Positions 1 through 60,199 of a stretch of 60,199 bases of DNA are shown in pieces. The notes under the pieces are model-generated. The model was not told where the DNA came from and did not search any database. It saw only the letters and a program-made list of their open reading frames with translations. The DNA lies in assembly GCA_021205095.1 (NCBI GenBank), contig JAJPYE010000042.1, positions 1 to 60,199 on the forward strand, given 5' to 3'. This stretch comes from Oscillospiraceae bacterium (GTDB taxonomy: Bacteria > Bacillota > Clostridia > Oscillospirales > Oscillospiraceae). Made by a program: the position numbers and the translations under genes. Within the stretch, counting starts at the first letter, position 1; each line of letters opens with the position of its first letter.

Positions 1-306
1 TTACGACGATGAATGGGCATAAATCAAACGGCTTTTATTTTATTGGAAAACTGAACGATGGATTATTATAGAAGTGAAAAATCTATAAGGAAGGGAAAGA
101 CAGCTTCCAGTTTATCGAACTGAAAGCAATCCCTGACCAGAAAGCTGAATGTCAATGTGTCGGCGCTCTATAACGACTTCGGTATCAGCTACACTCCGAA
201 CAGCCGGAGCCGGGAGAAACGCACCTTCACGCTGAAAAAACTGAACACAGACGAGGAAGCCGTTGCTTCCGGTGACGCTATTTCCGTGACGCTATCTGGT
301 ATATAA
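1..306 (+). pseudogene. 3' remnant of a mobile-element gene, frameshifted
   Basis: No intact reading frame exists here, but conceptual translation gives a coherent protein tail if one extra base near 140-150 is ignored. The frame at 87-147 reads IYKEGKDSFQFIELKAIPDQ and continues in another frame as LNVNVSALYNDFGISYTPNS, ending at a stop at 304-306. The tail resembles the C-terminal region of replication or helicase-like proteins of integrative elements; that assignment is only an impression from sequence style. The tnpW remnant downstream supports a mobile-element origin. The gene also begins outside the window. Confidence 0.4.
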
Positions 307-335
307 AAATAGCGTCACAGCGTCACAAGCGTCAC
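272..335. repeat. Five GTGACGC/GCGTCAC heptamers, partly palindromic
   Basis: GTGACGC occurs at 272-278 and 286-292, and its reverse complement GCGTCAC at 312-318, 320-326 and 329-335. The inner copies form a 10-bp inverted repeat (GTGACGCTAT at 286-295, ATAGCGTCAC at 309-318) around the stop codon of the remnant gene. The spacing resembles iterons or a regulator-binding cluster of an integrative element. No AT-rich origin region is obvious beside it. Confidence 0.5.
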
Positions 336-399
336 ACATCAACCATGCCGAGCCTGCAAGAACAGACCCGGTCATTTTTATTTTATGGAGGTTTTGCTT

Positions 400-569
400 A
401 TGGATAATACCAACACCACGACTCAGGAAGTCCCCTATATCAAGCGCACCATCGACGGACGCACCTACACGGTCAAGATACACTTCAACACCGAGACCAA
501 AGGACTGCCAAGGACAAGGTGAAGCGGCTGCTGACCAGAGAACTGCAAAGCCAGCGCCACGCCGGATAA
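400..569 (+). pseudogene. tnpW: tnpW-like transposon gene, 1-bp frameshift
   Basis: Translation from ATG 400 gives MDNTNTTTQE, then YIKRTIDGRTYTVKIHFNTE, the typical start of the small TnpW proteins of Tn4451/Tn4453-type elements. The frame then hits TGA at 520. In another frame from 504 the expected tail TAKDKVKRLLTRELQSQRHA follows, with a stop at 567-569. Restoring one base near 501-503 would join the halves as TETKETAKDK, a normal family sequence of about 56 residues. The gene is therefore recently inactivated or carries a sequencing error. A ribosome site (TATGGAGG) lies about 8 bases before the ATG. Confidence 0.7.
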
Positions 570-577
570 AGCAGATT

Positions 578-624
578 ACAGGCTCCTGTCTCCTGCCGGA
601 AGGGAGCCTGTCCGCAATTTTTTT
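578..624 (+). terminator. Rho-independent terminator after tnpW remnant
   Basis: The 9-bp arms ACAGGCTCC (578-586) and GGAGCCTGT (603-611) pair perfectly, and a seven-T run follows at 618-624. Confidence 0.75.
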
Positions 625-696
625 GGAAAGGTACTAAAAAACTATTGACATTTAGTCTCAGGGCCGGTCAATTTGTCAACCAGCGGTTGCAGGAGT

Positions 697-925
697 TCAT
701 CTGCGATACAATCGCAGATGAGGGGGTGCGGCCTGAACCGCGCACGGCTCGCCCGCCTTTGGCGGGCAAGCCGCACACTCCCAGGCCGATAGGTATTTTT
801 TGCCACGTACACGCCGCGGAAAGAATGATTTAATTTTATTCGCGCCTGCGGGCGCGGGAAGGACTCCACGCTTCGCGTGATTGCCAACCGTGCGAAGCAC
901 GGCTCTTAGCGCGTGCAGTGCGCGC
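697..925. repeat. Cluster of GC-rich hairpins in a gene-free stretch
   Basis: The 315 bases between the tnpW terminator and the next gene hold no credible ORF but at least six short palindromes: 697-721 (11-bp arms, loop ACA), 751-767 (GCCCGCC/GGCGGGC), 841-856 (CGCGCC/GGCGCG), 867-879 (CACGC/GCGTG), 888-902 (CCGTGC/GCACGG) and 909-925 (GCGCG/CGCGC). Most have 3-4 base loops. A similar GCGCCTGCGGGCG motif recurs near 11840 before rel. They look like REP-type or other dispersed palindromic elements. Confidence 0.5.
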
Positions 926-939
926 ACAGGCCGCCCCCC

Positions 940-978
940 TCATTTGGGATGAAAAGCGGAGCTTTTCATCCCAAATGA
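940..978 (-). terminator. Perfect 18-bp hairpin overlapping a stop codon
   Basis: The arms 940-957 and 961-978 are exact reverse complements with a three-base loop. The left arm contains the TGA of the O-antigen-ligase-like gene, so the last codons and the stop lie inside the stem. No clear T-run follows on the minus strand, so a role in mRNA 3'-end protection is as likely as intrinsic termination. Confidence 0.55.
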
Positions 979-2241
979 TTCCAGCAGCCCCCAGACGACC
1001 CACATCATAGGGGCGGTCAGCGTCAGGCCCAGGCCGAACAGGTCTTGGATCCAATAGCACAGCAGGCCGCAGCCCAGGGCGGCGTAGAGGGCGCTGTCCC
1101 GGCGGCGGAACCAGGTGACAAGGCTGCACACAATGGCGGCCAGATAGCACAAAAGCCCCGGCAGGCCGATGTCGATAAGATAGCCCAGGTATACGTTGTG
1201 GGCGTTATTCACCTGCACGGTCTGGTCCCGCACCTCGCTATACCACTGAATCTTAATGCGCAGCGCGGCGGTGCCGGGGCCACCCCCCAGCCAGGGCTTT
1301 TCCCGGAAAAGCTCCCAGCAGCGCTTCCATATCTGGCCCCGGTGGGAGCCGAACTCGTCCGCCAGATGGCCGTGGAGGAGCTGGGATGCCTCGTAAATGG
1401 TGCCGCTGGTTCCCGGCCAGAAATACACCCCCGCAAGCCCGGTCAGGGTGAGGCCGCCGCTGACGCCGGCGGCGATTTTTGAACCCTTGGGAGATCGGAT
1501 GAGCATGGGAACGCTGACCAGGATACACCCGGCCAGGGCCAGCACGCCCGCGTCCACGTCGCAGCACAGCAGCACAATCACCGCCAGCGCCCCCGGCAGG
1601 AGCAGCAGCCGGTCGAATTTTTTTGACCGCAGGCCGAAGGCGGTCAGGGTTGGCCCCGCCAGACACAGATAGGCCGACAGCAGCCCGGTGTTGCCGATGG
1701 TTCCCAAAAAGGCGCTGTTATAGGCCACATATTTGTCGTAATAATTCGTCCCATCCGGGTACAGCCAGAAGGGGTCAAGCCCCCCAAGCTGCAGCAGGGC
1801 GATAACGCAGCAGACGACGGCGGCCAGACCCATGGCCCAGATATGCCGTCGCTTCGGCTCTCCCAGCCAGGACACGCCAAAAAATATCAGCCCATACAGA
1901 ACATAGGTCAGGTAGCCCGTATAGCGGTTGGCCCCGATAAGACACACTGAGCCGTATTCCGACAGGCAGGCGGAAATGCCCCCGACCATCAGGAAAAGCG
2001 CCACGGCGAGATGGGCCGGACGCACCTCCAGGGCGTACCGCTCTCCCCGAATCAGGCCGATGACCAGCAGCAGAATGGAACCCGCCGCCCACAGGCCGGT
2101 GGCGATGGCAAAAAAATAGAACTTGGAGGCGGTGATGCTCTCATAGGCGTTCAGCCGCACCCCCACGAACAGGGGGAACAGGCTCAGCATAACCAATATA
2201 TATTTATCTGTGAGCCATCTGGCCCGGTTGAAAAACGGCAT
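940..2241 (-). CDS. O-antigen ligase/polymerase family membrane protein
   Basis: The 433-residue product is a polytopic membrane protein with about 10-12 hydrophobic segments and a large extracytoplasmic loop. That loop contains [20 protein letters not shown] and, further on, [20 protein letters not shown]. The pattern of a conserved Arg/Gly-rich stretch followed by AHN-x-YL is the hallmark of the Wzy_C (O-antigen ligase) family, which transfers or polymerises lipid-linked glycans outside the membrane. I chose the ATG at 2241 because GAGAGG lies seven bases upstream; a longer frame from 2283 lacks a ribosome site. The gene is divergent from mnmG and stands alone. Its polymer substrate cannot be told from sequence; a teichuronic or capsular glycan is possible. 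Confidence 0.8.
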
Positions 2242-2339
2242 GGATATTCCTCTCTCACGTGTTGGATAGGAGTAGTATATCATACTCCGCCCGGCTTGTC
2301 ACCGGCCTAAAGGCCGAAGAGCCTGTGGAAACATATCCC

Positions 2340-2368
2340 TTGCGGCGGCGGGGATTTTGCCTTATAAT
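2340..2368 (+). promoter_or_regulatory. SigA-type promoter of mnmG
   Basis: TTGCGG (2340-2345), a 17-bp spacer and a perfect TATAAT (2363-2368). The predicted transcription start, about 2375, almost coincides with the mnmG ATG at 2376. Confidence 0.65.
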
Positions 2369-2375
2369 AGAACCC

Positions 2376-4196
2376 ATGAGAACGTATGACGCTGGAAAAT
2401 GTGATATTGTGGTGATTGGCGCGGGCCACGCGGGCATCGAAGCGGCTCTTGCGGCGGCGCGGCTGGGGCTGGACACGGTGTGCTTCACCATCAGCCTGGA
2501 CGCGGTGGGGAATATGCCCTGCAACCCGGCCATTGGCGGCACGGGCAAGGGCCACCTTGTCCGGGAACTGGACGCCCTGGGTGGCGAGATGGGGCGGGCC
2601 GCGGACAAGGCATGTATTCAATACCGTATGCTGAACCTGGGCAAAGGCCCCGCCGTCCACTCCCTCCGGGCTCAGGCCGACCGCCGAAAATATCAGGAGG
2701 TCATGAAGCAGACTCTGGAGCGGCAGGAAAACCTGCGCTTAAAGCAGGGGGAGGTGGTTTCCCTCTCGGTGGAGGACGGCCATGTGGCCGCCGTCACTAC
2801 AGACAAGGGGGCGGTCTGGCAGGTGAAGGCGGTAATCGTCGCCACCGGCACCTATCTGGGGGGCCGCACCATCACCGGGGAGGCGGTGCGGGATTCCGGG
2901 CCGGACGGCCTGGCGGCCTCCCTGCCCCTGACGGACTGCCTGGCGGGGCTGGGACTGCGTATGCGCCGGTTTAAGACCGGCACGCCCCCCAGGGTGAACG
3001 CCCGGACGGTGGATTTTTCCCAGATGGAGATACAATACGGGGACGCGGAGTCCCAGCCCTTCTCCTTCTCCACGGAAAAGGCCCCGGAAAACCGGGCCGT
3101 CTGCTGGCTGACCTACACGAACGAGCGCACCCACCAGATCATCCGGGATAACCTTGACCGCAGCCCCCTGTATGACGGGGTGATTCAGGGGGTCGGCCCC
3201 CGCTACTGCCCCAGCATAGAGACGAAAATCGTCACCTTCCCGGACAAGCCCAGGCACCAGCTTTTCATCGAGCCAATGGGCCTGCACACGGAGGAGCTGT
3301 ATGTCCAGGGCTTCTCCTCTTCCCTGCCGGAGGAGGTGCAGATACAAATGCTCCGCACCCTGCCGGGGATGGAGCGGGCGGAGATCACCCGCCCCGCCTA
3401 TGCCATTGAGTATGACTGCGTTGACCCCACGGAGCTTTATCCTACTTTGGAGACGAAGAAAATTTCCGGGCTTTACGGGGCGGGGCAGTTTAACGGCTCC
3501 TCCGGCTATGAGGAGGCCGCCTGTCAGGGGTGGCTGGCCGGGGTGAACGCCGCCATGAAAATTCTGGGCCGGGAGCCGGTGATATTAAAGCGCTCCGACG
3601 GCTATATCGGCACGCTGGTGGACGATTTGGTGACAAAGGGCACCAACGAGCCGTACCGCATGATGACCAGCCGCTCGGAATACCGGCTCCTGCACCGGCA
3701 GGATAACGCCGACTATCGACTTGCATCCATTGGATACGGCGTGGGCCTGGTGAGCCAGGATCAATACCAGCGGGTGCTGGATAAATATGCAATGGTAGAC
3801 CGGGAGATAGAACGGCTGAAAAAAGGCAGGCTCTACCAGCTTTTAAAACGGCCCGAAAATACCTATGCCTCCCTGGCTCCCCAGGATCCGGACAGACCGG
3901 CGCTGCCGAAAGCAGTGACGGAGGAGGTGGAAATATCCATAAAATATGAGGGATATATCCGCCGCCAGCTTAAGGAGGTGGAGGCGTTCTCCAAAATGGA
4001 GGGCCGCCGTATTCCCCCGAATATCGACTATGACGCCGTTCCCGGCCTGCGTACCGAGGCGCGGCAGAAGCTTGCCCAGATACGCCCCGCCAGCTTCGGC
4101 CAGGCCAGCCGCATCTCCGGGGTCTCTCCGGCGGATCTGACCGCCCTGATGATATGGGAGGAAAAGAGGAACCAGAGGCATACTGACAGCGAGTAG
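2376..4196 (+). CDS. mnmG: tRNA uridine-5-carboxymethylaminomethyl modification enzyme MnmG (GidA)
   Basis: This 606-residue FAD protein acts with MnmE (not in the window) to build the cmnm5 modification at wobble U34 of certain tRNAs. The N-terminus has the Rossmann FAD motif [20 protein letters not shown]. The family signatures [20 protein letters not shown] and [21 protein letters not shown]-type text are present, as is the C-terminal helical MnmE-binding region. Length is slightly below the usual 620-630. The start at 2376 fits family alignments ([17 protein letters not shown]), but no Shine-Dalgarno sequence precedes it and a promoter -10 ends eight bases upstream, so the mRNA may be leaderless. 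The gene sits alone rather than beside mnmE/rsmG. Confidence 0.95.
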
Positions 4197-4243
4197 ACAT
4201 AATATGATTTACATAATAACTATTTCACCATGGAGGAAAGCGA

Positions 4244-5011
4244 ATGAAAACCATTGATTTGAAAAAACAGACGGTGCTTGTCACCGGCGGCACCGGCGGC
4301 ATTGGCGGGGATATTGTGCGTACCCTGCTGGCTGCAAACGCCAGAGTGGCCGTCACCTATCGCTCTGAAAAGGCCATGGAGACGGCCAAGGCCGCCTTTG
4401 CCGGGATGGGAACGGTGGAATTCTTCCCCCTGGATATGGAGGACACCGCCGCCATCGGCCCCTGTGTGGAGAGCATCGTCAAGGCCATGGGGCCGGTTGC
4501 CGGACTGGTGGAGTGCGCCGGGATGATGGCCGGAAAAGCCGGGCTGGAGCTGACTGTGGAGGAATGGGACAAGCTGATGGACGTGAACGCCCGCGGCAAC
4601 TTCTTCCTCATGCAGGCAGTGGTGGAGCAGTCCATGAAGGAGCATGGGGGTTCTATTGTGGCCATTGCGTCCATGGCGGGCATCCGGGGCATGGTGCCGC
4701 CGCTCCAGGCCCCCCATTACTGCGCCTCCAAGGCGGCGGTGGTGGCTATCACCAGGCAGGCCGCTGTGGAATGGGCGGAGCTTGGGGTTCGCTGCAACTG
4801 CATCGCCCCCGGCGGGGTGAAGGCCGGTCGCATGGCCGGGATGAAAAAGGAGGACATCCCCCCCTTCCTGGTGGCCAACGTCCCCACGCGGGATCTGGTG
4901 GAACCGCAGTGCATCGCCGACACAGTGCTGTATCTTCTCAGCGATATGTCCTGCTCCATGACCGGCCAATGCCTGGTAATAGACGGCGGCTCTACCGCCT
5001 GCGGATACTAA
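4244..5011 (+). CDS. Short-chain dehydrogenase/reductase (SDR) family oxidoreductase
   Basis: This 255-residue classical SDR has the cofactor motif TGGTGGIG near residues 15-22, the NAG-type motif altered to ECAG, the catalytic Ser in AIASMAG, and YCASK supplying the catalytic Tyr and Lys. The C-terminus DGGSTACGY resembles FabG-like proteins. It probably reduces or oxidises a carbonyl/alcohol with NAD(P)(H); the substrate is unknown. A strong ribosome site (GGAGG) lies nine bases before the ATG. It starts 47 bases after mnmG with no terminator between, so read-through is likely. The ECAG change from NNAG is a minor family variant. Confidence 0.85.
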   Translation: MKTIDLKKQTVLVTGGTGGIGGDIVRTLLAANARVAVTYRSEKAMETAKAAFAGMGTVEFFPLDMEDTAAIGPCVESIVKAMGPVAGLVECAGMMAGKAGLELTVEEWDKLMDVNARGNFFLMQAVVEQSMKEHGGSIVAIASMAGIRGMVPPLQAPHYCASKAAVVAITRQAAVEWAELGVRCNCIAPGGVKAGRMAGMKKEDIPPFLVANVPTRDLVEPQCIADTVLYLLSDMSCSMTGQCLVIDGGSTACGY

Positions 5012-5062
5012 ATCAATTCGCCATGCTCCTATTGGGAAGGGGCAGGCTTCGGCAAAAAATGC

Positions 5063-5091
5063 TTGACAATCCTGGGCCGGGCGGATATAAT
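5063..5091 (+). promoter_or_regulatory. Consensus SigA promoter of the manganese riboswitch transcript
   Basis: TTGACA (5063-5068), 17-bp spacer, TATAAT (5086-5091): a perfect consensus. The expected start near 5098 falls at the first base of the riboswitch P1 stem. Confidence 0.85.
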
Positions 5092-5099
5092 TGACAGAA

Positions 5100-5207
5100 G
5101 TAAAAGGGAGTAGTTTGCACGGGCGTATGCCTGTGTTGCGTGGTTCGTCAGTACGGCTGAGAAGGCCCGGATCACCATAGATGCTTTTGTCTATAACGAG
5201 ACTTTTA
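5100..5207 (+). promoter_or_regulatory. yybP-ykoY (manganese) riboswitch aptamer
   Basis: The leader has the conserved features of this class in order: GTAAAAGGGAGTAG at the 5' strand of P1 and the first binding loop, TTCGTCAGTACGG as the second conserved loop, and TATAACGAGACTTTTAC closing P1. GTAAAAG (5100-5106) pairs with CTTTTAC (5202-5208). The last P1 strand is shared with the 5' arm of the terminator at 5200-5244, so metal binding that stabilises P1 would prevent termination: an ON switch, as known for this class. The first loop has GGGAG where GGGGAG is more usual. Confidence 0.85.
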
Positions 5208-5244
5208 CCGCACATATTCCGTGCGGTAAAGGTCTTTTTATTTT
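5200..5244 (+). terminator. Riboswitch expression-platform terminator
   Basis: The 14-nt arms 5200-5213 and 5221-5234 pair through GACTTTTACCGCAC with GTGCGGTAAAGGTC (one G-U pair). A T-rich run follows at 5235-5244. The left arm overlaps the 3' strand of riboswitch P1, so the two folds exclude each other. Confidence 0.85.
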
Positions 5245-5269
5245 GCGGATTTCAAGGGGGGAACCTGTC

Positions 5270-6538
5270 GTGAGAGTTCTGGCGCTGTGCCTGTTTATCC
5301 TGACCTATGTGCTGATGATAGCCCTGCCGAAGTTTCGGCCCTGGGTAGCTGTGGCCAGCGGGGCGTTGTATGTTGTTTTGGGTTATGTAAACCTGGGAGA
5401 GGCCCTGCAAAGCATTAACTACAACGTGCTGCTGATGCTGGCGGGGACAATGGGGACGGTGTCCCTGTTCATCCAGTCCAAAATGCCAAACCGCCTGGCG
5501 GAGCTGCTGCTGGCGAAGGTGCCGAACGTCATGTGGGCCGCGGCGGTCATGAGCCTGTTCGCCGGGGTCGTGTCCGCCTTTGTGGACAACGTGGCCACGG
5601 TGCTGATGCTGGCCCCGGTGGGGCTGGCTATCGCTGCAAAGCTGGGCATTTCCCCGGTGCCGCTGCTGATTTGCATTGCCGTGTCCTCCAACCTTCAGGG
5701 GGCGGCCACCCTGGTGGGAGACACCACCTCCATCATGCTGGGTGGCTACGCGGGAATGAATTTTCTGGACTTCTTCTTTATGGACGGGAGACCCGGCATC
5801 TTCTGGGCGGTGGAGCTGGGGGCCCTGGCTACCATTCCCATCGTGCTGTTCATCTTCCGAAAGCAGCGGGAGCCGGTGACGCTCCAGGAGCGGACGGAGG
5901 TGACGGACTATGTCCCCACTGTCCTGCTGGGGGGAACGGTGCTGCTGCTGATCGTGGCCTCCTTTATCCCCAACACCCCGGAGCTGATTAATGGCTACAT
6001 CTGCATGGGGGTGTTCCTGGCGGGGGTGGTGTATACGCTGATACGGGACAGGAATGCCCACAGCGTCAAGCGGGCCTTTATGGAGATTGACTATCCCACC
6101 CTCTGCCTGCTGGCGGGCCTGTTTGTGGTCATCGAGGGCGTCACACAGGCCGGTATTATCGACCAGATCAGTCAGCTATTTGTCCGCCTGGGCGGGGACA
6201 ACGTCTTTTTGCTGTATACGGTCATCGTGTTCGGCTCGGTGCTGATTTCCGCCTTTGTGGACAATATCCCCTATGTGGCTACCATGCTCCCAGTGGTCAG
6301 CGGCATTGCCGCCAGCACCGGCGCCCCGGCGCTGCTGCTGTACTTCGGCCTGCTGGTTGGGGCCACCCTGGGGGGGAATATCACCCCCATCGGCGCCTCC
6401 GCCAATATTACCGCCCTGGGCATTCTGCGCCGCCAGGGGTATGAGGTCTCCTCCGGGGAATTTATGAGCATCGGCGTCCCCTTCACCCTGACCGCTGTGC
6501 TGGTGGGGTATCTGTTCTGCTGGCTGGTGTGGGCGTAA
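5270..6538 (+). CDS. ArsB/NhaD-type ion permease (SLC13/IT superfamily), candidate Mn2+ exporter
   Basis: This 422-residue inner-membrane protein has about 11-12 spans and the two-fold repeat of the ion transporter superfamily. FVDNVATVLMLAP and FVDNIPYVATMLP are paired helix-break motifs, and GATLGGNITPIGASANITA is the characteristic second-half signature. Family members move arsenite, sodium, phosphate or dicarboxylates, so fold alone does not give the substrate. The manganese riboswitch directly upstream, which should turn expression on when Mn2+ is high, points to Mn2+ efflux; that is inference. GTG 5270 is chosen because AAGGGGGG lies eight bases upstream, whereas an upstream in-frame TTG at 5243 overlaps the terminator U-tract. 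Confidence 0.8.
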   Translation: MRVLALCLFILTYVLMIALPKFRPWVAVASGALYVVLGYVNLGEALQSINYNVLLMLAGTMGTVSLFIQSKMPNRLAELLLAKVPNVMWAAAVMSLFAGVVSAFVDNVATVLMLAPVGLAIAAKLGISPVPLLICIAVSSNLQGAATLVGDTTSIMLGGYAGMNFLDFFFMDGRPGIFWAVELGALATIPIVLFIFRKQREPVTLQERTEVTDYVPTVLLGGTVLLLIVASFIPNTPELINGYICMGVFLAGVVYTLIRDRNAHSVKRAFMEIDYPTLCLLAGLFVVIEGVTQAGIIDQISQLFVRLGGDNVFLLYTVIVFGSVLISAFVDNIPYVATMLPVVSGIAASTGAPALLLYFGLLVGATLGGNITPIGASANITALGILRRQGYEVSSGEFMSIGVPFTLTAVLVGYLFCWLVWA

Positions 6539-6575
6539 GGGCGGTTAAAGATTGTCTATCGCAGGAAACGAAAAA

Positions 6576-6603
6576 CAGGGGCAGTCTTTTAAGACTGCCC
6601 CTG
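6576..6603 (-). terminator. Terminator for the minus-strand secreted-protein gene
   Basis: The 13-bp arms 6576-6588 and 6591-6603 are perfect (CAGGGGCAGTCTT) with a two-base centre. The A5 run at 6571-6575 becomes the U-tract on the minus strand, so this serves the gene ending at 6704. Confidence 0.75.
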
Positions 6604-6657
6604 CGGATACCAGAGAATATAGGGCAAAAAAGCCCCGGCCAGTTGGGTATAAACGGG

Positions 6658-6697
6658 AGGCGGCATCAAAATTTCGGTTTTGATGCCGCCTGTTTTT
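6658..6697 (+). terminator. Terminator for the plus-strand permease gene
   Basis: The 14-bp arms 6658-6671 and 6678-6691 (AGGCGGCATCAAAA) are perfect with loop TTTCGG, and T5 at 6693-6697 follows. It lies beyond the terminator of the opposing gene, so the two convergent transcripts overlap by about 100 bases. Confidence 0.75.
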
Positions 6698-6703
6698 ATG
6701 CGT

Positions 6704-9634
6704 TTATGCTTCTGTGTATTCGATAATGATGGTAACGGTTCCGATGGTATAAGTTGCGGTATAGACTCCGTCCTCGTAGGTAAGCTCGGCATAGTCAGCG
6801 TTTTCAAGCTCGGCCTCGCCGTCGCCCAGGACGGTCATGCCTGTGGCGATCCAGGTCTCGGTCTCGTTGTCGTAGACATAGATGGTGCCGGTGTTTTCCA
6901 CGGTGTAGGACTCGGACTTGTAGCTGTAGAACTGCTGGGTGTAGGTGTCGTTCTGATTCTGCCGCAGGGTGACGGTGGAGTTCGCGTCGGCCTTGACGTA
7001 CAGGGTGGTTCCGTCGGTCTCGATGGCCTCGGTCTCGCCGGTGGCCACGGTGGTCATGGCGGTGGTCTCATAGGTGTGAGCGCCGCCCACGAACACGTCC
7101 TCGGCGGGCAGGTCGGTGTTTTCCAGCACCACCATCAGGGAGGCGGCGGTCAGCCATTCATCCCCTGTTACCTGGAAGATATAGCCGTCGGCGTACTCCT
7201 CCATGTCGAAGGTGGAATCCACCAGGGTGACATAAGCCTTCTGCTCACGGGCCACGGTGGCGATGGTGTTGCTGCCGGAGGCGAAGTGGATGTCGGAGTT
7301 CACCACGGTGCCGGTAGCCACGTCGTCCAGCATGGAGGTGTTGTTGGAGAATCCGAACATGCTGCTGGCGTTATAGACCAGGCAGTTCTGGTAATATGCC
7401 TGGGAGATGCCGGTGTTGGCCCCGCTCAGACCGGGCAGGAAGGAGTCCACGCACAGCAGGGTGCTGGTCTCGTCCAGGTACATATTGATGCCGGACTTGT
7501 CATAGACCGTGGAGTCCACGATCACATAGCCGCCGAAGAAGTCGGTGGAGAAGATGCGCCCGCTGTTGCCGGTCATGTAGCTTTCATAATAGATGATAGC
7601 GCCGCTGTAGCAGGTGTTGGAGGGGTGCTGGCTGTAGGAGAAGATCTGGGCGTTTTCATAGAACACCACAGCCCCCATGCCGGAGAACACGGCACCAGCC
7701 ATGTTCACGGTGTTGCTGTAGTTGCCCGCGCCGATGACGTTCAGGCCGCCGGTGGTGTTCACAATCTTCACCACGGTACCCTCTCCCAGGGCCACGATGC
7801 CGCCGCCCACGCCGAATTTATACTCGGAGTCGGAGCGCACGTTGCCGGAGGAGACCACCAGGCTGTCGGTCAGGGTGACGGAAGCGCCGCCGTCGATGAA
7901 CAGAGCGGTGTCCGCAGGCTCACCGCTGTAGGCATCGTCGCTGTTGCCGGTGGACGGCTCACTGTACCACACGCCGCCCTCGATGGTGATGGAGGCGGTC
8001 TCCTCGGTGACGGTTCCGGCCTCGTCCTGAGCGTCCGCGTCATAGACGATTTCCCCGTCCTCCACGGTGATGGTGGACCAGCTCTCGTCGTCCCAGAAGA
8101 AGCCCACCAGGTCGTCCTTGGGGGAGCCGGAGATGGAGTCGTTGTCAAACTCGCTGCGATAGGTTTGCAGCCCGTCGAGCTGGGCCAGGATGGCGATAGC
8201 CTCTCCCTTGGTCAGCTCGCCCAGGTTCTCGGCGGTGATGCCGCAGGCTTCCAGGGCCGCGATTTTCTCCTCCGCCGTGGTATAGAGAACGGCGGCCAGG
8301 TTCGGCTCGGTGATAAGGCTGGTGTCGATGTTCTCCCCCTCGCCGAAGAACACGTCGGCGTAGGCGGCGATGGCGGCGCGGGAGTTTTCAATGTCCTCCT
8401 CGGTCACGCCTGCGGCCTCAATGAGCTGGGCCTGAAGGGCCTGACCCTCCTCGCTGAGGGAGGCATAGCCGCTTACGAGGGCGTTATAAATCATGACCAG
8501 CAGATCTTGACCGGTGACGGCGGCGTAGCCGTCCAGCAGGGTGGCCTCCCGGTCGATGCCGTCGGTGATGATGGCAAGACCGCCGGCGGTGTAGCTTCCG
8601 TCGGCAATGCTGCCGAAGAAGGAGGTGCCGTCATAAATAAAGGCGTGCAGGTTCGTGGTGTTGGCGGAGAAGAACTTATACTCTGTGGTACCGCCGCCCA
8701 CAGGGTTGGCGTCCCCGGTGAAGCCCAGGATGCCGTTGGCCGCCTCGATGGTGAAGTACTTATAAATGAAGTGGATGGCCTCCAGCCGGAGGTAATCCTC
8801 CTCATAGCCGAAGGTGAACCAGTCGTCTCCGCCGTTGGTCACGGCGCTGCTCAGATACCAGGTGACAAGCTCCTTTTCCTCGTCGCTGAGATCTGCGGTG
8901 TCCTCAAAGTCATCCGCGTCGAACAGGCCCTGGGAGCCGCCGTACTGCTGGGCGGTCTTTTGCAGCAGGGCGTATTCGGTCAGGTCGAGGGAATACTCGT
9001 CCAGCCCGTCCAGGGTCAGGGTCTGGCTGGTCTCATACTGGCTGTTTGCGTAGGTGATAACATAGACCGTGGTGGCCTGGGTCACAGTGCCGTCCGCCAG
9101 AACCAGGGCGACGCTGTAGGCGGCGTTGTCCTCCTGGGCGGCCACGCCGGTCAGGGTCAGGGTCAGGTCGGTTCCTTCCCCGGCCTCCACCGCGCCGGTG
9201 ACGGCGGTCTCAGAGCCGTCGTAGGCTTCCACAGAGACGGCCTGGATGTCCGCCAGGTCGTAGGTCTCGATGCCCACATAGTCGTCGGTGTCATAGTAGC
9301 TGTCCGTGGGGGCGATGGAGCTGTCATAGACGTAATAGCCCTTGACGGTAAACACCGCCTCATCGGCTTCCTCGCTCTCCAGGGTGACGACATGGCTTTC
9401 CAGAATAGGCTGGTCGCCGATGTACATCTCGATAGACGCGGTGTCAGTGGAGCCGGAGCTTTCCCCGCTGGCGTCCAAGGTCTCGCCACTGGCGTCGGAT
9501 TCAGCTTCGCCGCTGGCGTCAGCCGTTTCAGCTTCGCCGCTGGCTTCCTCCGACGCGAAGGCGCCGACGCCCATCATGCCCAGGCACATGGCCAAAGCCA
9601 GCACAAGCGCCAGAATTGATTTCCATTTCTTCAT
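6704..9634 (-). CDS. Large secreted beta-helix-like protein, function unknown
   Basis: This 976-residue acidic protein starts with a signal peptide (MKKWKSILALVLALAMCLG, probable cleavage after AFA at residue 27). A low-complexity linker of ASGEAE/DASGE units follows at about 28-65. Residues about 250-330 are helical. From about 530 on, many short Gly/Asn/Ser-rich strand repeats resemble a right-handed beta-helix of the pectate-lyase/adhesin type. There is no LPXTG motif, membrane anchor or SLH domain, so it should be released or held non-covalently. A ribosome site (AAGGAA) precedes the ATG. It is monocistronic with its own promoter and terminator. No catalytic motif was recognised. Confidence 0.75.
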   Translation of the reverse strand: MKKWKSILALVLALAMCLGMMGVGAFASEEASGEAETADASGEAESDASGETLDASGESSGSTDTASIEMYIGDQPILESHVVTLESEEADEAVFTVKGYYVYDSSIAPTDSYYDTDDYVGIETYDLADIQAVSVEAYDGSETAVTGAVEAGEGTDLTLTLTGVAAQEDNAAYSVALVLADGTVTQATTVYVITYANSQYETSQTLTLDGLDEYSLDLTEYALLQKTAQQYGGSQGLFDADDFEDTADLSDEEKELVTWYLSSAVTNGGDDWFTFGYEEDYLRLEAIHFIYKYFTIEAANGILGFTGDANPVGGGTTEYKFFSANTTNLHAFIYDGTSFFGSIADGSYTAGGLAIITDGIDREATLLDGYAAVTGQDLLVMIYNALVSGYASLSEEGQALQAQLIEAAGVTEEDIENSRAAIAAYADVFFGEGENIDTSLITEPNLAAVLYTTAEEKIAALEACGITAENLGELTKGEAIAILAQLDGLQTYRSEFDNDSISGSPKDDLVGFFWDDESWSTITVEDGEIVYDADAQDEAGTVTEETASITIEGGVWYSEPSTGNSDDAYSGEPADTALFIDGGASVTLTDSLVVSSGNVRSDSEYKFGVGGGIVALGEGTVVKIVNTTGGLNVIGAGNYSNTVNMAGAVFSGMGAVVFYENAQIFSYSQHPSNTCYSGAIIYYESYMTGNSGRIFSTDFFGGYVIVDSTVYDKSGINMYLDETSTLLCVDSFLPGLSGANTGISQAYYQNCLVYNASSMFGFSNNTSMLDDVATGTVVNSDIHFASGSNTIATVAREQKAYVTLVDSTFDMEEYADGYIFQVTGDEWLTAASLMVVLENTDLPAEDVFVGGAHTYETTAMTTVATGETEAIETDGTTLYVKADANSTVTLRQNQNDTYTQQFYSYKSESYTVENTGTIYVYDNETETWIATGMTVLGDGEAELENADYAELTYEDGVYTATYTIGTVTIIIEYTEA

Positions 9635-9678
9635 TGACGTTTTCCTTTCCGTTGTAAAAATTTAGGAGTTCTACTTAA

Positions 9679-9707
9679 ATTCTAACAGGTCGTTTAGGAA
9701 ATGTCAA
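9679..9707 (-). promoter_or_regulatory. Promoter of the secreted beta-helix-like protein
   Basis: On the minus strand: TTGACA (9702-9707), 17-bp spacer, TAGAAT (9679-9684), 45 bases upstream of the start codon. Confidence 0.7.
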
Positions 9708-9775
9708 CGTGTTTTAAGGTAGATTGCGGAGGGTACAAAGTCAGGGCAATTTCGATTTTTTACGTCCCTTCCGTG

Positions 9776-9804
9776 TTGCAAAGTTACGCGAAGTGGCGTA
9801 TAAT
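9776..9804 (+). promoter_or_regulatory. Promoter of recJ
   Basis: TTGCAA (9776-9781), 17-bp spacer, TATAAT (9799-9804). It is divergent from the promoter at 9679-9707, with about 70 bases between the -35 boxes. Confidence 0.75.
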
Positions 9805-9841
9805 GACTTATTAACAAAAATTTTTGAGGAAATGACGGAGA

Positions 9842-11824
9842 ATGAAAAATAAGGTATGGAACCTTCCTGCGCCAGTTGCCATACCAGAGGGACTGACGGA
9901 GGCCGGATATGCGCCGCTGTTGGCGGCGGTGTTGGCCGTGAGAGGATATACAACGGCAGAGGAGGCTGCCGTGCTGCTGGACGATGGGCCGTGGGAGCTG
10001 TGCGATCCCATGCTGATACCCGATATAGATCGGGCTGTTCGCCGTATTCAGCTTGCGCGGGAGCGGGGAGAGCTGGTGGCCGTATATGGGGACTACGATG
10101 TGGACGGCATTACCGCCTCCTGCCTGATGGCGGAGTATTTGCGGAGCCTGGGGCTGAAAACAGAGATATACATTCCCGACCGCCTGGAGGAGGGCTACGG
10201 CATGAACAACGGGGCCGTCCGGCTGCTTCACGACCGGGGCGTGTCTCTGATTGTCACCGTGGACTGCGGCATTACCGCCGTGGAGCAGACCGCCCTGGCC
10301 GCCTCCCTGGACATGGATACCATCATTACCGACCACCACGAATGTCAGGCCCAGCTTCCGGCGGCGGTGGCGGTGGTTGACCCCAAACGGCCCGACTGCG
10401 CATGCACCGACCGGGAGCTGGCCGGGGTGGGCGTGGCTTTCAAGCTGGCCTGCGCCCTGGAGGGGGACGGAAAGGCCATGCTCTCCCGCTATGCCGACCT
10501 GGTTGCGCTTGGAACCATTGCAGATGTTATGCCCCTGGTGGGGGAAAATCGCCGCATGGTGCGGGCAGGACTGGAAAAGCTGCACACCAACCCCATTCCG
10601 GGGCTGGACGCGCTGATGGCTCTGTCCGGGGTTGAAAAACGGAACGTCACCGCCACAGCCGTGGGCTTCACCCTGGCGCCCCGCATCAACGCTGCCGGGC
10701 GGCTGGGACACACCTCTCTGGCGTTGGAGCTGCTCCTGGAAAAAAATTCCTCCCGCGCCATCAGCCTGGCGGAGGAGCTTTGCGGCATGAACCACCAGCG
10801 TCAGCAAATGGAGGCGGAGATCTGGGAGCAGACCTCCCGCATGATGGCGGGAAAGATCCCCACCGGCCCCATCGTTTTAGCGGGGGAGGGCTGGCATCCG
10901 GGCATCATAGGTATTGCCGCTGCCCGCCTTTCGGAGACCTATTCCGTTCCCACGGTGATGATCTCCCTGGACGGGGAGCAGGGGAAGGGCTCCTGCCGCA
11001 GCTTTGGGGATTTTAATCTTTTTGATGCGCTGGCCTATTGCCATTCGCTGCTGGATGCCTTCGGCGGTCATGCTTTGGCTGCCGGGCTGAACATTCACAA
11101 GGCCAACATCGGCGCCTTCCGTCAGGCTCTTCAGGAGTATTACGTCAGTCATCCGCCCCACGAGGACGAGGGCCTGACCCTGGAGCTTGAGATAACAGAT
11201 CCGGCGCTGCTTACCCTGGAGAGCGTGGACGCCCTCCAGGCCCTGGAACCCTTTGGCAGCGGCAACCCCCGGCCTAACCTGTGTATGCTGGACTGCCGCC
11301 TTAGCTCTGCCGTCCCCATCGGCGGAGGAAAGCATGTTCGGGTTCGGTTGGAGAAATTTGGGCAATCCTATGACTGCGTGTGGTTCTCCCACCGTATTGA
11401 ACGGTTGGCGGCCCGTCGGGGAGACCAGGTGGACGTGGCCTTTTATCCGCAAATCAGCGAGTTTCGGGGTCGTCGGACAGTGCAGCTAGTGCTGCTGGAT
11501 CTGCGACGCACCGATGCGACGGCCCTCTGCCGCCGGGCCCTGGCGGGGCAGACGGGGGCGGGACAGGGCCTGACCCGCACGGAGCTGGGGCGGCTGTGGC
11601 GTTCCCTGGCCCGGAGCAGTCCAATTCACCTGGGGGTAGGCCGTTTGGCGGGAATCGAGCCGGGGCTGAATCCAATGCAGATTGCCCTGGGGCTGCGGGT
11701 GCTGTCGGAGCTTGGCTTGGCGGTTGTCCAAACGGACGGGCAGGAAGTGGACGTCACCCTGATTGCCAGAGAGGGCAAGGCGGATCTGATGCAGTCTGTT
11801 ACCTGGCGGCGATACCATAAATAG
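9842..11824 (+). CDS. recJ: Single-stranded-DNA-specific exonuclease RecJ
   Basis: This 660-residue 5'-3' ssDNA exonuclease acts in recombinational and mismatch repair. The DHH-phosphoesterase motifs appear in order: VYGDYDVDGITASCL near residues 80-95, VTVDCGITA near 138, the name-giving ITDHHE near 160, and LAPRINAAGRLGH near 278. The DHHA1 domain includes GWHPGIIGIAAARL near 350, and the OB-fold follows at about 450-560. A C-terminal tail of roughly 90 residues with an HTH-like end is typical of Firmicute RecJ. It is the first gene of a co-directional run with rel, dtd and an MBL-fold hydrolase. Confidence 0.95.
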   Translation: MKNKVWNLPAPVAIPEGLTEAGYAPLLAAVLAVRGYTTAEEAAVLLDDGPWELCDPMLIPDIDRAVRRIQLARERGELVAVYGDYDVDGITASCLMAEYLRSLGLKTEIYIPDRLEEGYGMNNGAVRLLHDRGVSLIVTVDCGITAVEQTALAASLDMDTIITDHHECQAQLPAAVAVVDPKRPDCACTDRELAGVGVAFKLACALEGDGKAMLSRYADLVALGTIADVMPLVGENRRMVRAGLEKLHTNPIPGLDALMALSGVEKRNVTATAVGFTLAPRINAAGRLGHTSLALELLLEKNSSRAISLAEELCGMNHQRQQMEAEIWEQTSRMMAGKIPTGPIVLAGEGWHPGIIGIAAARLSETYSVPTVMISLDGEQGKGSCRSFGDFNLFDALAYCHSLLDAFGGHALAAGLNIHKANIGAFRQALQEYYVSHPPHEDEGLTLELEITDPALLTLESVDALQALEPFGSGNPRPNLCMLDCRLSSAVPIGGGKHVRVRLEKFGQSYDCVWFSHRIERLAARRGDQVDVAFYPQISEFRGRRTVQLVLLDLRRTDATALCRRALAGQTGAGQGLTRTELGRLWRSLARSSPIHLGVGRLAGIEPGLNPMQIALGLRVLSELGLAVVQTDGQEVDVTLIAREGKADLMQSVTWRRYHK

Positions 11825-11912
11825 TTCATCGCGAGGCTTTGCGCCTGCGGGCGTGGGCTTTTCAATATAAAACGTATTGAGAGTATATTGTAACAGGGAG
11901 AGAGGGAGTGTT

Positions 11913-14111
11913 ATGGAGATGGAGGCATTTGTACCAGAGCAGGCGTTTGAGGATTTCAAAAAAACGGTTTTGGAGAACAATCCCCATGCGAATATGGAGC
12001 GTGTCCGGCAGGCGTTTGACTTTGCTGTGGCCGCTCATGAGGGGCAGAAACGGAAGGATGGCTCCCCCTATGTGACTCACACCATTGCCGCTGCCGCCAT
12101 TGCTGCGGAGATGGGGCTGGACGACGAGTCGATTATTGCCGCCCTGCTCCATGACGTGCTGGAGGATACGGACACGACCTATGAGACCGTGGCCGCCCAG
12201 TTTGGCGAGGATGTGGCGAGTATTGTGGACGGCGTCACCAAGCTGACGCGCGTCCAGTACAGCACCCTGGAGGAGCGGCAGATGGAAAATCTGCGGAAAA
12301 TGCTCATGGCTATGGCCAAGGACATCCGGGTCATTCTGATCAAACTGGCCGACCGGCTCCACAATATGCGCACCATGCAGTACCAGACCCCGGAAAAACA
12401 GCTTTCCAAGTCCCGTGAGACCATGGAGATATACGCTCCCATCGCCCACCGCCTGGGCGTGGAGAAGGTGAAGGATGAGCTGGAGGATCTGGCTCTGCTG
12501 TATCTTGACCCGGTGGGCTATCGGGAGATTACCAATACCCTGGAAAAGCGCCGCCTGATCATGGAGCAGTTTTTGCAGGAGATGGAAAAAACCATCGAGG
12601 AACGTATGGCCAAGGAAGGCATCAAATGTAAGGTCTATGGCCGTTTGAAGCACCTTTACAGCATCTATCGCAAAATGTACGCCCAGCATCTGGGGGTAGA
12701 GGAGATATTTGACCTGTGCGCCTTCCGGGTCATCGTGGACGGGCTGGCGGATTGCTATAACGTGCTGGGCATTATCCACGAGATGTTCCGCCCGGTGCCG
12801 GGCCGGTTCAAGGACTATATTTCCACCCCCAAGCCCAACAACTACCAGAGCCTGCACACCACGGTCATCGGCACGGAGGGCATCCCCTTTGAGGTGCAGA
12901 TCCGCACCTGGGAAATGCACATGACCGCCGAATATGGCGTGGCCGCCCACTGGAAATATAAATCCGGCCCCTCCGGCCACAAGGAGGGGGACGAGGAGAA
13001 ATTCGCCTGGATCCGCCGCCTGCTGGAGAGTCAGCAGGACTCCGATGCCCAGGGCTTCTACCACGACCTGAAGGTGGATATGTTCGACGACGAGGTGTTC
13101 GTCTTCACCCCCAACGGGGATGTGAAGAGCCTGCCTGCCGGGGCCACGCCCATCGACTTTGCCTATTCCATCCACTCCGCCGTGGGCAACCGCATGGTGG
13201 GAGCCAAGGTGAACGGGCGCATCGTTCCCATCTCATACCCCCTGCAAAACGGGGATATTGTCAGCATCACCACCTCCAACAGCTCCGCCGGACCCAGCCG
13301 GGACTGGCTGAACATCGCCAAATCCGGGGAGGCCCGCTCCAAGATAAAGCAGTGGTTCAAGCGGGAGAAGCGGGAGGAGAATATCCAGCAGGGCCGGGAG
13401 ATGTTTGAGGCGGAGGCCAAGCGGATTGGCCTTGCCATGGCGGACATCACCGACCCGGAAATGCTGCCCCATATCCTCAAGCGTATGGCCGTGCAGGACA
13501 TGGACGACGTTTACGCCTCCATTGGCTATGGGGGCATGACCGCCTCCCACGCCGTCGGGCGGATTCGGGATGAAATTCTCCGCAACCGGGCCCCGGCGAA
13601 AAAGACGGAGCTGGAAAAAATGCAGGAGCGGGCCGACCGCCGCCAGCAGCAGAAGCCTCAGAAGGCCGTGCAGGGCGTGCTGGTGGAGGGACTGGATAAC
13701 TGCCTCATAAAATTCTCCCGCTGCTGTACCCCGGTGCCGGGCGACCCCATCATCGGCTTTATCACCAGGGGCCTGGGGGTTTCCATCCACCGGCGGGACT
13801 GCGTCAACTATAAGCGGGACGCAGATGGGGGCCGCTGGATAAAGGTAACGTGGGCAGACGAGACCAGCGACTACTACACGGCGGAGGTTCACATTACCTC
13901 CGACGAACGCAGCGGCCTGGTGATGGATGTGGCCACGATTCTCAACGGCCTGAACGCCCGTGTCCGCAGCCTGAACGCCAGGGATACCGGCAAGGGTACC
14001 ACCGTGGCGGCCATCACCCTGGATGTGAAAAACGCCGAGGAGCTGCAAACCATTATCAACAAGCTGCAAACCATCCGGGGTATCCGGGAAATTAACAGAG
14101 GTGGCATATGA
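11913..14111 (+). CDS. rel: Bifunctional (p)ppGpp synthetase/hydrolase (Rel)
   Basis: This 732-residue stringent-response enzyme has the full long-RSH layout. An HD hydrolase domain has an intact HDVLEDT near residues 80-86. The synthetase domain contains GRLKHLYSIYRKM and NYQSLHTTV, and RFKDYI is the charge signature of bifunctional rather than synthetase-only enzymes. Then come TGS (FVFTPNGDVKSLPAG, about 390-450), the helical and zinc-finger region (CCTPVPGDPIIGF) and a C-terminal ACT domain. Start ATG 11913 has GAGAGGG upstream. The stop overlaps the dtd start by four bases (ATGA), so the two are co-translated. It makes and degrades ppGpp/pppGpp; the window also holds a small synthetase at 44119. 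Confidence 0.95.
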   Translation: MEMEAFVPEQAFEDFKKTVLENNPHANMERVRQAFDFAVAAHEGQKRKDGSPYVTHTIAAAAIAAEMGLDDESIIAALLHDVLEDTDTTYETVAAQFGEDVASIVDGVTKLTRVQYSTLEERQMENLRKMLMAMAKDIRVILIKLADRLHNMRTMQYQTPEKQLSKSRETMEIYAPIAHRLGVEKVKDELEDLALLYLDPVGYREITNTLEKRRLIMEQFLQEMEKTIEERMAKEGIKCKVYGRLKHLYSIYRKMYAQHLGVEEIFDLCAFRVIVDGLADCYNVLGIIHEMFRPVPGRFKDYISTPKPNNYQSLHTTVIGTEGIPFEVQIRTWEMHMTAEYGVAAHWKYKSGPSGHKEGDEEKFAWIRRLLESQQDSDAQGFYHDLKVDMFDDEVFVFTPNGDVKSLPAGATPIDFAYSIHSAVGNRMVGAKVNGRIVPISYPLQNGDIVSITTSNSSAGPSRDWLNIAKSGEARSKIKQWFKREKREENIQQGREMFEAEAKRIGLAMADITDPEMLPHILKRMAVQDMDDVYASIGYGGMTASHAVGRIRDEILRNRAPAKKTELEKMQERADRRQQQKPQKAVQGVLVEGLDNCLIKFSRCCTPVPGDPIIGFITRGLGVSIHRRDCVNYKRDADGGRWIKVTWADETSDYYTAEVHITSDERSGLVMDVATILNGLNARVRSLNARDTGKGTTVAAITLDVKNAEELQTIINKLQTIRGIREINRGGI

Positions 14112-14554
14112 GAGCAGTTGTAACGCGGGTAAAAAACGCCCACGTGGAGATTGACGGGGCAGTCCATGGCCAGATCGGACAGGGCTTTCTCGTCCTGCTG
14201 GGGGTTCACGTCTCCGACGGCCCCGCCCAGGCGGAGAAAATCGCGGACAAGATATGCGGCCTGCGGATATTCGAGGACGAGGCGGGGAAGATGAACCTGA
14301 ATCCCCAAACCGCCGGGTGTCCGGCCCTGCTTATTATCAGTCAGTTTACCCTGTTTGCCGACTGCCACAGCCGCCGCCCCGGCTTTACCGAGGCGGCCAG
14401 ACCAGAGACCGCCGTCCCCCTGTATGAGCAGGTCATTCGCCTCTGCCGGGAGCGGGGCTTTCAGGTGGAGACGGGCGTCTTCGGGGCCGATATGCAGGTT
14501 TTCAGCCAGAACGACGGCCCAGTTACCATATTACTCGACACAAAGGAGCTTTGA
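14108..14554 (+). CDS. dtd: D-aminoacyl-tRNA deacylase
   Basis: This 148-residue homodimeric enzyme hydrolyses D-amino acids wrongly attached to tRNA. Both active-site motifs are present: SQFTLFADC near residues 78-86 and a GP cis-proline motif NDGPVTILLDT near the C-terminus. Length is normal. It overlaps the rel stop codon and is followed after four bases by the MBL-fold gene, a neighbourhood common in Clostridia. Confidence 0.95.
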   Translation: MRAVVTRVKNAHVEIDGAVHGQIGQGFLVLLGVHVSDGPAQAEKIADKICGLRIFEDEAGKMNLNPQTAGCPALLIISQFTLFADCHSRRPGFTEAARPETAVPLYEQVIRLCRERGFQVETGVFGADMQVFSQNDGPVTILLDTKEL

Positions 14555-14558
14555 AACC

Positions 14559-15173
14559 ATGCTGATAAAATGCCTGCCCGTGGGGCTTTACGAGGCCAAC
14601 TGCTATATCGTCACGGACGAGGACACCCTGGAGTGCGCCGTCATCGACCCAGGGGACGAGTCCAATACCATTTTGAATTATCTGGAGGAGCATCGCCTGA
14701 CGGTGAAGTTCATCTTTCTGACCCACGGCCATTTTGACCATACCATGGCCGTCCTGCCGGTGAAGGAGGAGACGGGGGCCACTGTCTGCATGAATAAGAA
14801 GGACGCCGATGCCGCCATAGCGGGGGAGGAGCGGTTCACGCCCCCGGAGGACACAGTCTGGTATGGAGAGGGTGACGTCTTCCACGTGGGGAGCCTGACC
14901 TTCCAGGTGATCGAGACGCCGGGCCATACGCCAGGCGGGGTGTGCCTGCTCTGTGGGGAGGCCCTGTTCACCGGGGACACTCTGTTCCGGGAATCCTGTG
15001 GCCGGACAGACCTCCCTGGCGGGGATATGGCTACGCTGCTGTACAGCCTGAAGCGGTTGTATAACCTGCCGGGAGATTACGAGGTTTATCCCGGTCATAT
15101 GGACAGCACCACCCTCCAGCGGGAGCGGCTGTTTAACTATTATCTAAAATACGCCAACGATGCCTGCAAATAA
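14559..15173 (+). CDS. MBL-fold metallohydrolase (glyoxalase II-like)
   Basis: The 204-residue product has the metal motif THGHFDH near residues 54-60, ETPGHTPGG with a further His, the bridging Asp in FTGDTLF, and YPGHMDSTT with the last metal His. This set matches the YcbL/hydroxyacylglutathione-hydrolase-like branch, which hydrolyses thioesters or related substrates; the real substrate is unknown. The ATG at 14559 has AAAGGAG upstream. Longer in-frame extensions overlap dtd and are rejected. Confidence 0.88.
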   Translation: MLIKCLPVGLYEANCYIVTDEDTLECAVIDPGDESNTILNYLEEHRLTVKFIFLTHGHFDHTMAVLPVKEETGATVCMNKKDADAAIAGEERFTPPEDTVWYGEGDVFHVGSLTFQVIETPGHTPGGVCLLCGEALFTGDTLFRESCGRTDLPGGDMATLLYSLKRLYNLPGDYEVYPGHMDSTTLQRERLFNYYLKYANDACK

Positions 15174-15318
15174 ACATACTTGTCTGGTGGAATTTGGAAA
15201 TCTGTTTGCCCCTGTTCACGATTTTGACACAATCCTATGGTAAATTAATTCTAATGAAAAAATACAATGGGCAGGCGGCCTTAGGTTGCCGTGTCCACAA
15301 GAGAAAGGGCGGCGGATT

Positions 15319-16575
15319 GTGAAGCTGAACAAGACCCCCTGGGGGAGACGGTGGATTCCCTATACCATAGCGGCCTGCGCCGTTGTCACGCTGTATGTGG
15401 TTCTGTCCCATTTGGGCATTGTGTGGAGCGGGCTGCAAAGCCTTTTCCATTTTGTCGCCCCATTGGTGTGGGCGATTGCCATCGCCTATGTGGTGGACAT
15501 TCTGGTTTCCTTTTACCAGCGGCTGTTCTTCCGGCGGCTGAAAAAGCAGACCGTGGGCCATCTGGTCTCTATCGTTCTGGCCCTTGTGACCATCCTGATT
15601 CTGATTATCCTGCTGGCGGTGAACCTGTTTCCCCAACTCATTGAGAGCATTACCGGCCTTATAGACAACCTGACCACCTATGCAAACTCGCTGGGAACGT
15701 TAATGGAGGACGCTCAGTTTGAGGTCGCTGGGTATGCCGTAGACCTGTCTAATTTGGCGGAAACCCTGGAAAACCTTTTGCAGCAGATTGTTTCCGTTGT
15801 CCAGACATTTTTGCAAAATAACGTCAGCAGCATCATCAACACAGGCATCACCATCGGTAAGGGCTTTGTCAACGGTATCATCTGCCTGATCCTGGCGATT
15901 TATTTCCTGACAGGGAAATACCGCCTGAAAAAGAACGCGAAGGCCGTGCTGGGGATGAGTCTGTCCCAGCGTCACTATGACAGGACGGTTCGATTTCTTT
16001 CCAAATGCAACCATATCCTCCGGCGGTATATCACCTGCGACCTCCTGGACGGCCTGATTGTGGGCCTTGTGAATTATGCGTTCATGCTGGTGGCCGGTAT
16101 GCCCTATGGTATGCTTATTTCTGTGGTCGTGGGCGTGACGAATCTGGTGCCGACCTTCGGCCCCATTGTGGGCGGCGTTATTGGATTTTTTATTCTTTTG
16201 CTGATAAAGCCCTGGTATGCCCTGCTGTTTCTCATTTTCACCATGATTCTCCAGATCATCGACGGCTATATCATCAAGCCCAAGATGTACGGCGATACAC
16301 TGGGTGTTTCCTCCCTGTGGGTGCTGGTCATGCTGATTGTGGGAGGCCGGGTGTTTGGAGCCATCGGCGTGCTGCTGTCGGTGCCTCTCGCTGCCATTTC
16401 CGATTTTGTCTTCCGGGATATGATATGGCCCTGGCTGAAGGCCCGGAAGGTTCGCAAAACCGTGGAGGCCCGCTCCGCCCCGCCCCCGGAACCGGCCCAG
16501 GAGGTGCAGGAAATCATCATCCCCGATCCGCCCCATGCGGAGCCTATGGAGGATGAGGAGAAGGTCAAAAAATAA
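15319..16575 (+). CDS. AI-2E family (PF01594) membrane permease
   Basis: This 418-residue protein has about seven to eight membrane segments, a mid-protein amphipathic region (residues about 120-190), and the family signature KPKMYGDTLGVSSLWVL followed by GAIGVLLSVPLAA. A charged, proline-rich cytoplasmic tail ends the protein. Family members have been linked to autoinducer export, Na+/H+ antiport and other roles, so function stays open. GTG 15319 fits the start of hydrophobic homology; upstream residues are not family-like and the ribosome site (GGGCGGCGG) is modest. Confidence 0.82.
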   Translation: MKLNKTPWGRRWIPYTIAACAVVTLYVVLSHLGIVWSGLQSLFHFVAPLVWAIAIAYVVDILVSFYQRLFFRRLKKQTVGHLVSIVLALVTILILIILLAVNLFPQLIESITGLIDNLTTYANSLGTLMEDAQFEVAGYAVDLSNLAETLENLLQQIVSVVQTFLQNNVSSIINTGITIGKGFVNGIICLILAIYFLTGKYRLKKNAKAVLGMSLSQRHYDRTVRFLSKCNHILRRYITCDLLDGLIVGLVNYAFMLVAGMPYGMLISVVVGVTNLVPTFGPIVGGVIGFFILLLIKPWYALLFLIFTMILQIIDGYIIKPKMYGDTLGVSSLWVLVMLIVGGRVFGAIGVLLSVPLAAISDFVFRDMIWPWLKARKVRKTVEARSAPPPEPAQEVQEIIIPDPPHAEPMEDEEKVKK

Positions 16576-16580
16576 AATAA

Positions 16581-16660
16581 GCCCCAGGAATATCACCGCG
16601 ACCGATGATACTCCTGGGGCTTCGTATATCCGGGATAAAAAGCAAAGCTTTTTATCCTGG
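16581..16660. terminator. Convergent terminator pair between the AI-2E gene and pnp
   Basis: The first hairpin pairs GCCCCAGGA (16581-16589) with TCCTGGGGC (16612-16620); the minus-strand 3' side is T-rich and suits pnp. The second pairs 16630-16643 with 16647-16660 (GGATAAAAAGC/GCTTTTTATCC) around a three-base loop. Confidence 0.7.
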
Positions 16661-16670
16661 ATGAGTGTTT

Positions 16671-18809
16671 TCAGGCTCTGTCTGTAGGCAGTCCGGCGCG
16701 CTCGCGCTCGCGGATGGCGTCCTTGCGGGACAGGTTTACCCGTCCACGCTCGTCGATTTCCGTGACCTTGACCCATGTCCAGTCGCCTACGTTCAGCACG
16801 TCCTCCACCTTCTCGGTGCGCTTGAACTCCAGATCCTTGATGTGAACCATGCCGTCCTTCCCCGGCACCAGCTCGATGAACGCGCCGATGGGGATGATAC
16901 GCACGCACTGGCCATAGTACAGCGCTCCCACCTCCGGGACGAAGACAATGTTGTCAATGGTCTGCTTGGCGGCCCGGCAGGCCTCGATGTTCTCAGAGGC
17001 AATGAAGATGGAGCCGTCGTCCTCGATGTCGATTTTGCAGCCGGTGTCGGCGGTGATCTTCTGAATGACCTTGCCGCCGGAGCCGATGACCTCGCGAATC
17101 TTGTCGGGGTTGATCTGCATACGAATCATCTTCGGAGCGCTGGCGGCCAGCTCCTTGCGGGGTTCGGAGATGGCGGGGAGCATGACCTCGTCCAGAATCT
17201 GGATGCGGGCCTCGTGGGTGATCTCCAGGGCGTTTTTCACGATCTCGTGCTTCAGACCGTCATTTTTCAGATCCATCTGGATGGCGGTAATGCCCTTCTT
17301 GGTACCGGCCACCTTGAAGTCCATCTCGCCGTGGAAGTCCTCCACGCCCTGGATGTCGATGAAGGTGGTGAAGTCGTCGCCGTCCTGAATCAGACCGCAA
17401 CTGATGCCGGCCACAGGGGCCTTCAGAGGCACACCGGCGGCCATCAGGCTCATGGTGGTGCCGCAGATGGAACCCTGGCTGGTGGAGCCGTTGGAGGAGA
17501 GAACCTCGCTGACCACACGGATGGCGTAGGGGAACTCGTCCACGCTGGGGATGACGGCCTCCAGCGCCTTCTCTACCAGGGCGCCGTGGCCCTGCTCCCG
17601 GCGGCTGGTGGAGCGGCTTGCTCTGGCCTCGCCGGTGGAGTAGCTGGGCATATTGTAGTGGTGCATGAACCGCTTTTCCGTGTCCTCCCAGATGGTGTCC
17701 AGCTTCTGGGCGGCGGAGAGGGTGTTCAGGGTGGTAATGGAAAGCACCTGGGTCTGCCCGCGGGTGAACAAGGCGGAACCGTGTACGCCGGGGACAACGT
17801 CCACCTCGGCGGCCAGGGGGCGAATTTCATTCATGGCCCGACCGTCTACGCGCTTCCCGGCCAGCAGCCACTTTTTGACTACCTTCTTTTGCAGGCGGTA
17901 GATGATTTCATCCATATACTGCATCATGTCCGGGTGGGTTTCCTCATATTTCTCCTCCATGGCGGAGATCCACTCGTTGACGCGGGATTCCCGGACGTTC
18001 TTGTCGTCCGTGTCCATGCAGTATTCCATGCCCTCGAACTCGTTGGCCACCAGGGTGTCGAACAGCTCGTCGTCAAAGGCGGCGTGTTCATATTCAAACT
18101 TTGGCTTGCCCACCTCAGCTACCATCTGGTCGATCAGGTCAAGGACGGGCTGGAGCTTCTCGTGGGCCTGCACAATGCCCTCGTACATGATGTCGTCGGG
18201 AATCTCCTTGGCCTCCGCCTCGATCATGACGATTTTCTGGTGGGTGGCCGCCACGGTGACGGTCATCTGGTTCACGGCCTTCTCCGCGTGGGTGGGGTTA
18301 AAGAGATATTTTTCCCCGTCCCAGCCCAGGACGATACCGGCCAGAGGGCCGTTGAAGGGGATGTCGGAAATAGCCACCGCCGCCGCCGCGCCGATCATGG
18401 CGGTGATCTCCGGGGAGCAGTCCCGGTCCACATTCATTACCTCGCAGGCGATGACTACGTCGTTGCGAAGGTCGGAGGGGAACAGGGGGCGCATGGGCCG
18501 GTCAATCAGGCGGGAGGCCAGCACGGCAGGCAGAGAGGGCTTGCCCTCCCGGCGCATGAAGGAGCCGGGGATGCGGCCCACGGCGTAGAGCTTTTCGTTG
18601 AAATCCACGGAAAGTGGGAAGTAGTCGATGCCGTCCTTGGGGCGGGCGGAGGCGGTGACGGTGCAGAGAACCGTGGTGTCGCCATACTGTGTGTAAACGG
18701 CGGCGTTGCACAGCTCCGCCATGCGGCCTACCTCCATCTTCAGGGGACGACCGCAGAAGTCCATCTCCCAGCGGTGGAGAGAGTCGAATGTCTTGTGTTT
18801 GATAATCAT
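16671..18809 (-). CDS. pnp: Polyribonucleotide nucleotidyltransferase (PNPase)
   Basis: This 712-residue trimeric phosphorolytic 3'-5' exoribonuclease takes part in mRNA decay. It has two RNase PH-like domains: the first contains SFMRREGKPSLPAVLASRLI, the second carries the active-site text SNGSTSQGSICG. An all-alpha linker sits between them. A KH domain (MQINPDKIREVIGSGGKVIQ) and an S1 domain (MVHIKDLEFKRTEKVEDVLN) close the protein. Length is normal. It follows rpsO in the near-universal rpsO-pnp order, with a terminator between that must be partly read through or bypassed by an internal promoter. Confidence 0.96.
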   Translation of the reverse strand: MIIKHKTFDSLHRWEMDFCGRPLKMEVGRMAELCNAAVYTQYGDTTVLCTVTASARPKDGIDYFPLSVDFNEKLYAVGRIPGSFMRREGKPSLPAVLASRLIDRPMRPLFPSDLRNDVVIACEVMNVDRDCSPEITAMIGAAAAVAISDIPFNGPLAGIVLGWDGEKYLFNPTHAEKAVNQMTVTVAATHQKIVMIEAEAKEIPDDIMYEGIVQAHEKLQPVLDLIDQMVAEVGKPKFEYEHAAFDDELFDTLVANEFEGMEYCMDTDDKNVRESRVNEWISAMEEKYEETHPDMMQYMDEIIYRLQKKVVKKWLLAGKRVDGRAMNEIRPLAAEVDVVPGVHGSALFTRGQTQVLSITTLNTLSAAQKLDTIWEDTEKRFMHHYNMPSYSTGEARASRSTSRREQGHGALVEKALEAVIPSVDEFPYAIRVVSEVLSSNGSTSQGSICGTTMSLMAAGVPLKAPVAGISCGLIQDGDDFTTFIDIQGVEDFHGEMDFKVAGTKKGITAIQMDLKNDGLKHEIVKNALEITHEARIQILDEVMLPAISEPRKELAASAPKMIRMQINPDKIREVIGSGGKVIQKITADTGCKIDIEDDGSIFIASENIEACRAAKQTIDNIVFVPEVGALYYGQCVRIIPIGAFIELVPGKDGMVHIKDLEFKRTEKVEDVLNVGDWTWVKVTEIDERGRVNLSRKDAIRERERAGLPTDRA

Positions 18810-18892
18810 TGTCTTTTGTATCCTTTCCTATACTCCAAATCTATTCCAGGAAAGCCGGGAACCGGCTTAATCTGCGGATTTACCGGGATAAG

Positions 18893-18926
18893 AAAAGGAG
18901 GGGGACATATTGAATTGTCCCCCTCC
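18893..18926 (-). terminator. Terminator/attenuator between rpsO and pnp
   Basis: The arms 18897-18907 and 18916-18926 pair over 11 bp (GGAGGGGGACA). The A4 run at 18893-18896 gives the U-tract on the minus strand. A second smaller palindrome AAGCCGG/CCGGCTT lies at about 18852-18868, before pnp. Confidence 0.7.
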
Positions 18927-18974
18927 GTAAAAACCTTCATATCCCTCAGCAGCAGGTAAGTGAGAAGTCCTCTC

Positions 18975-19241
18975 TTACTTGCGGATGCCCAGCTTGGCGA
19001 TGATGGCGCGGTAACGCTCGATGTCGTTTTTCGCCACATAGTCCAGCAGGCGGCGGCGCTTGCCGATCATTTTGAACAGACCCTGGCGGCTGTGGTTGTC
19101 CTTTTTGTGAACCTTCAGATGCTCGGTGAGCTGGTTGATGCGCTCGGTCAGGATGGCGATCTGTACCTCCGGGGAACCGGTGTCGCCCTCGTGGGTCTTG
19201 TTGGCCTCGATAATTGCGGTTTTCTGGTCTTTGGTTATCAT
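18975..19241 (-). CDS. rpsO: 30S ribosomal protein S15
   Basis: This 88-residue primary-binding protein of the 30S subunit contacts the central domain of 16S rRNA. It shows the family pattern [20 protein letters not shown] and the RNA-binding [19 protein letters not shown]. The ATG at 19241 has GAAAGG upstream. Length equals the usual 88-89. In many bacteria S15 represses its own mRNA through a leader structure; the 85-base leader here contains the palindrome GGGGCGCCGCCCC, a possible site. Confidence 0.97.
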
Positions 19242-19332
19242 TGCTTTTTTGCCTTTCCTTTCGGTGATACTATACCGTCCGGCTGAGTATGGGGCGGCGC
19301 CCCAAACTAAGTCCGTCGGCTCAAACATGGAT

Positions 19333-19361
19333 ACTATATCACACAACGACCCGGTTGTCAA
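19333..19361 (-). promoter_or_regulatory. Promoter of rpsO
   Basis: On the minus strand: TTGACA (19356-19361), 17-bp spacer, TATAGT (19333-19338). Confidence 0.8.
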
Positions 19362-19392
19362 AACATATTTGCACGGGTTAGGAAAGACAGGT

Positions 19393-20844
19393 TTACGGCT
19401 CCAGTTGTTCCTTGTCCTTGGGCAGCGCAAGATTCAGGATTACGGCCACAAGGCAGGCAGGAACGATGCCGCTTTCTCCAAAGAGATTGCTGATGAAGCT
19501 GGGCATATATTGGAGAGCGGTGCTGTGGGCGCCGATGCCATAGCCCAGACCCAGCGAGATGGCCACAATGGTGGCGTTCCGCCCGGTGAGGGGTTCCTTG
19601 GTGATTAGATTGACGCCGGAGACTACGATGGAGGCGAACATCATAACGGCTGCGCCGCCCAGCACGGACTGGGGTATGATGGACACGATTGCGCCCACCT
19701 TGGGCAGCAGACCGCACAACACCAGGAATATGGCGCCGCAGGCGATGGCAAAGCGGTTGACGACCTTTGTGATGCCCACCAGTCCCACATTCTGGGAGAA
19801 GGAGGTATTCGGCAAAACGCCGAACAGAGAGGCAAAGGAGGAGCCGATGCCGTCGCATATCACCGCGCCGGAAAGCTCTCTGTCTGTCGGCTCGCGGCCC
19901 AGGCCGCCCTCGGTAACACCGGCAGTGTCGCCCACAGTCTCCACGGCGGTGACGATGAACATGATCAGCATGGGCAGTATGGCGGAGATGTTAAACTGAA
20001 GCTTTACGGGGAACAGCTTGGGAACGGCGAACCAGGAGGCCTCCGCTACCTGACTCCACTGCACGACCCAGGAATAAGTATATTCCGTTCCGTCCGCCGT
20101 TATCCCGGTGGTGGGCATGATAAAGCCCATGACGGTGGCGACGATATATCCGGCGATGATGCCGATCAGGATGGCGGTCTGGGAGACAAAGCCCTTTCCA
20201 AAATATTTCAGACAGATAATGACAATCAGCACAAACAGGCCGAGAAGCAGGTTGGCGGTGGAGCCGAAGTCTGTGTTGCTGTTGCCGCCGCCAAAGAAGT
20301 TGATGCCCACGCTCAAAAGACTCAGACCAATGGCCATGACTACTGTGCCGGTGACGACAGGCGGGAAGAACTTCCGAAGAGGCTTGATGAAAAATCCCAG
20401 TACGCCTTCCCACAGACCGCCGATCAGGCAGGCCCCCATGACCGCGCCGTAGGCGTAGATGCCAGCCTCAACGCTGGTGGTTACGGTTCCGGCGGCGACG
20501 CCAGCGATCATACTGGCGGCCACGCTGTTGTTCATGCCGATGAAGCCGGAGCTGGTGCCCATGACGATGGGCAGCCGCGCGCCGATGCGCCAGATGGGAT
20601 AAAGCTGAACCAGCGTGACCAGACCGGCCACCAGCATGGCGTTTTGCAGCAGAGAGACGCGCAGAGCGGCATAGTCCTGCAGGGTGATGCCGCAGATGGC
20701 CATAAGGGACAGCAGCGGCGTCAGGTTCCCCACAAACATGGCCATGACGTGCTGGAGGCCCAGCGGGATGGCCTGCCGCAGCGGGATGCGCCCGTCCAGC
20801 TCATAGGGACTGGTATAAACGGCTTTTTTTTCGTTTTTGTCCAT
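19393..20844 (-). CDS. NCS2 family nucleobase (xanthine/uracil-type) permease
   Basis: This 483-residue proton- or sodium-coupled purine/pyrimidine importer has about 14 spans. The NCS2 signature [10 protein letters not shown] lies in [20 protein letters not shown], and the first-half motif [17 protein letters not shown] near residues 28-44 matches the xanthine/urate branch. The acidic substrate residue lies in VETVGDTAG. Start ATG 20844 has AAGGAG six bases upstream; a longer frame to 20913 lacks support. A consensus promoter gives an 86-base leader. No PurR box or purine riboswitch was recognised. Confidence 0.88.
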
Positions 20845-20937
20845 AGTCGCTCCTTCTTTCCTGTATATGATTGTGACAAAGAAAAGGGGGTATGAATAGG
20901 ATGCCAGCCCCACTCATGCCCCATTGCACTTTCATAT

Positions 20938-20966
20938 AGAATAACAGATGCCGACAAAAATGTCAA
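20938..20966 (-). promoter_or_regulatory. Promoter of the NCS2 permease
   Basis: On the minus strand: TTGACA (20961-20966), 17-bp spacer, TATTCT (20938-20943). The leader of about 86 bases down to 20845 contains G-rich blocks (ATGGGGCATGAGTGGGG) that may fold, but no known motif was matched. Confidence 0.75.
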
Positions 20967-21035
20967 CAAAAAAACAATAAAACACAAAAATAAAAATTTT
21001 CTTCCGGTTTTGCACCATAAGTTTTCTTGTGATGT

Positions 21036-21077
21036 AAAAAGAGGCCGCATCAAAAGCAGCGGCTTTGATGCGGTCTC
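21036..21077 (-). terminator. Terminator of the PepD-like gene
   Basis: The 14-nt arms 21041-21054 and 21064-21077 (GAGGCCGCATCAAA, one G-U) are followed on the minus strand by U5 (21036-21040). Confidence 0.8.
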
Positions 21078-21093
21078 CTATGTCGTAAAATGT

Positions 21094-22689
21094 TTAGCCT
21101 TCGTTGGCCAGGGTGGTGGCCAGGGTTGCCAGGAACTCAAAGCCAACATCGACCAGGTCGAAGTTCATGGCTTCGGAGGTGGTGTGGCCGTCGCTGCCGC
21201 CGCTGATGCCGGTGGAGATGATGTAGAGATCCTCATCCTTCTCGGCAAACTCGCCACATTCCACGCCAGCGTGGATAGCGCTGAGGGTGTATTCCTCGCC
21301 GGTCAGCTCATAATAGACCTCCGCGGCGATCTCGGAGAGGAGGTTATTGGCCTTCAGGGGCCAGGTGGCGATGGTCACGGGAATGTCCAGGTCGAAGCCG
21401 CTCAGCTCGGCCAGGTTGTAGCTGATCAGGGTGATCTGCTCAGCCTGGAAGGTAGAGGAGCTGCGCATGAAGCAGGTGAAGGACAGCTCGTCCTCGGTCA
21501 CGGAAACCAGGCCCAGGTTCGAGGAGGATTCCGTCCCCTCGGCGGTGGCCAGCAGGGTGTGAATGTTGTTGGGAACGGAGCTCATAAGCTGCACAAAGGT
21601 GACAGACAGGTCAGCGGCCAGCGCCTGCTCCACAGTCTCGTCGGAGACGCCGTAGGTGAAGGTGTACTCGGTCTCGGTGGCCTCATAGGACTCCTTAAAC
21701 AGCTTGGCGAAATTGTCCAGAACCTCCGTGGCGGCGTCCGTATCCGCCAGGACGATGGTGGCCTTGCTGCTGCTGGGGATGGCGTTGGTGGCGCTGCCGC
21801 CCTCCAGGCTCACCAGGTTGAAGTCGATGCCCGCCTGGTGCAGAGAAACCAGGGCGTCCGCCATGGCTACCAGGCCGTTGGCCTTGCCGTTGCCCACGCC
21901 GGCGGAGTGGCCGCCCTGGAGGCCGGAGAACTCAAGGGTATATGCGGTGTAACCCTCAGGAACATAAACCCACTCAGCCTCATGGGAGTAGGTGAAGTAC
22001 TTGCCGCCGGCGCAGGCAATGACCGCCCCGCCGTAGCCGCCGTCCACGTTGATCATGTAGTCGGCGCCCTCTAGGTACTTAGCGTCCAGCGCGGCGGCGC
22101 CCAGCAGACCGTCCTCCTCATCCACGGTGAAGATGAAGCGGAGGGGGCCATGCTCATACTCGTCGGCATAGTCCATATAGGTCAGCATGAAGGCCACGCC
22201 GGAGCCGTTGTCCGCGCCCAGAGAGGTGCCGTCAGCGGTCAGGCTGTTCTCAGACCAGATCAGATCCAGGGGATCGTTCTGCCAGTCATGCTCCACGCCC
22301 TCGTCCGTGGCGGCTACCATGTCGATGTGGCCCTGGAAGATAACGGTGGGCGCATCCTCAAGCCCCTCAGTGGCCGGGATATACATGATGACGTTGCCGA
22401 TTTCCTCGGTCTCGCACTCAATGCCTCTGGCCTCGGCCCACACGGTCAGGTACTCGGTCATCTTGGTGGTATAGTGGCTGGGCCGGGGAACCTGGGTGAA
22501 GTTGGCGAACTCCTGAATGTAGGTCATGACGATCTCGCTGTCATAGGAGACGATGTCGGGAACCTCAATCATGTCGTAGCCGTCCAGCTCCAACACGCGG
22601 TCGCTGCGGGACTCCGCCGCCATAGCGGGGATGCTGCAGCCCAGCAGCAAAATTGCTGCGCATACCAGGGATAGCAGTCTTTTTTTCAC
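21094..22689 (-). CDS. Exported M20 (PepD/aminoacyl-histidine dipeptidase-like) metallopeptidase
   Basis: The 531-residue protein has a signal peptide, unlike the usual cytosolic PepD. MKKRLLSLVCAAILLLGCS contains a Cys at 18 within LLGC, a possible lipobox, and AMA at 22-24, a possible signal peptidase I site. The dizinc M20 motifs are intact: FQGHIDMVAA (His, Asp), GADNGSGVA (bridging Asp), VDEEDGLLG (catalytic and metal Glu), INVDGG, and the C-terminal SDGHTTSEAMNF. The lid domain includes LQGGHSAGVG and sits in the middle as in M20C enzymes. It likely hydrolyses dipeptides outside the membrane. A -10 box TATAAT is present on the minus strand at 22733-22738 with a poor -35. Confidence 0.85.
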   Translation of the reverse strand: MKKRLLSLVCAAILLLGCSIPAMAAESRSDRVLELDGYDMIEVPDIVSYDSEIVMTYIQEFANFTQVPRPSHYTTKMTEYLTVWAEARGIECETEEIGNVIMYIPATEGLEDAPTVIFQGHIDMVAATDEGVEHDWQNDPLDLIWSENSLTADGTSLGADNGSGVAFMLTYMDYADEYEHGPLRFIFTVDEEDGLLGAAALDAKYLEGADYMINVDGGYGGAVIACAGGKYFTYSHEAEWVYVPEGYTAYTLEFSGLQGGHSAGVGNGKANGLVAMADALVSLHQAGIDFNLVSLEGGSATNAIPSSSKATIVLADTDAATEVLDNFAKLFKESYEATETEYTFTYGVSDETVEQALAADLSVTFVQLMSSVPNNIHTLLATAEGTESSSNLGLVSVTEDELSFTCFMRSSSTFQAEQITLISYNLAELSGFDLDIPVTIATWPLKANNLLSEIAAEVYYELTGEEYTLSAIHAGVECGEFAEKDEDLYIISTGISGGSDGHTTSEAMNFDLVDVGFEFLATLATTLANEG

Positions 22690-22732
22690 GGAAAAAATTC
22701 CTCCTTCTATGATTTGACAACCATTATAAAGA

Positions 22733-22738
22733 AATATG
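22733..22738 (-). promoter_or_regulatory. Probable -10 box of the PepD-like gene
   Basis: A perfect TATAAT on the minus strand lies 44 bases before the start codon; no good -35 lies 16-18 bases upstream. The surrounding 22690-22919 stretch is AT-rich and shows nothing else recognisable. Confidence 0.45.
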
Positions 22739-22919
22739 ATGATTGACTTTAGGTAAGTTTACCATCTCTGATTCTATGCGTCAACTAAAATCTGGAAGTA
22801 ATTAATAGAGATTATAACTATATTTTCAGGAGAAATTGATTGTCTATAAGAAAAGTGGGTATTTTAAGAGCTTTCTGAATTAACAACCATTCTTTGCGAA
22901 AAAGGCACAAATAATGCGC

Positions 22920-22961
22920 CAAGGGCCAAGGAAGCGGCTCCAGCCGTCTCCTTGGCCTTTG
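22920..22961 (-). terminator. Hairpin after typA
   Basis: The long stem-loop 22920-22961 pairs AAGGGCCAAGGA with TCCTTGGCCTTT-type sequence. A weak T-rich region follows on the minus strand. Confidence 0.6.
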
Positions 22962-22971
22962 GGATTCTGGA

Positions 22972-24783
22972 TTATTTCCGATGCTCCGCCTTCATGCGGC
23001 GCTCGTGATTCAGGATGCGCTTGCGCAGACGCAGATGCTCCGGGGTGACTTCCAGCAGCTCGTCGTCGGCCATGAACTCCAGGCACTGCTCCAGGCTCAT
23101 CTGCCGGGGCGGGACAAGGCGCAGGGCCTCGTCGGAGCCGGAGGCGCGGGTGTTGGTCAAATGCTTGGAGCGGCAGACGTTTACCACCACGTCCTCCTTT
23201 TTGGGACACTCGCCTACGATCATGCCCTCGTATACGTCCGTACCGGGGCCGATGAACAGCGCGCCTCTGTCCTGGGCGTTCCAGAGACCGTATGCCACCG
23301 CCTGGCCGGTCTCGAAGGCCACCAGGGAGCCGGTGTTCCGCCGCTTCAGATCTCCCTTCACGGGAGCGTAGGAGTCGAACACGGAGGCCATAATGCCCTC
23401 GCCGCGGGTATCGGTCAGAAACTCGCTGCGGTAGCCGAAAAGACCCCGGCTGGGGACGAGGAATTCCAGCTTCATCCGGCTGCCCACCGGGTTCATCTGG
23501 ATGAACTCGCCCTTGCGCATACCCAGCTTTTCCATGACGGAACCCATGCACTCGGAGGGTACATCCAGCACCACCCGCTCCATAGGCTCGCACTTTTTGC
23601 CGTCGATTTCCTTGAACAGCACACGGGGCGGGGAGACCTGGAACTCGTACCCCTCCCGGCGCATGGTCTCGATGAGGATGGACAGGTGCATTTCCCCCCG
23701 TCCGGCCACGTTGAAGGCGTCGGTAGAATCCGTTTCCGTCACTCGCAGGGACACGTCCTTCAGGGTCTCCTGATCCAGACGCTGGCGGATGTTCCGGCTT
23801 GTGACCCATTTGCCCTCCCGTCCGGCATAGGGACTGTCGTTGACGGAGAAGGTCATCTCGATGGTGGGAGCGGAGATTTTCACGAAGGGCAACGGCTCCA
23901 CAGCCTCCGGGGCGCAGATGGTGTCCCCGATGGTCACGTCTCCAATGCCGCTCATGGCGATGATGCCTCCGGCCTCTGCCTGCTCTACCGCTACCCGGCC
24001 CAGGGGTTCGTATTCATACAGGCTCACGGCCTTGGCCTTGCGGACGGGCCGCTCCTGGTGATAGTCGCAGACGGTAATCTCCTGGTTCTGGCTGACACGG
24101 CCCCGCTGAATAAGACCAATGGCAATGCGGCCCACATAGTCGTTATAGTCCAGGGAGCTTACCAGCATCTGGAACGGCTCCTCCACCCGCCGCTCCGGGG
24201 CGGGGATATAGTCCACAATGGCGTCGAACAAGGGGGTCAGATCTGTCCCCTTCACGTCCGGGGAGACGGAGCATATACCCTCGCGGGCGGAGGCGAACAG
24301 CATGGGAGAGTCGAGCTGCTCATCGGTGCAGCCCAAATCCATCAGAAGCTCCAACACCTCGTCGATGACCTCATATACCCGCTGGTCGGGCCGGTCGATT
24401 TTGTTTACCACCACAATGACCTTGTGGCCGAGCTGCAAGGCGTGTTCCAGCACGAACCGGGTCTGTGGCATGGGGCCTTCCGCCGCGTCCACCAGAAGGA
24501 GAACGCCGTTGACCATTTTCAGTATGCGCTCCACCTCGCCGCCGAAATCCGCGTGGCCCGGCGTGTCCACGATGTTGATTTTGGTGTCCTTATAATGGAT
24601 GGCGGTGTTTTTCGCCAGAATGGTAATGTCCCGTTCCCGCTCCAGATCGCCGGAGTCCATGACGCGCTCCATGACCTGCTGATTGGCCCGGAACGCCCCG
24701 GACTGGCGGAGCATAGCGTCCACCAGGGTGGTCTTTCCGTGGTCAACGTGGGCGATAATAGCAATGTTTCTCAAATCCTTCAT
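22972..24783 (-). CDS. typA: Translational GTPase TypA/BipA
   Basis: The 603-residue ribosome-binding GTPase of the EF-G-like family has the G1 motif AHVDHGKTTLVDAML near residues 11-25, G3 VDTPGHADFGGE, and G4 NKIDRPDQR. Domains II, III and V follow, with a BipA-specific C-terminal domain ending in RKRILNHERRMKAEHRK. It supports 50S assembly and growth under stress. Length is normal. Confidence 0.96.
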   Translation of the reverse strand: MKDLRNIAIIAHVDHGKTTLVDAMLRQSGAFRANQQVMERVMDSGDLERERDITILAKNTAIHYKDTKINIVDTPGHADFGGEVERILKMVNGVLLLVDAAEGPMPQTRFVLEHALQLGHKVIVVVNKIDRPDQRVYEVIDEVLELLMDLGCTDEQLDSPMLFASAREGICSVSPDVKGTDLTPLFDAIVDYIPAPERRVEEPFQMLVSSLDYNDYVGRIAIGLIQRGRVSQNQEITVCDYHQERPVRKAKAVSLYEYEPLGRVAVEQAEAGGIIAMSGIGDVTIGDTICAPEAVEPLPFVKISAPTIEMTFSVNDSPYAGREGKWVTSRNIRQRLDQETLKDVSLRVTETDSTDAFNVAGRGEMHLSILIETMRREGYEFQVSPPRVLFKEIDGKKCEPMERVVLDVPSECMGSVMEKLGMRKGEFIQMNPVGSRMKLEFLVPSRGLFGYRSEFLTDTRGEGIMASVFDSYAPVKGDLKRRNTGSLVAFETGQAVAYGLWNAQDRGALFIGPGTDVYEGMIVGECPKKEDVVVNVCRSKHLTNTRASGSDEALRLVPPRQMSLEQCLEFMADDELLEVTPEHLRLRKRILNHERRMKAEHRK

Positions 24784-24862
24784 GACAATCTCACTCTTTT
24801 CTTAGGTGTATGGATGGTATATATGTGTTTTTATCAAATGTATATGTATCGCACAAAAAAAT

Positions 24863-24891
24863 ATTGTACCATCCCATTCTGTAAATTGCAA
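24863..24891 (-). promoter_or_regulatory. Promoter of typA
   Basis: On the minus strand: TTGCAA (24886-24891), 17-bp spacer, TACAAT (24863-24868); about 75-base leader. Confidence 0.75.
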
Positions 24892-24922
24892 CCAAAAACC
24901 CATCGTTCGGGAAGAAATCCCG

Positions 24923-24951
24923 TTGAAATCCTGGGCGGCGTATGGTATATT
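24923..24951 (+). promoter_or_regulatory. Promoter of the yfbR-like gene
   Basis: TTGAAA (24923-24928), 17-bp spacer, TATATT (24946-24951). It is divergent from the typA promoter. Confidence 0.65.
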
Positions 24952-24994
24952 AAAGTATCACGCGATAGCTGGGCATGACCTGGCGGGAGGCGGT

Positions 24995-25603
24995 ATGGAT
25001 AAATTTTTTGCGCTGATAGCTCGGATGAAGAACATCGGACGGTGGGAGCTGATGCGTTCCCTGACCCCGGAGAACGTGCAGGAGCATAGTCACATGGTGG
25101 CGGTGCTGGCCCATGCCCTGGCGGTGATCCGCCGGGATGTTTTCGGTCGCCCCTGCGATCCCAACCAGGCGGCGGCCATCGCCCTGTTTCATGACGCGGG
25201 GGAGATTCTTACCGGCGACCTGCCTACTCCCATCAAATACCACAGCCCGGAGCTGATGACCGCCTACCGCCAGGTGGAGGCGGCGGCCTCGGAACGGCTG
25301 CTGGATATGCTGCCGGAGGCCATGCGCCCGGCCTATGCCCCCCTGCTCACCCCCACAGACCCGGAAATGAAGGCGGTGGTCAAGGGGGCGGACAAGCTGG
25401 CGGCGTACATCAAGTGCATCGAGGAGCGCCGGGCCGGGAACGATGAGTTTTTGCAGGCGGAACGGAAAAGCCTTGAGACCCTGCGAAGCTACGGTCTGCC
25501 GGAGGTGGATTATTTCCTGGAGCGGTTCATCCCCGCCTTTGAGCTGACGCTGGATGAGCTTGGCTCCATGGAGTATCAGGAACCGGCATTGCCGGGGACA
25601 TAA
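24995..25603 (+). CDS. yfbR: YfbR-like 5'-deoxynucleotidase (HD domain)
   Basis: The 202-residue HD-domain protein matches E. coli YfbR along its length from memory: RWELMRSLTPENVQEHS at the start, ALFHDAGEILTGDLPTPIKY in the middle, ADKLAAYIKCIEERRAGNDEF near 132-152, and YFLERFIPAFELTLDEL at the end. The metal ligands H31, H66-D67 and D133, and the catalytic E70, are all present. The family dephosphorylates dNMPs, adjusting deoxynucleotide pools. ATG 24995 follows GGGAGG and matches the family start. It sits 50 bases before glyQS with no terminator, so co-transcription is likely. Confidence 0.9.
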   Translation: MDKFFALIARMKNIGRWELMRSLTPENVQEHSHMVAVLAHALAVIRRDVFGRPCDPNQAAAIALFHDAGEILTGDLPTPIKYHSPELMTAYRQVEAAASERLLDMLPEAMRPAYAPLLTPTDPEMKAVVKGADKLAAYIKCIEERRAGNDEFLQAERKSLETLRSYGLPEVDYFLERFIPAFELTLDELGSMEYQEPALPGT

Positions 25604-25652
25604 TAGGAAATCATTCAATTAATATTTAATAAACTAAAGAGAGGCAATCACT

Positions 25653-27089
25653 ATGCGGATGAAAGCGGAAGACAAAACCATGGAAAAAATTGTGGCCCTG
25701 TGCAAAAACAGAGGCTTTATCTTCGCCGGGTCGGAGATATACGGCGGTCTGGCAAACTCCTGGGACTACGGCCCCCTGGGCGTTCTGATGAAGCAAAATG
25801 TGAAAAACGCCTGGTGGAAGAAATTCGTCCAGGAGTGTCCCTATAACGTGGGCCTGGACGCGGGTATTCTGATGAACCCGCGGGTATGGGAGGCCAGCGG
25901 CCATGTGACCAACTTCAACGATCCCCTTATCGACTGCAAGGGCTGCAAGCGCCGCCACCGTGCGGACAAGCTCATTGAGGAGTGGGCCCATGAAACCGGC
26001 GTGGACGTGAACGTGGAGGCCATGACCAACGAGGAGATGGTGGCCTACATCCGGGAAAAGCAGATTCCCTGCCCCGGCTGCGGCGCTTGCGATTTTTCGG
26101 ACATCAAGAAGTTTAACCTGATGTTCAAGACCCACCAGGGCGTCACCCAGGAGAGCGGCACGGATGTGTATCTCCGGCCTGAGACCGCCCAGGGCATTTT
26201 CGTGGACTACAAAAACGTTTTGCGTACCACCCGGAAAAAGCTGCCCTTTGGCATCTGCCAGATCGGCAAGAGCTTCCGCAACGAGATCACGCCGGGCAAC
26301 TTCACCTTCCGCATCCTGGAGTTTGAGCAGATGGAGCTGGAGTTTTTCTGCCAGCCGGGAACAGATATGGAGTGGTTTGAGTATTGGCGCGGCTTCTGCA
26401 AGGACTGGCTTCTGGGCCTTGGCATGACGGAGGAGAACCTCCGCCTCCGCGACCACGAGAAGGAGGAGCTGAGCTTCTATTCCAAGGCTACCACAGACTT
26501 TGAATATCTCTTCCCCTTCGGCTGGGGCGAGCTGTGGGGCGTGGCCGACCGCACGGATTACGACCTGACCCAGCACCAGACCTTCTCCGGGGAGAAGATG
26601 GAATACAAGGAGGAGGGCATGGAGGCCGGGTTCGTCCCCTATGTCATCGAGCCGTCCCTGGGCGCCGACCGGGCCATGCTGGCCTTCCTGATCGATGCCT
26701 ACGACGAGGAGCAGGTGGGCGTGGACAAGAAGGGCAAGCCCGATGTGCGCACCGTGCTGCACCTCCATCCCCAGCTTGCCCCCTATAAATGCGCCGTGCT
26801 GCCCCTGTCCAAGAAGGAGATTCTCACCGGCCCGGCCAGGGAGCTGATGCAGGAGCTTTCCAAGGACTTCTCCTGCGACTATGACGAGACTGGCTCCATC
26901 GGCAAGCGCTATCGCCGTCAGGACGAGATCGGCACCCCCTTCTGCGTCACCCTGGACTTCCAGACCGTAGGGGACGGGGAGGTTCCCGCGGATAACTGCG
27001 TCACTATCCGGGAGCGGGATACCATGGAGCAGGTGCGGCTGCCAATTGACCAGGTGCGGGACTACATTGCCCAGCGGGTCAAATACTGA
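25653..27089 (+). CDS. glyQS: Glycyl-tRNA synthetase, single-chain class II type
   Basis: This 478-residue homodimeric enzyme charges tRNA-Gly. Class II motifs are visible: motif 1 region [20 protein letters not shown], motif 2 [20 protein letters not shown], and motif 3 [18 protein letters not shown]. The anticodon-binding domain [15 protein letters not shown] is at the C-terminus. A CxxC pair in CKGCKRR and CPGCGACDF marks the insertion that may bind zinc. AGAGAGG precedes ATG 25653. The 49-base upstream gap is too short for a T-box leader. The next gene starts one base after the stop. Confidence 0.96.
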
Positions 27090-27090
27090 T

Positions 27091-27471
27091 ATGGATGAGC
27101 AGGAGCGGCGGGAGCCACAGCCTAAGGACACGGCGGGCCAGAGCTTTGTAAAGACCATACGCCCCGCCGGGTGTGTGCTGTTCATCGTGCTGGCGGTGCT
27201 GGTGGGGCTTATTTGCCTGACAAGCGGCAGAGACCCTGTTTCCGGCTATCAGGCCCCGGAGGATACGGCCTATTACGCCGCTAACCCGGAGGCGCTGGTG
27301 CAGGAGCTGGAGGAGAGCATTTTCCCGGCTCTGCCGGAATACGATATGACGGCGGCGGTCAACGAGAGCGGCACCGTCACCGTTTGGATTGACGACGACC
27401 ATTTTGTGGCGGGCCGCGCCGCCGTCCTGCGATATTTTGACGAGAGCCTTTTTGTCTTTGAAAGGAGCTGA
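27091..27471 (+). CDS. Single-span membrane protein of unknown function
   Basis: The 126-residue product has a charged N-terminal tail, one membrane segment (VLFIVLAVLVGLICL, about residues 31-45) and an external domain of about 80 residues containing YYAANPEALVQELEESIFPA. I do not recognise a family. It starts one base after the glyQS stop and ends six bases before the NadE-like gene, so the three are surely one operon. There is no cysteine-rich or catalytic motif. Confidence 0.75.
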   Translation: MDEQERREPQPKDTAGQSFVKTIRPAGCVLFIVLAVLVGLICLTSGRDPVSGYQAPEDTAYYAANPEALVQELEESIFPALPEYDMTAAVNESGTVTVWIDDDHFVAGRAAVLRYFDESLFVFERS

Positions 27472-27477
27472 CGGGCC

Positions 27478-28650
27478 ATGCGTATCAAAGTCGCCGCCGC
27501 CGCGCCGGAGATTATTCCCGGCCAGCCGGGGCAGAATATGGCAAACGTTCTGGCGGCCATCAGCCGCGCCCGCGCCGATGGAGCGGCTATGCTGGTGCTG
27601 CCGGACGGGGTGCCGGAGGACATCAACCGGGGCGCGGTGGAGCGTCAGGCCGGGCCGATGCCAGTCTATCCCCTGACGGCTCCTTCTTTGACGGCGGAGC
27701 AGATCCTCCAGCCCCAGGAGCTGGACATCCTCTGCTGCTCCTCCAACCGGGCGGCCACCGCCTCCTCTTATTATGAAAACGAGGAGCTGGCGGCCATGGC
27801 CAGCCATGAGAATATGGCCGTGGTTATCATGGCCTGTCCTCTTGGCGGCGTGGGGCAGAGGGTATACACCGGCCAGTGCGTCATTGCCCAGAACGGCTTT
27901 CTTCTGGCAAGCTCTGAGACGGGCTACGCCCTGGCGGAAGTATCCATGCCCCGGCGGGACGCGAAAGCCCCTGTGGAGGAGAAAGTGACCGGCCAGCCCA
28001 CAACCCCCTGGACGGTATTCCCGGAAATGCTGCCCCGCATTTTGAGTCTGCAAAGCGACGGATTGGCCCGCCGTATGCGTGCCGCCGGGACGCCTCAGCT
28101 CACCCTTTCCGTAGGGGAGCGGCCTGACGACCTGCTGGCCCTGTGTGCCTGCGCGGGCGCGGTGGACAGACTGCGTCTGTCCCGGAAGAACATCCATGCG
28201 GAGGTATCCGGTGGACTGGCCGCCCGTGTCGCCGCCCGGCTGGGCGTGTCCTGCGGCGGTGGCGGAGGCCTTTCCGTGGTCTCCCAGGATCTGACCGCCC
28301 GCGCATTGGAAGGCGCCGCGCCGGAGGGCTACGCCGTGAACGCCGCCTTGCCGAGAGGGGTGTCCCGCCTGGTGTTGCGTACCTATGCCAACACCTGCGG
28401 CGATCGGGACATTTCCATTCCGTTGCGGTCTGTCCTGAGCCTGGATGAGACGCCCTGGGGGATAACGGACTTTCTTCTGTACTGCACCCTGGTATACGAC
28501 CTGCCGCGCTGGGCTGTGGAGCGGCTGCTGGAGGACACCTTCAAAACGAAGTATTCCCCGGAGGAGCTTCAATCGGTGCAGGAGACGTTTTTCCAAAATT
28601 ACCGCAAGCCCTCCCCCTGCGACGGGCCGGTGATATTCGCCGTGAAATAA
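27478..28650 (+). CDS. Degenerate NAD(+) synthetase (NadE)-like protein, probably non-catalytic
   Basis: The 390-residue protein reads as a shrunken glutamine-dependent NAD synthetase (normally about 640). The N-terminus RIKVAAAAPEIIPGQPGQN matches the nitrilase-domain start, and SNRAATASSYYENEE with GQRVYTGQCVIAQNGFLL matches its later strands. The catalytic Glu is replaced (PELC-type motif becomes LPDGVP, D43), and the Lys and Cys loops are missing. In the synthetase half, SGGxDS has become SGGLAARVAA (S244-GG), losing the ATP-binding Asp-Ser. The C-terminus keeps ITDFLLYCTLVYDLPRWAVE and SPCDGPV, the family end. It may be a regulator, a structural partner or a decaying paralogue. ATG 27478 is preceded by AAGGAG. 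Confidence 0.7.
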   Translation: MRIKVAAAAPEIIPGQPGQNMANVLAAISRARADGAAMLVLPDGVPEDINRGAVERQAGPMPVYPLTAPSLTAEQILQPQELDILCCSSNRAATASSYYENEELAAMASHENMAVVIMACPLGGVGQRVYTGQCVIAQNGFLLASSETGYALAEVSMPRRDAKAPVEEKVTGQPTTPWTVFPEMLPRILSLQSDGLARRMRAAGTPQLTLSVGERPDDLLALCACAGAVDRLRLSRKNIHAEVSGGLAARVAARLGVSCGGGGGLSVVSQDLTARALEGAAPEGYAVNAALPRGVSRLVLRTYANTCGDRDISIPLRSVLSLDETPWGITDFLLYCTLVYDLPRWAVERLLEDTFKTKYSPEELQSVQETFFQNYRKPSPCDGPVIFAVK

Positions 28651-28667
28651 AATCCATAAAAGGAAAG

Positions 28668-28696
28668 ACAGCCGAATGCGATCAGCGTTCGGCTGT
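28668..28696 (+). terminator. First hairpin after the NadE-like gene
   Basis: ACAGCCGAATGC (28668-28679) pairs with GCGTTCGGCTGT (28685-28696). A weak T-rich sequence follows. Confidence 0.6.
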
Positions 28697-28739
28697 ACTG
28701 TTTCAGAAGGGGCGACGTCCTGTAAGCCGACGATATAAA

Positions 28740-28781
28740 AACCGGGAACCGCTGATTTTTCAGCGGTTCCCGGTTCTCTTT
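28740..28781 (+). terminator. Strong terminator ending the glyQS operon
   Basis: The perfect 15-bp arms 28740-28754 and 28761-28775 with a T-rich loop are followed by CTCTTTT. Confidence 0.85.
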
Positions 28782-28814
28782 TCGATTTGTGGCTGATATT
28801 TTTTGTGGTTTGTG

Positions 28815-28899
28815 GTATCATAGGACTAATGTAATGGGGCATTGGCCCTGTTGCCGTCTGGTGTGTCGTCGGGGGTTGCTTCCACGGCGACTTTTATTT
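28815..28899 (+). ncRNA. Candidate small RNA between terminator and tRNA
   Basis: A -10-like TATCAT (28815-28820) is followed by a non-coding stretch with hairpin GGGCATTGGCCC (about 28837-28848). It ends in a terminator-like stem GTCGTCG (28865-28871)/CGGCGAC (28885-28891) with a TTTTATTT run. The -35 is poor and no Rfam family was recognised. The rest of 28782-29013 holds only the palindrome AGGCTGCGCAGCCT and the tRNA terminator. Confidence 0.3.
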
Positions 28900-28960
28900 C
28901 AGCCTAGCCGCCAGGCTGCGCAGCCTTTCCGCCGCTCAGACAATACCATTCAAAGAAATG

Positions 28961-29007
28961 AAAAATCCGAACACATTACCCATCTGGATAATGCAGTTCG
29001 GATTTTT
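28961..29007 (-). terminator. Terminator of tRNA-Leu
   Basis: AAAAATCCGAAC (28961-28972) pairs with GTTCGGATTTTT (28996-29007). The minus-strand 3' side ends in U5, seven bases after the tRNA CCA end. Confidence 0.75.
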
Positions 29008-29013
29008 ATGGTT

Positions 29014-29100
29014 TGGTGCGGGGAATGGGACTTGAACCCACACGTCCTTGCGAACACAGGCACCTCAAGCCTGCCTGTCTGCCTATTCCAGCACCCCCGC
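29014..29100 (-). tRNA. tRNA-Leu (anticodon GAG)
   Basis: The class II tRNA reads on the minus strand from GCGGGGG to an encoded CCA (29014-29016). The acceptor stem has GCGGGGG paired to TCCCCGC, the anticodon arm is CAGGC-TTGAGGT-GCCTG, there is a long variable arm, and the T loop is TTCAAGT. Confidence 0.93.
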
Positions 29101-29141
29101 ATTTGAGTGCTAGGACATTATAGTGGAATTGCGGGGATTTG

Positions 29142-30419
29142 TCAACTGGTTTTTGCGGATTTCTCCGGCAAATTGTTTGGCGTAGGGGACTGTGGAACAG
29201 ATTTTTTCGGTTCCGGCGGGGTCAGGCTGGCGGCGGTATGGGCGATGACAAGGATGAGGGCAAAGGCCATGGCCATGGCGCCATACCGCATGGGCAGGAG
29301 ATACCGTGTCTTTAAATAGGCGTGATACCCCAGCAGAGAGCCGAAGCTGACGCACAGGGGAACGATGGACAGCCTGGGCGCGGAGACGGCCAGCACCACG
29401 GTCAGCACGTCCGCCACGAAGAAATAGCGGTCGTGCATATGGGGCAGGAGGAAGGGAACGCCCAGGGCGAACAGCACCGCCGCCCCAAAGAGGGCCTTGT
29501 TGTTCAGCCGTTTATATTCCATCACCAGCCACACATAAATGGCGTAGCAGAAGAAAAACGTCAGCACAATGCCAATCCGCTCCCCCGCCTCGGTGGAGAG
29601 GCTGTCAAAATTCAGCAGGGCATAGATGGAGGAGGAATTGTAGTTCAGCCCGTCTCCAATGGTGCTGGTGTTGCGGAAATACAGAGTCAGCAGATCCCAG
29701 AAGCCGCGTCCTGCCAGCACCGCTGGAAGGATGGAGAGAATATAGGTCAGCGGGAAAACGAGGATATGCCGGAGCTTGACCTTTTGGGACACCAGAAACA
29801 GGAAATACACCGGCAGCAGGAAAATGCCCTGCAGCTTAAAGGAGACGGACAGGGCAATGCAGGCCACGCTCCACCCGGAGCGGCCCTCCAGCGCCAGATA
29901 GACCGCCAGCACGGCGAAGGCGGCGTAAACGCTGTCGCACTGGCCCCACAGGGAGCCGTTTAAAATGACCGTGGGCATCCACAGCACCAGAATAAAGGCG
30001 GTCAGCTTTCGGGCGGGGCTGTCTGGATTTAAAACGCCCACCAGCCGCATGGCGGCCCAGGCCAGAATCACGTCGAACAGGATGCTCACATCCTTCACCA
30101 GCAGCAAATCGTATACCTGGCTTTTGGAGATGAGGGCCAGAAAATATAAGTAAGGCACGTTGTAGTTGCACGACCATATTTCCTCACCCAGGCCCTTCCA
30201 GGCCCCGGCGGTGCGGAGGGATTCGATCCAAACCTTGATCCAGTCCTGATAGTCCAGGGTCTCATAGGTCAAAAAGCAATATCGCAGCGCGAAGGCCAGC
30301 GGCACCAGAACGATAACGGCAATACGCTGGGCGCGGGTGCGAAACAGCCCCTCCCGCCACAGCAGAAACAGGGCGAGAAGCAGCTCTGCATAAAGCAAAA
30401 TGGTGGCCCGGTAATCCAA
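29142..30419 (-). CDS. GT-C fold glycosyltransferase (mannosyltransferase-like)
   Basis: The 425-residue polytopic membrane protein has about 10-12 spans. The first external loop holds an acidic motif, TYETLDYQDWIKVW near residues 51-64, placed as in lipid-phosphosugar-dependent GT-C enzymes. Later, NGSLWGQCDSVYAAF and LPHMHDRYFFVADVL match the GT87/Pmt-like pattern with a conserved HMHDRY loop. It probably transfers a sugar from a polyprenyl-phosphate donor to a glycan, lipid or protein outside the membrane. The tail is proline-rich and cytoplasmic. TTG 30419 is the start, with GGGAGGT seven bases upstream. Confidence 0.78.
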   Translation of the reverse strand: MDYRATILLYAELLLALFLLWREGLFRTRAQRIAVIVLVPLAFALRYCFLTYETLDYQDWIKVWIESLRTAGAWKGLGEEIWSCNYNVPYLYFLALISKSQVYDLLLVKDVSILFDVILAWAAMRLVGVLNPDSPARKLTAFILVLWMPTVILNGSLWGQCDSVYAAFAVLAVYLALEGRSGWSVACIALSVSFKLQGIFLLPVYFLFLVSQKVKLRHILVFPLTYILSILPAVLAGRGFWDLLTLYFRNTSTIGDGLNYNSSSIYALLNFDSLSTEAGERIGIVLTFFFCYAIYVWLVMEYKRLNNKALFGAAVLFALGVPFLLPHMHDRYFFVADVLTVVLAVSAPRLSIVPLCVSFGSLLGYHAYLKTRYLLPMRYGAMAMAFALILVIAHTAASLTPPEPKKSVPQSPTPNNLPEKSAKTS

Positions 30420-30496
30420 GGAAAGACCTCCCTTTCAGCAAAAAAGCGGCGAGATGACCCGCCGCATTTCATGGAATATTTTTATTGTAGAGGGGG

Positions 30497-30526
30497 TTGA
30501 CAAGCCTTTGGGCGAAATGATATAAT
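30497..30526 (+). promoter_or_regulatory. Promoter of rpoBC
   Basis: TTGACA (30497-30502), 18-bp spacer, TATAAT (30521-30526). About 150 bases separate the start site from the rpoB ATG. Confidence 0.85.
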
Positions 30527-30548
30527 AGCTTGCTATGTTCTCAAAAGG

Positions 30549-30569
30549 TGGGTATTTATACCCATTTTT
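30549..30569 (+). terminator. Leader hairpin with U5 (possible attenuator of rpoBC)
   Basis: TGGGTA (30549-30554) pairs with TACCCA (30559-30564) and T5 follows at 30565-30569, about 16 bases after the predicted start site. The stem is short, so termination would be partial. Confidence 0.45.
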
Positions 30570-30677
30570 CAACTGTCATTATTGTACCACATTGACGGAG
30601 AAAATCAAGCCATAGCCATCAATTTTTAACAACCCCACCTGGTGTATCATTTTTTTGCCGAAGGAGTGATCTTTTTC

Positions 30678-34444
<3,767 letters not shown>

Positions 34445-34448
<4 letters not shown>

Positions 34449-37400
34449 GTTACGCTCCTTTTGAAGCAATACAAATTGGCATGGCGTCGCCGGAGAAGAT
34501 ACTTTCCTGGTCCTCCGGCGAGGTAAAAAAGCCGGAAACCATTAACTACCGCTCTCTGAAGCCGGAGCGGGACGGTCTGTTCTGCGAGCGTATTTTCGGG
34601 CCGACGAAGGACTGGGAGTGCCACTGCGGAAAATACAAAAAAATTCGCTATAAAGGCAAGATATGCGACCGCTGCGGCGTGGAGGTGACAAAATCCAAGG
34701 TGCGCCGGGAGCGGCTGGGTCATATTCAGCTTGCCACCCCTGTCAGCCACATCTGGTACTTTAAGGGCATCCCTTCCCGGATGGGCGTGCTGCTGGAGCT
34801 GACCCCCAGGGTGCTGGAGAACGTTTTGTACTTCGGGGCCTATATTGTCACGGATCCCGGCTTCTCCCCGCTGCAAAAGTGCCAGATACTCTCGGAAAAA
34901 GAGTACCGGGACATGAAGGAAAAATACGAGGACGATTTCGAGGCCGGCATGGGAGCCGAGGCCATCAAAAAGCTCCTGGCGGACATCGACTGCGACGCCC
35001 TGGCGGAGGAGCTGCGGGAACAGCTCAAGGACGCCACCGGCCAGAAGAAGGCCAAAATCGTCAAGCGGTTGGAGGTCGTGGAGGCGTTCCGCCAGTCCGG
35101 AAACCGGCCTGAGTGGATGATTATCGACGTGCTGCCGGTCATCCCCCCGGAGCTGCGGCCCATGGTGCAGCTTGACGGCGGACGTTTTGCCACCAGCGAC
35201 CTGAACGACCTGTATCGCCGGGTCATCAACCGCAACAACCGACTGAAACGCCTGATGGAGCTTCGCGCCCCGGACATCATTGTCCGCAACGAGAAGCGTA
35301 TGCTCCAGGAGGCAGTGGATGCGCTGATCGACAATGGCCGCCGCGGACGGGCCGTCACCGGCGCCAACTCCCGCGCCCTCAAGAGCCTTTCCGATATGCT
35401 CAAGGGCAAGCAGGGCCGCTTCCGTCAGAACCTTCTGGGCAAGCGCGTGGACTATTCAGGCCGTTCCGTTATCGTGGTCGGCCCGGATCTGAAGCTCTAT
35501 CAGTGCGGCGTGCCGAAGGAAATGGCCATCGAGCTGTTCCGTCCCTTTATCATGAAAAAGCTGGTGGAGGACGGCGCCGCCAACAATATCAAATCCGCCA
35601 AAAAGATGGTGGATAAGCAGCGGCCAGAGGTGTGGGACGCCCTGGAGGTGGTCATCAAGGAACACCCCGTCATGCTCAACCGTGCGCCTACCCTGCACCG
35701 TCTGGGTATCCAGGCGTTCGAGCCGGTGCTGGTGGAGGGCCGCGCCCTGCGGCTGCACCCCCTGGTCTGTACCGCCTTCAACGCGGACTTCGACGGCGAC
35801 CAGATGGCCATTCACGTTCCCCTGTCCGCAGAGGCCCAGGCGGAGGCCCGTGTGCTTATGCTCTCCGCCAATAACCTGCTCCGTCCGCAGGACGGCCAGC
35901 CTGTTACCGTGCCGACCCAGGATATGGTTCTCGGATCCTATTATCTGACCTATATCCGGGAGGAGGAGGGTACTGGCAAGTGCTTTGCCAATCCCGCCGA
36001 GGCTCTGATGGCCTATAGCGAACACGTTGTGGGTATTCATTCTCCTATTCGCGTGCGGTTCACCAAGACCATCGACGGGGAGACCCGTTCGGAGCTTGTG
36101 GACACCACGGTGGGCCGCATTATTTTCAACGAGCCTATTCCCCAGGATCTGGGCTTTGTTGACCGCTCCGACCCGGCCAATGCCTTTAAGCAGGAAATCA
36201 GCTTCCGGGTGGACAAAAAGCTCCTGGGAAAGATTATCCAGCGCTGCATCGATAAATATGGCTTCACCATTGCCACAGAGGTGCTGGATAAGATAAAAGC
36301 CCTCGGCTATAAATACTCCACCATCGGCGCTATCACCATCTCTATTTCAGACATGGTGGTTCCCGGCGCGAAAAAGCGCATTATCGAGGAGACGGAGACC
36401 AACAAGCTGCCTTATATCGAGAAGCAGTACCGCCGTGGCTTTATCACCAATGACGAACGTTACCGCCTGGTGGTGGCCGAGTGGGAGCGCACCATTAACG
36501 AGGTGACGAGCGCCCTTCAGGATAACCTGGATGAGTTCAACCCCATTTATATGATGGCAAACTCCGGCGCCCGTGGCTCCATGAACCAGATTCGCCAGCT
36601 TGCCGGTATGCGCGGCCTTGTGGCCAACACCGCCGGTAAGACCCTGGAGATTCCTATTAAGGCCAACTACCGTGAGGGCCTGACCGTGCTGGAATACTTC
36701 GTCTCCAGCCGAGGCGCACGGAAGGGCCTGGCCGATACCGCCCTTCGTACCGCCGACTCTGGGTATCTGACCCGTCGCTTGGTGGACGTGTCTCAGGACG
36801 TTATCATCCGGGAATGGGACTGCGGCACCAATGCCGGTATCGATGCCAGGGTTATTCTGGATAAGATCGTAAGAACCCGCGTCAGCGAGGACGCCCTGGA
36901 GGGGAAATTTGCCCCGCAGGACATCACAAATCCGATGAACGGCGCGGTCATTGTGCCGAAATTCAAGGCGTTCAGCCCGTCGGATGTGGCGGCGCTGGAG
37001 GCTGCCGGAGTGGAGGAGGTGGACGCCGCCGCAGCAGCTCAAACCTTTGGAGAGAGCATCCGTGGCCGGTTCCCTGCCGTGCCGATTTGCCATCCCGAAA
37101 CGGGAGAGGTGCTGTTCGATACCGACCATATGCTCATGCCGGTAGACGCCCGCCTGCTGGAGGACAGCGGCATATTCTCCGTTAAGGTACGCAGCGTTAT
37201 GTGCTGCGAGGCCAAGAGCGGCGTCTGCGCCCGGTGCTACGGCATGAACCTGGCCTCCGGCAAGCCTGTCGATCCCGGCGAGGCCGTCGGCGTTATCGCG
37301 GCCCAGTCCATCGGCGAGCCTGGCACCCAGCTTACCATGCGTACCTTCCATACGGGCGGCGCCGCCGGTTCCGACGTGGAAGACATCACCCAGGGTCTTC

Positions 37401-38221
37401 CCCGTGTTGAGGAGCTTTTCGAGGCCCGCCGTCCCAAGCGTATGGCGGTGCTGGCGGACATTTCCGGCACGGTGTCTATGGAGGACTCCAAGAAGAATGC
37501 GGTCTGCGCCCTGACCATCACCAACGAGGCTGCCGGGGAGACTCAGGTCTATCAGATCCCCTATTCCAGCGGTATCCTGGTGGCCGAGGGAGATTATGTG
37601 CAGAAGGGCCAGGAGCTGACCCGCGGCTCTCTGAACCCCCACGACGTTCTGCGTACCCGCGGCGTGGACGACGATGAATTTGGCCGCCAGGGTGTGCGCA
37701 ACTACCTGGTGCAGGAGGTGCAGAAGGTCTATCGCCAGCAGGGCGTGGACATCAACAACAAGCACATCGAGGTCATTGCCCGTCAGATGCTCCGCAAGGT
37801 GCGGGTAGAGGAATCCGGGGACACCAAGCTCCTGTCCGGCTCTGTGGTGGACATCAGCGAGCTGAAGCGCGCCAACGAGGAAATCCAGGCCCGCATAGAT
37901 GCCGGAGAGACCGAGCTTGAACCGGCCACCTACACCCAGATCCTCATGGGCATTACCAAGGCGTCCCTGGCTACGGAGAGCTTCCTGTCCGCCGCCTCCT
38001 TCCAGGAGACCACAAGAGTTCTGACCGATGCCGCCATCAAGGGCAAGGTAGACCACCTGGTTGGCCTGAAGGAGAACGTCATCATCGGCAAGCTCATCCC
38101 CGCCGGCTCCGGCCTGGAAATGTATCGGAACGTGGGCGTCCACACCGACGAGGAAAAGGCCGCCGAAGCCGAGGAATATGTAGACCTGTCCGCCCTGGTG
38201 GGCCGGACAAACGCCATATAA
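34445..38221 (+). CDS. rpoC: RNA polymerase beta' subunit
   Basis: This 1258-residue catalytic subunit has the N-terminal zinc site [20 protein letters not shown] and the active-site loop NADFDGDQM near residues 445-455, which holds the catalytic Mg2+. The second zinc site is [14 protein letters not shown], followed by the trigger-loop region [19 protein letters not shown]. The C-terminus ends in [12 protein letters not shown]. The start codon overlaps the rpoB stop. Confidence 0.97.
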
Positions 38222-38277
38222 TGAATGACGCCGACCGAAAAGCATCCCGGCGATTCGTTGAAAATTGAATTGTAAGA

Positions 38278-38317
38278 AACACCCGTGGCAGCCATTCTGG
38301 AATCTGCCACGGGTGTT
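38278..38317 (+). terminator. Terminator after rpoC
   Basis: The perfect 14-bp arms 38278-38291 and 38304-38317 (AACACCCGTGGCAG) are followed by a modest T-rich sequence. Confidence 0.75.
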
Positions 38318-38435
38318 GTCCGTTTATTCAGTGCAAACGTGCGATTATAGAGCAGGGTACAAAGCTCAGATTTTTGGCGGAGGGATTGATTGCGATGGAG
38401 AAGTGGTTGGGATTCTTCTCCGGCGGCGGAGCCGG

Positions 38436-40472
38436 TTACATACCGCCGGAGGCTCCGCCCATGTTGCCGCCCATGTTGCCGCCCATATTGCCGTTCATGC
38501 CGCCGTCATAGGTCATACCGCTGTCTAAATCGGCGTCTGGCATGGTTCCGGTCGTGCTGTTGGAGACCGTTCCGCCGACCTCCGTGCTGGCTGTGTTGCC
38601 TCTGCCGCCGCCCATGTTGCCAGCCATGCCGCCCATACCGGCGGAGCCATAAATCAGGCTGCTCATGGTAACGGTGGTGGAAGCAGTTCCGGCGGTGATG
38701 GTGTAGCTCTCGCCTACGGTCAGGTCAGGGCAGCTGATGATAACGGTGCTGTAGGCCTTATCCGGGCTGAAGCTGGCCAGGACGCTGCCGCTGCTGTCCG
38801 CGATGGACAGGGCCGTCCCCGCCTGCTGGGTGGTCAGGCTCACGGTAATGACCCCCTGGGTGGAGGTGGAGCTGACGGATTCCTCCATGCCCCCGGCGCT
38901 GACGGCGATCAGAATGCCGCCGGTGATGACGCACTCGCCGTTAAAGTCCAGCGCGCCGTTCATGCTGTCCGTGGGGCCGGAGACATAGGTCTCTCCCCCG
39001 GAGATATACATACTGCCGTTGGAGTCCAGACCGTCGCCGCTGGCGTTCACATGGAGCGTGCCGCCGCTGATGGAGAGATACGCTCCCTCCGTAGCGGCAA
39101 ACATATCGCCGCCAAAGCCGCCGAAGCCGCTGCTGTCGTTGCCACCCGCGGCGTTCAGCCCGTCGTCGCTTGAAGTCACATAGATGGTTCCGCCGGTGAT
39201 GTCGATGGACAGGCCCTCCAGGCCCTCATAGCTCTGGGAGATGCTGATTTCGCCCCCGGATATGACCAGGGCGTTGTCCGCGTGGACACCGTCGTCCCCG
39301 GACTGAATGGTAAAGGTGCCGCCGGAGAGGGTCACGTTTCCGTTGCTGTGGAGGGCGTCGTCGCAGGCGTCGATGGTGAAGACGCCGTCGGAGATGGTGA
39401 TGCTCCCCTCCGCCTTCAGGCCCTTGGCGCTGACGCTGTCCTCCTGGGAGGCGCTCATGTTGTTCCAGTAGTCAAAGCCCATGCCGAAGCCGGTGACAGT
39501 CTGGGCCTCCCCGCTGCCCCCGCCGGTGGTGATGTCAAAGCTGCCGCCGCTGACGGTGAGATAGGCCCCGGCGCTGATGCCGTCCCCCTCGGCGGTGATA
39601 GTCAGGGATCCGCCGATGATATACACAAAGCCCAGCTCGGCATCGTCGTCGTTTTCCGCCTGGATGCCGTCCTTTCCGGCGGTGATGGCAATGCTGCCCC
39701 CGGCGATGCGGACGCTGTCGTTGGCTTGGATGCCGTGGCTGGCGGCGGTAATCGTATAGGCGCCGCTGGCGATGACCAGGTCGTCCTTGCCCACAATGCC
39801 GTGTCCGGCGGCGGCCTCGATGGTCAGGGAGCCGGTTCCGTTCAGGGTCAGGTCGTCTTTGGAGAAGATCACGCCGTCAATGCTGTTTTCGTCGATGTCG
39901 ATATATTCTCCGCCGTTTGCCAGGTAGTTTTCAGAGCCTTCGGCGGTGGTAATGAACACCTTGTCCGCCTGGCGGACATATATGGCGGCGGAGGAGGCAC
40001 TGGTGATGGAAACGCCGTCCAGCACGAGCTGTACCTTGTCAGCGTCGTCTATGTCAACAATAATCATGCCGTCATCCAATGTGCCGGAGAGGATATAGGT
40101 TCCCTCCTCCGTGATGGTCACGGTGCCGCCAGATATGCTGACGGCGCTGGAATCACAGGAGGCCGTGTCCCCGGACAGGGTGATATAAACGCTCTCGCTC
40201 TCATCATAGGTGACGCGCAAATCCCGGTCGGTAAACATATCGTCCGTGGAGACCGTGCTGTCGGCGGTTTCTGCGGCAAGGGTGACGGAAGCGGTCTCCT
40301 CGGCAGTGGTCTCGGCAGCCGTTTCCTCCACGGCGGGGGAGACAGCGGCGGTCTCCTCCGCGCCCGATTCCTCCGCCGAGGCGGCGCCGCAGCCTGCCAG
40401 CAGGGTAAGAGCCAGGCAGATGGCCAGGGTTTTATATAGCTTATGCGGTAAATTCCTGTGGGTATGCCTCAT
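38436..40472 (-). CDS. Carbohydrate-binding beta-helix lipoprotein (DUF4353/Cthe_2159-like)
   Basis: The 678-residue protein has a lipoprotein signal with lipobox LLAGC (Cys28). A Ser/Thr/Glu-rich linker follows, then repeated strand units such as ITISDGVFTIDACDDALHSN and LVISGGEISISQSYEG with many DDGxxA/SxG turns. This matches the Cthe_2159 family of calcium-binding right-handed beta-helix proteins that bind acidic polysaccharides. The tail is repetitive (NMGGNMGGNMGG) and ends in SGGM. ATG 40472 has GGGAGG upstream. It is the last gene of the VTC operon, 55 bases after DUF4956. The role is likely surface polymer binding. Confidence 0.8.
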   Translation of the reverse strand: MRHTHRNLPHKLYKTLAICLALTLLAGCGAASAEESGAEETAAVSPAVEETAAETTAEETASVTLAAETADSTVSTDDMFTDRDLRVTYDESESVYITLSGDTASCDSSAVSISGGTVTITEEGTYILSGTLDDGMIIVDIDDADKVQLVLDGVSITSASSAAIYVRQADKVFITTAEGSENYLANGGEYIDIDENSIDGVIFSKDDLTLNGTGSLTIEAAAGHGIVGKDDLVIASGAYTITAASHGIQANDSVRIAGGSIAITAGKDGIQAENDDDAELGFVYIIGGSLTITAEGDGISAGAYLTVSGGSFDITTGGGSGEAQTVTGFGMGFDYWNNMSASQEDSVSAKGLKAEGSITISDGVFTIDACDDALHSNGNVTLSGGTFTIQSGDDGVHADNALVISGGEISISQSYEGLEGLSIDITGGTIYVTSSDDGLNAAGGNDSSGFGGFGGDMFAATEGAYLSISGGTLHVNASGDGLDSNGSMYISGGETYVSGPTDSMNGALDFNGECVITGGILIAVSAGGMEESVSSTSTQGVITVSLTTQQAGTALSIADSSGSVLASFSPDKAYSTVIISCPDLTVGESYTITAGTASTTVTMSSLIYGSAGMGGMAGNMGGGRGNTASTEVGGTVSNSTTGTMPDADLDSGMTYDGGMNGNMGGNMGGNMGGASGGM

Positions 40473-40527
40473 GTTCAAAACCTCCCAATGATTGTGAAGC
40501 GGTGAATGGTGTTGTTCTTGCGGCTCA

Positions 40528-41223
40528 TTACAGCTCGCCCTGAGTCGTGGCCTGATGGGTCATGCTGATTTCCAGGTTGCCGTTGCGGCAGCGGAGCTTG
40601 TCGATGAACTCCTTCTCCTTGTCGCTGTCCCGCATGGTGACGTTGTAGGTCAGGCGGAACAGGCTTCCCATGTTGGTGGTCTTTACCTGCTCCAGCTCCC
40701 AGGCGGAGGTGTATTCCTCCAAAAGGGGCTGGAACACCTGGGTGTATTCCAGATCCTCCGGGATGGTGATGTGTAGCGTCCGATGGCGGGCGGCGTTTTT
40801 CTTCTCCCCGAAGTCCAGGGTGCTGTAAAGCATTCCCACCGCCCCCACAATGACCGTGAACAGGAGGGCGAAGGCCAGATACCCCATGCCGCAGATAAGC
40901 CCGGCCCCCATGGCGAGAAACAAGGCCCCGATCTCCCTGGCTGTGCCGGGGGCGGAGCGGAAGCGCACCAGGCTGAAGGCCCCGGCCACGGCTACGCCGG
41001 TTCCCACGTTGCCGTTGACCATCATAATGACCACGCATACCACCGCCGGAAGCACGGCCAGCGTGACCACAAAGCTCTTGGTGTAGCGGGTGCGGAACAT
41101 ATACATCAGCGCCCCGATCAGGCCGATGGCCAGCGCGCAGATCACGCACAGCAGAAAATCGCCTACGGAGATAACGCTGGCGGTGTCGGAATCGAAAAGT
41201 CCCCGGAAAATGTTTTCAAGCAT
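40528..41223 (-). CDS. DUF4956 membrane protein, VTC partner
   Basis: The 231-residue protein has four membrane segments in its first 135 residues, with the conserved loop GAFSLVRFRSAPGTAREIG, the family signature. A cytoplasmic alpha/beta domain follows (about 140-231). DUF4956 genes are very often next to VTC polyphosphate polymerase genes. The start overlaps the VTC stop by eight bases, so translation is coupled. It may form the membrane channel or anchor for a VTC-like polymerase; that is inference. Confidence 0.85.
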   Translation of the reverse strand: MLENIFRGLFDSDTASVISVGDFLLCVICALAIGLIGALMYMFRTRYTKSFVVTLAVLPAVVCVVIMMVNGNVGTGVAVAGAFSLVRFRSAPGTAREIGALFLAMGAGLICGMGYLAFALLFTVIVGAVGMLYSTLDFGEKKNAARHRTLHITIPEDLEYTQVFQPLLEEYTSAWELEQVKTTNMGSLFRLTYNVTMRDSDKEKEFIDKLRCRNGNLEISMTHQATTQGEL

Positions 41224-41935
41224 ATGCTACGCCCTCCTGTTTTTTTGCTGCCTGCACCTGGGCGTAGGCGGCGCCGTATTTGGAAAAGGATGTGCGGAAA
41301 ATGTGATTTTCTGTCAGGCAGTGGGTCATCCAAAGGGGGATCCCTGTGCCGGTCTTGATTTCCATCAGGGTTTGATCCTTTTGGAGCAGAGGAGTGCCGG
41401 AGGGTTCCTCCTGTAGGGACAGGCCGGATTCCCGATAGAGGATGTTCTCATCGAAGGTCACGCGGAAGTCCCCGCCGTCCAGCTCATAAAAGGCCTCCCG
41501 CTCATAGGACAGGAACATGGCCGGGTGCAGGGTGGGATAGAGATGGCGGAAGTAGTCGATCTCCTGGGCGATCTGGCTGTGAAGGGGGAGGGACTGGCCG
41601 CTCTCCAGGCAGGATTCCACCGTCTCGTCCGGCAGGGCCACCCGCCGCTTGTAGACGATGGAGTCGTATTTCTTTTTGATCTCCACAAAGACCAGATCCT
41701 CCGGCCCGGAGCGGTGATAGCTCCGCACCCGCAGCTTTTCCTTGTACAGGGGCTTTTCAATACTTCGGCGCACAAGAAGGAATGTGTCTGTGTCCAGATA
41801 TATGTTGCGGATGGTAGAGCGGCCATATTCATCCAGGGCCATATACGGCTCCATGGCGTGAAGAACCTGCTCTTTTTGATTTTTATTTAACAAATATTTT
41901 AATTCATGCCGCTTGAAGTTCTCCTGATAGACCAT
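41216..41935 (-). CDS. VTC-domain polyphosphate polymerase
   Basis: The 239-residue protein is a stand-alone VTC domain (a triphosphate-tunnel fold) like the catalytic part of yeast Vtc4, which makes polyphosphate from ATP. The N-terminus has RHELKYLLN (tunnel Arg, Glu and Lys). STIRNIYLDTD, KLRVRSYH and VFVEIKKKYDSIVYKRRV give the basic tunnel lining, and TLMEIKTGTGIPLWM gives the metal Glu. All key basic residues appear intact. It leads an operon with DUF4956 and a carbohydrate-binding lipoprotein. A TGTAAAG direct repeat lies 26 bases before the ATG. Confidence 0.85.
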   Translation of the reverse strand: MVYQENFKRHELKYLLNKNQKEQVLHAMEPYMALDEYGRSTIRNIYLDTDTFLLVRRSIEKPLYKEKLRVRSYHRSGPEDLVFVEIKKKYDSIVYKRRVALPDETVESCLESGQSLPLHSQIAQEIDYFRHLYPTLHPAMFLSYEREAFYELDGGDFRVTFDENILYRESGLSLQEEPSGTPLLQKDQTLMEIKTGTGIPLWMTHCLTENHIFRTSFSKYGAAYAQVQAAKKQEGVAYA

Positions 41936-41960
41936 ATGGGGAGTTCCCCTTTCCTGTTGT

Positions 41961-41978
41961 TGTAAAGAGAGTGTAAAG
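41961..41978. promoter_or_regulatory. Tandem TGTAAAG repeat, candidate response-regulator operator
   Basis: TGTAAAG at 41961-41967 and again at 41972-41978 are separated by four bases (11-bp period). Seven-base direct repeats with a four-base gap are the classic arrangement of OmpR/PhoB-family operators. The site lies between the VTC operon and the divergent OmpR-type regulator at 42164. The rest of 41936-42163 is AT-rich, with a possible -10 TACACT near 42115. Confidence 0.5.
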
Positions 41979-42163
41979 TTTGATTCTTAAATTCAGATTA
42001 AATCTATATTAATTTTTTGTAACATAGCGAGTTATGGTTTTTAGATTTCGACATCCTCCGATTGCGTGAGCAAATAATTTTTTCTGCTTTTAACCAAATT
42101 TAAGGTTCGTATGCTACACTAAGCGAGATATATAGAAATTCAGAGAAGGCAGGTCGATGGGAT

Positions 42164-42838
42164 ATGAAGCTGTTGCTGGTGGAGGATGAGCGGGCGCTGT
42201 CGCGGGCTGTCACCGTGATTTTAAAGAAGAATAATTACACCGTGGACACGGCCTATGACGGGGTGGAGGCCCTGGAATACCTGGAGGCCGGAGGCTACGA
42301 CGGGGTGGTTATGGACATTATGATGCCGAAGATGGACGGCATTACCGTCCTGACCCGCATGAGGGAGCGGGGAGATCGGACGCCGGTGCTGCTGCTTACC
42401 GCCAAGGCGGAGATAGACGACAAGGTGCAGGGCCTGGACAAGGGGGCCAATGACTACCTGACAAAGCCTTTCGCCGTGAAGGAGCTGCTGGCCCGTATCC
42501 GGGCCATGACCCGCACCCAGACCGCCCAGGCAAACTCCAAGCTCCAGGTGGGGAACATCACCCTGGACAGCGCTACCTTTGAGCTAAGCTCCCCCACGGG
42601 AAGCTTCCGGCTGGCGAACAAGGAGTTTCAGGTCATGGAGCTGCTGATGCGCTCGCCCACCACCCTGATTTCCACGGAGCGGTTCATGGAGCAGGTGTGG
42701 GGCTATGACAGCGAGGCCGAGGTAAACGTGGTGTGGGTATACATTTCCTATCTGCGGAAAAAGCTGGCCGCTCTCCACGCGGACATACAAATCAAGGCCA
42801 CCCGCAACGTGGGCTACTGCCTGGAGGAGCTGACATGA
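42164..42838 (+). CDS. OmpR/PhoB-family response regulator
   Basis: The 224-residue protein has a receiver domain with phospho-acceptor D51 in VVMDIMMPKMDG, acidic pocket E7-D8, and the conserved Lys in LTKPFAVKE (K101). A winged-helix DNA-binding domain follows (about 125-224) with FELSSPTGSFRLANKEFQVM and EVNVVWVYISYLRKKL. Its stop overlaps the kinase start by four bases. A tandem repeat at 41961-41978 is a plausible binding site. Confidence 0.92.
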   Translation: MKLLLVEDERALSRAVTVILKKNNYTVDTAYDGVEALEYLEAGGYDGVVMDIMMPKMDGITVLTRMRERGDRTPVLLLTAKAEIDDKVQGLDKGANDYLTKPFAVKELLARIRAMTRTQTAQANSKLQVGNITLDSATFELSSPTGSFRLANKEFQVMELLMRSPTTLISTERFMEQVWGYDSEAEVNVVWVYISYLRKKLAALHADIQIKATRNVGYCLEELT

Positions 42839-44115
42839 TACGCCGCCTGCAAATCAAGCTGATCACCACAGCCATGCTGTCCCTGGCGCTGGTGCTGGCC
42901 GTTATTTTCGGCATTGTGGCCCTGCGAAGCTTCCGCACTGTGGCTTCTAATGCAGACGAGATACTGGACATCCTGGCAGAGAACGAGGGACAGTTTCCTG
43001 ACACGGACATCGCAGCCTATATGGACGGCGGGGAGCTATGGAGCTTCAGCAATTATAATTATGAGGAAATCCCCTATGAGTCCCGGTATTTCTCCGTCAT
43101 GCTGACCAAAGATGGTGGGGCGCTTTCCGCCGACCTGGGCCAGATTGCCGCCGTGGATGAAACCGACGCTATGGATTACGCCCACACGGTTCTGGATGGG
43201 GGCCGGGAGCGGGGCTTTATAGAGGGGTACCGCTATATCGTCCAGACGCTGGACGACGGCGCGGTTCGCATTATCTTTCTGGATTGCGGCAGACTGCTGT
43301 CCACGTATCGCCTGGGACTTTTCACCACCGTCGTGGTGACGGTGGCTGGCCTGGCCGCCGTGCTGCTGGTGATGATGCTGCTGTCCAAGCGGATCATACG
43401 GCCCATTGTGGAGAGCTATGAAAAGCAGCGTCGGTTCATCACCGACGCCGGACACGAGATAAAAACCCCCCTGACCATCATCGACGCGGACGCGGAGGTG
43501 CTGGCCATGGAGCTGGGGGAGGAAAACGAATGGCTTCTGGACATCCAGACCCAGACCCACCGGCTGACGGAGCTGACGAAAAGCCTGATTTTCCTGTCCC
43601 GTATGCAGGAGGACGTCGGCCAGGAGCAGATGATCGACTTCCCTGTCTCCGACGTGGTCAGCGAGACGGCCCAGTCCTTCCAGTCCCTTGCCAAGACCCA
43701 GGACAAGGTGCTGATGTGCCAGGTGCAGCCGCTGCTGACCCTGCGGGGGGACGAGAAGGGGGTTCGCCAGCTTGTCTCCATCCTGCTGGACAACGCCCTG
43801 AAATATTCCCCCCAGGGGGGCGTTATCCTGCTGACGCTGGGCAAGGCGGGGAAGGCCAATCTCCAGCTCAGCGTGGAAAACCCCGCCCCCAACCTGACCA
43901 AAAAGGACATGGAGCATATGTTTGACCGCTTCTACCGGGGGGATGAGTCCCACAACTCCCAGACCGGGGGCTACGGCATTGGCCTGTCCATTGCCAAGGC
44001 CATTGTGTCGGCCCAGCGGGGGCGCATTGCCGCCGCCTCCAGGGAAAACGGCAACCTGGTCATCACCATCACCCTGCCCGGTCTTGTGACCGAGAGTCCA
44101 CAGAAAGGTGAATAA
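42835..44115 (+). CDS. Membrane sensor histidine kinase
   Basis: The 426-residue kinase has two membrane segments (about 9-31 and 160-185) around an external sensor domain of about 125 residues, rich in Asp/Glu and Tyr. A short linker leads to the HisKA box GHEIKTPLT with the phospho-His near residue 206, then the HATPase domain with N box LLDNALKYS, and F/G2 boxes MFDRFYRGD and GYGIGLSIAKAIV. There is no clear HAMP domain. The stimulus is unknown. It pairs with the regulator upstream. Confidence 0.9.
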   Translation: MIRRLQIKLITTAMLSLALVLAVIFGIVALRSFRTVASNADEILDILAENEGQFPDTDIAAYMDGGELWSFSNYNYEEIPYESRYFSVMLTKDGGALSADLGQIAAVDETDAMDYAHTVLDGGRERGFIEGYRYIVQTLDDGAVRIIFLDCGRLLSTYRLGLFTTVVVTVAGLAAVLLVMMLLSKRIIRPIVESYEKQRRFITDAGHEIKTPLTIIDADAEVLAMELGEENEWLLDIQTQTHRLTELTKSLIFLSRMQEDVGQEQMIDFPVSDVVSETAQSFQSLAKTQDKVLMCQVQPLLTLRGDEKGVRQLVSILLDNALKYSPQGGVILLTLGKAGKANLQLSVENPAPNLTKKDMEHMFDRFYRGDESHNSQTGGYGIGLSIAKAIVSAQRGRIAAASRENGNLVITITLPGLVTESPQKGE

Positions 44116-44118
44116 ACC

Positions 44119-44736
44119 ATGACACTGGAAGAATTTTACGGCCCCGCCCTGCCCGTGCTACGGACGGCGGAGGCGCATATTCTGGAGCTGATCGCCCAGT
44201 CTCCCTATTCTCAGGAGACGGAGGAGGGCTTGCAGTCCGTTCTCTATTGCCGCTCCCGGCTGAAAAGCCCGGAGAGCATGACGAAAAAGCTCCAAAAGCG
44301 GGGCTTTCCCGTCACTGTGGAGAGCGCCCTCACAAACGTCCACGACGCGGTAGGCGTCCGGGCCGTCTGCGCGTTCACAGACGATGTTTACGGCCTGTAT
44401 GCCTGGCTGCTCCAGCAGCCCTCCCTGACGGTGACGGAGGTGAAGGACTATATCGCCTTCCCCAAGTCCAACGGCTACCGAAGCCTGCACCTGATCCTGA
44501 AAATAGATGAAGGCCCCGGCGCGGGCGTGACCGTGGAGCTGCAAATCCGCACCATCGCCACCGACTGCTGGGCCGCCCTGGAGCATCAGATAAAATACAA
44601 GCGGGAGGTCAGCCACGCGGAGCTGATGGAGGACGAGCTGAAGCGCTGCGCTGATGAGATCGCCTCCGTAGACCTGTCCATGCAGACCCTGCGGGACATC
44701 ATCCGCGCAGACGTGGACGCGGACGTTATGGCATAA
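44119..44736 (+). CDS. Small alarmone synthetase (RelA/SpoT domain only)
   Basis: The 205-residue protein consists of a (p)ppGpp synthetase domain without HD, TGS or ACT parts. It has SRLKSPESMTKKLQKRG (ATP-binding basic loop), VGVRAVCAFTDDVYGLYAWL, DYIAFPKSNGYRSLHLIL (the GTP-binding Tyr-Arg-Ser-Leu-His motif) and VELQIRT with WAALEHQIKYK. These match the YjbM/SAS1-type fold. It starts three bases after the kinase stop, so it is expressed with the two-component system, giving a signal-specific alarmone source apart from Rel. Confidence 0.85.
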   Translation: MTLEEFYGPALPVLRTAEAHILELIAQSPYSQETEEGLQSVLYCRSRLKSPESMTKKLQKRGFPVTVESALTNVHDAVGVRAVCAFTDDVYGLYAWLLQQPSLTVTEVKDYIAFPKSNGYRSLHLILKIDEGPGAGVTVELQIRTIATDCWAALEHQIKYKREVSHAELMEDELKRCADEIASVDLSMQTLRDIIRADVDADVMA

Positions 44737-44752
44737 AAGAATACACATAAAA

Positions 44753-44791
44753 GCCCTCGGCACAGAATTTTCCGTGCCGGGGGCGATTTTA
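44753..44791. terminator. Convergent terminator
   Basis: GCCCTCGGCAC (44753-44763) pairs with GTGCCGGGGGC (44774-44784), followed by GATTTTA. A-rich sequence on the left would also serve the minus-strand gene ending at 44802. Confidence 0.7.
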
Positions 44792-44801
44792 TTGCCGCTT
44801 G

Positions 44802-45686
44802 TCACATGGAGTCCTCGTTGACCCGTTCGGGGATCTTTTCCAGCTCCTCCGGGTTTGTCAGGTAGTAGCGGAAGTATTTGAAGGCGGAGCCGATATAGGC
44901 GCTGTCCGCAATGCGGCTGTCGAAGGAGACGGTGTAGTCCACATATTTTTTCTCCTGCAAATGACCGGCCTTATCCAGCTCCGTGGCGGTGCGCAGGCGG
45001 CCAATGGAAAGGCTCACCGGCAAAGCGCCCATGCTGTTAATGCTCCGGGTGATGGAGGGCAGGGCGTAGCTCCCCTCGTTGGAGATAACGGCGGAGCCGT
45101 GGAAGGGGCTGCGATCCAGCCAGCTCCGCCGCATCCAGCCGTGATAATCCATCCACTCCAGAACGGTCAGGCCGAACCGCAGCAGGAACCGGGGGGTTTT
45201 GATCAGCGTGGAGGACAGCCGCTCGATCTGGTTGGACTCCTCGTCCGCCCGGATATTGTCCAGGGTGGAGTTTATCTTGCGGAACACGTCCTGCACCGTG
45301 TCCGTGGGAAGAAAGCGAACCGTTACCGCCAGGGCCCCCGCATCCGCCGGGCCGCCCCGGCCAGAGGAGAGAACGATGTCTATGCTGTCCCTGGCATATA
45401 GATACCGGCCCGCCACGAAGCGGTTCAGGGCCGGACGCACCGCCAGCATGCGCACATAAGCGGCGATGACGATGTGCAGCAGGGAAATGTCCTCGTTCCC
45501 TTCACGCCGCTGGGCGCGGAGATATTTTTCAATGGCGCTGACCTCGATCTGGTCGGTGAAGCTGTTCACCGCGTCGCTGGGGCGGCGCATGATAAAGGGG
45601 GTGAGCTGGAAGGACGGGGATATGGTGCGCAGCCGTCTGCCGTCCCGCCGGTCGCCCATCCGCCGCTGAGGGTATTGTTCTGGCAT
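44802..45686 (-). CDS. E2/chloramphenicol-acetyltransferase-like protein lacking the catalytic His
   Basis: The 294-residue protein resembles the catalytic domain of 2-oxo acid dehydrogenase E2 chains (CAT-like fold), with no lipoyl or E1/E3-binding domain. The normal motif SFDHRVxDGA reads SFDSRIADSA: Ser257 replaces the catalytic His and DG becomes DS. Recognisable fold text includes IKTPRFLLRFGLTVLEWMD and AVISNEGSYALPSITRSINS near the trimer channel. No dehydrogenase genes are nearby. Acyl transfer by the classic mechanism is unlikely; a binding or structural role is inferred. It is monocistronic, with a ribosome site AAGAGG. Confidence 0.7.
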   Translation of the reverse strand: MPEQYPQRRMGDRRDGRRLRTISPSFQLTPFIMRRPSDAVNSFTDQIEVSAIEKYLRAQRREGNEDISLLHIVIAAYVRMLAVRPALNRFVAGRYLYARDSIDIVLSSGRGGPADAGALAVTVRFLPTDTVQDVFRKINSTLDNIRADEESNQIERLSSTLIKTPRFLLRFGLTVLEWMDYHGWMRRSWLDRSPFHGSAVISNEGSYALPSITRSINSMGALPVSLSIGRLRTATELDKAGHLQEKKYVDYTVSFDSRIADSAYIGSAFKYFRYYLTNPEELEKIPERVNEDSM

Positions 45687-45727
45687 AGGGTACCTCTTGC
45701 TTTTTCGCCGAAAGGGCGTTTTTCCCT

Positions 45728-45756
45728 ATTATACATGAAATTGCGCCTGGAAACAA
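45728..45756 (-). promoter_or_regulatory. Promoter of the E2-like gene
   Basis: On the minus strand: TTGTTT (45751-45756), 17-bp spacer, TATAAT (45728-45733). Confidence 0.65.
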
Positions 45757-45891
45757 GATGGAGCGGGGCCGCCGTTTTCGCTTTTGGCCGTATCCGGCAA
45801 TCCAGAAAGGTCGGCCCGATGGGTTATAATCAGGTATTCCCTGTTCATACAATATAAAATACACAGCCATGCGGCAGGAGGACATACCACT

Positions 45892-46725
45892 ATGAAGATA
45901 ACGGAAAAGGTCATCCGGGCGTTTTCGGATCATCTGAGCCGGGAGGAGCGCGCCCCGGCCACTATAGAAAAATACACCCACGCCCTGCGGACGCTGGCGC
46001 GGTTTCTGGACGGCGGGGCCCTGACCAAGGAGGGGCTGCTGGCCTTTCGGGAGCGGCTTCAAACCGATGTGCTTCCCCAGACGGTGAACGGCTATATCTC
46101 TGCCGTCAACGCCTTTCTCATCTTTCAGAATCTGGACGGCATGAAGCTGCGCCACCTGCGGGTGCAGCGGCAGCCCTTTCGCTCGGCGGAGCGGGAGCTG
46201 ACCCGCCGGGAATATGAGCGGCTGGTGGAGACGGCCAGAGCGCAGGGGAAGGTCAGACTCCACCACATTCTGATCACCCTGGCCAGCACCGGCATACGCA
46301 TTGGGGAGCTGCCCGCCATCACGGTGAAGGCTGTGAAAAACGGCAGAGCCGTGATAAGCCTGAAAGGAAAAAACCGGGTCATTCTCATCCCCGGCGAGCT
46401 GAGGGGAAAGCTTCTGGCCTTTATCCGCCGGGAGGGCATCTCCTCCGGCCCGGTGTTCCGCACCCGCAGCGGACAGCCTGTGAACCGCTCCAACGTCCTG
46501 CACGAGATGAAGGCCCTGTGCGGGGCCGCCCGCGTCGCTCCGGAAAAGGTGTTTCCCCATAACCTGCGGCACCTGTTTGCCCAGCTTTTTTACAGCGCGG
46601 AGAAGAACCTTGCCCACCTGGCGGACGTGCTGGGCCACACCCGCATAGAGACCACCCGGCTTTATATCGCCTCCAGCGAGCGGGTTTATCAGCGCGCCAT
46701 GGGCCAACTCCACCTGGTGATATAA
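45892..46725 (+). CDS. Tyrosine recombinase (XerC/D-like), candidate DNA invertase
   Basis: The 277-residue phage-integrase-family protein has an N-terminal SAM-like core-binding domain (about 5-90, SREERAPATIEKYTHALRTL) and a catalytic domain. The catalytic residues are visible: Arg in ASTGIRIGELPA near 136, Lys in LKGKNRV, HxxR in PHNLRHLFAQ, His in LGHTRIETT and the nucleophile Tyr in RLYIASSERV near 258. It ends three bases before an 11-6-11 recombination site and 325 bases before an adhesin gene, so it probably inverts the segment between them. GCAGGAGG precedes ATG 45892. TATAAT at 45825-45830 may be its -10. Confidence 0.88.
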   Translation: MKITEKVIRAFSDHLSREERAPATIEKYTHALRTLARFLDGGALTKEGLLAFRERLQTDVLPQTVNGYISAVNAFLIFQNLDGMKLRHLRVQRQPFRSAERELTRREYERLVETARAQGKVRLHHILITLASTGIRIGELPAITVKAVKNGRAVISLKGKNRVILIPGELRGKLLAFIRREGISSGPVFRTRSGQPVNRSNVLHEMKALCGAARVAPEKVFPHNLRHLFAQLFYSAEKNLAHLADVLGHTRIETTRLYIASSERVYQRAMGQLHLVI

Positions 46726-46728
46726 AAA

Positions 46729-46756
46729 TCACCTCAGAACAATCATTCTGAGGTGA
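46729..46756 (+). repeat. Left recombination site (11-6-11, dif-like) of an invertible segment
   Basis: The arms TCACCTCAGAA (46729-46739) and TTCTGAGGTGA (46746-46756) are perfect inverted repeats around core CAATCA (46740-46745), the geometry of tyrosine-recombinase crossover sites. Compared in inverse orientation, 24 of 28 bases match the right site and the 16 central bases are identical. On the minus strand the stem is followed by TTTTTATA, so it also makes a rho-independent terminator. Confidence 0.8.
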
Positions 46757-46991
46757 AAATCGTATAAAGTAAACATTTTGCCCACTATTGAATGACTTGA
46801 GTATACCACGCTAGCTAGTGAAAATCAATAATTAATCACAAAAAATAAATTAATGCCAACGAAAGGCGCGACGAAAAGGATCTGCTTGTTAGACAAAAAA
46901 GCAGACCCTCGCTTGTGTTGCGAGAAAATCCCAACATTCTGCCCTTTTGTGCTGATTTTTTAGGTTCGGTAAAAGGACAGCAGAAAGGAAT
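46757..46991. other. Predicted invertible promoter segment (235 bp)
   Basis: This AT-rich, non-coding segment is bounded by inverted 28-bp sites. It carries one good promoter, on the minus strand at 46800-46828, pointing away from the adhesin. Two small hairpins, TCTGCTT/AAGCAGA (46881-46905) and CTCGC/GCGAG (46908-46924), lie behind it. On the plus strand only weak promoter-like sequences are seen (TTGCCC-18-TATACC near 46780, TTGTGC-17-TAAAAG near 46948), so the adhesin appears OFF in this orientation. Confidence 0.7.
46800..46828 (-). promoter_or_regulatory. Promoter inside the invertible segment
   Basis: On the minus strand: TTGATT (46823-46828), 17-bp spacer, TATACT (46800-46805), with a TG extension (TGGTATACT). 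After inversion it would occupy about 46920-46948 on the plus strand, giving the adhesin mRNA a leader of about 95 bases. Confidence 0.75.
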
Positions 46992-47019
46992 TTACAACAG
47001 AATGATTGTTCTGTGGTGA
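46992..47019 (+). repeat. Right recombination site of the invertible segment
   Basis: The arms TTACAACAGAA (46992-47002) and TTCTGTGGTGA (47009-47019) flank core TGATTG (47003-47008), the exact reverse complement of the left core. It lies 31 bases upstream of the adhesin ATG. No T-run follows, so unlike the left site it should not terminate transcription heading for the adhesin. Confidence 0.8.
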
Positions 47020-47050
47020 AACGCCAATGCTTTAAAGGAGAGCAAAGCCG

Positions 47051-50000
47051 ATGAAAAAGCGTATTATAAGCCTTGTCCTTCTGCTGGCGCTGACCTTGTC
47101 CCTGGGCGGACTTTCGACGGCGTTTGCGGAGGAAGTGACGGGCCAGACGACCGACGAGGTCGTTGCGTCCGCCAGGGAGACGGAAGCTCCCGTTGCGTCG
47201 GAGACCCCGGAGGAGACGGACTCCGACGAGACTGAGGAACCCGTTGAGGAGGCGGACTCCGGCGAAGCCGAGGAACCCGCCGAGGAGGTGGAACTCGACG
47301 AGACCGAGGAACCCGAAGAATCCCCGGAGGCAACAACGGAGGCGGCGTCAGAGGACGATGAGGAGGAAGAGATCGTCTCCGATGTCGGGGAAGTCGTGGT
47401 TTCCTCCAATGCCCTGATGGCTGTTGCAAGTGTGGCAGCGACTGCCGAGGAAGTGCAGGCGCTGATCGACGCCCTGCCCACGGCGGCGGAGTATGCGGAA
47501 CTGGACTTGGATGCGCAGAACGAAGCCTATGACCTGATTCAAGAAGCCAGCGAAGCCTATGACGCCCTCTCCGAGGAGGAACAGGCAGCGGTGGATGATT
47601 CCAGGCTGGATGAGCTGTTCGCCTATCTCAACGGGGAAACTTCGACGATAGATGGAGATGCGGTCGCGCAGATTGGGGAGGAGACGTATGACACCCTTCA
47701 GGCCGCCTTGGATGCGGCGGAATCGGGCGATACCGTCACGCTGCTGGCCAATATTGAGGTAAACTGCTCAACAGCGGATTATGCGAAGATTAATAAGAGC
47801 GTTACGATAGACTTGGGGAACCATACAATCACCGTTACAGGCACGAGCGGATCCTATGCACTGTTTCGTGTGACTTCCTCCGGGAAGGTAACGGTAAAGA
47901 ACGGCACTGTTGAAGGAATGGCGGGCAGCAGCAAAGCAAAATGTTTTGTAATTTATGCAGAAGGAACTGCGGACAGTGAGAGAGACATAGCGCTGGAGAA
48001 TGTTACGATTCAGAACTTTGCATCTGCTACCAGTACAAACTCAGTGAATGGAACGGTATATGTGAAATATGGCAGCTTCTCTGCCACAGTCTGTAAGTTT
48101 TTGAACAATGACTGCCGTGGTTTCCATGTGGATTGTCAAAATGTTGGTACTGTGGTTGTTAATGGATGCACTGTGAGTGGCAACAGCGTTTCTGCATATG
48201 CCTATGGCGTTGGATTTTATGTTGTGCGTGCAAAATCCGTTGAAATAAAAGACAGCATTATCGATAATAATGCTGGCACCTATTTGATGTTCGGCGGTGG
48301 CTTTGCTGTTTTAGAATCATCGTCGGTCAATATAGTGAAAAACCAGATCTGTAAAAACACAAGCAATCGCTACGGGGGCGGAATTCTTCTAATGAATCTG
48401 TCTGGGAATTTGCTTATACAAGGCAATACGATTACCGAGAACAGCGGTGTAGTGTATGGCGGCGGTGTATGCATAATGAATACCGATGATTCGAGTGATT
48501 TAGGCAGCGTAACCGTGAGCGAAAATACCATTTCCAATAACACTGTGACGGATTATAACAGCCGAGAGCAACTCGGTATTTCCAGAGGCGGCGGTTTGCT
48601 GCTGTGGGATACAAATCAGACGCATACCAACAGCGGAAACTACGTGTTCGAGAAAAATACAATATCCAACAACACAGCGGAAACGCCCACCTATACAGCC
48701 AAAAACGGCACAAGTCGGGGCGGAGGACTCAGTTTGTGCGTTTATGACACGAGCCGGGAAATTCAAATATTGTCTGGCAGCATTACTGGAAACTCTGCGG
48801 ATTGGGGCGGAGGTATTGATTATACCTACAAGGACAGTACGGTGCTGCGTCTATACAACGCCCTGGTGACAGGAAATACCGCGCCCAGAGGCGGCGGCAT
48901 ATGGGCTTGTCCAACTTCGCAAACCACCATGTATGTAACGTTTGGGGGCGCGATTTACAAGAACACCTCAACAGGCTCTTTCGTTTATAGTAGCGCGACA
49001 TTTTCTGCTACGGGCTGTGATATACGTTTTGAGGGAAATGATTCGGATATGCTAGACTATATTAACAGCTATGAAGGGGAAGCATATGCCAGCGTCGTTT
49101 CCCGCGCTCTTGGAGGCGTTTTGCTCGATTGGTACAGCGATGAGACAGAGGCTCGCTATTCTGATGGAGATACAGCAGTCAATATATCGGATTATCAGAA
49201 CCGAATTACTTCTTTTGGATTGTATGCAGGACTGAGTGAGTACGGCATTGAGGTGGCGAAGGATGCGGCTGCGTTGATTATTTCCGGCAATACAGCCACT
49301 ATGCTTGGCGGTGCCATTGCGTCCAACAGCGAGGTTATCTTTGGAGAAGAAGGAGCGACCTCCGTTGCCGTCACCAAGGAATGGGCGACCAGCGATGGGT
49401 CGGAGCTTGACGAGGATTTGCTTCCCGAATCTGTCACCGTGCAGTTGGTGCGTGTGGACAGCGAGGAGAACGAGGTAAATCTGGAATCTGTGGAGCTGAC
49501 GGCGGCTAACGGCTGGAGCTACACCTTTGAGGAGCTGCCGACAAACTACACTTATAAAGTGGTAGAAACCTCCGAAGGCGATTATACGTCCGCCCAGTCC
49601 GAGATGACCAAGGATGCGGACGGGAATTATTCGGTGACAATCACTAATACGATTGAGCTGACGGACGTCACCGTAACTAAGACCTGGGACGACGCAGACG
49701 ACCAGGACGGCAAGCGGCCTGAGAGCGTTACGGTTCGGCTGCTGGCAGGCGGCGAGGAAGTGGAGAACGCTGAACTCACCGAGGAGAACGGCTGGACGTA
49801 TGCGTTCACCAGCCTGCCCAAGTATGAAAACGGCGAGGAGATCGAATACACCGTCACGGAGGACGCGGTGACGGACTATTCCACCACCTATGACGGGTAT
49901 GCAATCACCAACAGCTACACCCCCGGCCAGGTCAGCGTCACTGTGACCAAGGCGTGGGACGACGCAGACGATCAGGACGGCCTTCGGCCTGAAAGCGTCA

Positions 50001-50527
50001 CCGTGACGTTGGTGAAAAACGGCGAGGCCACGGAGCAGACTGTGACCCTGAACGCTGAGAACAACTGGACGGCCAGCTTCACTGCTCTGGATGAGTATAC
50101 AGGCGGGGAGAAGAATGTCTATACTGTCCAGGAGGCGGCCACAGAGGGCTATACCAGCGTCGTGACCGGGGACGCGGCCACGGGCTTTGTGATCACCAAC
50201 ACCCACACCCCGACGGTGACGCCTCCCCCGGAGGAGACCGAGACGCCGGAGGAGTCCACAACGCCGACGGAGACCGAAACCCCGGAGGAGTCCACAACGC
50301 CTACAGAGACCGAGACACCGACCGAGACTGAGACGCCCACGGAGTCCGCAACACCCACTGACCCGGACGCGACCGCCTCAACCGTGGTGATCACCCCTGT
50401 TCCCACGACCACGGCCACTTCCCCGGATACGGGAGACGACAGCAACGCCCTGCTGTGGCTGGTTCTGCTGCTCCTGTGCGCCGGCGGCGCTGCGGCAGTG
50501 CTGGTGGTAAGGAAACGGAAGGAATAA
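47051..50527 (+). CDS. Cell-wall-anchored adhesin: beta-helix, three CnaB repeats, SPDTG sorting signal
   Basis: The 1158-residue surface protein has a signal peptide (cleavage after AFA, residue 26) and an acidic Glu/Pro/Thr stalk (about 27-115). A short helical module follows (EEVQALIDALPTAAEYAELD, about 135-195), then a right-handed beta-helix-like passenger (about 205-765) with Asn/Gly turn repeats. Three CnaB-type repeats start near 771, 873 and 960; the last two share TW/AWDDADDQDG. A T-P-E-rich wall-spanning linker (about 1057-1118) leads to SPDTG (1124-1128), a membrane helix and the basic tail RKRKE. Sortase anchoring is expected. AAAGGAG precedes the ATG. The passenger DNA (about 47750-49350) is clearly more AT-rich than its surroundings, suggesting transfer or domain exchange. 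Confidence 0.88.
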   Translation: MKKRIISLVLLLALTLSLGGLSTAFAEEVTGQTTDEVVASARETEAPVASETPEETDSDETEEPVEEADSGEAEEPAEEVELDETEEPEESPEATTEAASEDDEEEEIVSDVGEVVVSSNALMAVASVAATAEEVQALIDALPTAAEYAELDLDAQNEAYDLIQEASEAYDALSEEEQAAVDDSRLDELFAYLNGETSTIDGDAVAQIGEETYDTLQAALDAAESGDTVTLLANIEVNCSTADYAKINKSVTIDLGNHTITVTGTSGSYALFRVTSSGKVTVKNGTVEGMAGSSKAKCFVIYAEGTADSERDIALENVTIQNFASATSTNSVNGTVYVKYGSFSATVCKFLNNDCRGFHVDCQNVGTVVVNGCTVSGNSVSAYAYGVGFYVVRAKSVEIKDSIIDNNAGTYLMFGGGFAVLESSSVNIVKNQICKNTSNRYGGGILLMNLSGNLLIQGNTITENSGVVYGGGVCIMNTDDSSDLGSVTVSENTISNNTVTDYNSREQLGISRGGGLLLWDTNQTHTNSGNYVFEKNTISNNTAETPTYTAKNGTSRGGGLSLCVYDTSREIQILSGSITGNSADWGGGIDYTYKDSTVLRLYNALVTGNTAPRGGGIWACPTSQTTMYVTFGGAIYKNTSTGSFVYSSATFSATGCDIRFEGNDSDMLDYINSYEGEAYASVVSRALGGVLLDWYSDETEARYSDGDTAVNISDYQNRITSFGLYAGLSEYGIEVAKDAAALIISGNTATMLGGAIASNSEVIFGEEGATSVAVTKEWATSDGSELDEDLLPESVTVQLVRVDSEENEVNLESVELTAANGWSYTFEELPTNYTYKVVETSEGDYTSAQSEMTKDADGNYSVTITNTIELTDVTVTKTWDDADDQDGKRPESVTVRLLAGGEEVENAELTEENGWTYAFTSLPKYENGEEIEYTVTEDAVTDYSTTYDGYAITNSYTPGQVSVTVTKAWDDADDQDGLRPESVTVTLVKNGEATEQTVTLNAENNWTASFTALDEYTGGEKNVYTVQEAATEGYTSVVTGDAATGFVITNTHTPTVTPPPEETETPEESTTPTETETPEESTTPTETETPTETETPTESATPTDPDATASTVVITPVPTTTATSPDTGDDSNALLWLVLLLLCAGGAAAVLVVRKRKE

Positions 50528-50529
50528 AC

Positions 50530-50913
50530 GTGACGGAGTCAGTTTCCTATGAAAAGCTTCTGACCGATTTGCAGACGGTCAGCGCTGCGCTGACCGAAAC
50601 CGACCCCGCCTCTGCGGGGCCGGTGGCGGAGGCCGCGGAGATCATCCCCGTCCTGACCAGCCGTATTACCGAGCTGGAAGAGAAGCTGGCCGCCGTGGAG
50701 CAGCAGATCCAGCGGCGCAAGGAGCGTCAGCATGAGGGCATCGTGGCCGCCCAGGAGCGGGGCGTAGCCTTCGGACGGCCCCGGATGCCCATGCCGGATA
50801 ATTTTGAAGAGGTGAAAAACCTCTGGTTCACCCGGCAAATATCCTCCCGCGAGGGAGCCAGAAGACTGGGCGTCAGCCAGGACACGTTCCTCCGCTGGTG
50901 CGGAAGAAGATAA
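50530..50913 (+). CDS. Resolvase-derived HTH protein without catalytic domain
   Basis: In this 127-residue protein, residues 1-55 are helical with a heptad-like stretch (ITELEEKLAAVEQQIQRRKE, about 45-65). The C-terminal part reads as the end of a serine resolvase: RQHEGIVAAQERGVAFGRPR, then MPDNFEEVKNLWFTRQISSR and the HTH EGARRLGVSQDTFLRWCGRR. The catalytic Ser domain is absent. GTG 50530 lies two bases after the adhesin stop with GGAAGGA upstream, so it is co-expressed with the adhesin. It may bind recombination-like sites or regulate the cassette; that is inference. Confidence 0.72.
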   Translation: MTESVSYEKLLTDLQTVSAALTETDPASAGPVAEAAEIIPVLTSRITELEEKLAAVEQQIQRRKERQHEGIVAAQERGVAFGRPRMPMPDNFEEVKNLWFTRQISSREGARRLGVSQDTFLRWCGRR

Positions 50914-50918
50914 AACCC

Positions 50919-50950
50919 ATCCCCCTTGCCATTTGGCGAGGGGGATTATT
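50919..50950 (+). terminator. Terminator of the adhesin operon
   Basis: The 12-nt arms 50919-50930 and 50935-50946 (ATCCCCCTTGCC, one G-U) have a four-base loop. The T-tract after it is weak. Confidence 0.65.
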
Positions 50951-51026
50951 GCGTCTTTGTTAAACGTGAAAACAATCTTGCCAAAAAAGTGGCGGGCGCA
51001 ATGCGACAATTTGGGAAGATTGCCTA

Positions 51027-51054
51027 TTGCAAGTCGCGGGAAAAGTGGTATTAT
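51027..51054 (+). promoter_or_regulatory. Probable promoter of the V-ATPase operon
   Basis: TTGCAA (51027-51032), 16-bp spacer, TATTAT (51049-51054), about 100 bases before the first gene. The leader is AT-rich (TTTTAACTGGGTTAAATTTTAC) with no recognised motif. Confidence 0.5.
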
Positions 51055-51158
51055 ATAAAAGGAATAATTTTAACTGGGTTAAATTTTACTTATCCGTGAC
51101 AGGATTTTGACTGTTTTGCGGATAATAGGAAGAAAGCCTGTTTTGGAGGTGTTTTTGT

Positions 51159-51473
51159 ATGTCATTGGAGGCGTTGGATACCATCGCCTTGGCGGAGGAA
51201 AAAGCGCGACAGATCCGTGCCGCTGCCGTGACGGAGGCGAAAAGGTCTGTTCAGGAGGCGGAGGACGCCGTGACAGTGATGATCGCCGCCGCAGACGGAA
51301 AGGCCGAGGATGAGCTGAAGGAGCTGACCCGGAAGGCGGATGAAAAGGCGAAGGAGGACGCGGGCGTCCTTGCGTCCAACACCCGCAACAAGGAGGCAGC
51401 TATGCGGGCCAAGGCCGAAAGGCGGATGGATGAGGTCGTGGACGGAATCGTGGAAAGGATCGTGAACGGCTGA
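51159..51473 (+). CDS. ntpF: V-type ATPase peripheral stalk subunit G/H
   Basis: The 104-residue, nearly all-helical protein is rich in Ala, Glu and Lys (EEKARQIRAAAVTEAKRSVQ), fitting the coiled-coil stalk that pairs with subunit E. TTGGAGG precedes the ATG. Its stop shares one base with the ntpI start. It is named after the first gene of the Enterococcus ntp operon, where order is also F-I-K-E-C-G-A-B-D. Confidence 0.8.
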   Translation: MSLEALDTIALAEEKARQIRAAAVTEAKRSVQEAEDAVTVMIAAADGKAEDELKELTRKADEKAKEDAGVLASNTRNKEAAMRAKAERRMDEVVDGIVERIVNG

Positions 51474-53416
51474 TGTCCATTGTCAGAATGAAAAAGCTCC
51501 GCGTCATCGCCATCCGCAGCCAGCGGGATGAGCTGATGCGCTCACTGGTGCATTTGGGCTGCGTTCAGGTTCACGAGCCGGAGGAAATGCTTTCAGACCC
51601 GGATGCCGCAGCGCTGCTCCGCCCGGAAAGGGCGGGGCTTATGAACGCCAGGAACCGGCAGGCGGAAATGCAGTCCGCCATCAAGGTTCTGGAGCGATAC
51701 GCCCCGGAAAAGAAAAAGCTTCTGTCCTCCCGGCCTGAGGTGCGGGAAACGGACTTTCTGGACGAGGAGGCCCAGGAGCGGGATTACGCTCTGGCCTGTC
51801 AGCTAAACGAGTGGGACGGACAGATCCGGCGCATTACCGCGGAGGAGAGCCGCCTGCGGGCGGAGGTCGAGTCCCTTCGGCCCTGGGAAGCCCTGGACGC
51901 GCCGCTGAGCGGCGCGGGAACCAAGACCTGTGGCCTGCTGCTTGCCACCGCCCCGGCGGAGACCGATATGGCCGCTGTGCGGGAGGCTGTGGAGCAGACC
52001 TGCCAGGAGGCGGAGATCATGTCCGTGTCCCAGGACGAGCAGCAGCAATGCTTCATTGTCATCACCCTGCGCTCGGAGATGGACGCGGTGGAGGAGGCCC
52101 TTAAAAACGCCGGATGCGGCGAGGCCGCCTTTCCGGGAGAGACCGGCACCGCCGTGGAGGGCATTGCCCTTCGGGAGCGGCAGCTTGCGGAGCTGGCGGC
52201 CCAGAAGACGGAGATCACCGCCCTGGTGGCGGAGCAGGGACCCCAGGCCCCCAATCTGCGCCTGACGGCTGACCGCCTCGCAACGGAGGCAGCGCGGGCC
52301 GAGGCCAGCGAGCGCCTTCGGGGGACGGACAACATCGTGGCCCTGGAGGGCTGGTGTCCCGCCCCGGACACGGAGCGGCTGGAGGCCGCCCTTGCAAAGC
52401 TTGACTGCGCCTGGGAGTTTTCCGACCCCGCGCCGGAGGAATATCCCAACGTGCCGGTGAAGCTGCAAAACAAAAAGCTCGTTCAGTCCATGAACGTCAT
52501 CACGGAGATGTATTCCCTGCCCGCTTACGACGGGGTGGATCCCAACGCGCTGATGTTCCCGTTCTTTATTTTGTTTTACGGCATTATGTTCGCGGATATG
52601 GGCTATGGCCTTCTGATGCTGATTATCGGTATTGTGGCCAAGACCAAGGTAAAGCCCCGCGGCGGCGCGGGCCATCTGATGACCCTGATGATTTTTGGCG
52701 GTATCAGCACGTTCGTGTTCGGCGCGCTGACCGGCGGTTTCTTCGGCGATTTTCTGCCTCAGTTGGCGGCGGTCATAAACCCGGACACTACCTTCACCGC
52801 TATGCCCAGCCTGTTCACGCCCCTGGACGACACTATGATGATTCTGATCGGGTCGCTGGTTCTCGGCGTGATTCAGATCTTCACCGGCATGATCGTCAGT
52901 GTGGTGCATAAGTGCAAAAACGGCGAGTTTCTCAGCGCCCTGTTCGACGAGGTGGCCTGGTGGTGCATCCTGATCGGCCTTGTGCTTGTGTTCCTGGGAA
53001 CCCCAGTGCTGCTGATTATCGGCGCGGTGCTGCTGGTGGTGGGCCAGTTCGTCCAGAAAAAGAGCTTTATGGGCGGCCTGACCGGCCTGTTCGGCGCGAT
53101 TTACAACGGCGTCACCGGCTATTTCAGCGATATTTTGTCCTATTCCCGTCTGATGGCCCTGATGCTGGCCGGCAGCGTTATCGCCATGGTGTTCAACACC
53201 CTGGGCGCCATGACCGGGAACGTGGTGGTGTTCATTATCATCGCCATGATCGGCAACGCCCTGAACTTCGGACTGAACCTGCTGGGCTGCTTTGTCCATG
53301 ATCTGCGTTTGCAGGTGCTGGAATTTTTCAATCGTTTCTACAAGGACGGCGGCAAAGCCTTTAAGCCGCTGACTGTCAATACAAAATATGTGGATATAAT
53401 CAAGGAGGAAATCTAA
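51473..53416 (+). CDS. ntpI: V-type ATPase subunit I (a-type stator)
   Basis: The 647-residue subunit has a cytosolic coiled-coil half (about 1-340) and a membrane half with seven to eight spans. The last part carries SDILSYSRLMALMLAGSVIA, with the Arg that faces the rotor Glu, and a C-terminal GNALNFGLNLLGCFVHDLRL. It forms the ion half-channels. It lies between the stalk and rotor genes, with a two-base gap to ntpK. Confidence 0.92.
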   Translation: MSIVRMKKLRVIAIRSQRDELMRSLVHLGCVQVHEPEEMLSDPDAAALLRPERAGLMNARNRQAEMQSAIKVLERYAPEKKKLLSSRPEVRETDFLDEEAQERDYALACQLNEWDGQIRRITAEESRLRAEVESLRPWEALDAPLSGAGTKTCGLLLATAPAETDMAAVREAVEQTCQEAEIMSVSQDEQQQCFIVITLRSEMDAVEEALKNAGCGEAAFPGETGTAVEGIALRERQLAELAAQKTEITALVAEQGPQAPNLRLTADRLATEAARAEASERLRGTDNIVALEGWCPAPDTERLEAALAKLDCAWEFSDPAPEEYPNVPVKLQNKKLVQSMNVITEMYSLPAYDGVDPNALMFPFFILFYGIMFADMGYGLLMLIIGIVAKTKVKPRGGAGHLMTLMIFGGISTFVFGALTGGFFGDFLPQLAAVINPDTTFTAMPSLFTPLDDTMMILIGSLVLGVIQIFTGMIVSVVHKCKNGEFLSALFDEVAWWCILIGLVLVFLGTPVLLIIGAVLLVVGQFVQKKSFMGGLTGLFGAIYNGVTGYFSDILSYSRLMALMLAGSVIAMVFNTLGAMTGNVVVFIIIAMIGNALNFGLNLLGCFVHDLRLQVLEFFNRFYKDGGKAFKPLTVNTKYVDIIKEEI

Positions 53417-53418
53417 CC

Positions 53419-53907
53419 ATGGAACTTCTCAGTAATTTCGGCGGCCTCGGCCTGGCCTTTTTGGGCGGCGCCCTGGCGGTAGGGTTTAGCTGCGCCGGCT
53501 CTGGCAAGGGAACCGGCTGCGTGGGCGAGGCGGCCACCGGCCTTCTGGCGGAGCAGCCCGAAGCCTTCGGCAAATGCCTGATCATGCAGGTGCTGCCCGG
53601 CACCCAGGGCCTGTACGGCCTGGTGGTCTGGTTTATGGCCATGATGCAGATCGGCCTGTTCGGCGGCTCCGGCCTGGTGGATCTGACCCTGGCCCAGGGC
53701 TTCAGCGTTTTCAGCGCCTGCATCCCCATGGCCATCGGCGGCTATATCACCGCTGTCGCCCAGGGCAGAACGGCTGCGGCCTCTATAAACCTGATGGCCA
53801 AGAATCCTGACGACTGGTCCAGGGGCATCATCATGTGCGTCGTGGTTGAGTTCTATGCAATTTTGTCCCTGCTCGCGTCTATTCTGATGCTGCTCCAGGC
53901 GGTCTGA
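53419..53907 (+). CDS. ntpK: V-type ATPase rotor proteolipid (subunit K), sodium-type residues
   Basis: The 162-residue, four-helix proteolipid is a duplicated c subunit. Helix 4 keeps the ion-carrying Glu (E144 in VVVEFYAIL), and helix 2 has LPGTQGLYG with L59, T62 and Q63; helix 3 has AVAQGRTAAA with Q115. These five positions match the Na+ ligands described for Enterococcus hirae NtpK (L61, T64, Q65, Q110, E139), so Na+ rather than H+ transport is predicted. The ribosome site is AAGGAGG. Confidence 0.92.
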   Translation: MELLSNFGGLGLAFLGGALAVGFSCAGSGKGTGCVGEAATGLLAEQPEAFGKCLIMQVLPGTQGLYGLVVWFMAMMQIGLFGGSGLVDLTLAQGFSVFSACIPMAIGGYITAVAQGRTAAASINLMAKNPDDWSRGIIMCVVVEFYAILSLLASILMLLQAV

Positions 53908-53918
53908 GGCGGAGCGCT

Positions 53919-54518
53919 ATGAACGGCATTGAAAAGATCACCGCCCGCATCGAGGCAGACGCGGCGGCGGATGCCGCCCGTATTGCAGAGGAGACAAAGG
54001 CGCAGTGTGACGGCATCCGCGAGGAGGGCGAGAAAAAAGCCCAGGAACGCTACTGGGAGAAGGTTCGCCAGGGCGTGAAGGCCACGGAGGATAGAACGCA
54101 GCGCCTGGCGAAAACCGCCGATATGGAGGCGCGGAAAAGCGTTCTTGCCTGCAAGCAGGAGATCGTGGCGGAGGCGTTCGCCAAGGCAGAGGAAAAAATC
54201 CGGGCCCTGTCCGGGGATCAATACATCGGTTTTCTGGCGTCTATGGCCGCAAGAGCGGCTGTTACGGGAACGGAGGAGCTGGTGCTGTCCGCGGAAGACA
54301 AAAAGACCATCGGCAGCAAGGTGCTGTCCAAGGCCAACGCCCGGCTGACAGGGGCCGGAAAGCCGGGACGGCTGACCCTGGCCGACGAGACTGGCGACTT
54401 CACCTGCGGCCTGATCTGCCGGAAGGGCAGCATATCCGTCAACTGCACCGTGGAGGTGCTGATGGCGCAGGCCAGGGAGGATATGGCCTCCCAGGTGGCC
54501 GCCGAGCTGTTTTCGTGA
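53919..54518 (+). CDS. ntpE: V-type ATPase peripheral stalk subunit E
   Basis: The 199-residue protein has a long helical N-terminal half (IEKITARIEADAAADAARIA) and a C-terminal globular domain that binds the catalytic head (GLICRKGSISVNCTVEVLMA). The length is typical. It starts 11 bases after ntpK. Confidence 0.88.
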   Translation: MNGIEKITARIEADAAADAARIAEETKAQCDGIREEGEKKAQERYWEKVRQGVKATEDRTQRLAKTADMEARKSVLACKQEIVAEAFAKAEEKIRALSGDQYIGFLASMAARAAVTGTEELVLSAEDKKTIGSKVLSKANARLTGAGKPGRLTLADETGDFTCGLICRKGSISVNCTVEVLMAQAREDMASQVAAELFS

Positions 54519-54554
54519 TGGCGGCCCGTATCATATTGGCAAGGGGGAAATAAC

Positions 54555-55550
54555 TTGTCAACAGTTAAGAATACAGATTATCTATTTTTATCCGCCTATA
54601 TCCGGGCGCGGGAGGCAAAGCTGCTGACGGCGCATCGGCTGGAGCAGATGGTGGACGCCCCGAATTTCGACGAGGCAGCCCGCATCCTGACAGACTGCGG
54701 TTATCCAGACCTTACCGGCGCGGGGGACGCGCAGTTGGAAGCGGCCTTTGCCGCCCGTCGGGAGGCGTTTCTTAACGAGATGGAGAGCTTCAGCCCGGAA
54801 AAGGATCTGGTGCTGGCCTTTCGGCTGAAATTTGATTACCACAACGCCAAGGTGCTGGTAAAGTCCGAGGGCGCGGCGGCGGACGGGGAGCGGCTTCTGT
54901 CCCCCTGTGGCCGGGTAGCCCCTCAGGTGCTGACGGAGGCGTTCTATGGGGACGCCTGGCAGAAAATCCCAAGTCCCCTGGCTGCCGCCATCCGGCAGGC
55001 GAAAAGCACCCTGGCCCGGACGGGCGATCCGCAGCTTGCGGATATGGGGCTGGATCGAGCCTATTTTGGGGAGCTTCTGACCCTGACGGAGGGCCTGTCC
55101 ACCGGGTTTTACACCGGCTATGTCCGTCTGTCTATCGACGTGGCGAACCTTCGCAGCGCCGTGCGGTGTGTGCGCGGTCATTTGAACGACAGCGTTTTAA
55201 AGGCGGCCCTGATCGAGGGGGGCAACGTGTCCCCGGCACGGATCCTCCGCCATGCCCATGGAGACGGCGTGACCGGGCTGTTCACCGATCGGGCCATGTC
55301 CGTCTGTGTAGAGCTGGGGCAGAAGTCCATCGAGGGCGCGCCTCTGGCGGCCTTTGAGCGGGCCTGTGACAACGCGCTGACGGACTATCTCACCGGCGCA
55401 AAGATGGTGGCCTATGGGCCGGAAGTGGCCGTTGCCTACCTGGCGTCCCTGGAGGGGGAGATCGTGGCGGCGCGGATGGTGCTGCTGGGCAAACGGAGCG
55501 GTCTTAGCCCCGAAGCCCTGCGGGAAAGGTTGCGTGAAAGCTATGAATAA
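54555..55550 (+). CDS. ntpC: V-type ATPase subunit C (d-type, rotor cap)
   Basis: The 331-residue, mostly helical protein links the central stalk to the membrane ring. YLFLSAYIRAREAKLLTAHR at the start and FRLKFDYHNAKVLVKSEG are family-like. The start is TTG 54555, with AAGGGGG upstream. The C-terminus overlaps the next gene by eight bases. Confidence 0.88.
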   Translation: MSTVKNTDYLFLSAYIRAREAKLLTAHRLEQMVDAPNFDEAARILTDCGYPDLTGAGDAQLEAAFAARREAFLNEMESFSPEKDLVLAFRLKFDYHNAKVLVKSEGAAADGERLLSPCGRVAPQVLTEAFYGDAWQKIPSPLAAAIRQAKSTLARTGDPQLADMGLDRAYFGELLTLTEGLSTGFYTGYVRLSIDVANLRSAVRCVRGHLNDSVLKAALIEGGNVSPARILRHAHGDGVTGLFTDRAMSVCVELGQKSIEGAPLAAFERACDNALTDYLTGAKMVAYGPEVAVAYLASLEGEIVAARMVLLGKRSGLSPEALRERLRESYE

Positions 55551-55863
55551 AATCGCCGTAATGGGCAGCCCCGACACGGTCATGGGCTTCAAAGCCCTGG
55601 GCCTTGAGACCGTTCCCGTGCGGGAGCCGGAGGAGGCCAAGAGGCTCTTTAAACAGATGACCCGGCCTGATCAGCCCGACCAGTACGCCATCATTTATCT
55701 GGAGGAGAATCTGGCGGAACCCCTGGCGGAGGAGATTGACCGCTTCAAGGATAGTCCCATTCCCGCCGTTATCCTTATCCCCGGCAAGGACGGCTCTATG
55801 GGCCTGGGCCTGTCGGCCCTGGAAACCGCCGTGGAGCGGGCTGTAGGGGTCAATATCCTGTAA
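55543..55863 (+). CDS. ntpG: V-type ATPase subunit F (central stalk)
   Basis: The 106-residue Rossmann-like protein has KIAVMGSPDTVMGFKALGLE at the start and a beta-strand plus helix end (AVILIPGKDG). It sits on the central stalk with subunit D. ATG 55543 overlaps the ntpC stop, implying coupled translation. A 93-base gap with no terminator precedes ntpA. Confidence 0.87.
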   Translation: MNKIAVMGSPDTVMGFKALGLETVPVREPEEAKRLFKQMTRPDQPDQYAIIYLEENLAEPLAEEIDRFKDSPIPAVILIPGKDGSMGLGLSALETAVERAVGVNIL

Positions 55864-55956
55864 AAAAACGGCCTCGGCAGAGGGGCCAGCGAGCAAGACT
55901 TTCAATAAAAAACCTCGCGTTTTTATTTGCATTAAATACCGAAGGAAGGTAGAAGC

Positions 55957-57723
55957 ATGAGCGGAACGATAACAAAAATTTCGGGCCCGCTGGTGGTGGC
56001 CAAGGGCCTGGCGGATGCCAACGTCTCCGACGTGGTTCGGGTGGGCGATCAGCATCTGATCGGCGAAATCCTCCAAATGAAGGGGGACAGCGCCTCTATC
56101 CAGGTCTATGAGGAGACCTCCGGCCTTGGCCCCGGCGCCCAGGTCGTCACCACCGGCGCGCCCCTGAGCGTGGAGCTGGGGCCGGGCCTGCTGACCAGTA
56201 TATACGACGGCATCCAGCGTCCTCTGACAGAAATACGCGCCCTGACCGGCGATACCATCACCCGCGGCGTCCAGGTGACGAGCCTTGACCATAAAAAGGA
56301 GTGGGAGTTCACCGCCGTGGCTGCCGTGGGCGACACAGTGGTTCCCGGTGATGTGTTGGGTACGGTGCAGGAGACTGCCGCCGTCCTGCATAAAATCATG
56401 GTTCCCACCGATGTTTCCGGCGTGGTGGAATCCATCCAGAGCGGAACCTATACCATCGAGCAGACTGTGGCCGTGGTGAAGGACGACAAGGGACAGCGCC
56501 ACGAGGTCAACATGATTCAGCGCTGGCCTGTCCGCGTGGCCCGGCCCTATAAGCGCAAGCACGTCCCCAGCCGTCCCATGAACAGCGGCCAGCGCGTCAT
56601 AGACACTCTGTTCCCCATCGCCAAGGGCGGCACCGCCGCCGTCCCCGGCCCCTTTGGCAGCGGCAAGACCGTGGTGCAGCACCAGCTCGCCAAGTGGTCG
56701 GACGTGGACATCGTGGTCTATATCGGCTGCGGCGAGCGGGGCAACGAGATGACCGACGTGCTGATGGAGTTCCCGGAGCTGATAGACCCCCGCAGCGGGG
56801 AGTCTCTGATGCAGCGGACGGTGCTGATTGCCAACACCTCCGATATGCCGGTGGCGGCCCGCGAGGCCAGCATTTATACCGGCATCACCATCGCGGAATA
56901 TTTCCGGGATATGGGCTACGACGTGGCGGTTCTGGCCGACTCCACCTCCCGCTGGGCGGAGGCCCTTCGTGAGATGAGCGGTCGATTGGAGGAAATGCCC
57001 GGCGAGGAAGGCTATCCGGCCTATCTTGCCAGCCGCCTGGCCCAGTATTACGAACGGGCCGGTGTGGTGGAGTGCCTGGGCAGCGGCAGCCGCCAGGGTT
57101 CTATCACGGCCATCGGCGCCGTATCCCCTCCGGGCGGCGATACCTCTGAGCCTGTCTCCCAGGCCACCATGCGTATTGTCAAGGTGTTCTGGGGCCTGGA
57201 CAGCTCCCTGGCCTACGCCAGGCACTTCCCGGCCATCAACTGGCTGACCTCCTATAGCCTGTACCTGGACACGCTCAAGGACTGGTACGACAAAGAGTTC
57301 CCTGGCTTTATGGCCCAGCGGGAGAAGAGCATGACCATCCTCCAGGAGGAGGAGAGCCTTAACGAGATCGTCCGCCTGGTGGGCAAGGACTCCCTGGGCG
57401 CGGAGGATCAGATGACCCTGGAAACGGCCCGTATGATTCGGGAGGACTTTTTGCAGCAGAACGCCTTCGTGGAGGAGGACGCCTATTCCTCCTACGACAA
57501 GCAGTTCCGCCTGCTGGGGCTGATTCTGAAATACGATGAGCTGTGCCGTCAGGCCATGGCCCAGGGCGCGGAGCTGGAGGCGCTGTTCACCATCCCTGCG
57601 AGAGAGCAGATTGGCCGCGCCAAGACCATCCTGCCCGGCCAGTATGAGACGGAATACGCCCAGATCGAAGAGAATATGAAGCGTGAGATTCAGGCGTTGA
57701 TAGCGGGAGGTGAGGAGCAGTGA
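55957..57723 (+). CDS. ntpA: V-type ATPase catalytic subunit A
   Basis: The 588-residue catalytic subunit has the N-terminal beta-barrel, the non-homologous insertion (about 110-190), a P-loop [11 protein letters not shown] near residues 231-241, the catalytic Glu in [12 protein letters not shown], Walker [18 protein letters not shown], and [14 protein letters not shown]. All are intact. The stop overlaps the ntpB GTG by four bases. Confidence 0.96.
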
Positions 57724-59102
57724 TTCGGGAATATCAAACCATAAGCGAAATCGCAAGCCCTCTGATGATGGTCAAAAACGTGGAGGGCGTCACCTATGAC
57801 GAGCTGGCGGAAATCGAGCTGCCAAACGGCGAGAAGCGCCGCTGCAAGGTGCTGGAGGTAGACGGGGACACCGCCGTTGTCCAGCTTTTCGAGAGCGCCC
57901 AGGGCATTAACCTGGCCGCGTCCAAGGTTCGGTTTTTGGGCCATCCTCTCCAGCTCGGCGTGTCCGAGGATATGCTGGGGCGCGTTTTCAACGGCATGGG
58001 CGAGCCAATCGACGGCGGCCCCGCCATCCTGCCGGAGAAGTATGAGGACATCAACGGCCTGCCTATGAACCCGGCGTCCCGCGCCTATCCGGCGGAGTTT
58101 ATCCAGACCGGCGTCTCCACCATCGACGGACTGAACACCCTGGTGCGTGGGCAGAAGCTGCCCATATTCTCCGGCTCCGGCCTGCCCCATGCGGCTCTGG
58201 CCGCCCAAATCGTCCGCCAGGCCAAGGTTCTCGGCACGGATGAGAGCTTCGCCGTGGTGTTTGCCGCCATCGGCATCACCTTTGAGGAATCGGAGTTTTT
58301 CATCAATGACTTCCGCAAGACCGGGGCCATCGACCGCACCGTGGTGTTCTCGAACCTGGCAAACGACCCCGCCGTGGAACGCATTTCTACTCCTCGTATG
58401 GCCCTGACCGCCGCCGAATATCTGGCCTTTGAGAAGGATATGCACGTTCTGGTGGTTATGACGGACATCACAAACTACGCGGAGGCCCTGCGGGAAATTT
58501 CTGCCGCCAAGAAGGAAGTCCCTGGCCGCCGCGGGTATCCCGGCTATATGTATACCGACCTTGCCACCATGTACGAGCGGGCTGGCCGCCGCATCGGGAA
58601 GAAGGGTTCCATCACCATGATCCCCATCCTCACCATGCCGGAGGACGATAAGACCCACCCCATCCCCGACCTGACCGGCTACATCACCGAGGGCCAGATC
58701 ATCCTCTCCCGCGAGCTGTACCGCAAGGGCATTATGCCTCCCGTGGACGTGCTGCCCAGCCTGTCCCGTCTGAAGGACAAGGGCATCGGCGAGGGCAAGA
58801 CCCGCGAGGATCATGCCGGTACCATGAACCAGTTGTTCGCCGCTTACTCCTCCGGCAAGGAGGCCAAGGAGCTGATGACGATCCTGGGCGAGTCCGCTCT
58901 GTCTGAGACGGACAAGAAATTTGCCCACTTTGCCGACGAGTTTGAAAAGCGTTATGTAAACCAAGGAAACCAGACCAACCGCTCCATCGAGGAGACCCTT
59001 GACCTGGGCTGGGAGCTGCTGAGCCTGCTGCCAAGGAGTGAGCTGAAGCGTGTGAAGCTGTCGGAGATCGAGAAGTATATGCCGAAGCAGGCGGAGGAAT
59101 GA
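57720..59102 (+). CDS. ntpB: V-type ATPase regulatory subunit B
   Basis: The 460-residue subunit forms the alternating hexamer with A. It lacks a canonical P-loop, as expected ([20 protein letters not shown]). [20 protein letters not shown] and [20 protein letters not shown] are family signatures. The start is GTG 57720, with GGAGGTGAGGAG upstream. GTGA overlap indicates coupled translation with ntpA. Confidence 0.96.
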
Positions 59103-59130
59103 CCGTCAGGTCGGTAAGCGAGGTGATTTT

Positions 59131-59784
59131 ATGCCGAAAAGTGCTGTGACCCCTACACGGATGGTGCTAAACCAGCTAAAAGGCCGGTTGCGCACAGCCA
59201 GTCGGGGGCATAAGCTGCTGAAGGATAAGCGGGACGAGGAAATGCGCCAGTTTATGGACATCGTCCGCCGGAACAAGGCCCTCCGCGAAAAGGTGGATCA
59301 GGGCCTGACGGAGGCGTTTGCCGCCATGAGCATGGCCAGCGCCGTGATGAGTCCTGAAATGCTGGAGCAGAGTCTGCTTTATGTCCGCCAGAAGGTAGAC
59401 CTTGGGGTATCCTATAAGAATATCATGAGCGTGAACGTGCCGGTGTATGACTTCAAGACACAGGCAGAGGATCTTACCGGCCAGCTACCCTATGGCTTTG
59501 CCCAGACCAGCGGTGAGCTTGACGACGCCATCTCCAAGCTGTACCAGGTGTTTGCGGATATGCTGGAGCTGGCCCAGGTGGAAAAGACCATGCAGCTTCT
59601 GGCGGAGGACATCGAAAAGACCCGCCGCCGGGTGAACGCTCTGGAATACGTGATGATTCCCGAATTGGAAGAAAACATCCGCTATATCTCCATGAAGCTG
59701 GAGGAAAACGAGTCCTCCACCAAGGTGCGTTTGATGAAGGTGAAGGAAATGGTTCTCCAGGACGCCCATCACTATCAGCAGTAA
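59131..59784 (+). CDS. ntpD: V-type ATPase central stalk subunit D
   Basis: The 217-residue rotor shaft is two long antiparallel helices around a short insert. The N-terminus PTRMVLNQLKGRLRTASRGH and the C-terminal RRRVNALEYVMIPELEENIR are the usual signatures. It is the last gene of the operon, 28 bases after ntpB, and is followed by a terminator. Confidence 0.95.
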   Translation: MPKSAVTPTRMVLNQLKGRLRTASRGHKLLKDKRDEEMRQFMDIVRRNKALREKVDQGLTEAFAAMSMASAVMSPEMLEQSLLYVRQKVDLGVSYKNIMSVNVPVYDFKTQAEDLTGQLPYGFAQTSGELDDAISKLYQVFADMLELAQVEKTMQLLAEDIEKTRRRVNALEYVMIPELEENIRYISMKLEENESSTKVRLMKVKEMVLQDAHHYQQ

Positions 59785-59786
59785 AG

Positions 59787-59821
59787 AAAACCGGGCCAGC
59801 GCTTGACACTGGCCCGGTTTT
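59787..59821 (+). terminator. Terminator of the V-ATPase operon
   Basis: The perfect 13-bp arms 59787-59799 and 59809-59821 (AAAACCGGGCCAG) end in TTTT. Confidence 0.85.
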
Positions 59822-59842
59822 AGTCTAAAATGTACCCGTTCG

Positions 59843-59925
59843 GTCTCCGTAGCTCAGTTGGACAGAGCGCGAGCCTATCAAGATTGCGGAGATTGCCCGT
59901 CTATTCCAAATAGGTTCTAAGCTCG
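59843..59925 (+). pseudogene. Interrupted and truncated tRNA-Arg(UCU)-like gene
   Basis: 59843-59876 is a good tRNA 5' half: acceptor strand GTCTCCG, TA, D arm GCTC-loop-GAGC, then CGAGC and loop bases CT. After 39 foreign bases (59877-59915) the sequence TCTAAGCTCG (59916-59925) would complete a loop CTTCTAA (anticodon TCT) and pair GCTCG with CGAGC. No variable arm, T arm or 3' acceptor strand follows; instead the intact tRNA-Arg begins 11 bases on. The foreign bases read openly as IKIAEIARLFQIGSKLGFIH, perhaps a gene fragment. Confidence 0.5.
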
Positions 59926-59936
59926 GATTTATACAC

Positions 59937-60013
59937 GCCCCAATAGCTCAGCAGGATAGAGCGTCCGCCTCCTAAGCGGAAGGCCGTTGGTTCGAATCCA
60001 ATTTGGGGTGCCA
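59937..60013 (+). tRNA. tRNA-Arg (anticodon CCT)
   Basis: The 77-base gene has acceptor GCCCCAA/TTGGGGT (G1-U72 wobble), D arm GCTC/GAGC, anticodon arm TCCGC-CTCCTAA-GCGGA, T arm GTTGG-TTCGAAT-CCAAT, and an encoded CCA at 60011-60013. Confidence 0.93.
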
Positions 60014-60020
60014 GAAATGC

Positions 60021-60063
60021 CAGCCGGAAACTCTTGAAATCATCAGGAGTCTCCGGCTGTTTC
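60021..60063 (+). terminator. Terminator after tRNA-Arg
   Basis: CAGCCGG (60021-60027) pairs with CCGGCTG (60053-60059). Inner pairing of ACTC with GAGT extends the stem, and TTTC follows. Confidence 0.65.
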
Positions 60064-60097
60064 TGTATTGGTGCGGTGTTCAAGTCGGGTTTTTGTA

Positions 60098-60126
60098 TTG
60101 CAATCCGCCATACACGGTGCTATACT
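60098..60126 (+). promoter_or_regulatory. Promoter of the RelB/DinJ-like gene
   Basis: TTGCAA (60098-60103), 17-bp spacer, TATACT (60121-60126), with TGC just before the -10. Confidence 0.75.
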
Positions 60127-60151
60127 TGCCTTAGAAAGGTGGTGTGTCTCT

Positions 60152-60199
60152 ATGTCAAACAAAACCGCAAACGTGACGGCCCGTGTTCAGCCGGAAATC
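60152..60199 (+). CDS. RelB/DinJ-type antitoxin, N-terminus only (runs off the window)
   Basis: The first 16 codons read MSNKTANVTARVQPEI, the typical beta-strand start of RelB/DinJ ribbon-helix-helix antitoxins (ANVxARVxPEx). AAAGGTGG lies upstream of ATG 60152. A toxin gene of the RelE/YafQ family would be expected just past the window end. Confidence 0.6.
   Translation, partial: MSNKTANVTARVQPEI

Follow-up and report, generated by a model that had tools for sequence, protein, structure and literature searches.

The locus

The window, a stretch of 60,199 bases, comes from what is probably an Oscillospiraceae bacterium of the gut. It holds a tyrosine recombinase gene followed on the same strand by the gene for a cell-wall adhesin, and the features of interest lie in and around the short region between the two.

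45892–46725, plus strand: tyrosine recombinase, probable invertase (277 aa; Pfam Phage_integrase, E 5.9e-20)
46719–46756, minus strand: left site as a putative intrinsic terminator facing the OFF promoter (12-bp stem, then TTTTTATATC)
46729–46756, plus strand: left recombination site (11-6-11 layout, core CAATCA; counterparts lie in the same place behind related recombinases)
46757–46991, no strand: predicted invertible segment between the sites (235 bp; the corresponding segments of relatives occur in opposite orientations)
46800–46805, minus strand: predicted promoter −10 element TATACT, with TG directly before it (extended −10) and a spacer of 17
46823–46828, minus strand: predicted promoter −35 element TTGATT (sigma-70 scan; same strand and side in L046, L047 and L050)
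46877–46909, minus strand: hairpin on the upstream side of the promoter, weakly conserved among four aligned adhesin-type loci
46992–47019, minus strand: right recombination site (core TGATTG on the plus strand)
47034–47040, plus strand: candidate, and likely, ribosome-binding site AAAGGAG of the adhesin (by eye)
47051–50527, plus strand: adhesin (1158 aa; Pfam Cna_B, E 6e-65, and Beta_helix, E 2.4e-10)

A preliminary description of this DNA had an intact tyrosine recombinase gene ending three bases 5' of the left site, and the position of the stop codon bears this out. All six catalytic residues (R136, K160, H223, R226, H249 and Y258) are in place, and in an alignment of 76 recombinases that includes the one in the window, each of the six columns holds the same residue in 68 to 76 sequences. 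The closest NCBIfam models are of the XerA and XerD types; the recombinase falls well under their cut-offs, with 113 bits for the best, XerA-like model against a cut-off of 220. The adhesin starts with an ATG at 47051, 31 bases 3' of the right site as described, and its reading frame is open in the window. The protein has a signal-peptide-like start, a right-handed beta helix, three Cna_B stretches and a tail composed of SPDTG, a hydrophobic stretch and basic residues, which we take to be a sortase-type anchor. At the 3' side of the adhesin, a small protein (50455–50913, plus strand) has a C-terminal part that by eye resembles the DNA-binding end of a serine recombinase; it has no Pfam or NCBIfam match at E 0.001.

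Sites, predicted promoter and putative terminator

The two inverted 28-bp sites proved exact to the base at the positions first given, with a match at 24 of 28 positions, and their 6-bp cores, read as reverse complements, are identical. The arms are palindromic at 11 of 11 positions in the left site and at 9 of 11 in the right. A search of the 60,199-base window for inverted pairs of 28-mers matching at 22 or more positions, with starts 100 to 600 bases apart, returned seven rows, all of them this pair and its one-base shifts. With up to three mismatches allowed, the site pattern had no match in 100 dinucleotide shuffles of the window, and the source genome contained no such site beyond the pair itself. 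The layout is that of a promoter inverton: inverted repeats bound a short intergenic segment between the recombinase gene and the adhesin gene, a tyrosine recombinase with an intact active site adjoins it, and a promoter within the segment, identified by consensus match only, could face the gene once inverted.

The single good promoter that had been noted, TTGATT-17-TATACT pointing away from the adhesin, was found on the minus strand at 46828–46800. It is the sole site in a sigma-70 scan of 46650–47100; since shuffles give 0.7 sites per region on average, a single match is weak evidence when taken alone. With a hand-entered promoter matrix, it scores 13.8, versus 7.4 for the best site on the opposite strand. 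Inversion of the segment would give the adhesin an mRNA leader recomputed as about 96 bases, close to the original figure of about 95.

The left site may have a second function. Its RNA fold has an energy of −18.4 kcal/mol (z −5.45). The right site also folds (−11.5 kcal/mol, z −2.63), without a T run after it. A T run follows the left site and not the right one, so the pair is asymmetric in the way that a switch needs. The same asymmetry is seen across 76 related loci (sampled as described below), where at least five T among the eight bases outward of a 24-base site occur at 29 left sites and no right site, and the inward counts are 0 and 3, respectively. In 47 of the 76 loci the left site lacks the T run, and the left bases are at some loci shared with the end of the recombinase gene. 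The asymmetry suggests that OFF transcripts could stop before running antisense into the recombinase gene, while ON transcripts could pass. The hairpin at 46877–46909 is possibly a further terminator, one that would block read-through when the switch is ON.

Related loci

How widespread is this arrangement? In the genome_contigs collection, 12 loci matched, 11 of them at 44–49% identity and mostly titled Oscillospiraceae or other Clostridia. Counting the source genome, a related recombinase occurs in 23 of 35 genomes of the genus (E ≤ 1e-30), one of which has 19 matches, some partial or more distant, and, in a family-wide sample (E ≤ 1e-50), in 79 of 300 genomes, representing 43 of 106 genera. 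We took 120 stretches around recombinase genes, together with the genome_contigs loci and 12 more, one of which repeats L047. L016 (25% identical) and L011 (a duplicate of L063) were left out, and L001–L004 and L017–L045 were replaced by longer stretches.

A site pair scoring at least 42 was found in 82 of 131 loci, window included (45 of 71 in the first set and 37 of 60 in the family set), and the top score in 156 mononucleotide-shuffled regions, drawn from the family set only, was 35. The search required an exact core in the family set and weighted it in the first set, where exact cores were kept afterwards; identity of left and right cores in the relatives is therefore not a result. Removal of near-identical loci (L056, L080, L099, L103, L156 and L170) reduced the 82 to 76 non-redundant ones. 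Among the 49 loci below the threshold, short sequence behind the gene (under 350 bases) may account for 14 and does not account for the other 35; in the family set, the pair is missed in 17 of the 54 loci for which 400 bases or more are available there, several of them with a left palindrome visible by eye. The sub-threshold loci include L013, L057, L063, L064, L072, L073, L086 and L096, which are nonetheless cited here for inversions or weaker sites.

The promoter, too, recurs, as judged with the hand-entered matrix. Over the 76 segments the best score averages 13.3; the weaker strand of these segments averages 7.8, and shuffled segments average 8.9 on their better strand. A promoter scoring at least 12 is predicted in 60 of 76 segments versus 4% of shuffled ones. 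It points away from the gene (OFF) in 52 loci and towards it (ON) in 14, with 10 undecided; an earlier tally of 48 loci under another site definition gave 32 OFF, 11 ON and 5 undecided. Each of the four adhesin-type loci that have a segment (L046, L047, L050 and that of the window) reads as OFF, and the promoters occupy the same stretch when the four are aligned.

Are the sites conserved where recombinase and adhesin occur together? A lack of such conservation would speak against a switch, and the reverse was found: four of five such loci keep paired sites, and the fifth, L048, which has this type of recombinase and adhesin start, retains one recombined site. L049 (G005), whose recombinase is 63% identical to that in the window, has neither site pair nor adhesin and carries other reading frames directly behind the gene. 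Five loci (L073, L076, L081, L082 and L104) have three sites behind the recombinase rather than two, which would allow inversion and perhaps a short deletion.

Inversion and excision in relatives

Comparison of the 450 bases behind each recombinase (67 loci, one duplicate included) turned up 91 matches of more than 45 bases on opposite strands; 27 span at least 200 bases, and none of the 91 involves the window. Close comparison of 11 locus pairs showed eight in which the two segments are inverted relative to each other, the breakpoints being at the sites: L100/L102, L074/L101, L052/L101, L088/L096, L097/L098, L063/L086, L013/L063 and L073/L076, with L101 and L063 each counted in two pairs. In L100/L102 the upstream flanks are 90% and the downstream flanks 93% identical, the inverted segment (14–304 vs 304–14) is 91% identical, and the boundaries are the sites. 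L074 and L101, whose segments are mutually inverted, are 98.7% identical in the 152 bases that follow the right site. In L073/L076, 287 inverted bases are 99.7% identical and a third site near +81 was used; the right flank of L073 is unseen because its contig ends at the right site. L097 and L098 come from the same genome and have different genes behind the switch, with a right-flank match of 47 bases only. The other three pairs comprise a deletion (L047/L048), a pair in the same orientation (L047/L050), and L046 with the window, whose flanks align and whose segments do not.

Where does strand exchange take place? In L088/L096 and L074/L101 the inner half-sites are exchanged at the core and the outer half-sites are unchanged, which places the crossover in the 6-bp core. 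Excision is evident in L048 when it is set against L047, which has the same adhesin start: the segment is lost, the flanks are 93% and 91% identical, and the single hybrid site consists of the left half and core of the L047 left site joined to the right half of the L047 right site. In these alignments, inversion and excision at such sites are seen in relatives; the source locus itself would presumably flip as well. Compared by eye with its own reverse complement, the L047 core agrees at 4 of 6 positions and that of the window at 2 of 6; over the 76 loci, the number of self-complementary positions is 0 in 12, 2 in 49 and 4 in 15. Core symmetry like that of L047 would fit easier mis-synapsis, on the strength of one case. 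L157 and L198, each taken by itself, have a single palindrome between the recombinase stop and the start of the next gene and are perhaps further excised switches.

Some assembly breaks fall in the same place. Among contigs displayed because they end close behind a recombinase gene, nine stop within the left site or at its last base (L006, L007 (the same contig as L195), L055, L058, L140, L168, L194, L196 and L197). In L058 the last base of the core is the end of the contig; in L007 and L197, which lack the partner site, an imperfect or half palindrome was identified by eye as the site. L014, L015, L165, L167 and L177 end 55 to 195 bases on, away from a site, and L069, L077 and L090 further still. 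Over the genus and family hits, five full-length minus-strand genes start within 30 bases of contig base 1, which is their downstream side, and no full-length plus-strand gene does so on its upstream side. There are counter-cases: two minus-strand hits in the genus are cut inside the gene at the downstream end, and one plus-strand hit in the family at the other. Mixed orientations in the sequenced population would explain breaks at the site, and repeats explain them as well; G025, for example, holds near-identical copies.

What is the best explanation?

The reading that we favour, with a probability of roughly 88%, is that a self-contained, recombinase-driven invertible promoter phase-varies the cell-wall adhesin and is OFF in this assembly. 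The recombinase (45892–46725) would bind the palindromic arms at both sites, and strand exchange within the 6-bp CAATCA core would flip the 235-bp segment. In the orientation found in this assembly, the promoter would fire leftwards and its transcript would stop at the intrinsic terminator in the left site; the recombinase gene would be spared antisense reading because the OFF transcript ends there. In the inverted state, transcription of the adhesin would start from the promoter and pass the right site, where there is no T run, within a leader of about 96 bases. Occasional misaligned synapsis would excise the segment and leave the gene without a promoter. From sequence, we infer the cognate role of the recombinase, the activity of the promoter, the terminator role and the function of the adhesin. 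The earlier proposal of a phase-variation switch in its OFF state gains support from the paired sites, oppositely oriented segments, core-swapped half-sites and one excised derivative found in relatives. The predicted inverted junction of the window had no match in a scan of the viral_contigs collection.

Other explanations can be set beside the favoured one. An improbable one is that the switch is fixed or decayed and no longer flips in the source species, with the adhesin locked OFF. In its favour are the OFF state of every one of the four adhesin-type loci that have a segment, the excised L048 as an instance of locking, and the partial loss of symmetry in the right site. Against this, the recombinase is intact with its catalytic residues kept, the core is the same in both sites and the left palindrome is perfect, and the promoter and the open adhesin frame have been retained. 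Four OFF loci in succession are also unsurprising given the 52 OFF, 14 ON and 10 undecided across the 76. Slightly less credible is inversion in trans by another recombinase, with the neighbouring one as a linked passenger. Three other, weaker matches to tyrosine recombinases are present in the source genome, and according to the excerpted text of PMC2784873, RecV of C. difficile works away from its switch; against that, recombinase and site pair co-occur across many genomes and genera, the best of the three other matches appears, from its translation by eye, to lack active-site residues, and the site arms track the phylogeny of the neighbouring recombinase, though weakly. In a Mantel test, recombinase distance correlated with arm distance (r 0.28, p 0.0005) and with core distance (r 0.08, p 0.03). 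The correlation with the arms drops to r 0.11 among recombinase pairs less than 65% identical, so the pairing may reflect mere linkage.

A further reading, carrying perhaps a little less weight again, accepts that the segment flips and holds that it acts mainly by termination, in the manner of cwpV, with an outside promoter, that of the recombinase, reading through in one orientation. The excerpts of PMC2784873 report a switch whose promoter is located beyond the DNA that inverts, and both the left site and the internal hairpin look terminator-like on the minus strand; because these features face the minus strand, however, rightward reading would not be stopped in the present state, and the frequency of predicted promoters inside the segments (60 of 76 scoring at least 12) also argues against it. 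Harder still to credit is a mobile element that has the inverted pair as its ends, with the recombinase as a remnant integrase. The XerA/XerD-like sequence and the existence of excision derivatives would suit such an origin, but the segment is only 235 bp, the sites are inverted rather than direct, the recombinase lies outside them, and inversions are observed in relatives. A phage origin was considered and rejected, with one partial match (14% of the query) among 50,697 phage records; no close relative was confirmed in the viral contigs.

Relation to described switches

The phase-variation switch favoured here belongs to an already described kind, the tyrosine recombinase-linked invertible promoters of gut Clostridia treated in the excerpts of PMC11892184. 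As excerpted, that study describes inverton group 139, of which 32 of 33 members are from the class Clostridia, with a novel motif and its strongest link to tyrosine recombinase invertase group 35; the group includes gut Clostridia such as Intestinimonas butyriciproducens, and orientation shifts over culture passages are reported in Intestinimonas and Clostridium sp. D5. The source switch is probably of the same kind, likened by description rather than by inverted-repeat motif: both have a short segment (255 and 257 bp end to end in two examples named in the excerpts) and a nearby tyrosine-type recombinase. In contrast, the excerpted passages on group 139 mention no such adhesin cassette, no site acting as a terminator and no excision.

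Two better-known systems are also instructive. The phase switch of the E. coli fim genes has a tyrosine recombinase gene, for FimB or FimE, next to the invertible promoter of a surface structure. It differs from the source switch in having two recombinases rather than one and in controlling a fimbria rather than a sortase-type adhesin, and the likeness drawn here is one of layout. The fim switch is named in the excerpts of both PMC2784873 and PMC11868660. The cwpV switch of C. difficile, as described in the excerpted text of PMC2784873, is inverted by RecV between imperfect 21-bp inverted repeats 195 bp apart. It has in common with the source switch a site-specific recombinase, inverted repeats, a cell-wall protein and a host among the Clostridia; in the same excerpts, the cwpV promoter lies outside the inverted DNA and the recombinase gene elsewhere, whereas in the source switch the promoter would lie inside and the recombinase gene adjoins the site.

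Among the literature matches listed, no adhesin cassette like this one appears in titles or abstract openings. What is added here, at the level of sequence comparison, is inversion in relatives, a crossover that maps within the core, an excised form, the breadth of the cassette and an asymmetric putative terminator. What does this offer? The locus is a testable candidate for a surface-adhesin switch in a little-studied family, with predicted breakpoints, promoter and leader. Among its relatives, inverted, swapped and excised states together make up a series provided by nature that puts the crossover inside the 6-bp core. Small inversion tools for laboratory genetics might be derived from the diverse cores, each of which adjoins its own recombinase.

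A recurring cassette

The gene behind the switch, defined as the longest open frame behind the right site in 75 of the 76 switches, varies widely. The 75 frames fall into 32 BLAST clusters, some of which are perhaps spurious frames or split families. The largest contain one type of secreted protein (15 loci), proteins with zinc-ribbon-like motifs by eye (12), helicases (8; ResIII, Helicase_C and HA domains in the one member tested) and the adhesin of the window (4). The cores are similarly varied, with 54 distinct ones among the 76 loci. The idea that paralogous switches are insulated by selection for distinct cores was rejected: cores are shared within genomes in 2 of 65 pairs versus 2.19 expected, and because this equals the level with shuffled labels, such selection is unsupported.

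In eight hand-picked loci (L013, L051, L057, L063, L064, L067, L072 and L086), the protein behind the switch is itself recombinase-like, with two to three domain copies in seven of the eight. In each domain other residues stand in place of the first arginine and the first histidine, and the region with the second histidine and the tyrosine does not align. Only L067 belongs to the 76, the rest being below the site threshold. These proteins are possible phase-variable DNA-binding regulators.

A broader proposal is tentative, and we hold it more doubtful than not: that the switch is a reusable cassette made up of a recombinase, two sites and a consensus promoter, set in front of many genes of unrelated kinds throughout the family, with a left site that serves as a terminator, diverse cores that are mostly of the form T-NNNN-A, and, in some cases, inactive recombinase-like regulators under its control. 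Among the literature matches listed, a left-site terminator, diverse cores and switched inactive recombinase-like proteins are not described together. If the proposal is true, inactive recombinase-like proteins could regulate other switches in a phase-variable manner.

The source genome may contain one more arrangement of this general sort. At L002 (G000:C29), a recombinase-like protein encoded at 1435–2427 on the minus strand, by eye without active-site residues, has a 22-bp inverted pair at its start (repeats at 2349–2370 and 2514–2535), with a serine-recombinase-like gene on the other side; this is perhaps a second switch, of a different type.
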